Source: Bacteroidales bacterium (lineage in GTDB: Bacteria; Bacteroidota; Bacteroidia; Bacteroidales; UBA932). Taken from it: a stretch of 64,000 bases of DNA. How positions within the stretch are numbered: position 1 is the first letter of the stretch; every line of letters begins with the position of its first letter. Made by a program: the position numbers and the translations under genes. The notes beneath the pieces are model-generated. The model was not told where the DNA came from. It worked only from the letters and a program-made list of their open reading frames with translations, and searched no databases. Shown here in pieces: positions 1-64,000 of this stretch. The stretch is from NCBI GenBank assembly GCA_009777095.1, contig WRMN01000001.1, forward strand, positions 178,909 through 242,908. The letters run 5' to 3'.

Positions 1-114
1 GGCACTTACAAGGGCAAAGACGCGCCGGTTGATACTTATTTTTATATTCTGTTCTACCTTAATTCGGAAGGTGGCGAGTCTAAACAAACAGGCAGTATTA
101 CAATAGTAAGGTAA
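1..114 (+). CDS. C-terminal end of a T9SS-secreted / gliding-motility-associated (CHU_C-like) protein, 5' truncated by window
   Basis: Frame 1 reads GTYKGKDAPVDTYFYILFYLNSEGGESKQTGSITIVR*, resembling the T9SS type B C-terminal sorting domain pattern (G.Y.G...GTYFY.L......GSITI.R). Not in the ORF track. Confidence 0.65.
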   Translation, partial: GTYKGKDAPVDTYFYILFYLNSEGGESKQTGSITIVR

Positions 115-147
115 AAGTCTTTAAGGTTATGAATTACAATTCATCAA

Positions 148-1452
148 TCATTTCTTCCGCATAAATATCTGTATCGGGCAGCCGTTGAAATCGAAGTGTT
201 GGCGTAGTTTGTTTTCTAAGAAGCGCTTATAATCGTCTCGGATATATTGTGGCAGGTTACAGAAGAATGCAAAGGAAGGTGCAGGCGTAGGTAGCTGGGT
301 AATGTATTTGATTCTAATGTATTTACCTTTAATGGCAGGTGGCGGGAAATTTTCTATTTCAGGCAACATAGCCTCATTTAAAGCAGAAGTAGGAATACGG
401 CGGCTTCGATTTTCATAAACCTTAGCTGCGGCCTGCAATACATCAAGGATACGCTGTTTGCCGGTAACCGAGGTGAAAATAACCGGAACATCAACAAAGG
501 GAGCCAACCGTTGAAGTGTGGCGGCCTTAACTTCTTTCATGGTGTTGGTTTCCTTGCTTATCAAATCCCATTTGTTGACCACAATAATGCAGCCTTTTTT
601 ATTACGGATAATCAGGTTGAAAATGCTCATATCCTGCGCTTCCACTCCATGTTCGGCATCAAGCATCAGTACGCATACATCGGCGTTTTCTATAGCGCGC
701 ACCGATCGCATGACCGAATAGAACTCCAAATCTTCTTTTACCTTGGTTTTCTTGCGCAGCCCTGCTGTGTCCACAAGTATAAACTCATAACCGTATTTAT
801 TGTAGTAAGCGCTTACCGCATCGCGGGTGGTGCCGGCCACAGGGGTTACAATTTGCCGTTCTTCGCCAAGCAGGGCATTGGTAAGCGACGATTTGCCCAC
901 ATTCGGTTTACCCACAATAGCAATATGAGGAATATCTTTCTTTTCTTCTTTTACGGTATCTTCCGGTAAATGTTTCAGGATTTCGTCCATCAGGTCGCCG
1001 GTTCCGCTGCCGCTGATAGAGGCTACCGGCCATGGAACGCCCAGGCCTAAGGCATAAAACTCATGCACATCGTAAGCGCGCTCATGGTTATCAACCTTAT
1101 TAACCAATAGCAGTACCGGTTTTTTGGTGCGGCGGAGCGTATCGGCTACTGCGGCGTCAAAATCGGTAATGCCGGTGGTTACATCAACCATAAATAAAAT
1201 CAGGTCGGCCTCGTCAATGGCTAACAGCACTTGTTTGCGGATTTCTTCTTCAAAAACATCATCGGTATTTACTGCATAGCCGCCGGTGTCGATTACCGAA
1301 AATTCGCGCCCGTTCCAGTCGCTTTTGCCATAATGGCGGTCGCGGGTTACGCCTGCCACCTCGTCAACAATGGCTTGGCGCATGCCGACTAAGCGGTTAA
1401 ACAGGGTCGATTTACCTACATTCGGCCGTCCAACAATAGCTACTATACTCAT
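148..1452 (-). CDS. der: Ribosome-associated GTPase Der (EngA)
   Basis: Two GTPase domains: [14 protein letters not shown] and [14 protein letters not shown], with DTAG and NKxD motifs. Confidence 0.97.
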
Positions 1453-1474
1453 TTTCTTTCTATACTTAGAATAA

Positions 1475-1482
1475 CAAAGGTA
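1475..1482 (-). promoter_or_regulatory. Bacteroidetes -7 box (TACCTTTG, consensus TAnnTTTG) upstream of der
   Basis: caaaggta on + strand about 25 bp upstream of the der start. Confidence 0.5.
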
Positions 1483-1510
1483 GCGTTTTTTTGGAAAATA
1501 ACAAATTGGT

Positions 1511-1618
1511 ATTGGAAAAGCAACCGCTCACCAAAGAGCCATAACATTTCAAGATGAATATGTGCAATTCCTGCGAGAATACAATATTAATTTTGATGAA
1601 AAACATCTTTGGACCTAA
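1511..1618 (+). pseudogene. C-terminal remnant of an IS200/REP-associated (Y1) transposase
   Basis: Reads [35 protein letters not shown], resembling the C-terminus of Bacteroidetes Y1 transposases (..FQDEY..FL...I.FDE.YLW); no catalytic domain upstream. Confidence 0.5.
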
Positions 1619-1679
1619 TGTATGCTGCCTTTTCAAGGCGCAAAATTACTAAGGGATATTCAGTAAAATCACAAAGACA

Positions 1680-1889
1680 CTATTGATTTTGTGTTTGTAA
1701 ATTCCGATAATCGGTCGCTTTTTGACTGATTTCTTCTATACTCATGTCTTCAAACAAATTTTCCTGCCATTTAGTGTAATCAAACGGCTCTTTTTGTATT
1801 AGCATGATAAAGCGTTCCGCTTCCACTAAACCCAAGTTGTCCATTAAAACTCGTGTTCCTTCATTTCTAATAATGGTATCTGTTCTCAT
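1680..1889 (-). CDS. Small partner protein of the PIN-domain gene (putative antitoxin)
   Basis: 69 aa ORF whose start overlaps the stop of the PIN gene by 4 nt (ATGA). Confidence 0.6.
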   Translation of the reverse strand: MRTDTIIRNEGTRVLMDNLGLVEAERFIMLIQKEPFDYTKWQENLFEDMSIEEISQKATDYRNLQTQNQ

Positions 1890-2323
1890 ATTCCTAATAA
1901 TTTTATAAAGTCTATAGGACTTATTGCAATAATTTTGTCAAATGCCGCTTTGAGCAATTTCTTGTCTGTGGTTAGAAAATAATCACATTTTGCTTCAATG
2001 GCACATGCCAAATGCAATGCGTCTTTCTTTTTAACGCCCTTTAGCATAATTTTCTTGCCGCAATTTATAACCGTTTCGGAAGCATCTACATCTAATATAG
2101 CCATTTTCTTCCACTTGGCAATTGCCTGTCTGCGATTATGGTATGGATTAGCGGAATTTTCGTAGTCCAAAATATACGACCAAATCAACTCAAACTTGTT
2201 TTGTAATATTGCTTGCTGTATAAACAATTTGGCTTCTGTTTCCAATTGAATAAGTAAATAGGTCTGGTCATCATAAGGACGATTAAAGCAACAATTATCC
2301 AGATATATACGATATTTTTCCAT
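1886..2323 (-). CDS. PIN-domain protein (putative toxin ribonuclease)
   Basis: MEKYRIYLDNCCFNRPYDDQ...DALHLACAIEAKCDYFLTTDKKLL. The internal ATG at 2323 is more likely than 2389 because upstream residues do not look like PIN sequence. Confidence 0.75.
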   Translation of the reverse strand: MEKYRIYLDNCCFNRPYDDQTYLLIQLETEAKLFIQQAILQNKFELIWSYILDYENSANPYHNRRQAIAKWKKMAILDVDASETVINCGKKIMLKGVKKKDALHLACAIEAKCDYFLTTDKKLLKAAFDKIIAISPIDFIKLLGI

Positions 2324-2455
2324 TCTTTCGATGGTAATATTTAGGTGCAAAGGTAGTAAAAAACTAATTGAATATCGCAACAACTGCAATATATTTCAAA
2401 ATGAATTTGTTGGGATTTGAATTTTATTTACTGAATATCCCTATTTAGCCCGATT

Positions 2456-2492
2456 GTATAAAAAAAAGGCGGCTCCCGATACGGAAGCCGCC
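2456..2492 (-). terminator. Intrinsic terminator downstream of the fimbrillin-like gene
   Basis: GGCGGCT/AGCCGCC hairpin; on the minus strand followed by a T run. Confidence 0.8.
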
Positions 2493-2514
2493 TCGAACTA
2501 TTTCGAGAAAATGA

Positions 2515-3987
2515 TTATTCCGCTGCCCAATAAACAATTGAAGAGGCCTGAATACGCATATTATTCGCTGTTTGGGAACCTGTACGATATGCCATAAAAG
2601 CGAATTGCCCGGTAACAGGAGGAGAAAATTCCATTACATACTCTGCTCCTTGTACGGGGGTTATTCCCTCGCTATGCAATTGCCAACTACCTGCTGTTGG
2701 TTTGTAAAACATTGCAAGCAATGCGTTGTCAATTGCTCCACCCGCAGGAATGGTAAATACAACTTTTTTAATATTATCAAAGGGAGTTACATTCACAAAT
2801 ACCGCAACCTTTTCGAGAGTATATGGGGGCGTTGTCATCAAAGGAGTCAGCACTGCATAACTTGTAGCAAGAAAGCCTAGATCGGTAGAGCTGCCGCCAT
2901 AAGCATTCGTGCCAATGAAAATATTACCAGTAGATTGTCCCCAAGTTAAATCAAATATGGCATTAGCCAATGGTTTACCGATAAAATTATTGGCAATTGT
3001 TGTATTAAGCAGTGCCTTATAACCTGAATTTGACCACGGAATAACTTTGAAATACTCTACACCCTCCTTAGGAAGTACCATTGGTTCAGTTATATTAAGT
3101 GTTTTAATTGTCCCCTTCGCAAAAGTAGTTGCGTCTGGAATATTAAGGGTTTTCGATATGACAAAATTTTCCGTTTCTGCAACAAGATTAACCTCATCGT
3201 ATTGGGCTAAGCTTGTTGGAACAAGGCCTATGTAAATGGCATTAAGACCGTCCAATACTAACCCGTCCGTAACATCATACAAAACTTCAATAGACTTAGA
3301 AGTGTATTCCGGACTCGAATACGTACCAGCAAATTCGCCTGTGTGCAGATTCAACTCCATACGGCCTGCAATATTGTATGGCGTAGTGATTTTGAAAGAA
3401 GTAATCGGTTCATTATTCGTCTGTGTAGCCACGTTCTCAAATATAATCTTCGCAAAAGCTGCGGCGTAGCTGAAATTCGTCGAAACATCGTTCACGCTTG
3501 CTGTCGATACCGTTATATCCACCGGCCCTGCAGCCATTATAGCGGCTTGCGGGTCAAACGAGGTCAGCGTAGGGTATTGCGTTATGGGAAGGAGTACCCG
3601 AGCCCTTTGCGAATGAGTCATAGTCCCATTCGGCACACTACCATGCGGATAGTAGGCATATAAGTCATAGTTGCCTGGGGCAGGAGCGGTTATTGTCCCG
3701 CTAAAGGCAACTGTTAAGCCGCCATCTGTGGTAGTACCTGAAAGTGGAGCATTTCTTACGCTGGTAACGGTGTTCGCGGCATCAATAAAAATGCCGATTG
3801 ACTCTTCTGTAGGGCTCCAGTAGCTGCTGAGGCCGTCAATATAAACACGGGTTGTCGGCTCCTGCTGCGCAATAACTGTAATTGTTTGACCCGTAGTTAA
3901 TTCTTGTCCGTCGTTGTTTTCTTTTTCACACGACATAAAGGTAATGGCCGTACCCAGCATTACCAAGGATAGTAAAATTCTTTTCAT
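2515..3987 (-). CDS. Fimbrillin-family (Mfa-like) lipoprotein
   Basis: Lipobox-like TFMSC; TTRVYIDGLSSYWSPTEESIGIFI...YDLYAYYPHG pattern typical of fimbrillin-like proteins. Confidence 0.7.
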   Translation of the reverse strand: MKRILLSLVMLGTAITFMSCEKENNDGQELTTGQTITVIAQQEPTTRVYIDGLSSYWSPTEESIGIFIDAANTVTSVRNAPLSGTTTDGGLTVAFSGTITAPAPGNYDLYAYYPHGSVPNGTMTHSQRARVLLPITQYPTLTSFDPQAAIMAAGPVDITVSTASVNDVSTNFSYAAAFAKIIFENVATQTNNEPITSFKITTPYNIAGRMELNLHTGEFAGTYSSPEYTSKSIEVLYDVTDGLVLDGLNAIYIGLVPTSLAQYDEVNLVAETENFVISKTLNIPDATTFAKGTIKTLNITEPMVLPKEGVEYFKVIPWSNSGYKALLNTTIANNFIGKPLANAIFDLTWGQSTGNIFIGTNAYGGSSTDLGFLATSYAVLTPLMTTPPYTLEKVAVFVNVTPFDNIKKVVFTIPAGGAIDNALLAMFYKPTAGSWQLHSEGITPVQGAEYVMEFSPPVTGQFAFMAYRTGSQTANNMRIQASSIVYWAAE

Positions 3988-4008
3988 AGTCCTGCAATTA
4001 ACTTGTTA

Positions 4009-4125
4009 TTACCAGTTTTCTATTCCGCCATCTTCCAAGTCGGGCGTTTGACGAGATTGAGCAAAACCTTGCTCTAATTCTACTTCGATAATTTCAATCG
4101 AAGGTTCTAAATAATTTTCTTTCAT
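4009..4125 (-). CDS. 38-aa peptide ORF with YxxPxI motif (RiPP-precursor-like or small fimbrillin-associated ORF)
   Basis: MKENYLEPSIEIIEVELEQGFAQSRQTPDLEDGGIENW*, located between the S26 peptidase and the fimbrillin gene with TACGTTTG -7 box upstream; not in the ORF track (below length cutoff). Confidence 0.65.
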   Translation of the reverse strand: MKENYLEPSIEIIEVELEQGFAQSRQTPDLEDGGIENW

Positions 4126-4175
4126 AGCTTTATAAATTTTAGTGATTAATAATATTTCTTTCCTAACTTAAGTTA

Positions 4176-4183
4176 CAAACGTA
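4176..4183 (-). promoter_or_regulatory. -7 box TACGTTTG upstream of the 38-aa peptide ORF
   Basis: Matches TAnnTTTG; no good -33 TTTG seen. Confidence 0.4.
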
Positions 4184-4250
4184 GGCATAATTTTTGATTA
4201 TTGAGGCTTTTTTCTTGAAAACTTATTAACAATTTGTTATAGTTTGAACG

Positions 4251-4691
4251 TTAAATCTTGCTAACCGCCCGAAGCAAGTATCTGCGTAAGGGGCGCATGA
4301 AGCGCCATAAGCGACGGTAGCAGGCGGCGGAAAAACTTTGAGCGGAAATTTGTTTGCCATTTTGGCAAAGCAGATAACGCACCACCCCAACAACATCGGC
4401 AACAACCGCTTGTTCTTGCTGAGCAAAGACCCCGTCGCCTTGCAGCGTCAAACTGTCTTTATTGCGTTTTACTATGCGGTGTAAGAGATAATTACCCCTG
4501 TAACGAAATAAAACAATACAGCCTTTCTTCAATTCCGCGTCCTTTGTCGGATATAGTACTACCCTGTCTTTTCCGCCGCGCAAGCAGGGCCGCATGCTGT
4601 TGCCTTGCACCCTCAACTCTACAGGCCGACCTTCCGATAAGCTATGCGCTACCTCTTCAAAGAAAACAGTATTCTCTACCCGCTTTAACAT
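4251..4691 (-). CDS. S24/S26-type signal-peptidase-like protein (Ser-His, SipW/ER-like)
   Basis: MLKRVENTVFFEEVAHSLSEGRPVELRVQGNSMRPCLRGGKDRVVL...GNYLLHRIVKR...LQGDG: GNSMRP serine box and YLLHRI histidine box. Start at 4691 overlaps the end of the upstream gene. Confidence 0.75.
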   Translation of the reverse strand: MLKRVENTVFFEEVAHSLSEGRPVELRVQGNSMRPCLRGGKDRVVLYPTKDAELKKGCIVLFRYRGNYLLHRIVKRNKDSLTLQGDGVFAQQEQAVVADVVGVVRYLLCQNGKQISAQSFSAACYRRLWRFMRPLRRYLLRAVSKI

Positions 4692-5554
4692 AAGCAGCTG
4701 TCTTTTTCCAAGGTTGACAATACCAATTGCGCAGCTTGGGCATCGGGCAGGCAGCATAGGTGATAGACAGGAATTTGCTGTAAAACCACCGCTAATATTT
4801 CGTGTATCAAATCGGCTAAAGGAGAATGAGCGGCAAAAACAGGGGGACATGAAGGCAGGAGGGCGCCTAAGGCGCGAATACCCCTAAGGCGGGTTATCTC
4901 GTTGCGAGGCGCCTGACTGAGGCGTACTATAGCCGCCACAGGCGTATTTTCGTTTTTAAAACAGGAGGTTTTTCCGCTCCAAGGGGAACCATGCACTGAA
5001 ATATTTCCCTCAGTCGCTTGTATAAAAGGGCTGTCGTCGTTCAACAAGGCGGCGTCGGGAATATGTTGCAGCCAAAGGCGGGTGTGGGTGCTTTTACCTA
5101 CGCCCGACTCGCCGAGGAAAAGCGCCGATTTTCCGCGATAAGTAATAGCAGAAGCGTGTATAGCCACTGTGCGGCGATGAAGAGCTGCTATGCCAAAAGC
5201 TATCCAGCAGGCAAAACGAAGCAGATAAGCAGGGGTTTGATTGTTCATATTGGTACGCGCCGCAAAGCCTTCGCTCTGCGGTGTGATTTCCATGAGGAAG
5301 GGTGCGCTTTGGGGCGGAATCATGCGAAAGAGATAAGTATCGCCCGCACAGGCAAAGTCGCATATCGCCTCATCGTTGTCGAGAGAAAAGCTGTGCAAGG
5401 GCGGAGTGTCCCACGACAACATGGGAAACTCTGCCTCAATCGTTAATAGCGGGGCTGCTGTAACAGTTTCAGACTTTTGAAAGACACTAAAGCCTGATAT
5501 CCGCTGCAAGTCTGCCTTCTTCGATATTATATATTGATTGGCAATTTGATACAT
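4685..5554 (-). CDS. HprK-related P-loop kinase-like protein
   Basis: Walker A LFLGESGVGKSTHTRLWL, then LLNDDSPFI and HGSPWSGKTS, as in HPr kinase-related proteins of PqqD systems. Confidence 0.75.
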   Translation of the reverse strand: MYQIANQYIISKKADLQRISGFSVFQKSETVTAAPLLTIEAEFPMLSWDTPPLHSFSLDNDEAICDFACAGDTYLFRMIPPQSAPFLMEITPQSEGFAARTNMNNQTPAYLLRFACWIAFGIAALHRRTVAIHASAITYRGKSALFLGESGVGKSTHTRLWLQHIPDAALLNDDSPFIQATEGNISVHGSPWSGKTSCFKNENTPVAAIVRLSQAPRNEITRLRGIRALGALLPSCPPVFAAHSPLADLIHEILAVVLQQIPVYHLCCLPDAQAAQLVLSTLEKDSCLC

Positions 5555-5571
5555 TCTTCACCATAAATTGA

Positions 5572-7260
5572 CTAAAGTTCAATAATGCGGTTGCAGGAGG
5601 CTAAGGAGGAGGGGCGGTGCGCTATTATCAGCAGTGTCAGCGATTGGTTGTTCGAGGATAAATAATCTATCGAGTCTCTAATTTCCTGTTCTGTGGCCGT
5701 ATCAAGCGAGGAAGTGGCTTCATCAAAAAACAAGACTTCGGCGCCTTTGTACAAGGCACGGGCTATGCCTACCCGCTGCCTTTGTCCGCCCGACAAACGG
5801 CTGCCGCTTTCGCCCAAAAGGGTATGCAAACCTTCGGGCAAGCTATCCGCAAAATCGTTCAATTGTACCTGCGCCAAAACATCTTTTACCCGCCGATAAT
5901 CAATAGCCTTTTCTTCTACGCCGAAGGCCACGTTTTCGGCTAAGGTGCCGTGCATCACAAAGACCTCCTGCGGCACATAACCCACCAAGGCTTGCCACGA
6001 AGCGCTGTTAGCCGCATCTAAGCGCTTTCCGTCAATGAGAATCCCGCCCGATTGGGGGGCGTAAAGCCCCAACAACAAATTAAACAAGGTGCTTTTCCCT
6101 ATGCCCGATGCCCCTTTTATGCCTATCCGCTCGCCTTTCCTTACATGAAAGGAAAGATTATTAATAACCGGCGTATCCTCGTCGGGGAAGCAGAAGTTCA
6201 AATCCTCTACCGCTAATTCTTCCCGAAAATGCGTTATACGGGGACTGTCTTGCAGGGGCTCCGCAGCCGCCTTATGCTCGGCTGCTTCTTTAATTATATC
6301 AATAGTGTAAGCATTGTTTTTCAGTTGCGCCCAGCCGGTAATCAGGCTGCGCATGGCAGGCAGCATTCGCAAGGCGGCTACGGCAAAAACGCCGAAGAGC
6401 AAGCGCACGGAAGCATCGCCGCGGCCAATCAGTACCAAAGTAATCATGCCCAAACATACGGCCACTTCTATGATAGCGCTCGGCACGCGCAACACACGGT
6501 CGGTTTTACGGCGATAATAGGCCATCTTCTTCAAGCCTTCCATGAAACGTTCTCGGAACAAGGGATAGGCTCGGTTGAGCTTTACCTCGGCATAACCTCT
6601 GAAAGTCTCACCCACAGTGCGCGCCTGCTGCCGCCTTACTTCATTTTCGGCCTTGCCGTTTCTATTTAATTGATGTTTTACGGTGCGGAAGTAAAGCCAT
6701 AGGGCAGGCAGTAAGCAGAGCAGCATAAAAACAGCCAATTGCCACGTATAGAAAAACAGGAAACTCCAAATCAACAGTAATAACACTGCCTCGCCCGCCA
6801 TGGTAAAGAACAAGGAGAGTACCTGCTGAGCAAAGGTGTAACACACTCCGTTGATTTTATGCGCCAAGGCCGTAGTGTGCGACTGTTTGACAAACAATAA
6901 GCCTCTGCGGAAGTAGGCGTCATACAATCGGACGGAAAAATAAGCATACAAGTCCATCACATACTTGTTTTGCACCCCGCCCAACCAAATGGCCACCATA
7001 TTTTTGAGCAGCATAAAGAGTAATATTCCGCCGACAATTATCCACACGAAAGTGTCCTCTGCGGCAATACCCAACTTAGCCTGCCAGACATGCAGGAGCG
7101 AATATTCCTGCTGCTCCGAAGCGCCCAATATCAGGTACAACAAAGGCAGCATGGCGGCTAAGCCGGCAAAGTTCAGCACAGCCCGCAGCAATACCGACAA
7201 CACTACTCGGATTGTTTGTTTACGGTAAACAGGAGGGAGGAGTTTCAGGAGTTTGAGCAT
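5572..7260 (-). CDS. ABC transporter, fused permease/ATPase
   Basis: Six-TM N-terminal region; Walker A GASGIGKST, LSGGQRQRVGIARAL, VLFFDEATSSLD; no N-terminal C39 peptidase visible. Confidence 0.93.
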   Translation of the reverse strand: MLKLLKLLPPVYRKQTIRVVLSVLLRAVLNFAGLAAMLPLLYLILGASEQQEYSLLHVWQAKLGIAAEDTFVWIIVGGILLFMLLKNMVAIWLGGVQNKYVMDLYAYFSVRLYDAYFRRGLLFVKQSHTTALAHKINGVCYTFAQQVLSLFFTMAGEAVLLLLIWSFLFFYTWQLAVFMLLCLLPALWLYFRTVKHQLNRNGKAENEVRRQQARTVGETFRGYAEVKLNRAYPLFRERFMEGLKKMAYYRRKTDRVLRVPSAIIEVAVCLGMITLVLIGRGDASVRLLFGVFAVAALRMLPAMRSLITGWAQLKNNAYTIDIIKEAAEHKAAAEPLQDSPRITHFREELAVEDLNFCFPDEDTPVINNLSFHVRKGERIGIKGASGIGKSTLFNLLLGLYAPQSGGILIDGKRLDAANSASWQALVGYVPQEVFVMHGTLAENVAFGVEEKAIDYRRVKDVLAQVQLNDFADSLPEGLHTLLGESGSRLSGGQRQRVGIARALYKGAEVLFFDEATSSLDTATEQEIRDSIDYLSSNNQSLTLLIIAHRPSSLASCNRIIEL

Positions 7261-8363
7261 AGCTTAAGCTGTTTAAGCGTGCGAATAGGGTGGAAGAGGT
7301 GGAAGAAAACCGAATGCGCTATTCTGCGGCCATAGCGCCCCGGGTAAAGCAATTCATATTTCCAGCGCTCCTCTTTTATGCGTCGGTAGTAGAATTTAAT
7401 GCTCTGCCACGCCGAGGGCGATTCGGGCATCTGCACAGGATATAATATGCCGTTCAGCATTTTTTCTTCGAGCGCAGGGCAGCGTTGGCAGTTCAAGGCT
7501 GTTTCAGCATCTAATCCGAAAAGTTCCATGGTTATAGCCGTAAAAGCGTCGGCTGCTTTTAACCAGCCTGCCTCGGCTAAGACTGCACGGTAGGCGGTCA
7601 GGTCGATTTTTTCCTTGTTGGCATACAAGAACACTGCCCAGTCGCAAAGAGTGCGGAGGTTCGTTTCTCGCGTAAAATGCCGCAAGGCATGACAGACCAG
7701 AAACAGTGCATGAAAATCGGTCGGCGGGTACAATAGCTGCCCCTTCGGAACCTGATTAAACCTTACGTTTTTTTGTAAACTTTCCTGCAAGTATTGCTCT
7801 AAACGGCAAACATAGCTTAAATTTTGCAGGTTTAAAAAATAATGGTGGTTTTCTATGGGGACGCCTTTGTAAGATAAAACAACATGTTTTTGCTGCGTTT
7901 TTTCCTTCTTAACGCCCTGTTTTATTAAAACTTGTTCGCCTTTTCGGGCTTGTCCGAAAAGGTAAATGTCTAAATCGCCGAACTCTCTGTGTTGGGGAAT
8001 GGGGTAATCTTGCGCCAGAGCCAAGCCTTTAAACAACATTACAGGAACGGATTCGCCGCTCAGCATTGCCGCTAACTCGGCAGCCACTGCCGCTTTGTAG
8101 TTATAACGCTGTTCTACGGCTTCCACATTAGCTGCCCACGTTATTTTAAGGCTGCGCGGCAAGAGGTGTTTTGTCGGCTCGCGCATAATGCCGTCGAAAG
8201 CTATAGCCATTACCCCGTGCGCTACTGCCGCTTTGAACAGTTGATGCCAATCTTCTTCTTCCATGTCGGTGAACAAAGCATCGTCGGCCGCTTTGTTCCA
8301 CAAGGCCGATTGCAACAAGGCTAACAACCTGCGGTGCGTTAGATCTACAAATTCCAACAGCAT
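7245..8363 (-). CDS. Nucleotidyltransferase family protein (NTP_transf_5-like)
   Basis: VPVMLFKGLALAQDYPIPQHREFGDLDIYLF motif. Confidence 0.8.
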   Translation of the reverse strand: MLLEFVDLTHRRLLALLQSALWNKAADDALFTDMEEEDWHQLFKAAVAHGVMAIAFDGIMREPTKHLLPRSLKITWAANVEAVEQRYNYKAAVAAELAAMLSGESVPVMLFKGLALAQDYPIPQHREFGDLDIYLFGQARKGEQVLIKQGVKKEKTQQKHVVLSYKGVPIENHHYFLNLQNLSYVCRLEQYLQESLQKNVRFNQVPKGQLLYPPTDFHALFLVCHALRHFTRETNLRTLCDWAVFLYANKEKIDLTAYRAVLAEAGWLKAADAFTAITMELFGLDAETALNCQRCPALEEKMLNGILYPVQMPESPSAWQSIKFYYRRIKEERWKYELLYPGRYGRRIAHSVFFHLFHPIRTLKQLKLCSNS

Positions 8364-8629
8364 CAGACAATGGCTTTACAGGCCAGTAAACGCTCGACCC
8401 AGGCGCGGGCGTCGGCTTCGGCAACTGTTTGCTCTACATCATAACGGTTAATGAGCAACTTAGCCACATCTTCTACCGTAAAATCTTTCCCGCACAATTC
8501 ATTCCACAGGTAAACAGAGGTTTCGTTAAAGGCTATGAGCTTGGTCATATCAAGCCCGAACTTGCCTTGCATAATTAAGACCTGCTCGCCTGCAATAGAT
8601 TTTATGGTTAGACCGTCTTTGGTTTTCAA
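8363..8629 (-). CDS. PqqD-family protein (RiPP recognition element-like)
   Basis: 88 aa; FNETSVYLWNELCGKDFTVEDVAKLLINRYDVEQTVAEADARAWVERLL; overlaps neighbours by a few nt on both sides. Confidence 0.8.
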   Translation of the reverse strand: MKTKDGLTIKSIAGEQVLIMQGKFGLDMTKLIAFNETSVYLWNELCGKDFTVEDVAKLLINRYDVEQTVAEADARAWVERLLACKAIV

Positions 8630-10560
8630 AGCTCAAAGTTTAAATATTCGGGGACTAAGGCATGCAGTTGTGCTATTACCTTTGCATCATCAAAGGAGTA
8701 AGCGGTATGAATTAACGTTTTTATATCCACTTTTACATTATCGTAGTTGTATTTGCGCACCCTCCCGATCATAATTTTTTCGTGTTGTGTAGGCAACTGA
8801 TGTTCTTCCTTGCTCAACAGTTCTTCATACAATTTTTCGCCCGGACGAAGCCCTACAAAGGCTATATCAATGTCTTTATAAGGTTCAAGGCCCGACAAAC
8901 GAATCATCTTTTCGGCCAGGTCTTTAATTTTTACAGCTTCGCCCATATCGAAGATAAAAATCTCTCCCCCATATCCCAGATTTCCAGCTTCGAGTACAAG
9001 GCTGCAAGCCTCGGGAATAGTCATGAAGAAACGGGTAATTTCAGGATGCGTTACGGTTATCGGACCGCCCTGCTTGATTTGTTCTTCGAAGCGCGGAATT
9101 ACCGATCCGCTGGAGCCTAATACATTGCCAAAACGGGTAGTAATAAATCGGCAGTGGCTGTTAGCAGAGGAATCTTTTAACTTCAACCCCAGCGACTGTA
9201 CATAAATTTCGGCCACTCGTTTGGTACAGCCCATCACATTCGTAGGATTTACCGCCTTGTCGGTCGATACCAGCACAAAGACCTTTACATTATAATTAAC
9301 AGACAAGTCGGCCATTATTTTTGTGCCAAGCACATTAGTATTTACCGCCTCACAGGGATATCTTTCCATCAGTGGCACGTGTTTGTAGGCAGCGGCATGA
9401 TACACATAGTCCGGAGCATAAGATTTAAAAACAGACTCCATCCGATGATTGTTGCGCACATCTGCAATTTCCCAATGAATATTCACATCAGGATATTTTT
9501 CCTCTAATTCCAATTGCAGGCTGTACATGGGGGTTTCGGCAATATCACAAAGGACTATTTCACGAGGATTGAGCGTACATATCTGTCGTGCAATTTCGCT
9601 TCCTATAGATCCGGCAGCACCGCTTACCAACACGCATTTATCGACATGAGAAACTCCTACCATTGAATTTTTAATATTAATAGTCGTGCGGCCTAACAGT
9701 TCTTCAATACGGATTTTTTTGAGTTGAAACGCAGTTTTGCTCATTTCCTTCCAAGTGGCCACCGCAGGGATAGTAAGCATTTCTATTTTACGTTTGATAC
9801 AGTAGTCGGCGAGCTTGTCTTTCATCTCGCGGTCAAGCTCATCAGGGTTAATCAGCAAGGATTTGAATCGTCCACTATTGACTAACTTTTGCAGGTCATT
9901 CCAACGATGATACACCTGAATGCCATTCACCGCTTTGGTTGCGATGAAACGAGCAGGCAAGATGAAGCCGTTAAGTTTGTAAGCGTGGTTTTGGTTATTT
10001 TCCAAGAATTCGGCCAATTTAATATTATTCGGCGAAATACCGTAAATGAGCAATGGGATATTTTTCTCTACTTGCGGATCCGTATATTTTTTCGCATAGT
10101 CATACAGCAATTTAATCGTCATTTTAACCATGAAAATCAGCGAAAAACAGATCATGGCGCTAAGGAAAAAGCCGTAGAGCGGCATGATCCGAACCGACCA
10201 CAATATTGACAATAGTTCACTAATCAACATCATACTAGTATTGGTGCAGAAAATAGCGAAAAAGGCGCGAAAGAGATCGCGAAGGCCCGAATAACGGAGC
10301 AGACTGCGATAGGTACGGAAGAGGTAGAGCCACAGAACGGTAAGGAAGGTGTTCAAGCCTAATTTCAGTAAAAAAGCATCAACCACCACCGGTTGTTCCA
10401 GATGGCTATAGCAAACAAGATAAGCCAGGATAAAGGCAAAGTTGGCAATGATCAGGTCTAAGAGAAAAATTAACCAGGAAGGCACGTAGGCCTTTTTACT
10501 TAGAAACATAATAAAGTCAGGAAAGTGGCGGTTTAGCCGATCAAGGAAGAGCCTTTTCAT
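8626..10560 (-). CDS. Membrane-bound nucleoside-diphosphate-sugar 4,6-dehydratase (CapD/PglF/WbpM family)
   Basis: N-terminal TM region; VLVSGAAGSIGSEIARQI, STDKAVNPTNVMGCTKRVAE, TRFGNVLGSSGSVIP. Confidence 0.92.
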   Translation of the reverse strand: MKRLFLDRLNRHFPDFIMFLSKKAYVPSWLIFLLDLIIANFAFILAYLVCYSHLEQPVVVDAFLLKLGLNTFLTVLWLYLFRTYRSLLRYSGLRDLFRAFFAIFCTNTSMMLISELLSILWSVRIMPLYGFFLSAMICFSLIFMVKMTIKLLYDYAKKYTDPQVEKNIPLLIYGISPNNIKLAEFLENNQNHAYKLNGFILPARFIATKAVNGIQVYHRWNDLQKLVNSGRFKSLLINPDELDREMKDKLADYCIKRKIEMLTIPAVATWKEMSKTAFQLKKIRIEELLGRTTINIKNSMVGVSHVDKCVLVSGAAGSIGSEIARQICTLNPREIVLCDIAETPMYSLQLELEEKYPDVNIHWEIADVRNNHRMESVFKSYAPDYVYHAAAYKHVPLMERYPCEAVNTNVLGTKIMADLSVNYNVKVFVLVSTDKAVNPTNVMGCTKRVAEIYVQSLGLKLKDSSANSHCRFITTRFGNVLGSSGSVIPRFEEQIKQGGPITVTHPEITRFFMTIPEACSLVLEAGNLGYGGEIFIFDMGEAVKIKDLAEKMIRLSGLEPYKDIDIAFVGLRPGEKLYEELLSKEEHQLPTQHEKIMIGRVRKYNYDNVKVDIKTLIHTAYSFDDAKVIAQLHALVPEYLNFEL

Positions 10561-10632
10561 TTGTTTGGTTAGAATTTAGAGCAACAAAAGTACTACTTTA
10601 TTTTTAAATCTCAAAATTTCAGAACGCTATCA

Positions 10633-11775
10633 TTACAACCGAAACATGTTTTGAATAATATCTACCACTTGCTTCAATTCGTTTTCCGTCAGTGCTGAAC
10701 CGGATGGTAAGCACAAGCCCTTGTCGAAGAGGGTTTCGCTGACTTTTTCGCCATAATAGGAACATGAAGCAAATATCGGCTGCAGGTGCATAGGTTTCCA
10801 GAGAGGGCGCGATTCGATATTTGCTTTTTCCAATGCCAACCTAAGGTTTTCCCGTGTAAGGCCGCCCGTTTGTTTGGGGTCAACAATAATGGAAGTCAAC
10901 CAATAATTGGAAAAGAAATCGGCCGAAGGTTCCGTGTGGCAGGTAATACCTTTTATGCCGGATAAATGTTTCCGGTAGTATTGGTTATTTTTTCGCCGTT
11001 GCGCCACGCGCTGCGCCAACACCTCCATTTGTCCGCGGCCAATGCCGGCCACAATATTGCTCATTCGGTAGTTATAGCCGATGTGCGAATGTTGGTAATG
11101 CGGAGCGGTATCCCGTGCCTGCGTGGCTAAAAATCGAGCTTTTCGAATGTATGCCTCGTTTTTTGAAACCAAGGCGCCGCCGCCGGATGTAGTGATAATT
11201 TTATTACCATTGAACGACAAGGCGGCTAATTGGCCAAGAGTTCCACAATTAACTCCTTTGTAAACAGAGCCTAAGGCCTCTGCAGCATCTTCCAGTACCG
11301 GAATTTCGTACCGGTTGGCAATGGATAAAATTTCGTCCATTTTAGCCGGCATCCCATACAAGTGTACCGGAATAATAGCTTTGGGCTTTTTCCCTTTTTT
11401 GATTCTATCCCTGACGGCTTCTTCCATATATTCCGGCGAAAGGTTCCACGTATCCGGCTCGCTATCGACAAATACCGGCCTTGCTCCCTGATAAACAATG
11501 GGGTTTGCCGAGGCTGAAAAGGTAAAACTCTGGCACAGTATCTCGTCTCCGGCCTCCACTCCAAGTAGTATCAACCCCAGGTGCAAAGCGGCAGTTCCGG
11601 CAGTCAGCGCAGCTACATGCACCTCATTGCCCAAAGAGGCTTCCAAGTCGTTCTCAAAACCATCGACATTAGGGCCGAGCGGAGCCACCCAGTTGGTATC
11701 AAAGGCTTCCTGAATGTATTTTTGTTCATGCCCGCCCATGTGGGCAAGGGATAGGTAGATGCGTGGTGCTTTCAT
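10633..11775 (-). CDS. DegT/DnrJ/EryC1 PLP-dependent aminotransferase (PglE/PseC-like)
   Basis: TAGTAALHLGLILLGV, LEDAAEALGSVYKG, SFNGNKIITTSGGGAL (PLP lysine region). Confidence 0.92.
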   Translation of the reverse strand: MKAPRIYLSLAHMGGHEQKYIQEAFDTNWVAPLGPNVDGFENDLEASLGNEVHVAALTAGTAALHLGLILLGVEAGDEILCQSFTFSASANPIVYQGARPVFVDSEPDTWNLSPEYMEEAVRDRIKKGKKPKAIIPVHLYGMPAKMDEILSIANRYEIPVLEDAAEALGSVYKGVNCGTLGQLAALSFNGNKIITTSGGGALVSKNEAYIRKARFLATQARDTAPHYQHSHIGYNYRMSNIVAGIGRGQMEVLAQRVAQRRKNNQYYRKHLSGIKGITCHTEPSADFFSNYWLTSIIVDPKQTGGLTRENLRLALEKANIESRPLWKPMHLQPIFASCSYYGEKVSETLFDKGLCLPSGSALTENELKQVVDIIQNMFRL

Positions 11776-11799
11776 ATTGAAGCAGGTATGTATAAAATT

Positions 11800-12399
11800 T
11801 TAAATTGTTCTTACTTTGCAAGGGTTGCCATAAGCCGTTGCATAGTCAGGAATATCATTTACTACGACCGAACCGGCACCGATTACCGACCATTTTCCTA
11901 TGCTGGCATTCGGAATAACAACTGTTCCGGATCCGATAAAACTTCCTTCCCCTACCTTCACATTCCCACAAAGCGTGCTGTGCGGTGCGATATGCACAAA
12001 ATCGCCTATTTCGCAATCGTGGTCAATAGATGCGCCTGTGTTTATGATGCAATGTTTGCCGATTTTTGCCGAATGTTGAATTATAGCACCTTGCATTACA
12101 ACCGTTCCTTCGTCTAATGCTGCGCTGTCAGCAATTATTGCACTTTTTGCACAAACGGCAGGTGAGTACTTTACCTCTTTTAATTTTTCAACAACTTTTT
12201 TTCTAATAGCATTATTCCCAATACTGATAATTAATGGGGAGCTCATATTGTTTTGCGACACAGGAATACCTAAAAAATTATTAATAGAAGTATCATCGTC
12301 ATAAATTTTAGGCAAAACAATATCATTTGATTTTAAAACATCAAAAATTACTTTTGCGTGTCCGCCTGCGCCATATAAATAGACCTCTTTCATAATCAA
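11800..12399 (-). CDS. Sugar O/N-acetyltransferase (PglD/NeuD family)
   Basis: [16 protein letters not shown]-terminus and left-handed beta-helix hexapeptide repeats. Confidence 0.88.
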
Positions 12400-13001
12400 T
12401 TATTTCCTGTAAATTTTTCCATCGTAATATCTGTTTCTGCATTTACTCCTTCTCGAATTAATACTTTTTTTATTGTTAAAAACAAAATTTTCAAGTCAAG
12501 TCCAAATGAAAGGTTATCAACATACCATACGTCATGTTCAAATTTTTTCTTCCAACTGATTGTGTTTCTTCCATTTACCTGCGCCCATCCGGTAACTCCG
12601 GGACGAACTTCGTGCCTGCGTTTTTGTTCGGCATTGTACAAAGGTAAATATTCCATTAACAACGGACGCGGTCCTATCAAGCTCATATCGCCCTTTATAA
12701 CATTGAGTAATTGCGGAATTTCGTCAAGCGAAGTTGAACGAATAAATTTGCCAATTTTCGTCATACGCTTTGCATCCGGCAAAAGGGTTCCGTTTCTATC
12801 GCGCTTGTCGTTCATTGTTTTGAATTTCATTACTCTAAAAATTCGCTCATTACAGGTTGGGCGAGATTGAAAGAAAAACGGCTTACCATTATTCGTAAAA
12901 AACAAAATAACAGTAATAATAACGAATATCGGCGAAATGATAATAACTCCGGTAAGCGATAAGGTAAAATCTATAATGCGTTTGAAGAAACTTTTGTACA
13001 T
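12396..13001 (-). CDS. Undecaprenyl-phosphate sugar phosphotransferase (small PglC-like)
   Basis: [20 protein letters not shown]..., [51 protein letters not shown]. Confidence 0.93.
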
Positions 13002-13252
13002 GTAGTCTTCCCTTAAATGGTTACAAAGAAATTACAAATCACAGGCACTTGCGGTTTGGCGAAGGCATTTTTGCCAAACTTCTTAATTTAATATTACTTT
13101 TTTTATCTATCCAAATTGAATATAGCTCAATTGAAATAGATAACGTTATTGAGCATACAGTGAAAAACAAACTAAGATCCTATAAATCTTGCCTCATTAT
13201 ACCTACTAAAACCACACATCCAAATACTAATTTTGCTATAAATTCTGGATCC

Positions 13253-14491
13253 TTATTTGAACGAGTTTTTTCGGACTTTCTCCGTTGGTCTATTAGTTTG
13301 AATAGCTTCAAATATTTTCATGTATTTTTCCACAGCAACCTCTAAACTATATTCACTTTTTGCAAGACTGTGTGCTCTAACTGACTGCTCTGTGATGAGT
13401 TTTTTATCATTTATATATTTTACAAAATCGGCAATAGATTTTTCAGTGAGTTTTGCAGGTAACACATAACCTGCATTATAATGCTTAATTATGTCACTTT
13501 GCCACCCCAAGTAATTTATCATGATTGGACGTCCTGCAGCAAGAGAATCAAAGAATTTATTTGCCGAATTATCCCATAAAACAGGGTTATCAATAAATGT
13601 TGAACAAGCAACAGTACATATAGAATTAAGATATGGTAGTTCCGACTTGGACACAACCCCTCCATAATATAAGTTATTATTCAATACCCCCTTCTTTTTT
13701 GCGCTATCAAGCACACTAACAAGTTGTTTACCTTTTCCATATAAAAGATATATAATAGAATTGTCAATATCTAATGTCATATTAGCTAAATTTACCAAAT
13801 AATCCACCCCATTAGCCTCGCCGAAAGTACCTGCATAAAGTACTATCTTTTTGCCCTGAATATCAACAGGTAAATTAACGCTATTTTCTATATTGTTAAA
13901 TCTGGATATTTCGCTGATATTGGGAATAACGATTGATTTTTGGTTGGGATATCGCTGTTCAATATTTTGCTTCATTCCTAATGATAAAGGTACGATCCAT
14001 GAAGCCCTCTTATATACAAGTTTTTCAAACCAATAAAGCAGCTTTATGATATATTTGTTATTAATATACCCCATTTTAACAGGCACCTCGGGCCAAACAT
14101 CACGAACTTCAAAAATATATGGAGTTTTTTTAAGGATATTTCTCACTAAAGCAGGAATAGCAATTGTAAGTGGAGTAGAAGTTGCCAAAACAATATCGCA
14201 TTTTATTTTCAGCGCTTTAAAGGAAGCAAACCAGAAGAATCGGCTAAAAGAGGCTATTCGTCTCCAAAAACCCATTGTATTATCATAAGGACAATTTAGA
14301 ACGAAAAACTTGATGCCATCTCTCTCAAATTCAGTCCATCGCTTTGAGTTTTTTTTAGGCGCTTTTTCTGAAGTAATGACTATAACTTCAATCCCTTTTT
14401 TGCAAAATGATGTGGCTAAATCATACGAGCGGGTACCGCCCGACATTTCAGGAAAAATAAAATATTGGTGGATGTATAATAACTTCATCAC
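13253..14491 (-). CDS. Glycosyltransferase family 4
   Basis: HQYFIFPEMSGGTRSYDLA..., WPEVPVKMG, VLYAGTFGEANGVDYL. Confidence 0.85.
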   Translation of the reverse strand: MMKLLYIHQYFIFPEMSGGTRSYDLATSFCKKGIEVIVITSEKAPKKNSKRWTEFERDGIKFFVLNCPYDNTMGFWRRIASFSRFFWFASFKALKIKCDIVLATSTPLTIAIPALVRNILKKTPYIFEVRDVWPEVPVKMGYINNKYIIKLLYWFEKLVYKRASWIVPLSLGMKQNIEQRYPNQKSIVIPNISEISRFNNIENSVNLPVDIQGKKIVLYAGTFGEANGVDYLVNLANMTLDIDNSIIYLLYGKGKQLVSVLDSAKKKGVLNNNLYYGGVVSKSELPYLNSICTVACSTFIDNPVLWDNSANKFFDSLAAGRPIMINYLGWQSDIIKHYNAGYVLPAKLTEKSIADFVKYINDKKLITEQSVRAHSLAKSEYSLEVAVEKYMKIFEAIQTNRPTEKVRKNSFK

Positions 14492-14503
14492 ATTTTATTA
14501 TTT

Positions 14504-15619
14504 TTAAGCATTAATAGATTCCATTAAATAGAGTTTAGAAGCCATTGCAAAATCTTGAATTTTGTAATTAACTTTATCAAAATTAATATGATTGTAAATT
14601 TCGTTTTCTCCCATTTTAGTAGTTAAAATTCTATTATCAAGATCAAGCAAATGTAATATATTAGATATCCTTTCGTCTTTCCCTTGGTCGCCTGTTAATA
14701 TAGCAACAAATGGTTTATTAAGAATAATTGCTAACGAAATACAATGAAAAGATGCAGATACAACTAACTCAGAATCCCTTATTACCCTGATAAATTCGTA
14801 TGGAGACATCGTATATTTAACTTTGATATTGTAGTTTAATAAGTCTCCAATAGAGGTGCTTCGAGTCAGTTTATACAGTTTTCTTCCTTTTAACTCAAAA
14901 TTAGTCTGCTTAAAAAATTCTGAAATCTGATTATCTCTATTTGTATAAAAAAATACATACGGTTCTTTTATTTTATCTTGAGGAACTAAACTTTCCCATT
15001 GTTGTTTAGATAATAAAAACACAGGATCAAGTACTAATTTAGCATCTCTTCCCGTTAATTGTTTGACTAAATTAACGCCATAAGTTTCTCGAACTGCTAT
15101 TTTATTTATTTTAGACAAGTATTTAACATATTGGTACTTTAATTCAAGAGGTATTTCTAAAGTTCCAAAACTTGATGAGTATGATATTTTTTTCGCATCA
15201 TCATCCACAAAGTTCAATAAAAATGCAAAATCACCGCCATTATTTTTATAGTTCCAGACTTGGTCGCTTCCAACTATAAATTTATCGTAGTATCTATTCA
15301 ATTCATTTGCTTCATCAGCAGATTTGTAAATTTTGCCTGTGTATTTCAGGTTCTTCTTATAGAATCTGTTGAATCTTGCTTTTCGCAACCCCATAAACGG
15401 AAATCCTAAAAAATACTTCAATGCGTTTTTAAAATTCTTTTTTTTCAAATTTTCCAAAACATGATGAGACATACTGTATGCAGTTTGTCTGTGTTTATTC
15501 CTATAATCAATGTATTCACAATCTATACTCTGCTCAAGTAAATATCTCTCAAGAGCGTATGCCTGTAATGCCGCACCGTAATTTACAGCATTATGAAACG
15601 ATAATAGCGCTACTTTCAT
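14504..15619 (-). CDS. Polysaccharide pyruvyl transferase family protein
   Basis: MKVALLSFHNAVNYGAALQAYALERYL...FIVGSDQVWNYK...ASFHCISLAIILNKPFVAI. Confidence 0.85.
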   Translation of the reverse strand: MKVALLSFHNAVNYGAALQAYALERYLLEQSIDCEYIDYRNKHRQTAYSMSHHVLENLKKKNFKNALKYFLGFPFMGLRKARFNRFYKKNLKYTGKIYKSADEANELNRYYDKFIVGSDQVWNYKNNGGDFAFLLNFVDDDAKKISYSSSFGTLEIPLELKYQYVKYLSKINKIAVRETYGVNLVKQLTGRDAKLVLDPVFLLSKQQWESLVPQDKIKEPYVFFYTNRDNQISEFFKQTNFELKGRKLYKLTRSTSIGDLLNYNIKVKYTMSPYEFIRVIRDSELVVSASFHCISLAIILNKPFVAILTGDQGKDERISNILHLLDLDNRILTTKMGENEIYNHINFDKVNYKIQDFAMASKLYLMESINA

Positions 15620-16789
15620 TTAATTTTTTGTATTAATAATTTCAAAATAAATATCTTTATATTTTTCTGCAATAATATCCCAACTAAAATCTTTCTTTAT
15701 ATCTAAATTAGCAATATTTGATGCTATTTTATTATATGAATTAATTATTAGTTCAATCTTATCGGCGATATCTTTAATATCACTACTAACAACACCATAT
15801 CCAACTTCTCCTTCTGGATAAAAGCCGTCAAAACCTTGACCTTTCGTATATATTATTGGCAATCCTTGAGTCATTGCCTCTACATATACTAATCCAAAAG
15901 TTTCAGGGGTAGATGGCATTGCAAATATATCACTTTCTGAAAATAATTTGATAAGTTCTGTTTGAGAGACACTATCAAGTAATTTTACCCATGAATATTG
16001 CAGCGCCAAATTTTCTATGTTTTTAATATAGCCGGGATCATTTTTCCGATTAGCTAAACCGCGACCAACAGCAGTCAGTTCGATCTGGGTACTTTTTTCT
16101 TTCAAAGAAGCTATAGCTAAAATCAGTTTATCTAGATTTTTGCCTAATTGAAAAGCACCGACAAATATTATTCTTACTGGATTATGTATTTTATTAGGAT
16201 TGTTTCTCCTGTTTTCCCAAAACATATCCCTCGCAGCATTGGGAATAGTATGTATTTTATCTTTAATTTTCAAAAAGATATTATTACTGATTATTTTTTC
16301 TGTGAAAAATTTTTTATACTGTGGAGAAATGAAAATAATTTTTGACGCATTCAGTAAAATTTTTTTATAATACCCTCTTTGCCAAATTAATATCTTATAA
16401 TAAATATTAATGTCTGTATTACGTACAGCAGAAATATATGGAATGTTATATTGTTTTGACAGTTCCATCGCTACAGCTCCATCACTACAAAGAGAAGAAG
16501 CATGAATTAATGATATATTACTCATATCTATCTGCTTTTTTATTGCATTTAAGATGGTTCTGATCTTATGTCGATACAAATATTTATGATACGCTCTAAG
16601 TGCTGTCGAGTAGACTATCTTCGATCCTTCAACTTTAAAATCTATCTGTAAATTCCCAAGTCTATTATGATTATTTACATTAAGAGGTACAAATACTGTT
16701 TGTTGAATTCCTAAATTGTCGAGAGAGATTAGCAAGTTATAATATACCTCTGTTCCTCCATAGCTATTAGTAATATACAAAACATGCAT
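15620..16789 (-). CDS. Glycosyltransferase family 4/1
   Basis: IHASSLCSDGAVAMELS..., VRIIFVGAFQLGKNLDKLI, AMPSTPETFGLVYVEAMTQGLPII. Confidence 0.85.
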   Translation of the reverse strand: MHVLYITNSYGGTEVYYNLLISLDNLGIQQTVFVPLNVNNHNRLGNLQIDFKVEGSKIVYSTALRAYHKYLYRHKIRTILNAIKKQIDMSNISLIHASSLCSDGAVAMELSKQYNIPYISAVRNTDINIYYKILIWQRGYYKKILLNASKIIFISPQYKKFFTEKIISNNIFLKIKDKIHTIPNAARDMFWENRRNNPNKIHNPVRIIFVGAFQLGKNLDKLILAIASLKEKSTQIELTAVGRGLANRKNDPGYIKNIENLALQYSWVKLLDSVSQTELIKLFSESDIFAMPSTPETFGLVYVEAMTQGLPIIYTKGQGFDGFYPEGEVGYGVVSSDIKDIADKIELIINSYNKIASNIANLDIKKDFSWDIIAEKYKDIYFEIINTKN

Positions 16790-16914
16790 TTTTTAATTAA
16801 TTTTAGAAATTAGTAAATTTGGGATTGCTAAATTTGTATAGATGTTTTATTCCAACAAGCTGTTTTTCAATATAAAAAATTACATTTCTATATATTTTGA
16901 CCAAATTCAAAGTA

Positions 16915-17766
16915 TTATTCAAAGAATCGAATTTCAGTTTTACACTTGAGAAAGAAGATTTTGTGGAAAAAAGTTGCTAATCTTACTAATTTCCTCACAT
17001 CACTTGCTGTAGCATTGTTAACATTTGAAATCCAGTTGGGAGTCTTTTTAGAATACATTGCTCCTTTAAAAGAAATTCCTTTTAACAATCTCATTATTAC
17101 AGGATTCACTTTGCAAAAAACAGTACCACAACTCGGATTCTCCATACTAAGATATTTTTTTGAATATGCTAATCTTTCCGTTATAAGATTTTGGGTTATT
17201 TCTGTGGGCTGGTCTCTAAATCTAAACCAAGCACGAACGACAATAGCCAAGTTCTGTTGAAAAATTGAATTTCGATATGAAAACAACCCATCAGTCATCT
17301 CAATAATTTTATACTCCATTATTTCCGTATCCAAATATTCTATTTTAAACAAATAATCCGAAATTGACGAATTCCATTTTCTACCCCTGCCCGCATTCAT
17401 AACTATAGCACCCCCAACACTTGTAGGTACTGAAAAAAGATATTCTATCCCTCCAAGATTTTCATTTTTAATCTTATTTATGAGTTGTTGTATTCTAACA
17501 GAACAGCCACATTCCACTATATTATTTTCTAAAATAGTGATCGCTTCATCAAGTTCCATTAATAACACAATAGGGGTTTGAACAAATTCTGAAAAAACAA
17601 TATTGCTTCCTCCTGAAACGATATGATACTTTTCCCTTCTTTGCTTAAAGCCGTTAATCAGTTCAAAAAGTTCATTCCTATTGTGTGGCATATATACAAT
17701 CCTTGCGATTGAATGTAACCGCATGGTATTATATTTATACAAGTCAATATCATATAAAATATGCAT
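16915..17766 (-). CDS. MurB-like FAD-binding enolpyruvyl reductase paralogue in the polysaccharide locus
   Basis: NTMRLHSIAR, VSGGSNIVFS, GIEYLFSVPTSVGGAIVMNAGRG, FSYRNSIF, NPSCGTVFCK, TEIRFF; MurB architecture with divergent active site. Confidence 0.75.
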   Translation of the reverse strand: MHILYDIDLYKYNTMRLHSIARIVYMPHNRNELFELINGFKQRREKYHIVSGGSNIVFSEFVQTPIVLLMELDEAITILENNIVECGCSVRIQQLINKIKNENLGGIEYLFSVPTSVGGAIVMNAGRGRKWNSSISDYLFKIEYLDTEIMEYKIIEMTDGLFSYRNSIFQQNLAIVVRAWFRFRDQPTEITQNLITERLAYSKKYLSMENPSCGTVFCKVNPVIMRLLKGISFKGAMYSKKTPNWISNVNNATASDVRKLVRLATFFHKIFFLKCKTEIRFFE

Positions 17767-17776
17767 AACAAATATA

Positions 17777-18631
17777 TTAATGATCTCTAAATTTCAACAT
17801 TTCTTCCAATGCTTCGATTGTATAGTATCGCAACAATCCACTATGAGGCGTAAAAGTTAATTCTCCAAAATATACTTTATCGCCAGTATCATATAAATCT
17901 ACACGCACGTATTCAAAGCCTTGTGCAAGAATCGCCGCATATTCTATCATTTTATCTAAATTTTTTGGTCTTGGAATAGCATCATCGTACTTTTCATTTT
18001 TTTTCTTTACCAAGTTATTCTTCCTTATCCAATTTAAACCATACATATGTAATCTTGTCGATTTGTCTCTATCTGTGCATACGAGAATATGATGAATTTT
18101 CCCATTAATACATTGAAATTTATAATCAACAGGTAAATTTCCCAAGCCGTCTTGTATCAATTCTTCGGCAATAATGCATTTTTCAATGCGATCATAATGT
18201 GGTTCTTTGCGAGCAAATACTTTTATCTGCATCCAATGGTTTAACTTATTTCTGACTTCTTGAATATCTAATTTGGTCTTGTCAAAGCAAATTATATTCA
18301 ACTTGCAACCTGCGTTCTGTTTTAAAACAAATTGGTTGGGTAGAGTGTCAAAATTTATATCATTGGCATCAGTCCAACTTCCATACAATTGAGTAAGAAT
18401 ATGCGATAAGCCTCTTTTTTTTACAAAGTTGCGCACACGATATTTATCTGCATAAATAGCATATGCATTAATTTCGCCTGATACAATTTGCGAAATGATA
18501 AACTCACTTAGATTAGTTGTTTTTTTCAAATTTAACCACTTCCCTCGATTGTGGAAATATGCCAGTCGGTAATAAAATTTTAAACTAATGAGTGATGTTA
18601 CTTTTACTAATAATATTTTTATTTTTCTCAT
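17777..18631 (-). CDS. TupA-like ATP-grasp protein
   Basis: DKYRVRNFVKKRG, FVLKQNAGCKLNIICFD, EELIQDGLGNLPVDYKFQCINGKIHHI, EYVRVDLYDTGDKVYFGELTFTPHSGL. Confidence 0.8.
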   Translation of the reverse strand: MRKIKILLVKVTSLISLKFYYRLAYFHNRGKWLNLKKTTNLSEFIISQIVSGEINAYAIYADKYRVRNFVKKRGLSHILTQLYGSWTDANDINFDTLPNQFVLKQNAGCKLNIICFDKTKLDIQEVRNKLNHWMQIKVFARKEPHYDRIEKCIIAEELIQDGLGNLPVDYKFQCINGKIHHILVCTDRDKSTRLHMYGLNWIRKNNLVKKKNEKYDDAIPRPKNLDKMIEYAAILAQGFEYVRVDLYDTGDKVYFGELTFTPHSGLLRYYTIEALEEMLKFRDH

Positions 18632-18712
18632 TTATGTATTTTGAAAATTGTTAAATTATAATCATTTCGTTTTGTGAGTTTGTGTGGGAAAATTATGTTT
18701 TAAAAACCTGTA

Positions 18713-19954
18713 TTACTGTCTTTTAGGCATAATATAAAGCAATAGACAAATCGCTAATAATCCATGAGTTAACAAAGTTGTTGTAAACGCAGTACTATGT
18801 AACGTGAAAACAATTATTATTACAGCAAACATTAAAATTTTTTCGTTAACTCCACGGGAAATAGATGCACAAAATTTAAAAAAAAATGCATATATTAGAG
18901 GGTAAATTATTATTCCAATATATCCAAGATTTAGGTAGGCATCTGCAAACATTCCGTTATTTGCTTGCATATCAGGTTGTCCAAAGTATTCATCACCTAT
19001 GATGTAGTGGAACCCTTGTTGGTAGTAAATCGGGCCATTTTTAGAAATATAATCAAAATAATAGGAATCTAACAATGCTGGCGTATATAATACCCTACGT
19101 ATTATGAGATCATTAACCCAAAAGGTGTTGAATAATTTGATCTCTATAATAGGGGCTATACAAAGCAGTGCAAAACATATCGGTACCCAAAAAGTGATTT
19201 TTTTCTTGTAAATAGCTTGTAGTACTATACCTAAAAGTAATAAAAAGATGGTTGATTTTAATCCATTAATGGAAAAGTTTAAAACGGTCACAAAAACAAT
19301 TAGAAAACATATCCATTTTTTTTTCTCTTGCCAATAATAAACAAACAATAGTGGTAAAACATTTTTTGCCATTGCCAATAAATATCTCAATATAATTGGA
19401 ATATCGAAAGTCTTAGCTTCACTTCGCAGTTCGTACACCGCTATACTTAAATCAAAATGTAATCTAAAATTTGCATAAACACCTGAAATAAAAACGACAA
19501 CGAAGCACGAAAGAATTAAGATAAACTTGAGGAGCCTTTGATTATGGGAGAAATGTAGGGCGCTTTGCTTAAAAATATTTATTCGTAATACTAAAAAAAA
19601 TAGTCCCCAAAATACAATTTCGGCAAGTATAAAATTATTAGTAAACGGTTTACTCGCAATGAGTGAGGTGAGAGGTACAATTCTTAACAAGAATAAAAAT
19701 ACTGCAGCATTCGATATGACAAACTCTTTGCGGCTCGCGAATGGCATTACAGTAAATAAAAATGGAATTAGTAAAAACCAAGAAATATAATAATTTTCAA
19801 CATTATCTGCATAGGTATAACCTGCATAAGAAAAACGTACACTTACGATATTAATATACGTGTAATCTAATAATATGCGATAAGCTATTACCCCCCAAAA
19901 AAATAACAACTTATTCCACATTATGTGAGTACGGTTATAGGTGTTTTCGGACAT
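18713..19954 (-). CDS. Oligosaccharide repeat-unit polymerase (Wzy-like)
   Basis: Many hydrophobic TM segments; position between wzx and glycosyltransferases; GMFADAYLNLGYIGIIIYPLIYAFF pattern. Confidence 0.65.
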   Translation of the reverse strand: MSENTYNRTHIMWNKLLFFWGVIAYRILLDYTYINIVSVRFSYAGYTYADNVENYYISWFLLIPFLFTVMPFASRKEFVISNAAVFLFLLRIVPLTSLIASKPFTNNFILAEIVFWGLFFLVLRINIFKQSALHFSHNQRLLKFILILSCFVVVFISGVYANFRLHFDLSIAVYELRSEAKTFDIPIILRYLLAMAKNVLPLLFVYYWQEKKKWICFLIVFVTVLNFSINGLKSTIFLLLLGIVLQAIYKKKITFWVPICFALLCIAPIIEIKLFNTFWVNDLIIRRVLYTPALLDSYYFDYISKNGPIYYQQGFHYIIGDEYFGQPDMQANNGMFADAYLNLGYIGIIIYPLIYAFFFKFCASISRGVNEKILMFAVIIIVFTLHSTAFTTTLLTHGLLAICLLLYIMPKRQ

Positions 19955-20960
19955 ATTTATTTTTATAAAGAATACTACTTAGAACATATGAACTCAACAA
20001 GACTATTAAAGTAAGAATAAATGGAAAGAAAACTTGTGAAAATTGAAATAGGCTTACAATCATATCAGAGGTTAATAAGCCAATTAGTATGAATTGATGT
20101 AATATATACATCAAAAACGAGTTTGAAGATATTCTATTCATGACCACAGAAAATATATAATTCTTCTCTCGAATTGAAAGCAAAAATATTGTTAATACCC
20201 CTACCATGCCTATAACAAATCTATAAAACCAATGATTAAATGAGACTAAAGCAGTGTTGGCAATTTTTGGAGATAATACTAACTTTATTGAAGAAAATAT
20301 AATAAATGCCATTATATAAATGAGAATTAAAGAAAAAGGTTTTATGTTATAAGAGATCTTTTTCAAGCGGTATTTATTTATGTAGGTAGCTACTCCTATA
20401 AAAAAGAAAAAATAATAAAATAGTATTTGACCAACTCCTCGTGAAATACTGCAAAACATGAATATGAATGATGGAATAACAGTAAAAATTAAATTTAATA
20501 TTAATCTTTTAGTTTTTAAATGTTTAACATGGAACCATCCAATGACATAGATTCCGAATAACATATATAAAAACCATAAATGTCCATATCCATTCATTAA
20601 TAAATTTATTATTACTGAAATAATATCGTCAAGTGGATTTGGTTTGAAAAGTAAATAATATAAAAGGCTCAATATTATACCTGGGACTAACAGCCTTACT
20701 GTTTTTTTTATTATAAAAGTTTTAAATTTAACTTCTTTGCCATGGGCCATTAAGTATCCTGATATAAAGACAAATAGTGGTAATGCAAGATAAGTTGTTA
20801 GGGGATTCACTCCTTCGTATATTTTATAGCATATACTATTAACATGATCATTAATTGGAATCCAATCATCGTACATTCCAAAGCAGTGCCCGACCACTAT
20901 ACATAGTGTTGCGATAGCTCTTAACCAAACTATTTCTTCTATTTTATCTTTCATATTCAA
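19935..20960 (-). CDS. Membrane acyltransferase (acyltransferase 3 family)
   Basis: WLRAIATLCIVVGHCFG..., PLFVFISGYLMAHG, HLWFLYMLFGIYV. Confidence 0.88.
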   Translation of the reverse strand: MNMKDKIEEIVWLRAIATLCIVVGHCFGMYDDWIPINDHVNSICYKIYEGVNPLTTYLALPLFVFISGYLMAHGKEVKFKTFIIKKTVRLLVPGIILSLLYYLLFKPNPLDDIISVIINLLMNGYGHLWFLYMLFGIYVIGWFHVKHLKTKRLILNLIFTVIPSFIFMFCSISRGVGQILFYYFFFFIGVATYINKYRLKKISYNIKPFSLILIYIMAFIIFSSIKLVLSPKIANTALVSFNHWFYRFVIGMVGVLTIFLLSIREKNYIFSVVMNRISSNSFLMYILHQFILIGLLTSDMIVSLFQFSQVFFPFILTLIVLLSSYVLSSILYKNKYVRKHL

Positions 20961-21004
20961 TTAAACATTTAATCTCTTTTGTCTACTTAAGTTCATGGCA
21001 AAAT

Positions 21005-22273
21005 TTAATTTTTGTTGATAAATACTAAATGATATGTCAATAATCTGATTATGCTTATAACTAATTGGGATAAAATTAACATATATGCTCCATTTATTAC
21101 ATTATTGCTAATTAATAAAAAAGCTAAAACTAAAGTTAGTATATTAAAAGATGCGCTTAAATAGAAATGTATCCAAATTTTGTTCATAGATATATAGTTC
21201 TGTATATAGAGGGTCTGCATTGCAGTGAAGATAGTTGTAAACACAGAAATATTTAAAATTAATGGCAACCTAATGAAACTTTCTCCATAAAAAGAAGAAA
21301 TAAAATCTGCAAATATAAATACAATTAGACAGGGAATAAGTGTGGAAATGAAACTAACAAAAAGCATTCTTTTAAATATTATTTTATGTTGGGTTATGTT
21401 ATCATTAGTGCCAGAAAGATGAGATAAAGCAACATTTTTTAAAATACCTGGAATAAACAAAATAATACCTGACCATTGTATTGCAGCAGAGTACAAGCCA
21501 ACTTCACCGTAATTTGATAATTTCACTAATATTGCAATGCAAAGCCAATGCGTAATGGAGTATACACCTTCTTGTAATGTTATTGGGAGTGAAAACAAAA
21601 GTAATTGTTTTACTATATTTTCGGTTGACCGCTCTATACGAGAATAGGGTTGTAATTTTTTTCTCACAATAATATTATTCAAGACACAATTAAGAATTGT
21701 GGCAATCAATAAGGCCGATAATGCACCTTCAATTTCCCAAAAATATGTTAATATAACGCTTAAAACGAAAGTAGTAATACCAACTATTCCCTTGTTTATT
21801 GCTATGGACTTAAATTCGTTGAATCCAGCAAGAATTCCAATTTGTACAGTTGATAAAGCGTTAAAAATAATAATGACGGCAAAAATTCGTAACGATAGCG
21901 ACAAATGTACCGCATTCAGATATGTAGCAACATGTTTGGAAAAAAAAAACAGAAATAGTGCAAACAACGTACTTGTAACGAGGGTGATATTAATACTACT
22001 AAAAGTAATCTGTCGTATACATTGGTTAGCCTTATTTTTCGATTCTGCCACGAATTTAGTTACAGTATATCCAAGTCCAAAGGTAGAGAAAACGGCAATA
22101 TTCAACAGTGTAGATTTTATCATTCCATATTCGCCGTAAATATCTTTTCCCAAAAAACGTGCTACAATAATTCCGGCAATCAAAGCTAATCCATACCCTG
22201 TTGTATTTCCAAGCAAAGACCAAAGAGAATCTTTAAAAAGTGAACTTTCTTTTAATTTATGTATATATTCCAT
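21005..22273 (-). CDS. Polysaccharide flippase (Wzx-like)
   Basis: LWSLLGNTTGYGLALIAGIIVARFLGKDIYGEYGMIKS; multiple TM helices. Confidence 0.85.
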   Translation of the reverse strand: MEYIHKLKESSLFKDSLWSLLGNTTGYGLALIAGIIVARFLGKDIYGEYGMIKSTLLNIAVFSTFGLGYTVTKFVAESKNKANQCIRQITFSSINITLVTSTLFALFLFFFSKHVATYLNAVHLSLSLRIFAVIIIFNALSTVQIGILAGFNEFKSIAINKGIVGITTFVLSVILTYFWEIEGALSALLIATILNCVLNNIIVRKKLQPYSRIERSTENIVKQLLLFSLPITLQEGVYSITHWLCIAILVKLSNYGEVGLYSAAIQWSGIILFIPGILKNVALSHLSGTNDNITQHKIIFKRMLFVSFISTLIPCLIVFIFADFISSFYGESFIRLPLILNISVFTTIFTAMQTLYIQNYISMNKIWIHFYLSASFNILTLVLAFLLISNNVINGAYMLILSQLVISIIRLLTYHLVFINKN

Positions 22274-22384
22274 CTTTTTCTCATCGTTTTATAATGCTCA
22301 CCAAACTTTAAGACACATCTTCAATCGTTATTTGCGTATGGTTTTTAATCAGCGATAGAATTTCCGAGCTTTCTTTGGTAACTA

Positions 22385-22609
22385 TCATGGCTAACACATC
22401 TCTTGTAACAAAAGGATTTATCGTTGTTGTTTCTAAAATTTTGTGTTAGTTAATGTTTATTTTTTTAGTTCCTTTTCAGTAGCCGTACTTATCTTTTAAT
22501 TTGCTATAAGCAAATTTTTATCTGAATATCTGCCAAACTCAAATAATCACGGTGGATAATAGTGTTTAAAACCAATTTCCACAGTGCATATTTTTCCCCA
22601 TCCGTTTCA
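22385..22609 (-). pseudogene. Degenerate fragment of an AlbA_2/HATPase_c_4-type ATP-binding regulator
   Basis: Minus strand reads ...ETDGEKYALWKLVLNTIIHRDYLSLADIQIKI... then TTTINPFVTRDVLAMIV, interrupted by stops; HRDY...IQIKI is typical of this family. Confidence 0.6.
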
Positions 22610-22693
22610 TTAAACTTCTTTTAGCTTATACATAAACTCAGTATTCAGTTGCAAATTCTTAAACTCCTTGTGTGTCATCGCTATTAACACTTT
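22610..22693 (-). pseudogene. 3' remnant of a second UDP-sugar dehydrogenase gene
   Basis: KVLIAMTHKEFKNLQLNTEFMYKLKEV*, matching the C-terminus of the intact gene at 24740..25978 (VVAVGHKEFKGLNLNSELVYKLKEV*). Confidence 0.8.
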
Positions 22694-22745
22694 CATCATC
22701 TTACTTTATTACTTTTGTGTTAATTTTTAATATTCTATTGTAATG

Positions 22746-22812
22746 CATTGACCTGCAATTACGTGTGAGCGTTAAGCATTACTGCTCATCTTTTTACTAT
22801 TTTTCAGTAGCC
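22746..22812. repeat. 67-bp direct repeat, copy 1 (copy 2 at 24381..24447)
   Basis: cattgacctgcaattacgtgtgagcgttaagcattactgctcatctttttactatttttcagtagcc, a few mismatches from copy 2. Confidence 0.85.
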
Positions 22813-23001
22813 TCTTGTTTTGCCTTCCCGCTCAATAACTCCTTTCTTTTTCAAACTATCTAAATGCTTCGATACTGCTTTCTCTTTTGTTTTTTCAATC
22901 GCATCATCTTTGTCTATTTTCGGATAATTAAACGTAACAAGCGAAAAGGCAAGTGTGTTATTAAACACCACTTTTTTATGCGCTTCCTTCTCCCATTTCA
23001 A
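22804..23001 (-). pseudogene. Winged-helix C-terminal fragment truncated by nonsense codon
   Basis: ...KAVSKHLDSLKKKGVIEREGKTRGY* where the paralogous tail reads GGYWKIVKR; TGG to TGA at the Trp codon. Confidence 0.55.
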
Positions 23002-23099
23002 CCTACCATTTCTTCACTCCAAAGAAATTCGCGCAAGGGCTTTCCGCTACCCCAAAGTTCTACGCGGTCGGCAAGAATGCCGTGTTTTTCAAGTGTTTG
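22998..23099 (-). pseudogene. C-terminal-region fragment of GDP-L-fucose synthase
   Basis: Minus strand reads QTLEKHGILADRVELWGSGKPLREFLWSEEMVG*, resembling the VxxWGxGxPxREFLxxEDMA motif of Fcl/WcaG. Confidence 0.65.
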
Positions 23100-24228
23100 C
23101 AAAATAATCTTCTGTCAGCCACAATTTAAAAATCGGGTCTAAAATTTCAACTTTGTTAGCAGAAATATCTATAATTTCGCGCGAAATAAGCGCATTTTTT
23201 ATGTTTTTTAAGTTAGCAGAACTTCCCAAACGATATTTTTGCAGATTTTCCTGCGAGGAAAACGCCGTTTCGCCGTCAAGTACCGCTTTTAAGAAATTTA
23301 TTTGCGTGGCGGTCATTGTTTCAATTTGACCAACAAAAAGCAAACTTAACTGATTTTTAATGCTTTGTAACGATTCGTCAATTATGGTTTTTGAACAACT
23401 TGTTTTCGTTCTCAACCACGATTGTTGAGCAAGTTGCTGCACATAATAAGAATGATTATCAACGAGTTGTGCCAAATATTCCGCCTGGTCAATGGTGATT
23501 TTTTTGCCTGTGTCTTCAAAACGTTTTTTGATAAATTCACCCCAATTTTTGTTGCTGATTTTTTCCAAAAACATAATATCGCCAAACTTATAAAACGGCA
23601 TTGAGGCATTTGAAAAAATATCTAAAAGCATTGTCCGCTTGCTTCCGTAGAGGCAATAAGCAACATTATGGTGGTGTTGCCAATGTGAGCGCAATTTTCG
23701 CTGAAAGGCCAAACTTTCCGAAAAATCGCCAATCGACTGAAATTCATCTATACATACTATTACCTTGATATTCTTCGCTTTAGCTATAGTTTGAGGCAAA
23801 TCTAAAATCTCATCGGGGCTTTTTTGCAAGGCCCCCCAATTTACACCAAACGAAATTTCGGCGTGAGCATCCGGCGAAAAAGTAATTTTTGGCAATAAAT
23901 GAGATAAAAATGCTTTTGCATTTTCCGCCATCTCTTCCCAGCGGTTTGATGTGCCTTTTAATATTCCTTTTGCAAAATGTTCATAAAACTCATTTTCATC
24001 ACGAACATTAAAAATATCAAGCACGCAAACCTTAATATCTTTGTTTTCTGTCCGAATTTTTTCTACAACATTTTCCACAAGCGATGTTTTTCCCCAACGT
24101 CTCGGTGAAATAATCGTTGTATTTACCAATGATTTAAAGTTTCTTTCAAGACGTTTTGTTTCATCTTTTCTGTCTGTAAAATTCAGAGAATCAGACGATT
24201 TTCCATATATAAAAGGCATTTTTTTCAT
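23089..24228 (-). CDS. AAA/P-loop ATPase (archaeal ATPase-like)
   Basis: NFTDRKDETKRLERNFKSLVNTTIISPRRWGKTSLVENV, VIVCIDEFQSIG. Confidence 0.85.
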   Translation of the reverse strand: MKKMPFIYGKSSDSLNFTDRKDETKRLERNFKSLVNTTIISPRRWGKTSLVENVVEKIRTENKDIKVCVLDIFNVRDENEFYEHFAKGILKGTSNRWEEMAENAKAFLSHLLPKITFSPDAHAEISFGVNWGALQKSPDEILDLPQTIAKAKNIKVIVCIDEFQSIGDFSESLAFQRKLRSHWQHHHNVAYCLYGSKRTMLLDIFSNASMPFYKFGDIMFLEKISNKNWGEFIKKRFEDTGKKITIDQAEYLAQLVDNHSYYVQQLAQQSWLRTKTSCSKTIIDESLQSIKNQLSLLFVGQIETMTATQINFLKAVLDGETAFSSQENLQKYRLGSSANLKNIKNALISREIIDISANKVEILDPIFKLWLTEDYFANT

Positions 24229-24281
24229 ATCACAAAAAATATTTTTGCAAAATTACAAAATATTTTTCAACTAATCAAATT

Positions 24282-24326
24282 ATTTGTAATAAGTTTATTT
24301 GTAATAAGTTTATTTGTAATAAGTTT
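24282..24326. repeat. Three exact tandem 15-bp repeats (atttgtaataagttt) upstream of the ATPase gene
   Basis: Direct reading: atttgtaataagttt x3. Confidence 0.95.
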
Positions 24327-24344
24327 GTTTTTCTACAAAAAAGG

Positions 24345-24374
24345 TGATTTCTCTCTTTGGTCGAAATGACGACT
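24345..24374. repeat. REP-like short palindromic repeat (gatttctctctttggtcgaaatgacg)
   Basis: ATTTC...GAAAT arms followed by GACG; same architecture as the element at 49000. Confidence 0.45.
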
Positions 24375-24380
24375 CGTTTC

Positions 24381-24447
24381 CATTGACCTGCAATTATGTG
24401 TGAGCGTTAAACATTACTGCTCATCTTTTCACTATTTTCCAGTAGCC
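24381..24447. repeat. 67-bp direct repeat, copy 2
   Basis: See 22746..22812. Confidence 0.85.
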
Positions 24448-24739
24448 GCCTTTGTCGGGGCCAATGCGTTCAATTAGGCCCTTGGCTTTGAGTTTAGAGA
24501 TGTTTTCTTTTATTTTACTTAAAGAAATTCCAACTATCTTGCCCAATTCATCTCTTGTAACAAAAGGATTTATCGTTATTGTATCTAAGATCTTGTGTTG
24601 ATTAAGTGTTATTTTTTCAGGCCCCTTTTCAGGCCCCTTTTCAGGCCCCTTTTCAGTAGCAGTACTTATTTTTTGTTCGCTATAAGAAACTGTTGCTTTC
24701 CTTTGAGCATCTATGCGATTTTTGCCTCCAGCCGTTTCA
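24421..24739 (-). pseudogene. C-terminal fragment of an AlbA_2/HATPase_c_4-type regulator with EKGP tandem repeat and winged helix
   Basis: FDETAGGKNRIDAQRKATVSYSEQKISTATEKGPEKGPEKGPEKITLNQHKILDTITINPFVTRDELGKIVGISLSKIKENISKLKAKGLIERIGPDKGGYWKIVKR*; no ATP-binding domain upstream. Confidence 0.65.
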
Positions 24740-25978
24740 TCAAACTTCCTTTAGCTTGTACACCAGTTCACTATTTAAATTCAATCCTTTAAACTCTTTA
24801 TGCCCTACCGCTACAACTGCCGCATCAAACTTGCCTTCCGGAATTTTGGTCAGGATATTCAGTCCGTATTCGTGCTTCACCTCTTCGGGATTAGCCCATG
24901 GGTCATAAACCGTTACATTGATTTCATACTCTTCCAAATGCCGAATCAGATCAACTACTTTGCTGTTACGGATATCGGGACAGTTCTCCTTAAAAGTAAT
25001 ACCTAGGACTAAGGTATTAGCCCCTTTCACTCCAATCCCCTTTTTAATCATTTGCTTCACTACCTGTGAGGCAACATATTCAGCCATGCTGTCGTTCATC
25101 CGCCGGCCGGCAAGGATAATTTCCGGATGATAGCCGTACTCTTGCGCCTTTTGCGCTAAATAGTAGGGATCAACACCAATACAATGTCCTCCTACCAATC
25201 CGGGTTTAAAGGGTAAGAAATTCCATTTTGTTCCGGCGGCTTCCAATACAGCATTAGTAGGTATATCCATCCTGTCGAAAATTTTCTTCAGTTCATTTAC
25301 AAAAGCAATATTAATGTCGCGTTGCGAATTTTCAATCACTTTGGCCGCTTCGGCTACCTTGATAGTTGGGGCTAAATGAGTTCCGGCCGTGATCACGGAG
25401 CGGTAGAGGGCATCAACTTTTTCCCCAATTTCAAGCGTAGATCCGGAGGTAACTTTCTTTATCTTTTCAACGGTATGCTCTTTGTCTCCCGGATTAATCC
25501 GCTCCGGCGAGTAGCCGGCAAAGAAATCAATATTATATTTCAAGCCCGAAGCGCTTTCCACCACTGGAATGCAATCTTCCTCAGTAGCTCCCGGATAAAC
25601 TGTTGATTCATAAATCACAATATCGCCTTTCTTGATCACTTTTCCTACTGCTTCGCTCGCCTTGAACAGGGGGGTCAAGTCGGGTCGATTGTTTTTATCT
25701 ACCGGAGTGGGAACGGTTATGATGTAATAATAACAATCGCGGATATCTTCTGAATTACATGAACAGAACAATCCGGGAGAGTTGTTGGCATTGCCTTTTA
25801 GCACAGCGCGAAGTAGCTCTTCCTCTACCTCCAGAGTGGAGTCAATGCCCTTCATCAATTCGTCTACACGGTTTTTATTAATATCAAAACCAACAACAGG
25901 GTGTTTTGTGGCAAACAAGCGTGCCAAAGGCAACCCTACATAACCTAATCCAATGATTGCGATTTTTGTGTTATTCAT
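24740..25978 (-). CDS. Nucleotide sugar (UDP-HexNAc) dehydrogenase (WbpO/TviB family)
   Basis: IAIIGLGYVGLPLARLFATKHPVVGFDIN, FVNELKKIFDRM, KPGLVGGHCIGVDPYYL; start placed at MNNTKI. Confidence 0.93.
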   Translation of the reverse strand: MNNTKIAIIGLGYVGLPLARLFATKHPVVGFDINKNRVDELMKGIDSTLEVEEELLRAVLKGNANNSPGLFCSCNSEDIRDCYYYIITVPTPVDKNNRPDLTPLFKASEAVGKVIKKGDIVIYESTVYPGATEEDCIPVVESASGLKYNIDFFAGYSPERINPGDKEHTVEKIKKVTSGSTLEIGEKVDALYRSVITAGTHLAPTIKVAEAAKVIENSQRDINIAFVNELKKIFDRMDIPTNAVLEAAGTKWNFLPFKPGLVGGHCIGVDPYYLAQKAQEYGYHPEIILAGRRMNDSMAEYVASQVVKQMIKKGIGVKGANTLVLGITFKENCPDIRNSKVVDLIRHLEEYEINVTVYDPWANPEEVKHEYGLNILTKIPEGKFDAAVVAVGHKEFKGLNLNSELVYKLKEV

Positions 25979-25990
25979 GTAATGCATTTA

Positions 25991-26962
25991 TTATAAATTA
26001 TCCCGGTACCAACTGAGGGCTTCTTTCAGGCCTCGCCGCGCAGAGTATTGCGGATTATAACCTAAGAGGCGCCTGGCCTTATCAATACAGGCTAAGGAGT
26101 GCGGAATGTCGCCGGAGCGGTTGGGGCCATGGATGACTTCTATATTAGTAACTTCTGAGTCAAAGGCCGATAGATATTCCTTCAGATATTGCACCAATTG
26201 ATTCAAATTGGTACGTTCGCCATAAGCTATATTATAGACAGTATTTACTGCCTGAGGATTTTCTGTTGTGATGGCTAAATAGTTAGCTTGTATCACATTG
26301 TCGATATAGGTGAAATCGCGCGAATATTCGCCATCGCCGTTAATTACCGGCGATTCGCGCCGCATCAGTTGCATTACAAACTTAGGAATCACGGCGGCAT
26401 AAGCTCCATTAGGGTCCTGCCTGCGGCCGAAAACATTGAAATAGCGCAGGCCTATACATTCTATCCCATAGCTGCGGGCAAAGACGTCGGCATACAGTTC
26501 ATTTACATATTTGGTAATAGCGTAAGGCGACAAGGGTTTTCCGATGAGGTCTTCTACCTTGGGCAGACTTGCCGAATCGCCATAGGTAGAAGAGCTGGCC
26601 GCATAAACAAAGCGTTTTACTTTGGCAGCGCAAGCTGTAGCCAAGATGTTAAGGAAGCCTGAGATGTTAACCTCGTTGGTAGTAAACGGATCTTTAATGG
26701 AGCGCGGCACCGAGCCTAAGGCTGCTTGATGCAACACATAATCTGCCCCTTCGCAGGCTTTCCGGCAATCGTCGAGATTGCGAATATCGCCGACAATAAG
26801 CCTGAATCGGGGATTATGCTTAAAACTTATCAGGTTTTCTTCTTTACCGGTAGCAAAGTTATCCATACAGGTTACCTCATAGCCCATATCCAAGAGGTAT
26901 TCGCAAAGATTGGAGCCTATAAATCCTGCTCCACCGGTGATTAATATTTTTTTCTTAGTCAT
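25991..26962 (-). CDS. NAD-dependent epimerase (WbpP/TviC, UDP-GlcNAc(A) 4-epimerase family)
   Basis: ILITGGAGFIGSNLCEYL, YAASSSTYGDS, SPYAITKYVNELYA; start placed at MTKKKI. Confidence 0.92.
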   Translation of the reverse strand: MTKKKILITGGAGFIGSNLCEYLLDMGYEVTCMDNFATGKEENLISFKHNPRFRLIVGDIRNLDDCRKACEGADYVLHQAALGSVPRSIKDPFTTNEVNISGFLNILATACAAKVKRFVYAASSSTYGDSASLPKVEDLIGKPLSPYAITKYVNELYADVFARSYGIECIGLRYFNVFGRRQDPNGAYAAVIPKFVMQLMRRESPVINGDGEYSRDFTYIDNVIQANYLAITTENPQAVNTVYNIAYGERTNLNQLVQYLKEYLSAFDSEVTNIEVIHGPNRSGDIPHSLACIDKARRLLGYNPQYSARRGLKEALSWYRDNL

Positions 26963-27076
26963 GTTATTTCTTACATAATATCTTAGCAGTTTCATTTTGA
27001 AGATTATATGCTAAGACTATAAAACTCCGTCAGGTCACTCCCATAAGAGCAACTATTTATCGGAAAAATATATGAT

Positions 27077-27120
27077 GTAGAGACAAATTGCAATCTAAGA
27101 CGCATGCAATACGTCTCTAC
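27077..27120. repeat. REP-like element bounded by GTAGAGAC/GTCTCTAC inverted repeat
   Basis: gtagagacaaattgcaatctaagacgcatgcaatacgtctctac; 8-bp perfect arms. Confidence 0.65.
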
Positions 27121-27510
27121 TTATGCTATTAACAAATCGCCTAACAGGCTCTTTACCTCTTTCCAGTCCACATGCGGACGGCTGCCGTCTTCGGGATATA
27201 CCAGCGGGCATCCCAAAGCAGCATCATCAATATATAGTTCACCGTAAGCCTTAGGCGAAGTTGTCCACTGTCTTTGTGTGGGATTGGTCTGAATCCCATA
27301 GAGCGGAATACTGTGTTCGCGGAACCAGTTAACAGCATCCGTTAAGTAAAGTTGTCCGTTTTTCGGATTATCGGAGCGCATAGTGAAAAGAATAAGTCGA
27401 TGGCCTGCGCCAACTAAGGCACGTAAAACCTCGGCGGCGCCAATTTCGCGCCCAACAACCGGATATTCGTGCGTTACGCAAGTCCCATCAAAATCAACCA
27501 CTATGTACAT
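27121..27510 (-). CDS. HAD-like hydrolase
   Basis: YIVVDFDGTCVTHEYPVVGREIGAAEVLRALVGAGHRLILFTMRSD. Confidence 0.75.
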   Translation of the reverse strand: MYIVVDFDGTCVTHEYPVVGREIGAAEVLRALVGAGHRLILFTMRSDNPKNGQLYLTDAVNWFREHSIPLYGIQTNPTQRQWTTSPKAYGELYIDDAALGCPLVYPEDGSRPHVDWKEVKSLLGDLLIA

Positions 27511-29860
27511 CTTTCTCCTTTTTTATTTTATTAATTATTCGCCTCCACCAATTACGTTCCTCGTCTTCAAAATAGTAGCCCTCGTAACGGCCGTATCCGT
27601 AATGGTAATAGTGGCTCCATTGTTTGACTTTAATACTGTTAGCCACCACGCAGAGGTTATTCAATCTCTTCTGCAAGTAGAAGTCGTTCACTAACTTTAT
27701 TCTATCTTTCGGCGTATAATTCTGCCGCATCACATATACCACTACTTCAACATAATCTTTGAGCAACAAAGCATCACTAAGCAGTCCCGCCGGCGGTGTG
27801 TCAATAATCATATAATCGTACAACTGTTGCAACTCAGCAATAAGCGTTGCAACTTTAGGCGACATCAGCAATTCCTGAGGGTTAGGTGGTATATCGCCGC
27901 AGGATATGATGTGAAGGTTGTCATGGCCTTCGATAGGCCGGACGATCTCCTGTAAGTTGCATTGCCCGGCCAAATAGTTACTAAGGCCCTTGCTGTTCTC
28001 TAATCCAAAAGTGAATGTCAAGCCGGGATGCCGCAGGTCGAAGCCTAATACAACAGTACGTTTTCCTAAAGAGGCATAAGTTACGCCGAGGTTAGCTGCC
28101 AAGAAGGATTTACCCTCGCCGCTGATGCTTGAGGTTACCATAATAGTGCGCAGTCCTTGTCCGGCCGTCATCATGAAGTTAAGATTGCTGCGCAGTGTGC
28201 GGAACTGTTCGGCCAAACGGCCACGCTTGACGCCGGCCACAATCTTAGAGGCTGATTTAATGAAGGCAATCTCACCGATAAGCGGTGCCTGAAGCCCTTT
28301 TTCCAATTCGTCTTTAGAGGCTATTTTATTATAAACAAGCCCTGTTACATATATCGCTGCTACAGGGATTATCAAACCTATAAAAGTAAAAAACAAGAGT
28401 ATCCTGTTCTTTTGCGGACTCACCGGTATATCTGAGCTGCGGGCTGGGTCTATTATGCGTGAATCGGCTACGGTAGAGGCATAAGAGATGGCTGTTTCTT
28501 CACGTTTGGAAAGCAGGTAAACATAGAGTTGGTTTTTCACTTCCTGTTGGCGGCTTACATCCAGCAATTCGCGTTCTTTTCGGGGAACAGAATTAATTTG
28601 TTGTTCGAGCCGACGGCCTTGTGACAATAGTTGCTCCTGAGTAATTTCCAAACTATTACGCAGGGCTTGTATATTTTCAAGAATACTGGCTTTCAGGTTG
28701 GAAATACGGTCATCATAAGCCTGTGCAATAGGATTGGAGGCTTTCATGGTATGAAGCGCCTTCGACCTGTCGGCTTCGGTTGTCATCAAGGCAGCAATCA
28801 GGTTCAATAAGGTAGGGTCGTTAATGCCCATGGTTGCCGGAGCTGTACCCGGACTGTTTTCTTTGCCAAGCACATAGTCCTCTATTCCTTGCAGGACGTT
28901 AAGTTGTATATTAACCTTATTGCGTTCGACTTCATTAGTTTGCGCAGCGCTAAGGAACATCTGCGCTTCGGCGCTGATGTTGGTGATGCCGCGGCTTATT
29001 TTATATTGCTCTAATTTGGCTTCGGCCTGGCTCAGGTCCTCGGCCACGTCCAAGAGACGTGTATTAATAAATTGTAATGTGCTATTAATCAGTAGGTTTT
29101 TGTTCTCAACTGCCGTTATATCATAAACTTCCAACAAATGATTGACAATATCTACGCCCATGCGTGGGTTAGGCGTAGTGATGGATATGCCTATGACCGA
29201 TGCAGTTTTATTTTTACGTTGTACCGAAAGTCTCCGGAGCAAGCGAGAGGTAGCCTCCTCTACCGTACAGAGGTGGACAAAGAGCGTTTCTTTTTTATCC
29301 CAATGCATTAACAGCGAGTCGTTCACAGCTACGCGTAAGGTTCCGTGATCGGTAACTATCAACCCATTGGAAGGATATTGGTTATTATCGATGATCAACT
29401 CTCCCTCTTCCGTAAAGTGGCAACGCAAAGGCTCCTTATAGGATATAAGAGAAGGCTGAATTAGTTCGACATACAGAGGCGAGGTTTTGTACAGGGTACT
29501 ATAATGTCCGCCTCTTTTTACGCTGTAGCTTACCTGCAGCTCCATATCTCTTACCACCCTTTCCATGAGGCTAAAGGAGTAGAGAATTTCTACCTCATTG
29601 TCTATCACGTTACGGGTAGAAAACATATCCAGTTCTTCAAGCATAGAATTGCGGCCTGCCTGCCTGTCTTTAATCAGCAGGGTAGCCGATGTTTTGTACA
29701 TTGGCGTAATAGGCCTCAGGTAAAGGAGTCCGACTATTATAAACAGCAGCACCGAGAGTACAAACCACTTCCATCGGGCTATGTAAGGAGAGAGCAACTT
29801 AATCAGGTTAACATCTTCTTCCATTATATCATGGGGTGCATTATCGGGTAAGCGCTGCAT
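27494..29860 (-). CDS. wzc: Polysaccharide co-polymerase / tyrosine autokinase (Wzc-like)
   Basis: Wzz-type N-terminus, VTSSISGEGKSFLAANLGVTYA, DYMIIDTPPAGLLSDA, Tyr-rich C-terminus YYHYGYGRYEGYYFEDEE. Confidence 0.93.
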   Translation of the reverse strand: MQRLPDNAPHDIMEEDVNLIKLLSPYIARWKWFVLSVLLFIIVGLLYLRPITPMYKTSATLLIKDRQAGRNSMLEELDMFSTRNVIDNEVEILYSFSLMERVVRDMELQVSYSVKRGGHYSTLYKTSPLYVELIQPSLISYKEPLRCHFTEEGELIIDNNQYPSNGLIVTDHGTLRVAVNDSLLMHWDKKETLFVHLCTVEEATSRLLRRLSVQRKNKTASVIGISITTPNPRMGVDIVNHLLEVYDITAVENKNLLINSTLQFINTRLLDVAEDLSQAEAKLEQYKISRGITNISAEAQMFLSAAQTNEVERNKVNIQLNVLQGIEDYVLGKENSPGTAPATMGINDPTLLNLIAALMTTEADRSKALHTMKASNPIAQAYDDRISNLKASILENIQALRNSLEITQEQLLSQGRRLEQQINSVPRKERELLDVSRQQEVKNQLYVYLLSKREETAISYASTVADSRIIDPARSSDIPVSPQKNRILLFFTFIGLIIPVAAIYVTGLVYNKIASKDELEKGLQAPLIGEIAFIKSASKIVAGVKRGRLAEQFRTLRSNLNFMMTAGQGLRTIMVTSSISGEGKSFLAANLGVTYASLGKRTVVLGFDLRHPGLTFTFGLENSKGLSNYLAGQCNLQEIVRPIEGHDNLHIISCGDIPPNPQELLMSPKVATLIAELQQLYDYMIIDTPPAGLLSDALLLKDYVEVVVYVMRQNYTPKDRIKLVNDFYLQKRLNNLCVVANSIKVKQWSHYYHYGYGRYEGYYFEDEERNWWRRIINKIKKEKDVHSG

Positions 29861-29861
29861 A

Positions 29862-30638
29862 TTATTTCAGTATATTTATGAGTACTAAGATAACAGAAAT
29901 GGAGCTAAGAAAAATAGGCGCCAACTGGTATATGCGGTCGGAAGCAGTAATTTTACCGCTGGTGGCTTCCACATAAACAATATCACCCGGATGGAGATAA
30001 TAGTAGGGCGAGAAGAAAAAGTCTCGCCCTGTCATATCAATTCTTGCAAAGGTGCGATGATCACCTTCTTCTCTTATTATCAACACGTTGGTTTTTCTTC
30101 CATAGATTCCGATATCGCCGGCCAGTGCAATGGCTTCGGGAAGGGTAATTTTCTCGTTCGGAATGTTATAAACCGATGGTCTCCCAACCTCGCCCATTAC
30201 CGATATTTGGAAGTTTGCCAGCCGCACGACCACAGTAGGGGCTTCGAGGTATGCATCAAGTCCTTCGGTTATGCGGGCGGAAAACTCATTGGTAGTCAGC
30301 CCCTGGGCTTTCAGACTGCCCAACAAGGGCAAGGATATATAACCGGTAGAGTCAACCCTAAAGCCATTGGCAGGTTGTAGAACGCCAACCTGCCGTTGCT
30401 GGACATTATTATTCAGAGGAATGGGATTGAACATTTCATTCGCTTCCTTATTAAGGCTACTCACCACGATAGATAACACATCGCCCGGTTGGATACGTGG
30501 GGTATAAGTTTCGCCTAAGCTAAGCGCTATTTGGTCCAACGTTGGTTCAGCCGATTGAAAATAGGTGATGTCTTTTGTTGTACGGCAAGCCGTTAAGGAC
30601 ATTGCTACTATAGAACATCCAATAAAAAACCTCTTCAT
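29862..30638 (-). CDS. wza: Polysaccharide export lipoprotein (Wza-like)
   Basis: Lipobox SLTACRTTKDITYFQ, QPGDVLSIVVSSLNKEA, GYISLPLLGSLKAQGLT. Confidence 0.9.
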   Translation of the reverse strand: MKRFFIGCSIVAMSLTACRTTKDITYFQSAEPTLDQIALSLGETYTPRIQPGDVLSIVVSSLNKEANEMFNPIPLNNNVQQRQVGVLQPANGFRVDSTGYISLPLLGSLKAQGLTTNEFSARITEGLDAYLEAPTVVVRLANFQISVMGEVGRPSVYNIPNEKITLPEAIALAGDIGIYGRKTNVLIIREEGDHRTFARIDMTGRDFFFSPYYYLHPGDIVYVEATSGKITASDRIYQLAPIFLSSISVILVLINILK

Positions 30639-30668
30639 GAATTATACAGAACTTGAATATAGAAAAAA

Positions 30669-31823
30669 TTACTGTATAACAAACTCTACGCGGCGGTTTT
30701 GTTGGCGGCCTTCTTCTGTCTTATTATCGCCAATGGGCTGAGTGTCGCTCATTCCTTTAGCAGTCAACTGCCGACGGTCAACGCCTTTTCCTGCCAAGTA
30801 GCTAACTACTGCATTAGCACGATTGAGAGAAAGTCTCATCTTACTGGAAGAGTCGCCTATAGCATCAGCATGTCCCACTACCATTACATGCGCTTTCGTG
30901 CTTATCATTTCTGTAGCTACTTCATCAAGGTAAGGATAAAAACAGTGATTAAGTACAGCCATAGCGAAATCGAAAGTAATCGTTTTAGAATAGTTAACAG
31001 TTACCGGTTCGGGTTTAGGCGCCGGAGTTTCTTCTCTCGTCTTCAAGTTGTCGATTTCACGTTTCAGCGCGTCAATCTGGCGATTAGCGTCTTCAACAGC
31101 GCTTTTGCTCTTAGCCACCTCATCGCAGGTATCGTCTAACAGGCATTGTAGTCTTTTGAGGGCCTCATCATCGGCTGATGGTTTTATGAAAGCTGCCTCA
31201 TAGTCGCAAAGGCTGCAAACATTGCGAATATGGTTGCGGGTTCCTAATTTAATACGGATACCGGCAGTAATTCCAAAAATAGCCACGCCATTAGGATTAA
31301 AAGCTACATCACGAAATCTGTTAGTATGCCAGCGGCCTTCAAAATTCATGTTAAGGGCCAAGAGCGGAGAAACATTATATTCAAACCTAATCCCTATCGG
31401 CATCACACCACAAACCTCGTTACTCTTGTTGGGATCTAACGAAATGGCTCCTCCTACTCCAATGTGTCCGTAAGTATTGAACTTTTGCCAACTTCCGTGA
31501 CGGTATTTTGCCACCATGTTCGATATGTTGAACTGGCCGGACAGGGTGAATTCATTGGTATGGCCATAGTCTTTATTGTTATAAAAACCGAAGTATTGAT
31601 AATCAAGGCTGAGCCCCCACAAGGGATTAGCTGTCCATTCCACGCCTAAGCCGAAAGAAGGGCCTAAGTCTTTTAAAAATGAGTGACCGGAAGGTAAGTA
31701 GCCTGAAAATCCACCATTAACATTAATTGACCAATATTGGTATGTGGGAATAGTTTCCTGAGCAACGGCTGGCATAGCTATTAATAAGGACACTACTCCT
31801 ACAATAAATATTTTAATTTTCAT
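30669..31823 (-). CDS. OmpA-family outer membrane protein (paralogue 2)
   Basis: Signal peptide, beta-barrel-like N-terminus, C-terminal OmpA domain VVGHADAIGDSSSKMRLSLNRANAVVSYL. Confidence 0.9.
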   Translation of the reverse strand: MKIKIFIVGVVSLLIAMPAVAQETIPTYQYWSINVNGGFSGYLPSGHSFLKDLGPSFGLGVEWTANPLWGLSLDYQYFGFYNNKDYGHTNEFTLSGQFNISNMVAKYRHGSWQKFNTYGHIGVGGAISLDPNKSNEVCGVMPIGIRFEYNVSPLLALNMNFEGRWHTNRFRDVAFNPNGVAIFGITAGIRIKLGTRNHIRNVCSLCDYEAAFIKPSADDEALKRLQCLLDDTCDEVAKSKSAVEDANRQIDALKREIDNLKTREETPAPKPEPVTVNYSKTITFDFAMAVLNHCFYPYLDEVATEMISTKAHVMVVGHADAIGDSSSKMRLSLNRANAVVSYLAGKGVDRRQLTAKGMSDTQPIGDNKTEEGRQQNRRVEFVIQ

Positions 31824-31847
31824 AAGTTTTTTATGTATAGTTAAGTT

Positions 31848-32993
31848 TTACTGTATAACTATCTCTACACGACGATTTTGCTCGCGGCCTTCTTCCGTAT
31901 TATTGTTGGCAATAGGCTGAGTATCGCCCATCCCTTTAGCAAACAACTGCCGACTGTCAACGCCTTTTCTAACCAAGTATTCAACTACAACATTAGCGCG
32001 GTGGATAGAAAGCGTCATATTACTATCAGTTTCTCCAGTAATATCGGCATGTCCTATTACAGTTGCCTGCGCCTTTGTTCTCATCAATTCCTCAGCAACT
32101 TCATCAAGGAAAGGATAAAAGGCCGGTTTAAGTTCAGCCTGAGCAAAATCGAAAGTAACCGTTTTTGCGGGGGCAGGAGCAGGTTCCGGAGCAGGAGCAA
32201 CAGGAGCAGGAGCAGGGGCGGGAGCGGCCTCTTTCTTCTTCAGCTCGTCAACTTCACGTTTCAGCGTCTCAATCTGACGATTAGCTGCCTCAAGGTCTTT
32301 ACTTTTCGCAAGGTCATCGCAGGTTTCGATACATTGTAATTTTTTGAGGGCGCCATCGTCAACAACGGGTTTTACGAAAGTTTCTTCATAGCTGGGAAGG
32401 GAAACATTGCGAATGTGATTGCGGGTTCCTAATTTAACGCGGATACCGGCAGTAATTCCAAAAATAGCTACGCCATTAGGATTAAAAGCTACATCGCGAA
32501 ACGAAGCGGAGTGCCAGCGGCCTTCAAAATTCATGTTAAGGGCCAAGATCGGAGAGACATTGTATTCAAACCTAATCCCTATTGGTATCACGCCGCAAAC
32601 GTTATCGTTGGCAATGGATCCGCCTACTCCAATATGCCCGTAAGCATTGAGTTTTTGCCAGTCTCCGCGGCGGTATTTTGCCACCACATTAGATAGGTTG
32701 AACTGACCGGAGAGGGTAAATTCATTGGAATGGCCATAGTTTTTATTGTTATAAAAACCAAAGTATTGATAATCAAGACTGAGCCCCCACAAGGGAGTAG
32801 CTGTCCATTCCAGACCTAAGCCGAAAGAAGGGCCTAAGTCTTTCAAAAATGAGTGTCCGGAAGGCAAGTAGCCTGACAAACCACCATTAACATTAATCGA
32901 CCAATATTGGTACGAAGGAATAACTTCTTGAGCAGTAACCGGCATAGCCATTAATAAAGATACTACTCCTACAATAAACATCTTAGTTTTCAT
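31848..32993 (-). CDS. OmpA-family outer membrane protein (paralogue 1)
   Basis: As above with PAPAPAPVAPAPEPAPAPAK linker; highly similar to adjacent gene. Confidence 0.9.
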   Translation of the reverse strand: MKTKMFIVGVVSLLMAMPVTAQEVIPSYQYWSINVNGGLSGYLPSGHSFLKDLGPSFGLGLEWTATPLWGLSLDYQYFGFYNNKNYGHSNEFTLSGQFNLSNVVAKYRRGDWQKLNAYGHIGVGGSIANDNVCGVIPIGIRFEYNVSPILALNMNFEGRWHSASFRDVAFNPNGVAIFGITAGIRVKLGTRNHIRNVSLPSYEETFVKPVVDDGALKKLQCIETCDDLAKSKDLEAANRQIETLKREVDELKKKEAAPAPAPAPVAPAPEPAPAPAKTVTFDFAQAELKPAFYPFLDEVAEELMRTKAQATVIGHADITGETDSNMTLSIHRANVVVEYLVRKGVDSRQLFAKGMGDTQPIANNNTEEGREQNRRVEIVIQ

Positions 32994-33040
32994 AAGTTTT
33001 TATTTTTATGTGAATAAATTATTTATAATATTTAACTTGG

Positions 33041-33048
33041 CAAAGGTA
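33041..33048 (-). promoter_or_regulatory. -7 box TACCTTTG upstream of the OmpA pair
   Basis: TAnnTTTG match 48-55 bp upstream of start. Confidence 0.5.
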
Positions 33049-33089
33049 GTTTTTTTATTTTTAATATGCAAAATATATTTCTTAAACTT

Positions 33090-34568
33090 TTAACATTTAG
33101 CGTTGCGCATATCGCCGGTTTCCATGAAAGCTTTATGGAATATAAATGCATTATACAGATTTACAGGAGTTTGTCCCTTTACTCCGCTGTTCAGGTATTG
33201 GCGCAATAAGGGACGATAGTCGGGATGGGCGCAATGCTCAATAATACATTCGGCCCGTTCGCGGGGCGATTTACCGCGTAAATCGGCCACTCCATACTCC
33301 GATACGATAATTTTTACCGAATGTTCATGATGGTCGGTATGCGAGACCATAGGCACGAAGGCGCTAATTTTACCCTCCTTAGCCGTAGAAGGCGTTTGGA
33401 ATATAGAGAGATAGGCGTTGCGGGTAAAATCGCCCGAGCCGCCAATACCGTTCATCATCTTCGTTCCCATCACGTGGGTAGAGTTGACGTTTCCGAAGAT
33501 ATCAACTTCCAAAGCCGTATTCATAGCAATAATGCCCAGTCGGCGTATCAACTCGGGGTTATTCGAGATTTCGGAAGGCCGTAATACAATCTTTTTTTTG
33601 AAGAAGGACAAATTACCGTATATTTTTTCCATACAGGGATTGCTCACGGTAAGCGAACTGCCGCTGGCAAAAAGTACGCGGCCATTCTCTATTAATTCAA
33701 TAACCGCATCTTGTATTACTTCCGTATATACTTTAAAATCAGGAATTTGTTTGTTATCCCCCATAGCGGCCAATACTGCGTTGGCAATATTTCCTACCCC
33801 CGATTGCACTGGCAGGAAGGAGGCAGGGATACGACCGGCCTTCATTTCATTGACCAAAAAGTTAGCTACATGCTCGCCAATCTTCGCCGTTACCTCGTCA
33901 ACAGGGGTAAAACCACCGCCTTCATTGGCCTGATTGGTTTCCACGATAACAATCTTCGCAGGGTCAACCTTTACATATTCATTTCCGATACGGGTATCTA
34001 CAGCCTCCATCGCAATTGCGGAACGCTGCGGAGGGTCGGGCGCTTCATACAGGTCGTGCATGCCTCTGATGGCGGCCGAATGCCATTTGTTCAACTCCAC
34101 AATAACCAATTTCGCCAAGCGGGTAATAGTGGGCATAATGCCTACGCCGCAGGTCGGTATAATTTCGCCGGTTTCGGTTACTTCCGCCGCTTCAATAACG
34201 GCCACATCTACAGGGCCTAAAAAACCATAACGCAACTCTTGCGCCATGTGAGACAAATGTAAGTCGAAATACACAACTTCCCCGCTATTGATAGCATTGC
34301 GCAGGTCGTTATTCGTTTGATAAGGACTGCGGAATTTAATGGCTTTGGCACGAACTAAGGCGCCATCAATGCTGTCGCCGGTAGAAGCGCCTGTGAACAT
34401 TCCTATTTTAAAGGGATTACCTATAGCATGTTCTTCTTCGGCGCGTTTAGCCAAAACTGCCGGAACAACTTTCGGGCAACCGGCATGCGTAAATCCGCTA
34501 AAACCCACATTATCATCATGTTTAATTAGCTGTGCCGCTTCTTCTGCAGTAATTCTTTTAATTGACAT
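33090..34568 (-). CDS. Acetyl-CoA hydrolase/transferase (succinyl-CoA:acetate CoA-transferase family)
   Basis: VGFSGFTHAGCPKVVPAVLAKRA, NGIGGSGDFTRNAYLSIF, EYGVADLRGKSPRERAECII. Confidence 0.93.
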   Translation of the reverse strand: MSIKRITAEEAAQLIKHDDNVGFSGFTHAGCPKVVPAVLAKRAEEEHAIGNPFKIGMFTGASTGDSIDGALVRAKAIKFRSPYQTNNDLRNAINSGEVVYFDLHLSHMAQELRYGFLGPVDVAVIEAAEVTETGEIIPTCGVGIMPTITRLAKLVIVELNKWHSAAIRGMHDLYEAPDPPQRSAIAMEAVDTRIGNEYVKVDPAKIVIVETNQANEGGGFTPVDEVTAKIGEHVANFLVNEMKAGRIPASFLPVQSGVGNIANAVLAAMGDNKQIPDFKVYTEVIQDAVIELIENGRVLFASGSSLTVSNPCMEKIYGNLSFFKKKIVLRPSEISNNPELIRRLGIIAMNTALEVDIFGNVNSTHVMGTKMMNGIGGSGDFTRNAYLSIFQTPSTAKEGKISAFVPMVSHTDHHEHSVKIIVSEYGVADLRGKSPRERAECIIEHCAHPDYRPLLRQYLNSGVKGQTPVNLYNAFIFHKAFMETGDMRNAKC

Positions 34569-34643
34569 AAGTTCTCTACTTGTATATTAATATACAAAGG
34601 TACGAAAGAATTATGAGTTAAATGCAGTCAAAAATTCACAAAC

Positions 34644-34676
34644 TTTGTTTATTTACAAAATTATTGCTTATCTTTG
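34644..34676 (+). promoter_or_regulatory. Bacteroidetes-type promoter of tRNA-Pro (TTTG-N21-TATCTTTG)
   Basis: TTTG at 34644..34647 and TATCTTTG at 34669..34676. Confidence 0.65.
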
Positions 34677-34692
34677 CACTCCAAAATTAATT

Positions 34693-34766
34693 CGGGGTGT
34701 GGCGCAGTTGGCTAGCGCACCTGCTTTGGGAGCAGGGGGTCCTCCGTTCGAGTCGGAGTACCCCGA
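34693..34766 (+). tRNA. tRNA-Pro (anticodon TGG)
   Basis: CGGGGTG...TACCCCG acceptor stem, CCTGC-TTTGGGA-GCAGG anticodon arm, CTCCG-TTCGAGT-CGGAG T arm. Confidence 0.95.
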
Positions 34767-34825
34767 CAAGGGTTTACAGATTTACAAATAGGGTTGCTTT
34801 TTCCAAGCGTACCTTTTCATTTTAT

Positions 34826-35776
34826 TCATTGAAAAAAAAGCGCTACTCCGGCTACGCACAGCGCTGCTCCCACCACCTCAACGGCTGTGGGCAGTTTTTT
34901 ATGCATAATAGCATGGGGAATGAGTATCAAAATAGGAACGGTGGCCATAATCGTAGAGGCAATGCCTGTATTGGTGCGCTGCACAGCTAAGAGCGACAAG
35001 GTAACTCCCAGGAAAGGGCCGAAAAAAGCGCCGCCGAAAGAAGCCCACATTCCTTTTTTATTTTTCACGGCTGCGTATAATTGTCGCTTGCGTCCGCTGA
35101 GATAGATAATCAGCGTGAATCCGATAATGCCGGTTACAATGCGTATTTGTGTTGCGGCAAGCGGAATGTAAACAGGAAAAAATTCCTGACTGCCTATACT
35201 TGCTTCATAGGACTGCATGCCTTTTTTGCTGAGTACAATACCAAGTCCTTGCCCCAATGCGCCGCCCATAGCTATTAACATGCCGCGCAGAGGCAGGCGG
35301 AGATGCACGCCCTTTTCTTTGTTTCGTTTAAATACGGAAATTGCAATCCCCGTAAGGGTAATTACCATGCCGAGCAGGCCTAAGGAGCCCATGCGCTCGT
35401 CTAATATCAAAAATCCGGAAAGGGCGGCTAAGGGTGGAGCTAGAGTCATGAAGAGTTGGGAAAAGCGGGCGGTAATCAGGGTATAGGAATAGAACAGGCA
35501 CAGGTCGCCGAAAACGAATCCTACAAGCCCCGATAGTGACAGCCAGAACCAGGTAGCGCTGTCGGCCTTTTGAGGGAAGGCGCTGCCGGTGAAAAAGAAA
35601 AGTGCAAAGCCAATCAAAAGAATAGCAAATACCAAGCGAATCAAGTTGAGTTGTAACGAGCCTATTCGATTACTTGCATACTCAAAGAAAAGCGCTGTGC
35701 AAGTCCACGAACAGGCTACAAAAATGGCTATAATTTCACCGTGATAATTCAATTTTATTAGATTTTGAAAGTTCAA
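34826..35776 (-). CDS. EamA/DMT-family transporter
   Basis: Ten-TM pattern, two repeats, SGLVGFVFGDLCLFYSYTLI. Confidence 0.85.
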   Translation of the reverse strand: MNFQNLIKLNYHGEIIAIFVACSWTCTALFFEYASNRIGSLQLNLIRLVFAILLIGFALFFFTGSAFPQKADSATWFWLSLSGLVGFVFGDLCLFYSYTLITARFSQLFMTLAPPLAALSGFLILDERMGSLGLLGMVITLTGIAISVFKRNKEKGVHLRLPLRGMLIAMGGALGQGLGIVLSKKGMQSYEASIGSQEFFPVYIPLAATQIRIVTGIIGFTLIIYLSGRKRQLYAAVKNKKGMWASFGGAFFGPFLGVTLSLLAVQRTNTGIASTIMATVPILILIPHAIMHKKLPTAVEVVGAALCVAGVALFFQ

Positions 35777-35797
35777 AGGTAGTAAAAATGTACAATT

Positions 35798-35829
35798 TTT
35801 GCATTCTTTCGTAAAAATGCTTAGCTTTG
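35798..35829 (+). promoter_or_regulatory. Promoter of the mgtE leader (TTTG-N20-TAGCTTTG)
   Basis: TTTG 35798..35801 and TAGCTTTG 35822..35829, matching Bacteroidetes consensus spacing. Confidence 0.7.
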
Positions 35830-35852
35830 CACAAATTTTAACATCTATTTAT

Positions 35853-35906
35853 ATGGACGAAGACCCTTATAGTCAGCTGAAAATTAAATTAATAACTTTA
35901 CTGTAA
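35853..35906 (+). CDS. Putative 17-aa leader peptide of mgtE
   Basis: ATG GAC GAA GAC CCT TAT AGT CAG CTG AAA ATT AAA TTA ATA ACT TTA CTG TAA = MDEDPYSQLKIKLITLL*, directly downstream of the promoter. Confidence 0.6.
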   Translation: MDEDPYSQLKIKLITLL

Positions 35907-35946
35907 GGGTTACAGGCAGCTCCTTACGGTATAAATGTGTAAGGAG
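35863..35946 (+). promoter_or_regulatory. Attenuator-like leader RNA controlling access to the mgtE Shine-Dalgarno
   Basis: Segment 1 35863..35872 pairs with 2 35901..35910 (10 bp incl. one GU); segment 3 35920..35927 pairs with 4 35939..35946 (8 bp, includes AAGGAG); alternative 2:3 pairing 35903..35909 with 35921..35927. Confidence 0.7.
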
Positions 35947-35951
35947 GTTGC

Positions 35952-37337
35952 ATGATGAATGATATCAACACGTATTTTCAAGAACTTATTGAAAACAAAA
36001 AATGGAAAGCGCTTAGGTTAGAGGTGCTTAATTTAGAGCCGTTTCAGGTAGCTGAGGTTATAGAAAACCTGTCGGAAGAAGAACAAATTATTCTGTACCG
36101 TGTGCTGCCGCGGGAATTAGCCAAAGAAACGTTCAAACACCTTTCTTCCGATGATCAGGAGCATATTATAGAAAGCTTGGCGAATAATGTAAAAAAGATT
36201 ACCGATCTTTTGAATGATTTGGACCCTGACGACCGTACCGCTTTTTTTGAAGAACTGCCGGGAGAGGTAAGTCAGCGTTTAATTCAATTGTTATCGCATG
36301 AGGAGCGGGAGATAGCCCGCCGCCTGTTGGGATACCCCGAAGACAGCATCGGCCGTTTGATGACGCCCGAATATGTGGCCATCAAACCGCACTATACAGT
36401 GCAGCAGGCATTAGAGCACATTCGTAAGTTTGGGCGCGATTCCGAGACCCTCAATGTGATTTATATTGTGGATAACCGTTGGAACCTGATTGATGACATA
36501 CGCATCAAAGAATTAATATTGGCACAACCCGAGCAACGGATTTCGGAAATTACCGATAACCGTTTTATTGCCCTGAATGCTTATGACGACCAGGAAGTAG
36601 CAGTAAAGGCCTTTATGGACAACGGGCGGGTGGCCTTGCCGGTAGTGGGCTACGACGGCACTTTATTGGGAATAGTTACAGTTGATGACGTGATGGACGT
36701 TGCAGAAGAAGAAAGCACCGAAGACTTCCAAAAATTCGGCGGTACAGAAGGTCTAGACTTATCATATACCAAAACTTCATTATTGGAGATGATAAAAAAG
36801 CGTTCAGGTTGGTTGGTCATTCTTTTCTTGGGAGAAATGTTAACAGCCTCGGCTATGGGGCATTTCGACGAAGAAATCGCCAAGGCGGTGGTGCTGGCCC
36901 TGTTTGTTCCCTTGATTATATCAAGCGGAGGAAATTCCGGTTCGCAGGCTGCCAGTTTGATTATCCGTTCCTTAGCTTTGGGCGAATTAACTGTCAAAAA
37001 CTGGTGGTATGTGATGAAAAAAGAAATCTTCTCCGGTTTAGCTCTGGGAGCTATTTTAGGAATTATAGGCTTTATCCGCATATTAGTATGGCAGGAAGCC
37101 GGTTTTTACGACTATGGCGAATTTTGGCCCTGGGTGGGAATAAGCGTAGCTGTATCGCTGGTCTTTGTTGTGTTATGGGGTACCTTGTCGGGCTCTATGA
37201 TTCCTTTCATTTTAAAAAGAATGAAGATGGATCCTGCCACAGCCTCAGCGCCCTTTGTAGCCACCTTGGTTGATGTTACCGGATTAATTATCTATTTTAC
37301 GATTGCCGCTCTGTTTTTGACCGGAAAACTGTTGTAA
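35952..37337 (+). CDS. mgtE: Magnesium transporter MgtE
   Basis: MgtE N-domain, tandem CBS region (RLMTPEYVAIKPHYTVQQAL, VDDVMDVAEEE), TM region GGNSGSQAASLIIRSLALGE; true start may be 35955. Confidence 0.96.
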   Translation: MMNDINTYFQELIENKKWKALRLEVLNLEPFQVAEVIENLSEEEQIILYRVLPRELAKETFKHLSSDDQEHIIESLANNVKKITDLLNDLDPDDRTAFFEELPGEVSQRLIQLLSHEEREIARRLLGYPEDSIGRLMTPEYVAIKPHYTVQQALEHIRKFGRDSETLNVIYIVDNRWNLIDDIRIKELILAQPEQRISEITDNRFIALNAYDDQEVAVKAFMDNGRVALPVVGYDGTLLGIVTVDDVMDVAEEESTEDFQKFGGTEGLDLSYTKTSLLEMIKKRSGWLVILFLGEMLTASAMGHFDEEIAKAVVLALFVPLIISSGGNSGSQAASLIIRSLALGELTVKNWWYVMKKEIFSGLALGAILGIIGFIRILVWQEAGFYDYGEFWPWVGISVAVSLVFVVLWGTLSGSMIPFILKRMKMDPATASAPFVATLVDVTGLIIYFTIAALFLTGKLL

Positions 37338-37359
37338 AAAACCCCGCATTTCTACGGGG
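37336..37359 (-). terminator. Intrinsic terminator of the minus-strand TonB-receptor operon
   Basis: CCCCG/CGGGG hairpin followed by T run on minus strand. Confidence 0.8.
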
Positions 37360-37407
37360 CTATTCAAATATTGTTGCTTTGCGACTAAAGTCGTAACGCC
37401 TAATTAC

Positions 37408-38271
37408 CTACAGCGCCGGAACTACGTCTGTGTCGGTATTCAGGATAAGTTGGGGAACATTATTGTACCTCGTGAGTATGCCGGTAAGATCTGCCTTTTC
37501 TCCTATTTGAAACGGCACAGTAAGATCGGCAAATCTAGAATAGCCGCTAGTACGCACCACTACGGTAGTACCATCGTCCATTTGAAAACGTTGTTCGCCA
37601 TAGGCATAATCCATATCTTCACTTATTACATCATCTTCACTTATCATATCCGGCTTTTTTGCCCACTTATCCCATGGAGCTACGGTAACCTGATTCAGAT
37701 AGTAGGAACCGCCCATATAAGCGGCATTTTTTATGGTTACCAATGTTCCGTAATGTGCAGTGGTAATATCATAGGCAGTAAAAATCGCCACCGGAAGTAC
37801 CGGCGTTGATTGCTGACCTCTGAAGATAGTTTCGTTAATAATACCCGGAACATCAATATAAGCAGTTTCGTACCTCGGATTCAGCGAACGGTAGCCGATG
37901 CTTAACATACCGTAATAGTTGCCAAGACACAAATCATAGGGTTTAATGTAAACCCACTGTCCAATGTTATAAGTATTATATAAACCGGTAGTTCCTATTT
38001 TAATTTCTATGCCACCGCTCTCATCTTGAATATAGAAAGAGCGGTAAAAATTACCGTATTTGTCGGTACTGATAACTTTTCCTCCTAATACAATATCATC
38101 ACGCTGAATAATGAGCGGCCCGGTAGTGTGCAGGGCTTTGAATTCCATAATAGTCATATTTGAGTTCATCTCAACCAGTTTATAAGGAGCCGGATCGTCA
38201 TATTTTTGGCAGCCGGCCAAAGAAAAGAGCAGGAGTGCTGCTATTGATAATATGGTAGTTTTAATTTTCAT
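37408..38271 (-). CDS. DUF5689-type surface lipoprotein
   Basis: Lipobox LAGCQKYDDP; MTIMEFKALHTTGPLIIQRDDIVLGGKVISTDKYGNFYRSFYIQDESGGIEIKIG. Confidence 0.75.
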   Translation of the reverse strand: MKIKTTILSIAALLLFSLAGCQKYDDPAPYKLVEMNSNMTIMEFKALHTTGPLIIQRDDIVLGGKVISTDKYGNFYRSFYIQDESGGIEIKIGTTGLYNTYNIGQWVYIKPYDLCLGNYYGMLSIGYRSLNPRYETAYIDVPGIINETIFRGQQSTPVLPVAIFTAYDITTAHYGTLVTIKNAAYMGGSYYLNQVTVAPWDKWAKKPDMISEDDVISEDMDYAYGEQRFQMDDGTTVVVRTSGYSRFADLTVPFQIGEKADLTGILTRYNNVPQLILNTDTDVVPAL

Positions 38272-38284
38272 AATAATATCTTTT

Positions 38285-41056
38285 TTAGAAGCGGAAGTAA
38301 ATATTCAGGTAATAGGTGGCGCCAAACATGTAGTAATACTTCGAGTCGAAAGGTTGATAGTAGCCCTCATCCCTATTCTCGGCATTACGCATCTGTTCGA
38401 ACCCGCCGGTTTTGATATTGGTAGTATTCAAAATATTCTTTACGTTGCAGTTGAAACCTAACATATAGCGGCCCAAATACCAGAACTTCCCAATACTGGC
38501 ATTTAGTGTAAAGGCCGGGTCAAACTTTTCCTGTTTACGCATAGCCCTGACAGTTTCTATATCATCACCCATGCCTTGCAAGGCAAAATCGGTACGACGC
38601 AAGGGATTCATGGAAATGTAGGTTGCATTAAAATACGAGAGATCAACATTGAGGAAAAGGTTTCGGCGTGAACGGTAATCTAAGCCGAACGAGAGTGCGG
38701 TTTGCGGCGTTCCGGCTATTTTAAATTTGTCCCAATACACCTTTTCATTTTCCACTATCACACTGGCGTTATTGTCCATCGTTTGGGTTACGTAAGGATT
38801 AGAAGTATAGATATAGTAGCCGTAACTCAAAGCGCCTTTAAAGGTAATATCATAAACCAAGGGTACTTCAACACCCACTTCTGTACCGGTGTGCAATTCG
38901 TTGATACCGCGCATGGCAAAATTACTAAAAGAACGCTGGAGGTCGTCGTAGAAAGTAATTACGTTGGTTTGGTCTTTAATGGTTGTATAGTAACCGGTAA
39001 TGCGCGCTCTCATGAAAGGAAAACTAAGGGCATAATTCAGGTCGGCGCTCATAATTTTGGTAGTGGTTAAACCGGGTAAAAAGTCGTTGCGCGAACGCGG
39101 CGACATCAAGGCATACTGGAAGTAAGGAGCTTCTTCCATCATGGCTACATTAGCCCATATACGATGGGCGTTTGAGATACGGTACGAAACGCCTGCCTTT
39201 GCCGTATAGGTCCAAAAGTTTTTCTTTTCGGAATTGCCGAAAGAATTATTTGGGAAAAGGCCTTTACGGTACAGGCCTTCCCTCCAGAAACGGGTATGCC
39301 CGCCTTCGACAGCAGCATAGGCTTCCCATTCGTTGTAATTATAACGGAACAGCCCCCAAAGGGTTTCATTATACAGATGGCCGTAGTAATCGTATCCGTA
39401 TTTATCCCCTTTTCGAATGAGGCGATTAGGATTATTAAGGTCGTTTTGTATGGCATCGTTGTTACCAAAATCACGTTCTGCAAACTGGTCTATATTCAGC
39501 CAGGCATCGCCGCTCAGCAGGTCTTTCATTATCTTGAAATATTCGGTGCGGTTCCAACGGTAGTTAAATCCTACATTAAAGCGCATATTATTATTAAGTA
39601 CCGTATTCCATTGCAACTTACCATTGATATCGCGCTGGTCGGCATGACGTTCTTCAATCACATATTTAGAGCGGCGGGTCGTAGTCGATACACCTTCAAG
39701 TTGTCCGTCGTCCACTGAAAAATAAGAGTTGTAGTTCACATTGTACAGCCTGTCCCAGTTGATTTGCCGTGCATTCCAGTCCGACTTCCAACTTTCCGTC
39801 AGGTAGCCCGCCTTTACCGGATCAGCATTTGAAGGTGTGGCAGGATCGGCATAGTAGCTGGGCAGGTAACGATAGTAATCGGGACGCGGGTCGGGAGCAT
39901 CATACCAATCAAGGGCCGAATAGCCGTTGAAGCCGAAACGGAATGCAAAGGCAGCCAATAATTTATTGTTTGCATTGATATCCCACGAATAGTTTAACAC
40001 CAGCACCGGCTCGTGGTAGTTGCGTTCGCGGGCATTACGGCGGGCGCCGTCAATTCCTCCCTGAAACCCCCAGTTAGGATTATAGTAGTTGGATCCTACC
40101 AAGTCATACACTTCCTGTGTAGCGGCGGCAGCCACGCCGCGCGTAGTAGGCGATCCGAAGGCGGTCAATGCCAAACGGTGGGCGCCCAAACGTTTTTCTA
40201 TTGAGCCAAAATAAGCCCAGGAATTGTAAGGCGTAGCATATTCCCAGAAATTGCCGCCTTGGCGGGTAGATAAAGAGAAGGCATATGACCATCCATTTTC
40301 ATTTTCGCCCGAAGCATAGGTCAACATTCCGCGAAAGAGGTACTGTCCGCTGGCATTCACTACACTTCCCCGCCATCCTTTGCGCAGCTGCGATGCGGTG
40401 GCATTAACGTTAGTTGTACCGTTTATGGAGCCTACTCCATAGTCGGCATACATCAATCCGCTGGTTTGTTCCTGATTGCGGGTTGCTTCGTTCAGCCCCC
40501 CCCAAAGTGAAAAGGGCGTAAAGCCGTTCATGGCGTCGCTTAGATAAATGCCATTAAAATAAACGGAAGATTTAGCGCCTTCGTAGCCGCGGTTACGAAA
40601 ACGCATAGCGCCGAAGTTATAGGCAGCAATATTGTCGTACACATCTCTCGAAGCAGAAAGACTTACCGGTAAATCCTGTGCATTATCGCCGCTTTCATTA
40701 TCCACGTCCAAAAAGAATTCATCAATATTTTCCCCCCTGAACTCTGGCGCTAAGGTAACAAAATTAAGGTTGGTAACCTGTCCGTCAACCACTCTTACAC
40801 TCATGCGGACGGAAGTAAAATCATCTGCTTCAACCTCTATATCCCATGTGCCGGCAGGAATATCCTTAATTTCGAAAACTCCACGGTCAGTATAAACAGT
40901 CAGCGGCAATGGGGTATTAATGGTTACCTTAGCCCCATCAAGCATTTGTCGGTTATTGCGGATAACCACATTACCCGTAACACTGCCTGTTTCCTGAGCC
41001 AACGCTGTGGATAGGAGCAAGAGCAGTAAGGGTAGTAATAGTAATTTAATTTTCAT
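38285..41056 (-). CDS. TonB-dependent receptor with N-terminal carboxypeptidase-regulatory-like domain
   Basis: Signal peptide, GSVTGNVVIRNNRQMLDGAKVTI, long beta-barrel, C-terminal aromatic YYLNIYFRF. Confidence 0.85.
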   Translation of the reverse strand: MKIKLLLLPLLLLLLSTALAQETGSVTGNVVIRNNRQMLDGAKVTINTPLPLTVYTDRGVFEIKDIPAGTWDIEVEADDFTSVRMSVRVVDGQVTNLNFVTLAPEFRGENIDEFFLDVDNESGDNAQDLPVSLSASRDVYDNIAAYNFGAMRFRNRGYEGAKSSVYFNGIYLSDAMNGFTPFSLWGGLNEATRNQEQTSGLMYADYGVGSINGTTNVNATASQLRKGWRGSVVNASGQYLFRGMLTYASGENENGWSYAFSLSTRQGGNFWEYATPYNSWAYFGSIEKRLGAHRLALTAFGSPTTRGVAAAATQEVYDLVGSNYYNPNWGFQGGIDGARRNARERNYHEPVLVLNYSWDINANNKLLAAFAFRFGFNGYSALDWYDAPDPRPDYYRYLPSYYADPATPSNADPVKAGYLTESWKSDWNARQINWDRLYNVNYNSYFSVDDGQLEGVSTTTRRSKYVIEERHADQRDINGKLQWNTVLNNNMRFNVGFNYRWNRTEYFKIMKDLLSGDAWLNIDQFAERDFGNNDAIQNDLNNPNRLIRKGDKYGYDYYGHLYNETLWGLFRYNYNEWEAYAAVEGGHTRFWREGLYRKGLFPNNSFGNSEKKNFWTYTAKAGVSYRISNAHRIWANVAMMEEAPYFQYALMSPRSRNDFLPGLTTTKIMSADLNYALSFPFMRARITGYYTTIKDQTNVITFYDDLQRSFSNFAMRGINELHTGTEVGVEVPLVYDITFKGALSYGYYIYTSNPYVTQTMDNNASVIVENEKVYWDKFKIAGTPQTALSFGLDYRSRRNLFLNVDLSYFNATYISMNPLRRTDFALQGMGDDIETVRAMRKQEKFDPAFTLNASIGKFWYLGRYMLGFNCNVKNILNTTNIKTGGFEQMRNAENRDEGYYQPFDSKYYYMFGATYYLNIYFRF

Positions 41057-41072
41057 AATGTCTTATACTTTT

Positions 41073-42116
41073 TTATTTGGCTATATAAATAAATACAGGA
41101 AAATGGTCGCTATATCCACCCATGAAAGTATCGCCTACGAAAGTGCGCAGTGGATAGTTCTTAAACTGGCCGGTTTTTTGAAGAAGGAAAGGGCGGTTGA
41201 AGATATTGCCGTAGTACTTGGCGCCGGAGGGTTTCTTCAAACGAAGCCCTTCGCCGTGCAATAGGCGGCCGTTTACTATAATATTGTCGAAAATATTCCA
41301 TGCATCATTGTAGGCCAAGGTGCCGAATCCTTTTTTAAACATTTCGTGGAAAGGATTAAACAAAGTGGCTGCGGTGCTTGCCTCTTTTTCCTTTCCTTTG
41401 GCGCCGAGTACCTCGTAAATGCTTTTATCTATAGGGTCGTCGTTCAGGTCGCCCATCACAATAATTTTGGAATCGGGACGAATCGCAAGAACGGAGTCAA
41501 TGGCGTTACGCACAGTTTGCGCAGCGCCTACGCGCAGGTATTCGGAAGATTGCGAACCGCCGAGTCTCGAAGGCCAGTGGCAGACAAAGATAGAAAAAGG
41601 CTCGCCTTCTATGGTGCCCCAAACTAAGAGAATGTCGCGTGTCCTAAAATTGGGCAAAGCAGGAACAATGGTTCTAATCGGCTCGCTGCCCTCGTATGTA
41701 AACTGGTCGGGGCGGTAAAGCAGCGCCACGTCCACTCCGCGTCGGTCAGGCGAATCGAAGTGAGCAATTTGGTAATTGGCCCTCGCTAATTTTTCGTGCG
41801 AGACTAAATCTTCAAGTACATTGCGGTTTTCAATTTCCGATACGCCGATTATGGCAGGAAAGGCCTTGGTTGTAGAAGCAATTTGAAAGAACACCTCCGC
41901 AATATTGTTCATCTTTTTCCAATATTTGTCGCTATTCCATTTCTTGGCCGCGTTAGGCAAAAATTCATCGTCGTTCACACCGGGCGATTTAATGGTATCA
42001 TACAAATTTTCTACATTATAAAATACCACTGCATATTCTTTTTTCTGAGCTTGAGCGCTGCTGCTAAGAACAAGTGCCAGCGCTACTGCTAATATAATTT
42101 GTTTTTTCATAAGCAT
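41073..42116 (-). CDS. Secreted endonuclease/exonuclease/phosphatase (EEP) family protein
   Basis: Signal peptide; VVFYNVENLYDT, PAIIGVSEIENR, VMGDLNDDP, YSDHFPV catalytic motifs. Confidence 0.9.
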   Translation of the reverse strand: MLMKKQIILAVALALVLSSSAQAQKKEYAVVFYNVENLYDTIKSPGVNDDEFLPNAAKKWNSDKYWKKMNNIAEVFFQIASTTKAFPAIIGVSEIENRNVLEDLVSHEKLARANYQIAHFDSPDRRGVDVALLYRPDQFTYEGSEPIRTIVPALPNFRTRDILLVWGTIEGEPFSIFVCHWPSRLGGSQSSEYLRVGAAQTVRNAIDSVLAIRPDSKIIVMGDLNDDPIDKSIYEVLGAKGKEKEASTAATLFNPFHEMFKKGFGTLAYNDAWNIFDNIIVNGRLLHGEGLRLKKPSGAKYYGNIFNRPFLLQKTGQFKNYPLRTFVGDTFMGGYSDHFPVFIYIAK

Positions 42117-42126
42117 TAATTTTTAG

Positions 42127-43260
42127 TTAAAACCCCCAATCCTGCGGCCTGAATTGGTTTTCTACTTCATCTTGTACGCTTTGTGGCAGGTTATAGAAGA
42201 AGTCAATCCCTGTCTTCTCTTCTATATACCTGACTGTTTGCACATCCGAAACGTTGGCTTGCCTGCCGTAGTAACGGTTTTCGAACCAAAAGCCTATAGC
42301 GTCATAAGCACCTGTAGAGGCCTTTTTACGCAGGATAACTTTAAAATTATACTTTGGCACAGCCATCTGGCTGATAGAGGTATAGTGGCTGATATCCGAC
42401 TCGTTCAATATTGTTCCGCCGGCACAAATGTATAAGGTGTCGTAGCCGCTTACCCAGTTCCGCTCTCTCGTTTCTATAGTCGCCCAGGTCTGTTGATTCA
42501 GATTAGCATTTTGGGGCGTCATATTGGAGTACATAAAGGTTTCGGCATTCATTTCGCGCGACAGGGTACGGTCGGCTGAAGGGACTATATGCCCACGGTC
42601 GTAACCGGAAAAGTCGTTACGCGTAGGCCGATATTGAGCCGGAATTCGCGAATCAAACTGCCAGGCGTCGGTGCGACCGGAAGTGCCAAGATGGCCGCGG
42701 TGCAGTTTCCACGCTACCCATTTTGAGTGCTTCTTGGTAGGGGAATATTCGAGGGTAAACTCACCTTTAGAATAGTACAAGACCCAAGCCGCATCAACTA
42801 CCATAGGTAATTCTAATGCAGTGAAATCGGCCGGTACATCAGGCGTATCATCATCGCCCCACGATTGGCCATATTGCCTCAATGGTAAAGAGGCCGTAAG
42901 GCTTGTGCTTTCAAGGGTTACAGTTATGGAGGCGGAGCGGTCTTCTTTCGAAAGGTTGTAATCTAAGTTTACCGAAATGCTTCTATTCCCTGTTCCGCTA
43001 CTTGCCGAAAGGCGGCACCAATCATTGTATTCTTCCTCCTCGTTGAGATAGGTAATGTTAAGTGTCCAACTTTCATTTTCGGGAGCGTTCACACGCAGCA
43101 AGCCGCTTAGCTTGTTCCAGTCAAAGTCCGAAGAGCTTCCATTGAACTCTATAGTAACTTCGGGTTTCGACGCTTCGGGTTCTTTACCACAACTGACAGT
43201 AAAGAGCAGGGAAGCGAAACAAAACATCCAGATGTATCGTATGTTAGTGTTTTTAAGCAT
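42127..43260 (-). CDS. DNA/RNA non-specific endonuclease (NUC1 family) lipoprotein with BACON-like N-terminus
   Basis: Lipobox FTVSCGKEP; SGYDRGHIVPSADRT catalytic DRGH motif; NMTPQNANLNQQTW. Confidence 0.9.
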   Translation of the reverse strand: MLKNTNIRYIWMFCFASLLFTVSCGKEPEASKPEVTIEFNGSSSDFDWNKLSGLLRVNAPENESWTLNITYLNEEEEYNDWCRLSASSGTGNRSISVNLDYNLSKEDRSASITVTLESTSLTASLPLRQYGQSWGDDDTPDVPADFTALELPMVVDAAWVLYYSKGEFTLEYSPTKKHSKWVAWKLHRGHLGTSGRTDAWQFDSRIPAQYRPTRNDFSGYDRGHIVPSADRTLSREMNAETFMYSNMTPQNANLNQQTWATIETRERNWVSGYDTLYICAGGTILNESDISHYTSISQMAVPKYNFKVILRKKASTGAYDAIGFWFENRYYGRQANVSDVQTVRYIEEKTGIDFFYNLPQSVQDEVENQFRPQDWGF

Positions 43261-43340
43261 ATTTTTATAGTCTAAAATTGAGGTAAGATTATTATGACAC
43301 GAGGTGTCGTAGCAGTGTTATACTTCAATGTAAGAAGACA

Positions 43341-46300
43341 TTACAGTTTAGTAATAGTAACAGCAGTTTTTAGTCGGCTATTACCACCGGAAGCAACAGT
43401 ACCACCTCCTACACTGACTGTATCAATAGCTCTTAGTCTTATATACAACTTACTTGAAACCCCTGAAACAGTGATAGTCTTACTCACTATAATATCACTT
43501 GTATTTGGGAAATTATAATTTTGCCCTGTTGGATTCCACGTACTATTATCTGTTGACCACTCAATTGTAAAGTTGGCAGGAGCAGTTCCGGTTGCATAAG
43601 CTTCAAAGTCTATCTGCAAGTCTCCATTAGCAGCACTGGTAACGTCCATATCAAGCATCCATGCTTTAATTGTGGTACTGGAAGCGCCATCCCATCCACC
43701 GGTATAAATTGAGCCATTAGTGGCTAATGTAATATTTCTACCATCATTGAGAGACAATGTAGCGGCTCCGGTGGTTGCATTTAAAGAAGGTACAGTAGCA
43801 GCAGAAAGTCCTGTTAACACCCACTCAGCCAAAGTAGTCGCTGACGTAGCTCCCGCCTGTGTTATGCTCACCAATCGGTTAGCTCCGCCGGGGTCGCTCA
43901 CCGTAACCGTAGCCGATCGGGAGGTTGTGGCAGTGTTGGCGCTGGCGGTAATCGAAACTGTACCATTATTGCTTCCGCCGGACGGACTAATAGAGAACCA
44001 TGTATTAGAGGAGGTGGCTGTCCAAGTCACATTGGAAGTAACCGTAAATGATTTGGTTTCCGCCGCTGCGTCAAAACTCAGACTCGAAGGGCTAACCAAC
44101 AGCGTACCTATAGCTTCAGTTGTTTTTTCTACAGTAATTAATGTTGCGAGACGAGAGTTAACATTGGCTGTGCCAATGGTTCCCCCATTTATAGCTTCAG
44201 TAGAAGCAGGGTCGGGCATAAGTTTTATATATAAGCGACCACCGACGACCACTTTATTGGCTGCGTCCACCATAATAGTAAACAGTTGGTCGTCGCCCGG
44301 AGTGGCCGTTTGAGTAATTGAATAAGCAGCATCGGTATTATGCCATGTACTGTTATCATTAGAGTATTGAACAATCCAGTTTTTGGGCGAAGCGGCTACG
44401 CCAAAAGTTTTAAATGACAACTTAATTAGACCAGACAGTTCTTCGGTTACCGCGATGGTAGAGATGACCCAAGCGGCTCCGCTATTATTCCATCCGCCGC
44501 TCCATATAGAAGAAGAACTATTTGTATAACTTAAATTAGCAGGCGTTTCACTGGAGCCAAATACTCGAGTAACTCTAGACCCATCAGTAGCTTCTACATA
44601 AGGATCGCTTAAGGAAGAGCCGGTAGTTAGGCCAACTAAAGAAATGTAGGCTAAATAACTCGAACCTGTAACCCCATCCTGTGTTACGCTAATCAGTTGG
44701 TCGCTGACCCCGCCTGTTCCGCTAACGGTGATAGTAGCAGAGCGGGAGGTAGTGGCTGTATTAGGCGAAGCTGTAACGGTAACGGCGCTATTGCCGGTGC
44801 CGGTAGTAACGCCGACAGTACACCAAGTTTCAGAAGAACTAATCGACCAGGTTGTATTGCTGCTGGTAATATTAAAACTTTTATCTTCGCCTGCCGCCGC
44901 AAAATTCAAAGATGAAGGAGCTACCGAAAGCGAAGGTGTTGCCGATTGGGTATAGAAAGTCTTTTCTCTACCATACACTGTTGCGCTGGCTATTTTGGCA
45001 TAAGCGCGGTAAGTATAAGTGGTAGCGGGCGACAAGCCGGTAAGCTCAACCGTAAAAGGTGTGGCTATGGTTGCCGTTTGAGCGGTGTAAGCGCCTGCAT
45101 CTATTTTATATTCTACTCCTATCTCGGTAATAGCGTCGGTTCCTGTAACATAACTATTACCGCCTACTGTTGCGCCGGTAGCGGTAAATGTGCCGGCCGT
45201 TCCGGTAACAACCACCGGTTTAACGGCAGGCGAGGGGCTGTCTGCCGAGGTCAGTTTCATATCATCAATGCGGCATACGCTTGCTGTTGTTGCCGACCAT
45301 AGCAGGTAGAGATATGCATTCGCCGGAATGGAGTTAATCGTTAGCTGACATAAACCCCAGTTACCTGAGCTTGCCGGCGTACGACTGTAGGGTGCAATTG
45401 TCCAATCATAGCCATCATACGAATAAAAGAGCAACAAGTGGTCGTAATTATAACTTGCCGCATTATTAGTGCTGCCAAAGGTTAAGGTTGCATCGGTCAA
45501 TCCGTTCACATTAATATTCGCTACTATGAAGTCTGCCGTACCATTTGTAAGGCCTCCGAAGAAGACGTTATTGCCGCCGGAAGCTCCGCTGTAATTAGCA
45601 GAGGCTGTTGTAGTTCGAGCCGATACCGTACCCGGTGAGTAATAAGTTACATTGGCTGCTCCTTCGCCGGTAGTTTCCCATCCTGTAAAAATATTAACAT
45701 CTGTATTACTTGTTATCGGAACAGAGCCCACAGCAGTAGCCCAAACTACTGTTTCCGGAACAGCAACTTCGTCTTGTGTTACCAGAACGGTTTTTTCGGA
45801 AACTCCTGTACCGCTGACCGTTACAGTGGCCGAGCGGGAAGTGGTAGCCGTATTGGGAGAAGCCGTAACCGTAACCGCTCCATTGTCGCTTCCATTGGCA
45901 GGACTAACCGCACACCAGGTAGCAGATGAGTTTACCGTCCAGTTAACATTAGAAGTAACCGAGAACGATTTACTTTCCCCGGCGCCATCAATAGACAGGG
46001 TGGGTGTAGAAACATTAAGGAATGGCTCTACAGTGCCGCCGGCCACCAATTTCATGTCATCAAGACGTACAACACTGGCTATATTGCATGTAAATTTAAT
46101 GCTTAAAGAAGAGGCGCCGGAAGTTGAGAATACAGCGGAAGCCAAAGCCCAGGTAGTAGTAGCACCGGCAGCAGGTTCTGAAGCTATACTCCAATTGGCA
46201 GGCAACCAGGTAGTACCTCCGTCAGTAGAATAAGACAGTTCTAAATGATTTCCTACAAAGGGATCCCATACATTACCGGTACCTGAGATATAAGTCGTTT

Positions 46301-47771
46301 TACTTATGCCAAAACTCAAAGTAACAGTGTTCTCGCCTGACAGGGTAATATTATCGGCAATAAACACAGTAGGTATTGCCGCTCCAAAGAATACGGCATT
46401 CGGCCCGCTGGCATTGGTGTACATACCCGTAGAAGGTATCGTAGATCTTACCTCTGTGCCTGTTCCGGAATATTCTACATTAGTAGCGCCGGTACCCAAT
46501 TTCTCCCATCCGGTATAACCCGCAATAGTAGTCGCAGTTGCTGCATTCCCGCAAGGCTCATACCAAATCAAATTGCCTTCGTCTTCGGCCTGGCTTACCG
46601 CCAATAATCTGGTAATCGTATTGTCGGCCGATTTTACCGTAATGGTAGCGGAGCGATTAATCCCATGGTTAGCAATTACATTAACCGTAAAGGAGCCATT
46701 ATCGGTACCCGACAAAGCGCCGTCAACCGTACACCAGTCGGTTGCAGTCGGATCAGGCGTAACTACCCAAGAAGTATTCGATGTTACATTAATTGTTGTA
46801 GAGGCAGCTTCCGCTGTGGGGTTCCATGTATAGGCCGAAAGATTTACCATTGGGCCACTGGTGCCGCCTGATATCAGTTTTATGTCGTCGAGACGTATAG
46901 CGCTGCTTACACCTGCTGTATATCTCAAGCCAAGGAAGTCCCCGCCGTTAGTCGAAATAACCGCAGAAGCTAATGCCCAGTTTGTTGCACTGCCTGCCTC
47001 GGGTTCTGAGGCTATTTCCCATGTAATTGGATTCCATGTTACGCCATCAATAGTGTAGGACAGGGTTAGATTGTCGGCATTAAAAGGATCCCAAACGTTT
47101 TGGGTAGTATAAACCACCTTGCTGATACCAAAGGTTAAGGAAATATCCTGTACGCCACTCGGGAGCCCTATACCTGTTACTGTGAACACAGCCGGAGAGG
47201 TTCCAAAAAAGACATTACCACCGCTGCTGGCATCCGGATAGAATAGTGGACTCGAAGCCACTGAAGTTCTCACAGAAGTATTGGTCCCGGAATAGCTGGC
47301 GCTTGCACCGCCGGTACCGCCGCGTTGCCAGAGATTGTATTCGGCAATATTCGTGTTTCCATCCGGCACAGCAAAGTTCTCTTCATAAATCACCATTGCG
47401 CCTATTGCTCCGTCCTGCTCAACACGCAGGTATTTACCAATAGAGGTAGTAGCAATGCGCAGGTCCACTGCACGGGCTATACTGGTATTTTCTAAACAAG
47501 TAAGGGTAATAGTGGCAGGTCCCTCACCGGTCATTTGACTGGGTGAACACCAATCAGGATTTCCGGAAATACTCCATTTTCGGTTGGTAGAAATCACCAG
47601 ATTATAGTCGCCCTCGGCGGCAGTTGCCTGAATTTTCTCCGAAGAAAGAGTAATAAACGGGATATTATCGTCAATATCTTCCGTATTACAAGTCCAAAGG
47701 CCAAAAACGACAAAGGCCAGTACTAAAGACAGCACAGCGCCTTTTAAAGTAAATTTTTCTAAAAGTTTCAT
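43341..47771 (-). CDS. Large multi-BACON-domain surface protein
   Basis: 1476 aa; about five BACON-like repeats (e.g. SFTVTSNVTWTATSSNTWFSISPSGGSNNGTVSITASANTATTSRSATVTVS) alternating with larger beta-rich modules; N-terminal hydrophobic segment ending LWTC. Confidence 0.8.
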   Translation of the reverse strand: MKLLEKFTLKGAVLSLVLAFVVFGLWTCNTEDIDDNIPFITLSSEKIQATAAEGDYNLVISTNRKWSISGNPDWCSPSQMTGEGPATITLTCLENTSIARAVDLRIATTSIGKYLRVEQDGAIGAMVIYEENFAVPDGNTNIAEYNLWQRGGTGGASASYSGTNTSVRTSVASSPLFYPDASSGGNVFFGTSPAVFTVTGIGLPSGVQDISLTFGISKVVYTTQNVWDPFNADNLTLSYTIDGVTWNPITWEIASEPEAGSATNWALASAVISTNGGDFLGLRYTAGVSSAIRLDDIKLISGGTSGPMVNLSAYTWNPTAEAASTTINVTSNTSWVVTPDPTATDWCTVDGALSGTDNGSFTVNVIANHGINRSATITVKSADNTITRLLAVSQAEDEGNLIWYEPCGNAATATTIAGYTGWEKLGTGATNVEYSGTGTEVRSTIPSTGMYTNASGPNAVFFGAAIPTVFIADNITLSGENTVTLSFGISKTTYISGTGNVWDPFVGNHLELSYSTDGGTTWLPANWSIASEPAAGATTTWALASAVFSTSGASSLSIKFTCNIASVVRLDDMKLVAGGTVEPFLNVSTPTLSIDGAGESKSFSVTSNVNWTVNSSATWCAVSPANGSDNGAVTVTASPNTATTSRSATVTVSGTGVSEKTVLVTQDEVAVPETVVWATAVGSVPITSNTDVNIFTGWETTGEGAANVTYYSPGTVSARTTTASANYSGASGGNNVFFGGLTNGTADFIVANINVNGLTDATLTFGSTNNAASYNYDHLLLFYSYDGYDWTIAPYSRTPASSGNWGLCQLTINSIPANAYLYLLWSATTASVCRIDDMKLTSADSPSPAVKPVVVTGTAGTFTATGATVGGNSYVTGTDAITEIGVEYKIDAGAYTAQTATIATPFTVELTGLSPATTYTYRAYAKIASATVYGREKTFYTQSATPSLSVAPSSLNFAAAGEDKSFNITSSNTTWSISSSETWCTVGVTTGTGNSAVTVTASPNTATTSRSATITVSGTGGVSDQLISVTQDGVTGSSYLAYISLVGLTTGSSLSDPYVEATDGSRVTRVFGSSETPANLSYTNSSSSIWSGGWNNSGAAWVISTIAVTEELSGLIKLSFKTFGVAASPKNWIVQYSNDNSTWHNTDAAYSITQTATPGDDQLFTIMVDAANKVVVGGRLYIKLMPDPASTEAINGGTIGTANVNSRLATLITVEKTTEAIGTLLVSPSSLSFDAAAETKSFTVTSNVTWTATSSNTWFSISPSGGSNNGTVSITASANTATTSRSATVTVSDPGGANRLVSITQAGATSATTLAEWVLTGLSAATVPSLNATTGAATLSLNDGRNITLATNGSIYTGGWDGASSTTIKAWMLDMDVTSAANGDLQIDFEAYATGTAPANFTIEWSTDNSTWNPTGQNYNFPNTSDIIVSKTITVSGVSSKLYIRLRAIDTVSVGGGTVASGGNSRLKTAVTITKL

Positions 47772-47969
47772 GTTCTTATGTTTTTGATATAAAGTCCAAA
47801 GATATGAAAAAAAAAATGATATGTTCAGAAACTATTTAAATTTAACAAAAAATTAATATATTATGTTCAAAAAAAAATATGAACAGAAAAAGTGTTAATA
47901 AGTTGTTTATTTATTTGTTTTTTTTACTTGTTGATAATTAACAAGTTCCCATTTAATTGTTCATTAAGA

Positions 47970-48851
47970 CTATAGCGCTTGCTTGCCCTCGGTAGTTACT
48001 TCCGGAGCTATTTTCTTTACTAAGCCTTGCAAGACGTTGCCGGGACCTAATTCCACACAGGTGGTAAGTCCGTCAGCCACCATGTTTTGCACCGTTTGCT
48101 TCCAGCATACCGGAGCCGTCAACTGAGCTATCAGGTTCTTTTTAATGCTTTCCGGATCGGTATAGGGCTTAGCATCAACATTTTGATAAACAGGGCAAAT
48201 AGGGGTATTCAATATAGTTGCTTGAATGGCAGCCTCTAATTCTACGCGGGCAGGCTCCATCAGCGGAGAGTGAAAGGCGCCGCTCACCGGCAACAACAAA
48301 GCGCGCTTAGCGCCGGCAGCCTTTAATTTTTCGCAAGCTTCTTCTACTGCCTTCACCGCACCTGAAATCACTAACTGTCCGGAACAGTTATAATTAGCAG
48401 CCACCACGACACCATTGACCGAGGCGCAGATTTCCTCTACCTTATTATCGTCCATTCCCAGCACGGCAGCCATAGTAGAAGGTTCTCGTTCACAGGCTTT
48501 TTGCATAGCCATAGCACGGGCGGCCACCAAGCGCAGGCCGTCTTCAAAATTCATAGCTCCGGCAGCTACCAAGGCCGAAAATTCACCCAAAGAATGACCC
48601 GCTACCATTTGCGGTCGAAAATCGGGAAGCGAACAGGCTAAAATCACAGAATGCAGGAAAATAGCCGGTTGTGTTACCTTGGTTTGTTTCAAATCGGCAT
48701 CACTGCCGGCAAACATCAGATCAGTAATACAGAATCCGAGAATTTGATTGGCTTGTTCAAACATGGCTGCCGCCTTGGGTACGTTGTCATACAAGTCTTT
48801 ACCCATTCCTGAGAATTGCGCGCCCTGTCCGGGGAATACATAAGCTTTCAT
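47970..48851 (-). CDS. fabD: Malonyl-CoA:ACP transacylase
   Basis: YVFPGQGAQFSGMGKDLYD, VAGHSLGEFSALVAAGA, GAFHSPLMEPA. Confidence 0.96.
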   Translation of the reverse strand: MKAYVFPGQGAQFSGMGKDLYDNVPKAAAMFEQANQILGFCITDLMFAGSDADLKQTKVTQPAIFLHSVILACSLPDFRPQMVAGHSLGEFSALVAAGAMNFEDGLRLVAARAMAMQKACEREPSTMAAVLGMDDNKVEEICASVNGVVVAANYNCSGQLVISGAVKAVEEACEKLKAAGAKRALLLPVSGAFHSPLMEPARVELEAAIQATILNTPICPVYQNVDAKPYTDPESIKKNLIAQLTAPVCWKQTVQNMVADGLTTCVELGPGNVLQGLVKKIAPEVTTEGKQAL

Positions 48852-48999
48852 GCTAAATAGTTTAAAGTTTTTTCATAGTTGTAATTCAGGCACAAATATA
48901 AGAAACTGTTTTGAATTTTAAAAATAACAACTAAGCACTTGTTTATCAGCATATTATTTGAATAATGTTTTGTATCTTTGCAAAATTTTTTGGAAAAAA

Positions 49000-49024
49000 G
49001 ATTGCTTCGTGCCTCGCAATGACG
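49000..49024. repeat. REP-like short repeat (gattgcttcgtgcctcgcaatgacg)
   Basis: ATTGC...GCAAT arms; its translation yields the RHCEARSN phantom peptide seen in the spurious ORF 48848..49054. Confidence 0.6.
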
Positions 49025-49080
49025 TAAACTTGTTAACTGTAAACAAATAAACAACTGAATAACAATTCATAGCTCATAAC

Positions 49081-49112
49081 AAAAAAGGCTGTCCGAAAAA
49101 TTCCGAACAGCC
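49081..49112 (-). terminator. Intrinsic terminator of groEL
   Basis: GGCTGT..ACAGCC hairpin followed by T run on minus strand. Confidence 0.8.
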
Positions 49113-49151
49113 TCTCTACTAATCGCAAATTGCGTAATCGCAAGTCGACAA

Positions 49152-50789
<1,638 letters not shown>

Positions 50790-50828
50790 TTATTGTTGAT
50801 TTGTTAATTTATAATTTTGTTGATTTGA

Positions 50829-51098
50829 TTACACTACTGCGAGAATGTCAGATTGACGCATCATCATATAATCTATGCCTTCAATGGATATTTCCGTACC
50901 GGCATATTTGCCGTATAACACTTCGTCGCCGACTTTAAGTTCCATAGGCTCGTCTTTCTTTCCGCTGCCTACTGCAACAACTTTTCCGCGTTGAGGTTTT
51001 TCCTTGGCGGTGTCGGGAATGTACAGGCCGCTGGCGGTCTTTTCTTCAGCCGCTGCAGGCTCTACCAATACTCTGTCTGCTAATGGTTTAATTTTCAT
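50829..51098 (-). CDS. groS: Co-chaperonin GroES
   Basis: [44 protein letters not shown]. Confidence 0.98.
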
Positions 51099-51179
51099 AA
51101 TGTTAGATATTTAATTTTAAAGTTAAATTGTTATTTATTTGCTTTTAGGTAATACAAATAAGATGCCAAAACAAAAAAC

Positions 51180-51192
51180 TGACAAAATGTCA
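51180..51192. promoter_or_regulatory. Palindrome TGACAAAATGTCA upstream of groES (candidate operator)
   Basis: TGACA-AAA-TGTCA inverted repeat about 82 bp upstream of groES start. Confidence 0.4.
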
Positions 51193-51267
51193 TTTTGGGG
51201 ATTTATTTTAGGGTAAAGAAAGCCGCTCTTTAGTTATAGAATGGCTTTATATACCTCCATAATAACC

Positions 51268-51627
51268 TTATTCTTCAGGAGTTGTAGCGTCTGAAGGTCC
51301 TGGTTGAGGGGGTTGTGGCATAACAGGGAATTCGGGCTGTCCCGGGGTTGATTGTATGTTCTCCAAGGATCTTTGGATAGTTGAGCTACTCTCACCGCCG
51401 CCGCCGCCGGCTACTATTGCAGTAGCTGCCAAGCAGAGCACTAAAACGCTGATAGCCAAAGTCCATGTGGCCTTTTCTAAAAAATCGGCAGTTTGACGGA
51501 CACCGAAGGCCTGATTGCCGGCAGCAAAATTGGCGGCCAATCCACCGCCTTTGGAATTTTGTACTAACACTACTATAGTTAGTAAGATACAAGCTATGAT
51601 AATTAATACGGCTACAAATGAATACAT
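51268..51627 (-). CDS. secG: Preprotein translocase subunit SecG
   Basis: Two TM segments; VLVQNSKGGGLAANF. Confidence 0.9.
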   Translation of the reverse strand: MYSFVAVLIIIACILLTIVVLVQNSKGGGLAANFAAGNQAFGVRQTADFLEKATWTLAISVLVLCLAATAIVAGGGGGESSSTIQRSLENIQSTPGQPEFPVMPQPPQPGPSDATTPEE

Positions 51628-51631
51628 AATA

Positions 51632-52579
51632 TTAATTGTTAGATTTAAACTTTAAATTTTGAATTCGGGCTGCAAAGTAAGCACTTTTTTTTGGTTCCAG
51701 CAAACTTAATTTTTCATAGGTTGCTTGAGCTAAAGATACAAGCCCCTGACTTTCATATATTTTAGCTAAAGTTTCGGTAACTATATCTTCAAATTTTTTT
51801 GGCGGCGCCGTTTGTTCTATCTGATTAGGAAGCTCAATGCCCATAAGAGAGCTGGCTAAGGGGCGAATTTGCGGACGTTCAACGATAAAACGGGCTATGG
51901 GGTCGGTTGCTACGTTTACTTCAATCTCCTCGCCTGCAAAATAATCGCTCGGAGCGCTGAATGTCGCTTTCAATTTCGTTGTTATAGCGGGTTGAGGCGG
52001 TGCAATTAAGGTTTCTTCTTTTATCGGGGTTTGTTCTTCTACTAAGGCTTTTATTTCTGTAGAGGTTTCTTCTTCTACTAAGGTTTCTTCTACTGGGGTT
52101 TGTTCTTCTACTAAGGTTTTTATTTCTGTTGATGCTTCTTCTTCTACTGAGGTTTGTTCTTCTACTAAGGTGTCTACTTCGATTAAGTTTCCTCCTTCAA
52201 TCAGGTCTTCTTCCTTAGTTGAGTTTTCGTCTTCAATCAGTTTTTTTTCTTCAATTACTGTTCCTTCTTCTATTAATAAAACATCGTCTTCTTTAATAGT
52301 CTCTGCCTTTTCTTTCTTTTGCGCAGTCGGTTGCGTTTTTAATAGTTGCAAACGATAATACAATTGTTCCCGATGTACTACATATACTACCGTTTTTGGG
52401 GCATAATCAGAAAAACGCCCGTCGTTATTTTGGGACAAGACTTCCAAAAATAATTGTCGGGCAATACCGCACCAAGGGTAACGTTCAATAAGTTGCTCTA
52501 TTGCTTTTACTTCGTTGTTTGAAGCCGTTGTCGGAAACGGTTTAAGGCGTTGTATGAATTGTTCTGTTTTCATTACCAA
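51632..52579 (-). CDS. Hypothetical protein with Glu-rich tandem repeats
   Basis: ORF between secG and lptE; repeated STEIK(T/A)LVEEQTPVEETLVEEE; C-terminal TPR-like SLAQATYEKLSLLEPKKSAYFAARI. Confidence 0.75.
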   Translation of the reverse strand: MVMKTEQFIQRLKPFPTTASNNEVKAIEQLIERYPWCGIARQLFLEVLSQNNDGRFSDYAPKTVVYVVHREQLYYRLQLLKTQPTAQKKEKAETIKEDDVLLIEEGTVIEEKKLIEDENSTKEEDLIEGGNLIEVDTLVEEQTSVEEEASTEIKTLVEEQTPVEETLVEEETSTEIKALVEEQTPIKEETLIAPPQPAITTKLKATFSAPSDYFAGEEIEVNVATDPIARFIVERPQIRPLASSLMGIELPNQIEQTAPPKKFEDIVTETLAKIYESQGLVSLAQATYEKLSLLEPKKSAYFAARIQNLKFKSNN

Positions 52580-53091
52580 TTAGCTACTGCGTTATTAAAA
52601 ATATCTTCTATTAATTTTTCTATAATCTCATCTACTAACTCTGCCTGTACGCTGTCTAAAGTTCGAGCGGAGTCGAAGTCGGCGTATTGGCTGAACGATT
52701 TATCGTAACTTTGTTGTTCGTCTTTATTATTGGTAAACCGTATTTTTACGGTTACGTTCAATCGGTTGACCGAGGCTACTTCGTCGGCGGTTACTCCCAT
52801 GGAAGTTACATCATAGCCTGTAACTTCGCCTTCAAAATGCAAATCGCCGTCGTAGCTTACCAAACTTAAGCGCGTAGTCCGCGTAAATTTATCTTTCAAC
52901 GATTCGGTAAGCGAATTACTTAAGGGCGGGTAAACAATCATGGCCATATTATTGATGTAATCAATACTTACCGTTTCTACTTCGGGGGAAATAGAGGTGC
53001 CGGTAAATGAATAGCCTCCCTTGCAGCCCTGCAGCCAACAAAGCAGGCTCAGCAGTACGGTTGCAGCAACAATATGTTTTCTTATGGACAT
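52573..53091 (-). CDS. LPS-assembly lipoprotein LptE-like
   Basis: Lipobox LQGCKGGYSFTGTSISPEVETVSIDYINNMAMIVYPPLSNSLTESLKDKF. Confidence 0.8.
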   Translation of the reverse strand: MSIRKHIVAATVLLSLLCWLQGCKGGYSFTGTSISPEVETVSIDYINNMAMIVYPPLSNSLTESLKDKFTRTTRLSLVSYDGDLHFEGEVTGYDVTSMGVTADEVASVNRLNVTVKIRFTNNKDEQQSYDKSFSQYADFDSARTLDSVQAELVDEIIEKLIEDIFNNAVANW

Positions 53092-53159
53092 GGTTATGAG
53101 TTATGGTTTATGAGTTATGAATGTTGTCTTTGTTCTTTTAGTCTTTAATCTTTTTCTCC

Positions 53160-54341
53160 TTAATCAATATTATATTCGTTTAATTTTCTATATAGCGTAC
53201 GTGTGGATATGCCCAATTCTTCGGCTGCGCTCTTTCGGTTACCGTCATTCTTAGCCAAGGCTATTTTTATAAGCGATTTTTCATGCTCTTCCAAGGATAA
53301 ATTTTCTTCTTTGATGTCTTCGCTGTCTTTTATTTCTTCCGTATCGGTAATATCGCTGTCTAAGGAGTGTGCGACCTTGACGGGCTGGCTGATATTTACT
53401 GTCGGTTGCGTGATATTTCTGTCCTGCGATAATTCATGCACTACCTGTTTGAGTGCATTCATGTCGTTACGCAGTTCAAAAAGTATATTGTATAAAATTT
53501 CACGTTCCGAGGATATAGTTTGCTCTTTGCTGTGCGACAATACGGGCAGGGCGGAGGTGTTATAATTCGGCAAATAGTTTTTCAACACCTCGGCGGTAAT
53601 TATCCGTTCGTTCTCTATCACCGATAATTGCTCTGTAACATTTTTGAGTTGGCGCACATTCCCCGGCCAATAATAATTGCGAAGCGTCGCCTGAGCTTCC
53701 GGCGTAAGGCTAATCACCGGCATCTGGTAGCGTTCGGCAAAGTCGAGGGCGAATTTGCGGAACAGTAAATGAATATCTTCTTTTCGTTCGCGCAAGGGAG
53801 GAATATTGATAGGAACGGTGTTGAGGCGATAATATAAATCTTCACGGAAACGCCCTTTCTGTACGGCCTGCAAGACATTCGTATTGGTGGCGGCAATTAC
53901 CCGCACATTGGTTTTTTGCGCTTTCGACGAGCCTACTTTGATAAATTCTCCCGATTCGAGTACGCGCAGCAGCCGCACTTGGGTAGCGAGAGGCAGTTCA
54001 GCCACCTCGTCTAAAAAGATGGTGCCGCCGTTGGCCACTTCAAAATACCCCTTGCGGGCATCGTGGGCGCCGGTGAACGAGCCTTTTTCGTGCCCGAAAA
54101 GTTCAGAATCAATAGTACCGTCGGGAATAGCGCCGCAGTTTACGGCAATATACGGACCATGCTTCCGACTGCTGAAATGATGTATGATTTGCGGAAATAC
54201 CTCTTTCCCCACCCCGCTTTCGCCGGTAACCAATACCGAAAGATCGGTAGGGGCTACCTGACGGGCAATGTCAAGCGCGCGGTTTAACTCAGGCGTACTG
54301 CCAATAACCTCAAATCGTTGTTTTAAGCTGCTAAGGTCCAT
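53160..54341 (-). CDS. Sigma-54-dependent transcriptional regulator (AAA+ / Fis-type HTH)
   Basis: GESGVGKEVFPQIIH, GSFTGAHDARKGYFEVANGGTIFLDEVAELP, C-terminal NRKSAAEELGISTRTLYRKL; start placed at MDLSSL. Confidence 0.95.
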   Translation of the reverse strand: MDLSSLKQRFEVIGSTPELNRALDIARQVAPTDLSVLVTGESGVGKEVFPQIIHHFSSRKHGPYIAVNCGAIPDGTIDSELFGHEKGSFTGAHDARKGYFEVANGGTIFLDEVAELPLATQVRLLRVLESGEFIKVGSSKAQKTNVRVIAATNTNVLQAVQKGRFREDLYYRLNTVPINIPPLRERKEDIHLLFRKFALDFAERYQMPVISLTPEAQATLRNYYWPGNVRQLKNVTEQLSVIENERIITAEVLKNYLPNYNTSALPVLSHSKEQTISSEREILYNILFELRNDMNALKQVVHELSQDRNITQPTVNISQPVKVAHSLDSDITDTEEIKDSEDIKEENLSLEEHEKSLIKIALAKNDGNRKSAAEELGISTRTLYRKLNEYNID

Positions 54342-54438
54342 AATTAACCTACAAAGGTACAAAAAATATGCAGAAAATGTTTTTTTTTTGTTTAAAATTG
54401 ATGTTTTTTTTAACTTTACAGCCTGAAATTTTGAAATT

Positions 54439-55185
54439 ATGTCATTTATTGGAATTATTCCGGCGCGTTATGCCTCTTCCCGATTTCCGGGAAAACCCTT
54501 AGCCGATATTAACGGAAAACCGATGATTCAACGGGTGTATGAGCAGGCGGCGAAAGCGCTGCCTTTAGTGTATGTGGCTACCGATGATGCCCGAATTGTG
54601 GAATGTGTAGAAAATTTCAACGGAAATGTTGTACTCACCGCTACTACCCACCGTAGCGGCACTGACCGTTGTGCTGAGGCAATAGCTAAAATTCAGTTAG
54701 ACAGAAAGATAAACTTTGATGTCGTAATTAATATTCAAGGCGATGAACCTTTTATTGATCCTTTACAGATTCATCAGTTAGTCAGTTGTTTCGATACTCC
54801 CGAAGTGCAAATAGCCACCTTGATAAAACGCTTTTCCAAGGAAGAAGATATCTTTAACCCCAATGCGCCGAAGGTAGTAGTGAGCAGGGGAGGAGAGGCC
54901 TTGTATTTTAGCCGCTCGCCCATTCCTTACTTGCGTGATGCTGAGCGTAGTGAGTGGACGGCGAAGCATGTTTTTTACAAGCATGTAGGCTTGTATGCTT
55001 ATCGTACTGATATTCTGAAAATTTTGTCTAATTTAGCGCCCGGCGCTTTAGAGGTCGCCGAATCGTTGGAGCAATTGCGCTGGTTAGAAAACGGCTATCA
55101 TATTAAAGTAGCTGAAACCGAATGTGAAACGCAGGCTGTGGACACGCCTGAAGATTTGGCACGCTTATTGCGTAAAGTTTTATGA
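54439..55185 (+). CDS. kdsB: 3-deoxy-manno-octulosonate cytidylyltransferase
   Basis: IGIIPARYASSRFPGKPLADINGKPMIQRVYEQA, VVINIQGDEPFIDP. Confidence 0.97.
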   Translation: MSFIGIIPARYASSRFPGKPLADINGKPMIQRVYEQAAKALPLVYVATDDARIVECVENFNGNVVLTATTHRSGTDRCAEAIAKIQLDRKINFDVVINIQGDEPFIDPLQIHQLVSCFDTPEVQIATLIKRFSKEEDIFNPNAPKVVVSRGGEALYFSRSPIPYLRDAERSEWTAKHVFYKHVGLYAYRTDILKILSNLAPGALEVAESLEQLRWLENGYHIKVAETECETQAVDTPEDLARLLRKVL

Positions 55186-55282
55186 AATTTTGTGTAAACC
55201 TTTGTTTTTTTAAGATTTAATTGTAACTTTGTATATTGGAAATTATGGACTTTTTAAACAAATAACTTAATATAACGTAATT

Positions 55283-56947
55283 ATGAAAAAATGTATTCCT
55301 TTATTAGTGTTGGCATTTGCAACATTGTTCATGGCAGCTTGTTCAAGTCCCGAAAAGATGAAAAAACAAGCGGACTTAGTTACTACTTCCTGCGACCCTC
55401 AGGTATTAGAAGTGCGTGCAAACGTCATTGAGGCTCGCTATACAGTTTCTTTCCCTGAAAAATATTTTCACCCTAAAGCTACCTTGGAACTGACGCCGGT
55501 TTTGGTGTATCAAGGCGGTGAAGTTGCCGGCCCTGTGAAATTATTGCAAGGCGAGAAAGTTCAAGGTAATAACACGGTAATTCCGACAGTAGGTGGAAAA
55601 ATTGACCAACCTGTGAAGTTCGACTATAAGCCGGGTATGGAATCTTCTCGTTTGGAGTTGCGCGCCCGCGTGCTTTACAAAGATAAAGTATGGCCTTTTG
55701 ACGAAGCGCGTAAACTGGCCGACGGCGCCATTGTTACTTATAAGTTGTTGAATACTGATGGTAATCCCTCTATGTTAGGAGATAAATATCCTAAAACAAT
55801 CATTAAAACTCAGGAAGCGCAAATCAATTATGTTGTTAATAGCGACGCAGTTCGTAATACCGAATTGAGAAAAGAAGAGATTAAGGCTTTGCAGGATTTC
55901 TTGACGGCTATCAATGAAGATGAGCGTTCGCAAGCTAAGGCTATGAACATTATTTCTGCCGCATCGCCCGAAGGCCCGATAACCACCAATGAACCTTTGG
56001 CCCAGAAACGCGGAAAAACTGCTGAAACGGCTTATGCCAATATGGTGAAAAAGTTAGACAAAAAAGCGCCTATTAACTTAACCAGCATTTCGGAAGACTG
56101 GGACGGTTTCCGTGAACTGGTAGCTGCCTCGGATCTTCAGGATAAGGATTTAGTTCTTCGTGTACTTTCCATGTATAGCGACGACGTGGTTCGCGAACGT
56201 GAAATTAAAAACATGTCGAATGTTTATAAAATATTGAAAGACAAAGTATTACCTGAGCTTCGCCGCTCTCGTATGATTGCCGAAAATGAATGGTTAAACT
56301 ACACCGATGAGGAACTGAAAGAGATGGTAAGCGCTAATTCTGTTGAAGGTTTAGATGTAGAAGGCTTATTGTATGCCGCTACTTTGATTGACGACCTTAA
56401 TACCAAGATTTCATTGTACACCAAGGCTGCCGAAAAATATAACGATTATCGCGCTTACAATAATTTGGCTTGGGCCGAATTGCTGAATGGTAATGCAGCT
56501 GCCGCCAAAACCGCTTTAGCTAAAGCCAGCAACCAAAACGATGCGGCTGTGAAGAATAACCTCGGTGTTGTAGCTTTGCGTGAAAATCGTATTGAAGACG
56601 CTGTTAAATTGTTTAATGAAGCTAACAATGCTGATGCTAAAACAAACATAGGTGCGATTTCTATTCTGAATGGAAATTATTCAGATGCTTTGAACCGTTA
56701 CAACGGTACTAATTCCTACAACGAAGCTTTGTCGAATCTGCTTTCAGGCAATGAAGACAAGGCTACGACTATTCTGAATAGCAAAGACGATGCTCAGTCG
56801 GAGTATTTGAAAGCCATTATCGCAGCCCGCAAAGGCAACTGTACGGAAGTGGCCGCTTGTTTGGCCCGCGCTTATGCCAAAGATCCTTCATTAAAGGAAA
56901 AAGCCGCTACCGATATTGAATTTGCAAAATGCAAAGGTAGCCTTTAA
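55283..56947 (+). CDS. TPR-containing lipoprotein
   Basis: Lipobox FMAACSSPEK; C-terminal TPR-like repeats. Confidence 0.75.
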   Translation: MKKCIPLLVLAFATLFMAACSSPEKMKKQADLVTTSCDPQVLEVRANVIEARYTVSFPEKYFHPKATLELTPVLVYQGGEVAGPVKLLQGEKVQGNNTVIPTVGGKIDQPVKFDYKPGMESSRLELRARVLYKDKVWPFDEARKLADGAIVTYKLLNTDGNPSMLGDKYPKTIIKTQEAQINYVVNSDAVRNTELRKEEIKALQDFLTAINEDERSQAKAMNIISAASPEGPITTNEPLAQKRGKTAETAYANMVKKLDKKAPINLTSISEDWDGFRELVAASDLQDKDLVLRVLSMYSDDVVREREIKNMSNVYKILKDKVLPELRRSRMIAENEWLNYTDEELKEMVSANSVEGLDVEGLLYAATLIDDLNTKISLYTKAAEKYNDYRAYNNLAWAELLNGNAAAAKTALAKASNQNDAAVKNNLGVVALRENRIEDAVKLFNEANNADAKTNIGAISILNGNYSDALNRYNGTNSYNEALSNLLSGNEDKATTILNSKDDAQSEYLKAIIAARKGNCTEVAACLARAYAKDPSLKEKAATDIEFAKCKGSL

Positions 56948-57150
56948 CACCCCGATTTTGGCCGGAAAACCGTATTTTCGGGGTAAGGCACAAAGATACA
57001 AAAAATCCCAACATCTTCAAAATGAATTTGTTGGGAAATTTTATTTAATGAATATCCCTATGTGGGCTACAAACGTTCAATTTCACACTATCTTTTCCGT
57101 GGGGTTACTCGCCGCCTTACGCCAAACAAACCGCCAATTGTGAGACGTTT

Positions 57151-57975
57151 TTATTTCTTTTTAAATATAATTGTATTTGTTTTATATACAATTGTATCTC
57201 TTCTTAAATTGTCATCTGCTTTATATGAAAGTAAATAATCTCGATTGAAATCATTCTGAACATTCTGGAGGGCACCATGATTAGAGTGATAGTAGAAACC
57301 TTCTGTACCCACATCAATATGCATCATGGTTCTTTCGACATAACATGTATATGATATTTGAATTCCATCCTTTATTTCTATTGCATAAATACAAGGTTTA
57401 AAATCATAGCGTAAAATGCCGCCACCAACACCCCAAATTTTTACTGTATCAATGTAAAGTGGAGAATATTTTAGTTTTTCACTCCAGCCATAATAAGGTT
57501 TTATATAATATGGTCTACTATCAGGCTCAAAAATATCTCTACTACCTATTATTATGTCAAATGATTGAAAATGCAAAATCCCATTCTTCCGAATGACATC
57601 AAAATGGATAACCGTGTCATTACTTGTTATTTTGGCTTGTGAATTTGATATTAATTCAATTTCATCATATAATTTGAATGGTATGTTGGTAGGTTGATCC
57701 TCGTATATATTTAACAAAGAACCTGTAACCAAAGTATATCCCGAACTACCGTACATCCGATTATTCATTCTGAAATTTTCTAAAAATGAATAAATTTTAT
57801 CGGGTTCATTTATATTTCCTGAATTGGTGTATGTGTTCACTTCACCGTATATAATATCAGTAAAAATATATTTTTTAGGATATATTTCGTAATTTTCTTT
57901 TTCACAAGAAACAATTATTGATACCATAGTCAATATAGTACAAGAGATAATAATAATTCTACTTATTTTAACCAT
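57151..57975 (-). CDS. Hypothetical lipoprotein
   Basis: Signal peptide with lipobox SIIVSCEKENY; no family recognised. Confidence 0.65.
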   Translation of the reverse strand: MVKISRIIIISCTILTMVSIIVSCEKENYEIYPKKYIFTDIIYGEVNTYTNSGNINEPDKIYSFLENFRMNNRMYGSSGYTLVTGSLLNIYEDQPTNIPFKLYDEIELISNSQAKITSNDTVIHFDVIRKNGILHFQSFDIIIGSRDIFEPDSRPYYIKPYYGWSEKLKYSPLYIDTVKIWGVGGGILRYDFKPCIYAIEIKDGIQISYTCYVERTMMHIDVGTEGFYYHSNHGALQNVQNDFNRDYLLSYKADDNLRRDTIVYKTNTIIFKKK

Positions 57976-58069
57976 GCTTAATGTTTATATTTTTTGTCCA
58001 TTTACATTCCGTTTGCCAATTGTCGCTGTCGCCCGCATTGCCTACAACAATATTCACACACGCATTAAT

Positions 58070-58252
58070 CTAAGGATTAAGCAAATCGGTATAGCGAAAG
58101 TCCAATATTTCGTAAATATAATCCAAGGCAAATTTAGCTTTGCTTTCAGGATTTAACTCCAAGGCTTCTTTATAGGCATTGATAGCCTCTGCCCATTGTT
58201 GTTTTTGCTGAAATGCTTTACCTTGCTGCAGGTAATCTTCTTCCGTAAACAT
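58070..58252 (-). CDS. Small TPR protein
   Basis: YLQQGKAFQQKQQWAEAINAYKEALELNPESKAKFALDYIYEILDFRYTDLLNP. Confidence 0.75.
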   Translation of the reverse strand: MFTEEDYLQQGKAFQQKQQWAEAINAYKEALELNPESKAKFALDYIYEILDFRYTDLLNP

Positions 58253-58273
58253 CGTATTATTTTAAAAAACAAC

Positions 58274-58885
58274 TTATACTAAACCTGCAAAGCCCATGAA
58301 GGCCAAGGCTAAAATACCGGCAGTGATTAAGGCAATGGGAGCGCCTTTGAAAGCCTTAGGCACATCGGCTAAGTCTAATTGTTCGCGCAGACCGGCAAAA
58401 AGCACCATAGCCAAAGCAAAGCCTATGGCCGAAGCTACAGCATAAACTATACTTTCAGCTAAGTTCAGAAGATGTTCGGGGCCGCCGAAAGCAAATTCTT
58501 TAGACACTACTAAAATTGCTACTCCCAGCACGGCGCAGTTGGTAGTAATCAAGGGAAGGAAAATACCCAAGGCCTGGTACAGGGCAGGGCTGATTTTCTT
58601 CAGAATAATTTCCACCATTTGCACTAAACCTGCAATTACCAGAATGAAACTCACGGTTTGCATAAACTCTATTTGCAAGGGTACTAAAATATAATAATGC
58701 AAGAGGTAGGTTACCAAAGTAGCCAAGGCCATCACAAACATCACTGCTCCGCCCATGCCGATAGAAGTGCTTACCTTGCTCGACACGCCGAGGAAGGGGC
58801 ATACGCCCAAAAATTGCGCCAACAAAATGTTGTTGACAAATACGGCTGATATAATAATGATAATGTATTCCATAAAGCTTAACAA
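58274..58885 (-). CDS. rnfA: Rnf complex subunit RnfA (RsxA)
   Basis: [31 protein letters not shown]. Confidence 0.96.
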
Positions 58886-58886
58886 T

Positions 58887-59462
58887 CTATCGTTTTAGTT
58901 TATTAAAAAGAACCATCAGATAACCCAGTACAATAAATGCTCCGGGAGCTAAAATAAAGAGGGTAATACCTTCGGGCAATATTTTTGTGCCGAAGAAAGC
59001 GCCTGCGCCCAACAATTCGCGCACCATGCCAAGAACGGTCAAGGCCAAGGTAAAACCTATGCCGATGCCTGCGCCGTCGAGCATTGCATGAAACACAGAG
59101 TTTTTGGAAGCAAATGCTTCGGCGCGCCCCAAAACCACACAGTTTACTACTATCAAAGGAATAAACAAGCCTAAGGTATCATACAAGTCGGGAACAAAAG
59201 CCTGCATCAGAAATTGCACCATGGTTACAAAGGTGGCAATAATCACAATGTAGGCAGGGATACGCACCTTGGCGGGAATTTGCGAAGCCACGGTAGCTAT
59301 TGCCATATTAGATAAAATGAGTACTGCTGAGGTAGCCAAGCCCATGCCCATTCCGTTAATAGCCGAAGAAGTAGTAGCCAGAGTAGGGCACATTCCCAGC
59401 AACAACACAAAGACGGGATTTTCTTTAACTATTCCTTTAAGTATCAATTGTAATTTATTCAT
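58887..59462 (-). CDS. rnfE: Rnf complex subunit RnfE
   Basis: [36 protein letters not shown]. Confidence 0.96.
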
Positions 59463-60072
59463 CGTTTTCCTCCTTTTCTTCTGAAGTTCTTTGTGATTGT
59501 TTCTCCATTATTTTGAGAAAGGCCCTGTAAGCGCGGTCAACCGCATCGCAATAGGCACGGGAAGTAATGGTAGAGGCCGTAATGGCGTCCACATCGCCCT
59601 CATCTTTTTTTACTGCTAATTTGAATGTTTCGGGGTGCTTGCCTTCAAATTGCAGGCTGAAGTCGCCCTTGCCTTTCTCCATCTTATCGCCCAAGCCGGG
59701 GGTTTCGGCATGTGATAATACCACAATATTACGAATAGCGCCATCGGGCAGAAAACCAACCATCAGTGAAATCAATCCGCTAAAACCTTTGCCGGTCGAT
59801 GTTTCCACAGCCACGCCCACTATTTCATTGCCTTGTTTAGCCGTGTAAAGAATAATTTTACGGTTTTCCAAGACTATGGTATCGGGTTGCGCCGAAGGGT
59901 TATTATCGAAGGCCGGCACTACCTCGGCAATTGAAGCGTTAATCTTAGCAACCTTAGCTGCCGCTATAGGCTCTTCGGTCAACAGATACACGCCGCCGAG
60001 CAGGGTAGCCGAGACCAGTGCGATGACCGTTAACACAATCACCATATTTGAAAAAGAAGAAGTTTTAGCCAT
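59455..60072 (-). CDS. rnfG: Rnf complex subunit RnfG (FMN-binding)
   Basis: HAETPGLGDKME, DAITASTITSRAYCDAV. Confidence 0.93.
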   Translation of the reverse strand: MAKTSSFSNMVIVLTVIALVSATLLGGVYLLTEEPIAAAKVAKINASIAEVVPAFDNNPSAQPDTIVLENRKIILYTAKQGNEIVGVAVETSTGKGFSGLISLMVGFLPDGAIRNIVVLSHAETPGLGDKMEKGKGDFSLQFEGKHPETFKLAVKKDEGDVDAITASTITSRAYCDAVDRAYRAFLKIMEKQSQRTSEEKEENDE

Positions 60073-61069
60073 GTTTCACCTCCTCGCCATAACGTTTGGG
60101 TTTAATATATCGATTTAATAAAGGAACTGCTGCATTCATAATCAGAATAGCAAAGGATATGCCTTCGGGATAGCTGCCGAATACACGAATCAGTATGGTC
60201 AGCAAGCCTATGCCTATACCATAAATCACCATTGCCTTCGGGTTCATGGGCGAGGTTACATAGTCGGTTGCCATAAATATAGCGCCCAGCATCACTCCGC
60301 CGGTAAGCAGGTGGAACAAGGGGTCAACGTACTGTTGGGAATCCGCCAGCCATAAAATACCGCTAAATATGATAACCGTACCGAAGATCGACAGCGGTAT
60401 ATGCGGTCGAATGACATGACGGATCAAGAGATAGGCGAAGCCCAGCAGCAAGGCTATGGCCGATATTTCGCCTAAGGAACCGCCAATCTTGCCGAAAAGT
60501 AAGTGCCAATAATTGAAATCAACAAGAGAAGAGTTCATAATTTGCTCTACGGTTTCGCCCTTGGCCAAGCCTTCTTTAATAATGGCTAAGGGAGTAGCGC
60601 CCGTAGCAGCGTCCACGCCCGACCAGAGGGCATCGGGACGAGGCCAACTCGTCATCTGTACAGGGAAAGATATGAGCAGGAACACACGTCCCACCAAGGC
60701 AGGGTTGAACACATTTTGCCCCAGTCCGCCAAAGCTCATTTTTGCAATGCCGATAGCTACCACTGCACCGATAAACACTATCCACCAGGGGATATTGCTC
60801 GGCAGGTTCATGGCTAACAAAAGGCCGGTAAGCACTGCCGAAAGATCGCTTACGGTTGATTTGCGCTTCATCACCCAGCGCTCGATGGCGTATTCCACGA
60901 GAAGGCAGGAAATCACAGCTACTGCGGCTACATTCAATGCGCCGAGGCCGAAGAAATATACCGACACCAAATAAGCCGGCAGCAAAGCAATAATCACGTC
61001 CAACATCAGCCGTTGGGTATTTTCTTTGCTGTGGATATGCGGCGCCGGGGAAACAATTAGTTTTTTCAT
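60065..61069 (-). CDS. rnfD: Rnf complex subunit RnfD
   Basis: Multi-TM NqrB/RnfD family; DAATGATPL flavinylation-site-like motif. Confidence 0.95.
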   Translation of the reverse strand: MKKLIVSPAPHIHSKENTQRLMLDVIIALLPAYLVSVYFFGLGALNVAAVAVISCLLVEYAIERWVMKRKSTVSDLSAVLTGLLLAMNLPSNIPWWIVFIGAVVAIGIAKMSFGGLGQNVFNPALVGRVFLLISFPVQMTSWPRPDALWSGVDAATGATPLAIIKEGLAKGETVEQIMNSSLVDFNYWHLLFGKIGGSLGEISAIALLLGFAYLLIRHVIRPHIPLSIFGTVIIFSGILWLADSQQYVDPLFHLLTGGVMLGAIFMATDYVTSPMNPKAMVIYGIGIGLLTILIRVFGSYPEGISFAILIMNAAVPLLNRYIKPKRYGEEVKHG

Positions 61070-61107
61070 TATCGAAAATAATAATAATAAATAATAGATA
61101 ATAAATT

Positions 61108-62445
61108 TTAAGTCTTAGGCCGTGTACGTATAATTTTCAGTACTTCAGCCCTGCCCAAACGGATATAATCGAGTAAAGGAATATGCGCCGGACAGGAGTA
61201 GAGGCAGCAGCCGCATTCTATACAATCTTGCAGTTTATTAGCTTCCAATTCGTCATACCTGTTTCTTTGGGCTTGTTTTATCAGAAGATAAGGTTCCAAT
61301 CCTATAGGACAAGCCTGCACGCATTTAGCGCAACGAATACAATTGCTTTCCGATTTACGTTTGGCGTCTTCTTGGGAAATCAAAAGAATGCCAGAACCGC
61401 CCTTGAAGGCAGGCGCGTCAATATTCGATATGGCCTTGCCCATCATTGGGCCGCCGCATACAATTTTAACAACGCTATCGGGTATGCCGCCTGCAGCGTC
61501 CAACACTTTCGATAACGGCGTACCTGTGCGCACTATTATATTTACTTGCTGCTTTGCGTCTTTTCCTGTAACAGTAATACGGTTTTCTATCAAAGGCTTG
61601 TTCTTCAGCGTTGCCTCATATACCGCCAAGGCAGTACTTACATTTTGCACCACTACACCAACGTCAACAGGCAGGCTCATAGAGGGAACCTGACGACCCG
61701 CAATAGCCTCTATTAATTGTTTTTCACCGCCTTGCGGGTAGCGTTTTTTCAGCGCTACAACGGCAATGTCGTAGTTATACTTACGTATAAGTTCCGTCAA
61801 CAAGTTAATCGCATCGGGTTTATTGGCTTCAATCCCGATATAGGCTTTAGATGCGTTCAGCGCTTTTTTCAGCAACAAGGTACCTATAAGTACTTGTTCG
61901 GGATATTCGAGCATCACGCGGTGGTCTGCGGTAAGGTAAGGTTCGCATTCGGCAGCATTGATGATAATGGCCTCGGCTTTTTTGCCCGGCGGCGGGGTCA
62001 GTTTTACATGTGTAGGGAAAGCGGCACCGCCTAAGCCTACTACGCCCGCATCTGCGATTTTCTTAATAATAGCTTGACTATCAATAGAAATATCACGAAT
62101 TATATTCTTACTGCGGTCAATTTCGGGCATCCACTCATCGCCTTCCACCTGAATAATTATGGCGGGCTTTTTGAAGCCTGAAATATCGGCCACCGCCTCA
62201 ATGCCTTTTACTGTTCCCGATACTGAGGCGTGGATATTGGCCGACACGAAGCCGGAGGCCTTGGCCACTAACTGTCCCACCTTCACCTTATCACCCTTAT
62301 TAACAACAGGTTCGGCAGGCGCTCCGAGGTGCTGCCCAAGGAATAGCGCCACTGTTCCTTCCGGGGGCAGTTGGGTCAGCGCGCTTCTTGCAGCCAGCTT
62401 ATTATCAGGTGGATGCACCCCGCCAATAGAAAATGTTTTAAGCAT
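61108..62445 (-). CDS. rnfC: Rnf complex subunit RnfC
   Basis: GGVHPPDNK, GLGGAAFPTHVKL, two 4Fe-4S motifs CIRCAKCVQACPIGLEPYLL and CIECGCCLYSCPAHIPL. Confidence 0.96.
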   Translation of the reverse strand: MLKTFSIGGVHPPDNKLAARSALTQLPPEGTVALFLGQHLGAPAEPVVNKGDKVKVGQLVAKASGFVSANIHASVSGTVKGIEAVADISGFKKPAIIIQVEGDEWMPEIDRSKNIIRDISIDSQAIIKKIADAGVVGLGGAAFPTHVKLTPPPGKKAEAIIINAAECEPYLTADHRVMLEYPEQVLIGTLLLKKALNASKAYIGIEANKPDAINLLTELIRKYNYDIAVVALKKRYPQGGEKQLIEAIAGRQVPSMSLPVDVGVVVQNVSTALAVYEATLKNKPLIENRITVTGKDAKQQVNIIVRTGTPLSKVLDAAGGIPDSVVKIVCGGPMMGKAISNIDAPAFKGGSGILLISQEDAKRKSESNCIRCAKCVQACPIGLEPYLLIKQAQRNRYDELEANKLQDCIECGCCLYSCPAHIPLLDYIRLGRAEVLKIIRTRPKT

Positions 62446-62486
62446 ATTGTCTATAATTTAATTTGCAAATGTAACATTTCTCAGGG

Positions 62487-62515
62487 AAAAAGGCAAAAAA
62501 ATTCAGCCTTTTTTT
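62487..62515. terminator. Intrinsic-terminator-like hairpin upstream of rnfC
   Basis: aaaaggc ... gcctttttt with T run on + strand and partial A/T symmetry on -. Confidence 0.5.
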
Positions 62516-62786
62516 ATGCCTTATAAATTAAGCAAAAAAGAAAAAAGGGCTGAACGGCATGGCGTGGTTTTGTGCCGACGACTGATGACGAACTCCGCTT
62601 TTCCTGCTCAAGAAACAAACAACCACCGACCTGACCGCGAAGCAGGGAACTCCGCGTTAAACCTTTCCCCCTGAAAACCGTCTAATAACTAAAGCCCCTG
62701 TGCGGGACTGAGGTTGTTTTGCCCAAAGAGGAAACACGATGTGTTGGTTGAACGTCGGGAGGGGCAGGACTTATTTTTATACCAAA

Positions 62787-62984
62787 TTAAAGATTTTTTA
62801 TTATCATAGGATTTACTCTTATCGCAAACATTAATGAAGCGATAAAAACTGCAAATGCTAAAAATAACGAATAGACTTTAAAAATAACATTTGCTTCAAT
62901 ACCTCCTCCAACACTTCCCAATAATGCATTGCTAAGAAAACCTGCTATTAAAGAGGCGGCCAATGAGGTTACAATACCAATCAA
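62787..62984 (-). CDS. Small hypothetical membrane protein
   Basis: 65 aa, two hydrophobic segments; no family recognised. Confidence 0.4.
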   Translation of the reverse strand: MIGIVTSLAASLIAGFLSNALLGSVGGGIEANVIFKVYSLFLAFAVFIASLMFAIRVNPMIIKNL

Positions 62985-62996
62985 TAAATTTTTTTA

Positions 62997-63847
62997 TCAA
63001 ATATTTCTTAATAATTCCCCCGTTGTCATTTCCATTTTTGAAAATGCAAACAGTTTTTTACCTAAATCTTTCAACGATGCGCCGATATGGTACAGGTCGT
63101 TGTCTATCAAAAGAAAATGGTCGTGTATATTTTGCTTTTCTTCAATGATAATTTCGGGATATTGGGCGTTATGTCTGTCCAAATCAAGTTGCAAAGTGTT
63201 TGAAATTTCCTTTGTGTAGAAAGTTGCTTTCACTCCTTTCTTGCGTTTTGAGATTAACGTTAAAATACTTGTGTCTAAATAATTATCTATCAAAATGATT
63301 TCTTTTTTTGCTGTTTCAATCAAATCGGAAACGAATTTATAAGCGTCAAAAATCTGTCCGTTGTAAAATATGCCTTCTTTGGGCGGAAGTTCGGTGCGAA
63401 CAATAAAATCAATTTTTTTCTCTGTTTCTGCAACACGGTATTCTAACCGTTCAAAGCGTTGATTTATAGCGTAACCGCGCAAAGCATAATCTCTTAACAC
63501 AGGCATAGCCCATTGGCGAAATTTTGTACCTTGTTTGGATTTTACGCGGTAGCCAACCGAAATGATTACATCAAGATTGAAGTAATCAATTTGCCGTTCA
63601 ACTAACCTGCCCTTTTCATTTTGAACTGTTGCAAATTTTGCAAAAGTTGCCCATTCTTCCAATTCTTCTTCTTCGAAAATATTTCGTATATGCCTTGAAA
63701 TCACAGATTTATCTCTTTGAAAAAGCATTGTCATTTGGTTTAATGATAGCACACCGATTCGTTTTCTATCAATACCTCCAACTGAATTGCGTTGTCAGGT
63801 TGATAGAGAATGATTTCGTTCTTTATTTTAGCAAGTTCTGCTGTCAT
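62997..63847 (-). pseudogene. RhuM-family protein with C-terminal PLD-like region, frameshifted
   Basis: Upstream frame from 63847: MTAELAKIKNEIILYQPDNAIQLEVLIENESV; downstream frame: LSLNQMTMLFQRDKSVISRHIRNIFEEEELEE...; one nt appears missing at the expected Trp codon near 63750. Confidence 0.7.
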
Positions 63848-64000
63848 TTTTTATTTTTACTGTTAATTAATTTGGTTCAAGATAATTTAAGCGGATTATT
63901 TTTTATAAATTTCATTAAGCAAAGATACATATTTTTATCTCTCATATTATATCTAAATTCACATTCTTTTAGGTGTAAATAAAACTTATGTTTATGTATT

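Follow-up and report, generated by a model that had tools for sequence, protein, structure and literature searches.

A candidate leader-peptide attenuator upstream of mgtE and other Mg2+ transporter genes in Bacteroidota

The 64,000-nucleotide stretch of Bacteroidales DNA analysed here, referred to below as the window, carries an mgtE gene whose product matches the Mg2+ transporter model TIGR00400 above its cut-off. The gene is preceded by a short open reading frame and by four RNA segments with alternating complementarity (Table 1). The ORF of 17 codons that a first-pass annotation of this DNA had reported was recovered where it had been placed and encodes the peptide that had been given for it. 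A tRNA-Pro gene (anticodon TGG) is located at positions 34693-34767 of the window, approximately 1.1 kb upstream of the leader, and this proximity is probably a coincidence.

Table 1. Features of the mgtE leader region, in positions of the window.
Feature	Start	End	Strand	Description
-7 promoter box, Bacteroidota type	35822	35829	+	TAGCTTTG (TAnnTTTG); leader ATG 23 nt later
Leader ORF	35853	35906	+	17 codons, MDEDPYSQLKIKLITLL followed by a stop; stop codon 35904-35906
Segment 1 (codons 4-7)	35863	35872	+	ACCCTTATAG; pairs with 35901-35910, 10 bp
Segment 2	35899	35910	+	35901-35910 (CTGTAAGGGT) pairs with segment 1; 35899-35908 pairs with segment 3; includes the leader stop
Segment 3	35920	35931	+	35922-35931 pairs with segment 2 (ON); 35920-35927 (CTCCTTAC) pairs with segment 4 (OFF)
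Segment 4	35939	35946	+	GTAAGGAG; carries the SD-like AAGGAG (35941-35946) of mgtE
mgtE, Mg2+ transporter	35955	37337	+	461 codons if counted from 35952; TIGR00400, Pfam MgtE, MgtE_N, CBS

The good promoter that had been claimed upstream of the leader is present as a promoter box of the Bacteroidota type TAnnTTTG and not as the sigma-70 consensus, a scan for which found no promoter on the leader strand. Of 68 leaders, 48 have such a box in the 60 nt that precede their ATG, compared with 5.9% of background windows. Scanning positions 35300-36500 for intrinsic terminators revealed no terminator-like site, so attenuation of the trp/his type, with a terminator formed by 3:4, is not what is seen at this locus. 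Of the two possible starts of mgtE, 35952 and 35955, the second is the more probable, since it alone is retained in most relatives; it lies 8 nt after AAGGAG. The annotation had regarded a strong Shine-Dalgarno (SD) sequence as atypical for Bacteroidetes, and an SD-like motif was indeed found in only 2 of the 42 ORFs of at least 200 aa in the window, gene starts being approximate. Ribosomes of Bacteroidia are reported to ignore SDs, with the tail of the 16S rRNA sequestered (PMC9976891). The AAGGAG may be kept for the 3:4 pairing, for initiation, or for both, and hiding the start region would work whichever role this motif has.

The beginning of the leader peptide is strongly conserved. Among 71 distinct leaders of relatives, residue 3 is Asp or Glu in every case and 70 have Pro at position 5; residue 2 is Asp or Glu in 61 leaders and Lys or Asn in the other 10, and residue 6 is Tyr in 50. 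The acidic-proline start that had drawn attention to this ORF, MDEDP in the window, is thus kept family-wide as M-D/E-D/E-x-P. Codons 3 and 5 show no variation in their first two bases and 1.5-1.7 bits of it in the third. No run of codons for one sensed amino acid is conserved in the 71 leader peptides. Across relatives the ORF measures 10-21 codons and ends in differing frames, and the C-terminal half of the peptide varies in both sequence and frame. Despite this variation, the first stop in frame 0 is found at segment 2 (-10 to +7 nt of CTGTAA) in 59 of the 60 alignable leaders, as against only 15/60 and 7/60 for the control frames +1 and +2, and the stop codon sits on the 5′ edge of segment 2. 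Of all the evidence, this placement in frame 0 alone points most clearly to a role for translating the ORF as far as its stop.

The pairings 1:2 and 3:4 proposed from the window were both present, and 2:3 had been given in the correct register with too short a length, since it comprises 10 pairs (one G-U) and not 7. In the window the duplex energies of 1:2, 2:3 and 3:4 are nearly balanced (-13.0, -12.2 and -13.3 kcal/mol), and 2:3 and 3:4 are mutually exclusive because both use segment 3. Folding of the window leader beats all of 200 dinucleotide shuffles (z -3.65), and conservation across the related sequences is the stronger argument against chance. In 38 leaders, 95.2% of the cells in helix 2:3 are paired and 6 of its 10 pairs show changes in both partners; the corresponding figures for helix 3:4 are 96.5% and 4 of 9. 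When partners were slid as a control, pairing fell to 39-59%. Complementarity within sequences was better than in 5000 of 5000 permutations for each of 1:2, 2:3 and 3:4, and for 1:2 the fit to its own sequence reached this level in two separate leader sets; the permutations keep the kinship between sequences, so these figures are not exact probabilities and the safeguard lies in the controls with slid partners and in the independent set. In that set, 30 further leaders that were unused in model building, z was -4.7 for 1:2, -9.2 for 2:3 and -6.7 for 3:4, the helices 1:2 and 3:4 lying outside the model altogether. The covariation by which the annotation had suggested checking its pairings is therefore seen for 2:3 and 3:4, and all three helices are supported in the 30 independent leaders. 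It had also held that loss of the ORF frame or of the pairings in relatives would speak against its proposal; such loss was looked for and did not emerge.

Helix 1:2 differs from the other two in its distribution. It is strong in the window, is not universal in the family, and is weak or missing in the MDDIP clade; its competition with 2:3 is clear in the window and not family-wide. Its covariation signal falls partly beyond segment 2, and the best 1:2 helices use between 0 and 10 of the bases around CTGTAAGG. A loop-compatible, pseudoknot-like 1:2 acting as competitor throughout the family was considered and rejected on these grounds.

To which genes the leader belongs was assessed with a covariance model for which mgtE leaders alone had served as input. 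The model was run against 394 Bacteroidales genomes, 398 genomes from across the phylum and 7 of one family at E 0.01 per genome, a threshold at which a few chance matches are expected. Among the 37 distinct matches with a readable downstream gene, 20 precede mgtE, 16 precede corA and one precedes a P-type mgtA, and no other kind of gene was encountered. The postulated link between the leader and Mg2+ transport accordingly holds for all 37. The mgtA case comes from one genome (L129); the leader is missing from four other mgtA genes of Bacteroidales, and the corA gene of the window's own genome has none either. The sharing of one leader by three unrelated families of Mg2+ transporters supports Mg2+ as the signal. 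One genome from another class of the phylum (G808) contains two corA genes (L127 and L128), each behind a leader of the window type; the peptide of L128, MDAGPKYFNLTN, has a single early acidic residue.

Leaders of unrelated sequence but similar layout are found upstream of more distant corA genes elsewhere in Bacteroidota. Another type of corA leader in Bacteroidales (L148, L150-L158, L160, L166 and L189) has an RNA unrelated to that of the window and peptides that start MDDY, MDDP, MDDS or MDDH; complete peptides of Bacteroidales corA leaders include MDDYHPDS, MDDYHQKY, MDDYHPER and MDDPNSRTYLECINKVAVR, each ending at a stop codon, and MDDPN is also among the starts of the unrelated leaders. 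In 11 members of one Bacteroidia genus (f125 g234, at a guess Flavobacterium; L167-L171, L173, L176, L178, L181, L182 and L184) the corA leader encodes MDDYYYSLVLN or a similar peptide. A hairpin follows the stop in the MDDYH, MDDPN and MDDYYY leaders, and in many of them an alternative helix hides the corA start, a pattern obtained by inspection and single-sequence folding that should be taken as a lead without covariation statistics. The hairpin of the MDDYYY leaders starts directly at the stop. Folding without the bases that a terminating ribosome would cover instead places the corA AUG within a helix in most members, and no SD takes part. Within the Bacteroidales group the start-hiding alternative is clear in L150, L151, L155, L158 and L189 and not in the others, some of the corA starts being automatic calls that may be too early. 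The MDDYH-type leaders have the acidic residues and often lack the early Pro. Upstream of the corA genes of family f137, from another class, there is no MDD leader. Three kinds of leader that are otherwise unlike (MDExPY, MDDYH and MDDYYY) share a Tyr after the acidic start. This recurrent residue may be a nascent-chain signal of its own and not a matter of plain destabilisation.

The most plausible reading of the mgtE leader, to which we assign a probability of about 0.72, is that of a leader-peptide translational attenuator for Mg2+ import. When Mg2+ is adequate, ribosomes would finish the peptide, and the terminating ribosome would cover segment 2, whereupon 3:4 would form and the initiation site would be hidden. 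When Mg2+ is low, ribosomes would abort or hesitate on the acidic-proline start and leave segment 2 uncovered during transcription of segment 3, in which case 2:3 would form and the initiation site would stay free. The general rule would be that completed translation of the leader switches the transporter off and aborted translation switches it on. In those members where 1:2 is strong, including the window, a ribosome that is initiating or still within codons 1-5 would keep segment 1 off segment 2; such a ribosome would be required in the window because its untranslated RNA, in which 1:2 wins, would also be off. That Mg2+ is the signal and translation of the leader the sensor is something we infer from known systems.

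Folding of RNA that ends before segment 4 gave a mean P(2:3) of 0.92 with an early ribosome (above 0.5 in 43 of 43 leaders) and of 0.02 with a terminating ribosome (above 0.5 in none of the 43), the latter value following in part from the masking of segment 2, with the stop position behind it being conserved. Ribosome-free RNA of the same extent forms 2:3 in 36 of the 43 leaders, the window not among them. That an early ribosome masks segment 1, a step of the mechanism first suggested for this locus, would hence be essential where 1:2 dominates, as in the window, and would not be needed in general, since the MDDIP clade does without a strong 1:2 and naked RNA mostly forms 2:3 unaided. The early event on the acidic-proline codons is likewise retained from that suggestion, and stable pausing is given up, the event in MgtL and MgtQ being described as abortion. 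At equilibrium with ribosome footprints, most leaders favour 3:4 even when the ribosome is an early one. The mean P(SD unpaired) is then 0.19 with an early and 0.05 with a late ribosome, the window yields 0.09 in all states, and the mgtA leader L129 forms an exception to the SD staying paired. Because the SD is paired at equilibrium in most leaders, the switch would have to be kinetic, that is set during transcription, or would have to act with help.

A broader reading extends to the corA leaders of unrelated sequence. It envisages a ribosome-based Mg2+ sensor that spans the phylum independently of the enterobacteria, with Met-Asp-Asp/Glu leaders that would abort at low Mg2+ and would control MgtE, CorA and MgtA through at least three unrelated RNA scaffolds. 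We lean towards this broader reading by a little more than even odds.

The same attenuator anatomy would be expected if the leader responded to charged tRNA (Pro, Asp or Tyr), to ATP or to the general rate of translation, as proposed for mgtM and mgtP of Salmonella, leaders that respond to ATP and charged tRNA-Pro (PMC8092293). The Pro at residue 5, often with Tyr at residue 6 (50/71), could be taken in favour of such sensing, which is nevertheless unlikely: one Pro codon is conserved and not a run of them, the MDDYH and MDDYYY leaders usually have no Pro near the start and yet keep Asp-Asp, and Mg2+ transport is the trait that the targets have in common. Arrest by the nascent chain, whereby Met-Asp-Asp/Glu-x-Pro-Tyr or Met-Asp-Asp-Tyr would stably stall a ribosome that then holds segment 1, appears quite unlikely. 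It would account for the Tyr after the acidic run in three unlike kinds of leader and for the need in the window to block 1:2 before 2:3 can form, but the C-terminal half of the peptide is unconserved, unlike that of most arrest peptides, and the stall would fall only 4-6 residues from the start.

A riboswitch that binds Mg2+ directly, in which the RNA alone would fold 2:3 or 3:4 with Mg2+ and the ORF would be incidental, might equally display mutually exclusive helices and an exclusive association with Mg2+ transporters. This we hold to be very unlikely, as the ORF is evidently kept as an ORF, with its stop placed in frame 0 only and its third codon positions varying, and as corA leaders on unrelated RNA still start MDD. 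Moreover, the helices apart, no conserved ligand-like core is found, and a search of positions 35780-36000 against Rfam, at gathering as well as permissive thresholds, returned no match up to E=1, the M-box and the Mg2+ leader models included. This search had been advised by the annotation, and nine related loci gave no leader match in Rfam either.

Control could alternatively rest on the SD itself, with 3:4 weakening initiation and the strong SD being read by a ribosome subpopulation with free anti-SD (without bS21), as for rpsU. The reported failure of Bacteroidia ribosomes to recognise SDs (PMC9976891) and the conservation in leaders of a motif that is rare in the window would suit this possibility. 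It must be considered highly improbable all the same, for it leaves the conserved ORF, the stop position and helix 2:3 unexplained, none of the Bacteroidales is reported to qualify under the rpsU criteria of PMC9976891, and in another Bacteroidia genus the corA AUG is concealed by its leader with no SD present. Short ORFs are common, and a search of the 2.05-Mb genome for the leader start pattern gave two occurrences, no excess over a reversed control; a chance or non-functional upstream ORF is nevertheless refuted by the conservation of 71 leaders from many families, by covariation in independent sets and by the presence of Mg2+ transporters after 37 of 37 matches.

Among known systems, the attenuator favoured here most invites comparison with mgtQ, which is located between mgtC and mgtB in Salmonella and in which Asp2 and Glu5 together with a switch between 1:2+3:4 and 2:3 control translation of mgtB (PMC8092293). 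Both have a very short upstream ORF with acidic residues in its first five codons, Asp at position 2 and a further acidic codon by position 5, and a Pro near codon 4-5 that falls within segment 1. In both, four segments are arranged such that 1:2+3:4, with the transporter's ribosome binding site in 3:4, and 2:3 exclude each other, the former hiding that site and the latter freeing it; and an Mg2+ transporter is controlled at translation, presumably so in the present case. The leader described here belongs to another phylum, and it is a promoter-proximal 5′ leader with its own promoter box upstream of mgtE, corA or mgtA, whereas mgtQ occupies an intergenic region within an operon. It further differs from mgtQ in its ORF of 10-21 codons, in a stop fixed on segment 2, in the optional nature of 1:2, and in a host whose ribosomes are reported to ignore SDs. 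The likeness is one of layout, which has apparently evolved independently in Bacteroidota.

Control of Mg2+ transport by leader peptides that destabilise the ribosome is documented in enterobacteria (PMC11282234, PMC11552253). The mgtL leader of mgtA in E. coli and Salmonella has an acidic, proline-containing N-terminus in which EPDP causes ribosomes to drop off at low Mg2+ (PMC11282234, PMC11552253), comparable to MDEDP here, and in both cases a finished leader translation should turn the transporter off. However, mgtL operates through Rho-dependent termination of transcription (PMC11282234, PMC11552253), whereas the conserved helices of the present leader would act on the initiation site. 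The corL leader of corA in E. coli and Salmonella (PMC11552253) is similarly an ORF before corA, with leader and transporter translation inversely related, but is Rho-dependent, contains few acidic or Pro residues and has a different RNA structure. The M-box (ykoK) is also a leader RNA that controls Mg2+ transporters; it binds Mg2+ itself and is recognised by its own Rfam model, to which the present leader gives no match. An upstream ORF under M-box control is known in M. tuberculosis, in a system built on the M-box (PMC12810186). The mgtE motif of Thioalkalivibrio (PMC11109978), another predicted structured leader of mgtE, was reported from that genus only and was described as a candidate riboswitch rather than a motif with an upstream ORF.

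The open-access literature searched yielded no description of such a leader in Bacteroidota. The annotation's remark that it knew of none in this phylum is upheld within that literature; the layout itself is not new, being that of Salmonella mgtQ (PMC8092293). What is new here is the other phylum, the different RNA and peptide, the new targets, the positioned stop codon and the recurrence on several RNA scaffolds, and as far as the open-access literature shows this is the first Mg2+ leader for Bacteroidota. If this logic is confirmed, on unrelated RNA and peptides, for the three transporter families in this phylum, intrinsic destabilisation of the ribosome would be an Mg2+ sensor that has evolved widely and repeatedly, and the leader would serve to test how initiation sites with a strong SD are handled in a host whose ribosomes reportedly ignore it.

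With the MgtE protein as query, public genomes yielded 80 loci, largely of Bacteroidales and including Dysgonomonas mossii and Bacteroides reticulotermitis; going by the names of the records, many are probably from insect-gut organisms. Most of the closest mgtE loci have the same leader, which is absent upstream of some close mgtE genes (L037, L040 and L045). Within the window's own family mgtE is rare and was found among 36 genomes in that of the window, in G002 and as a fragment in G024; this scarcity suggests that mgtE and its leader may have been gained together by horizontal transfer. A leader of the window's kind is also present in a Delongbacteria record (L077). Finally, MgtE genes close to those of Bacteroidales occur in three records named as organisms of Desulfobacterota type (L042, L047 and L092), which reflects either mis-binned contigs or transfer.
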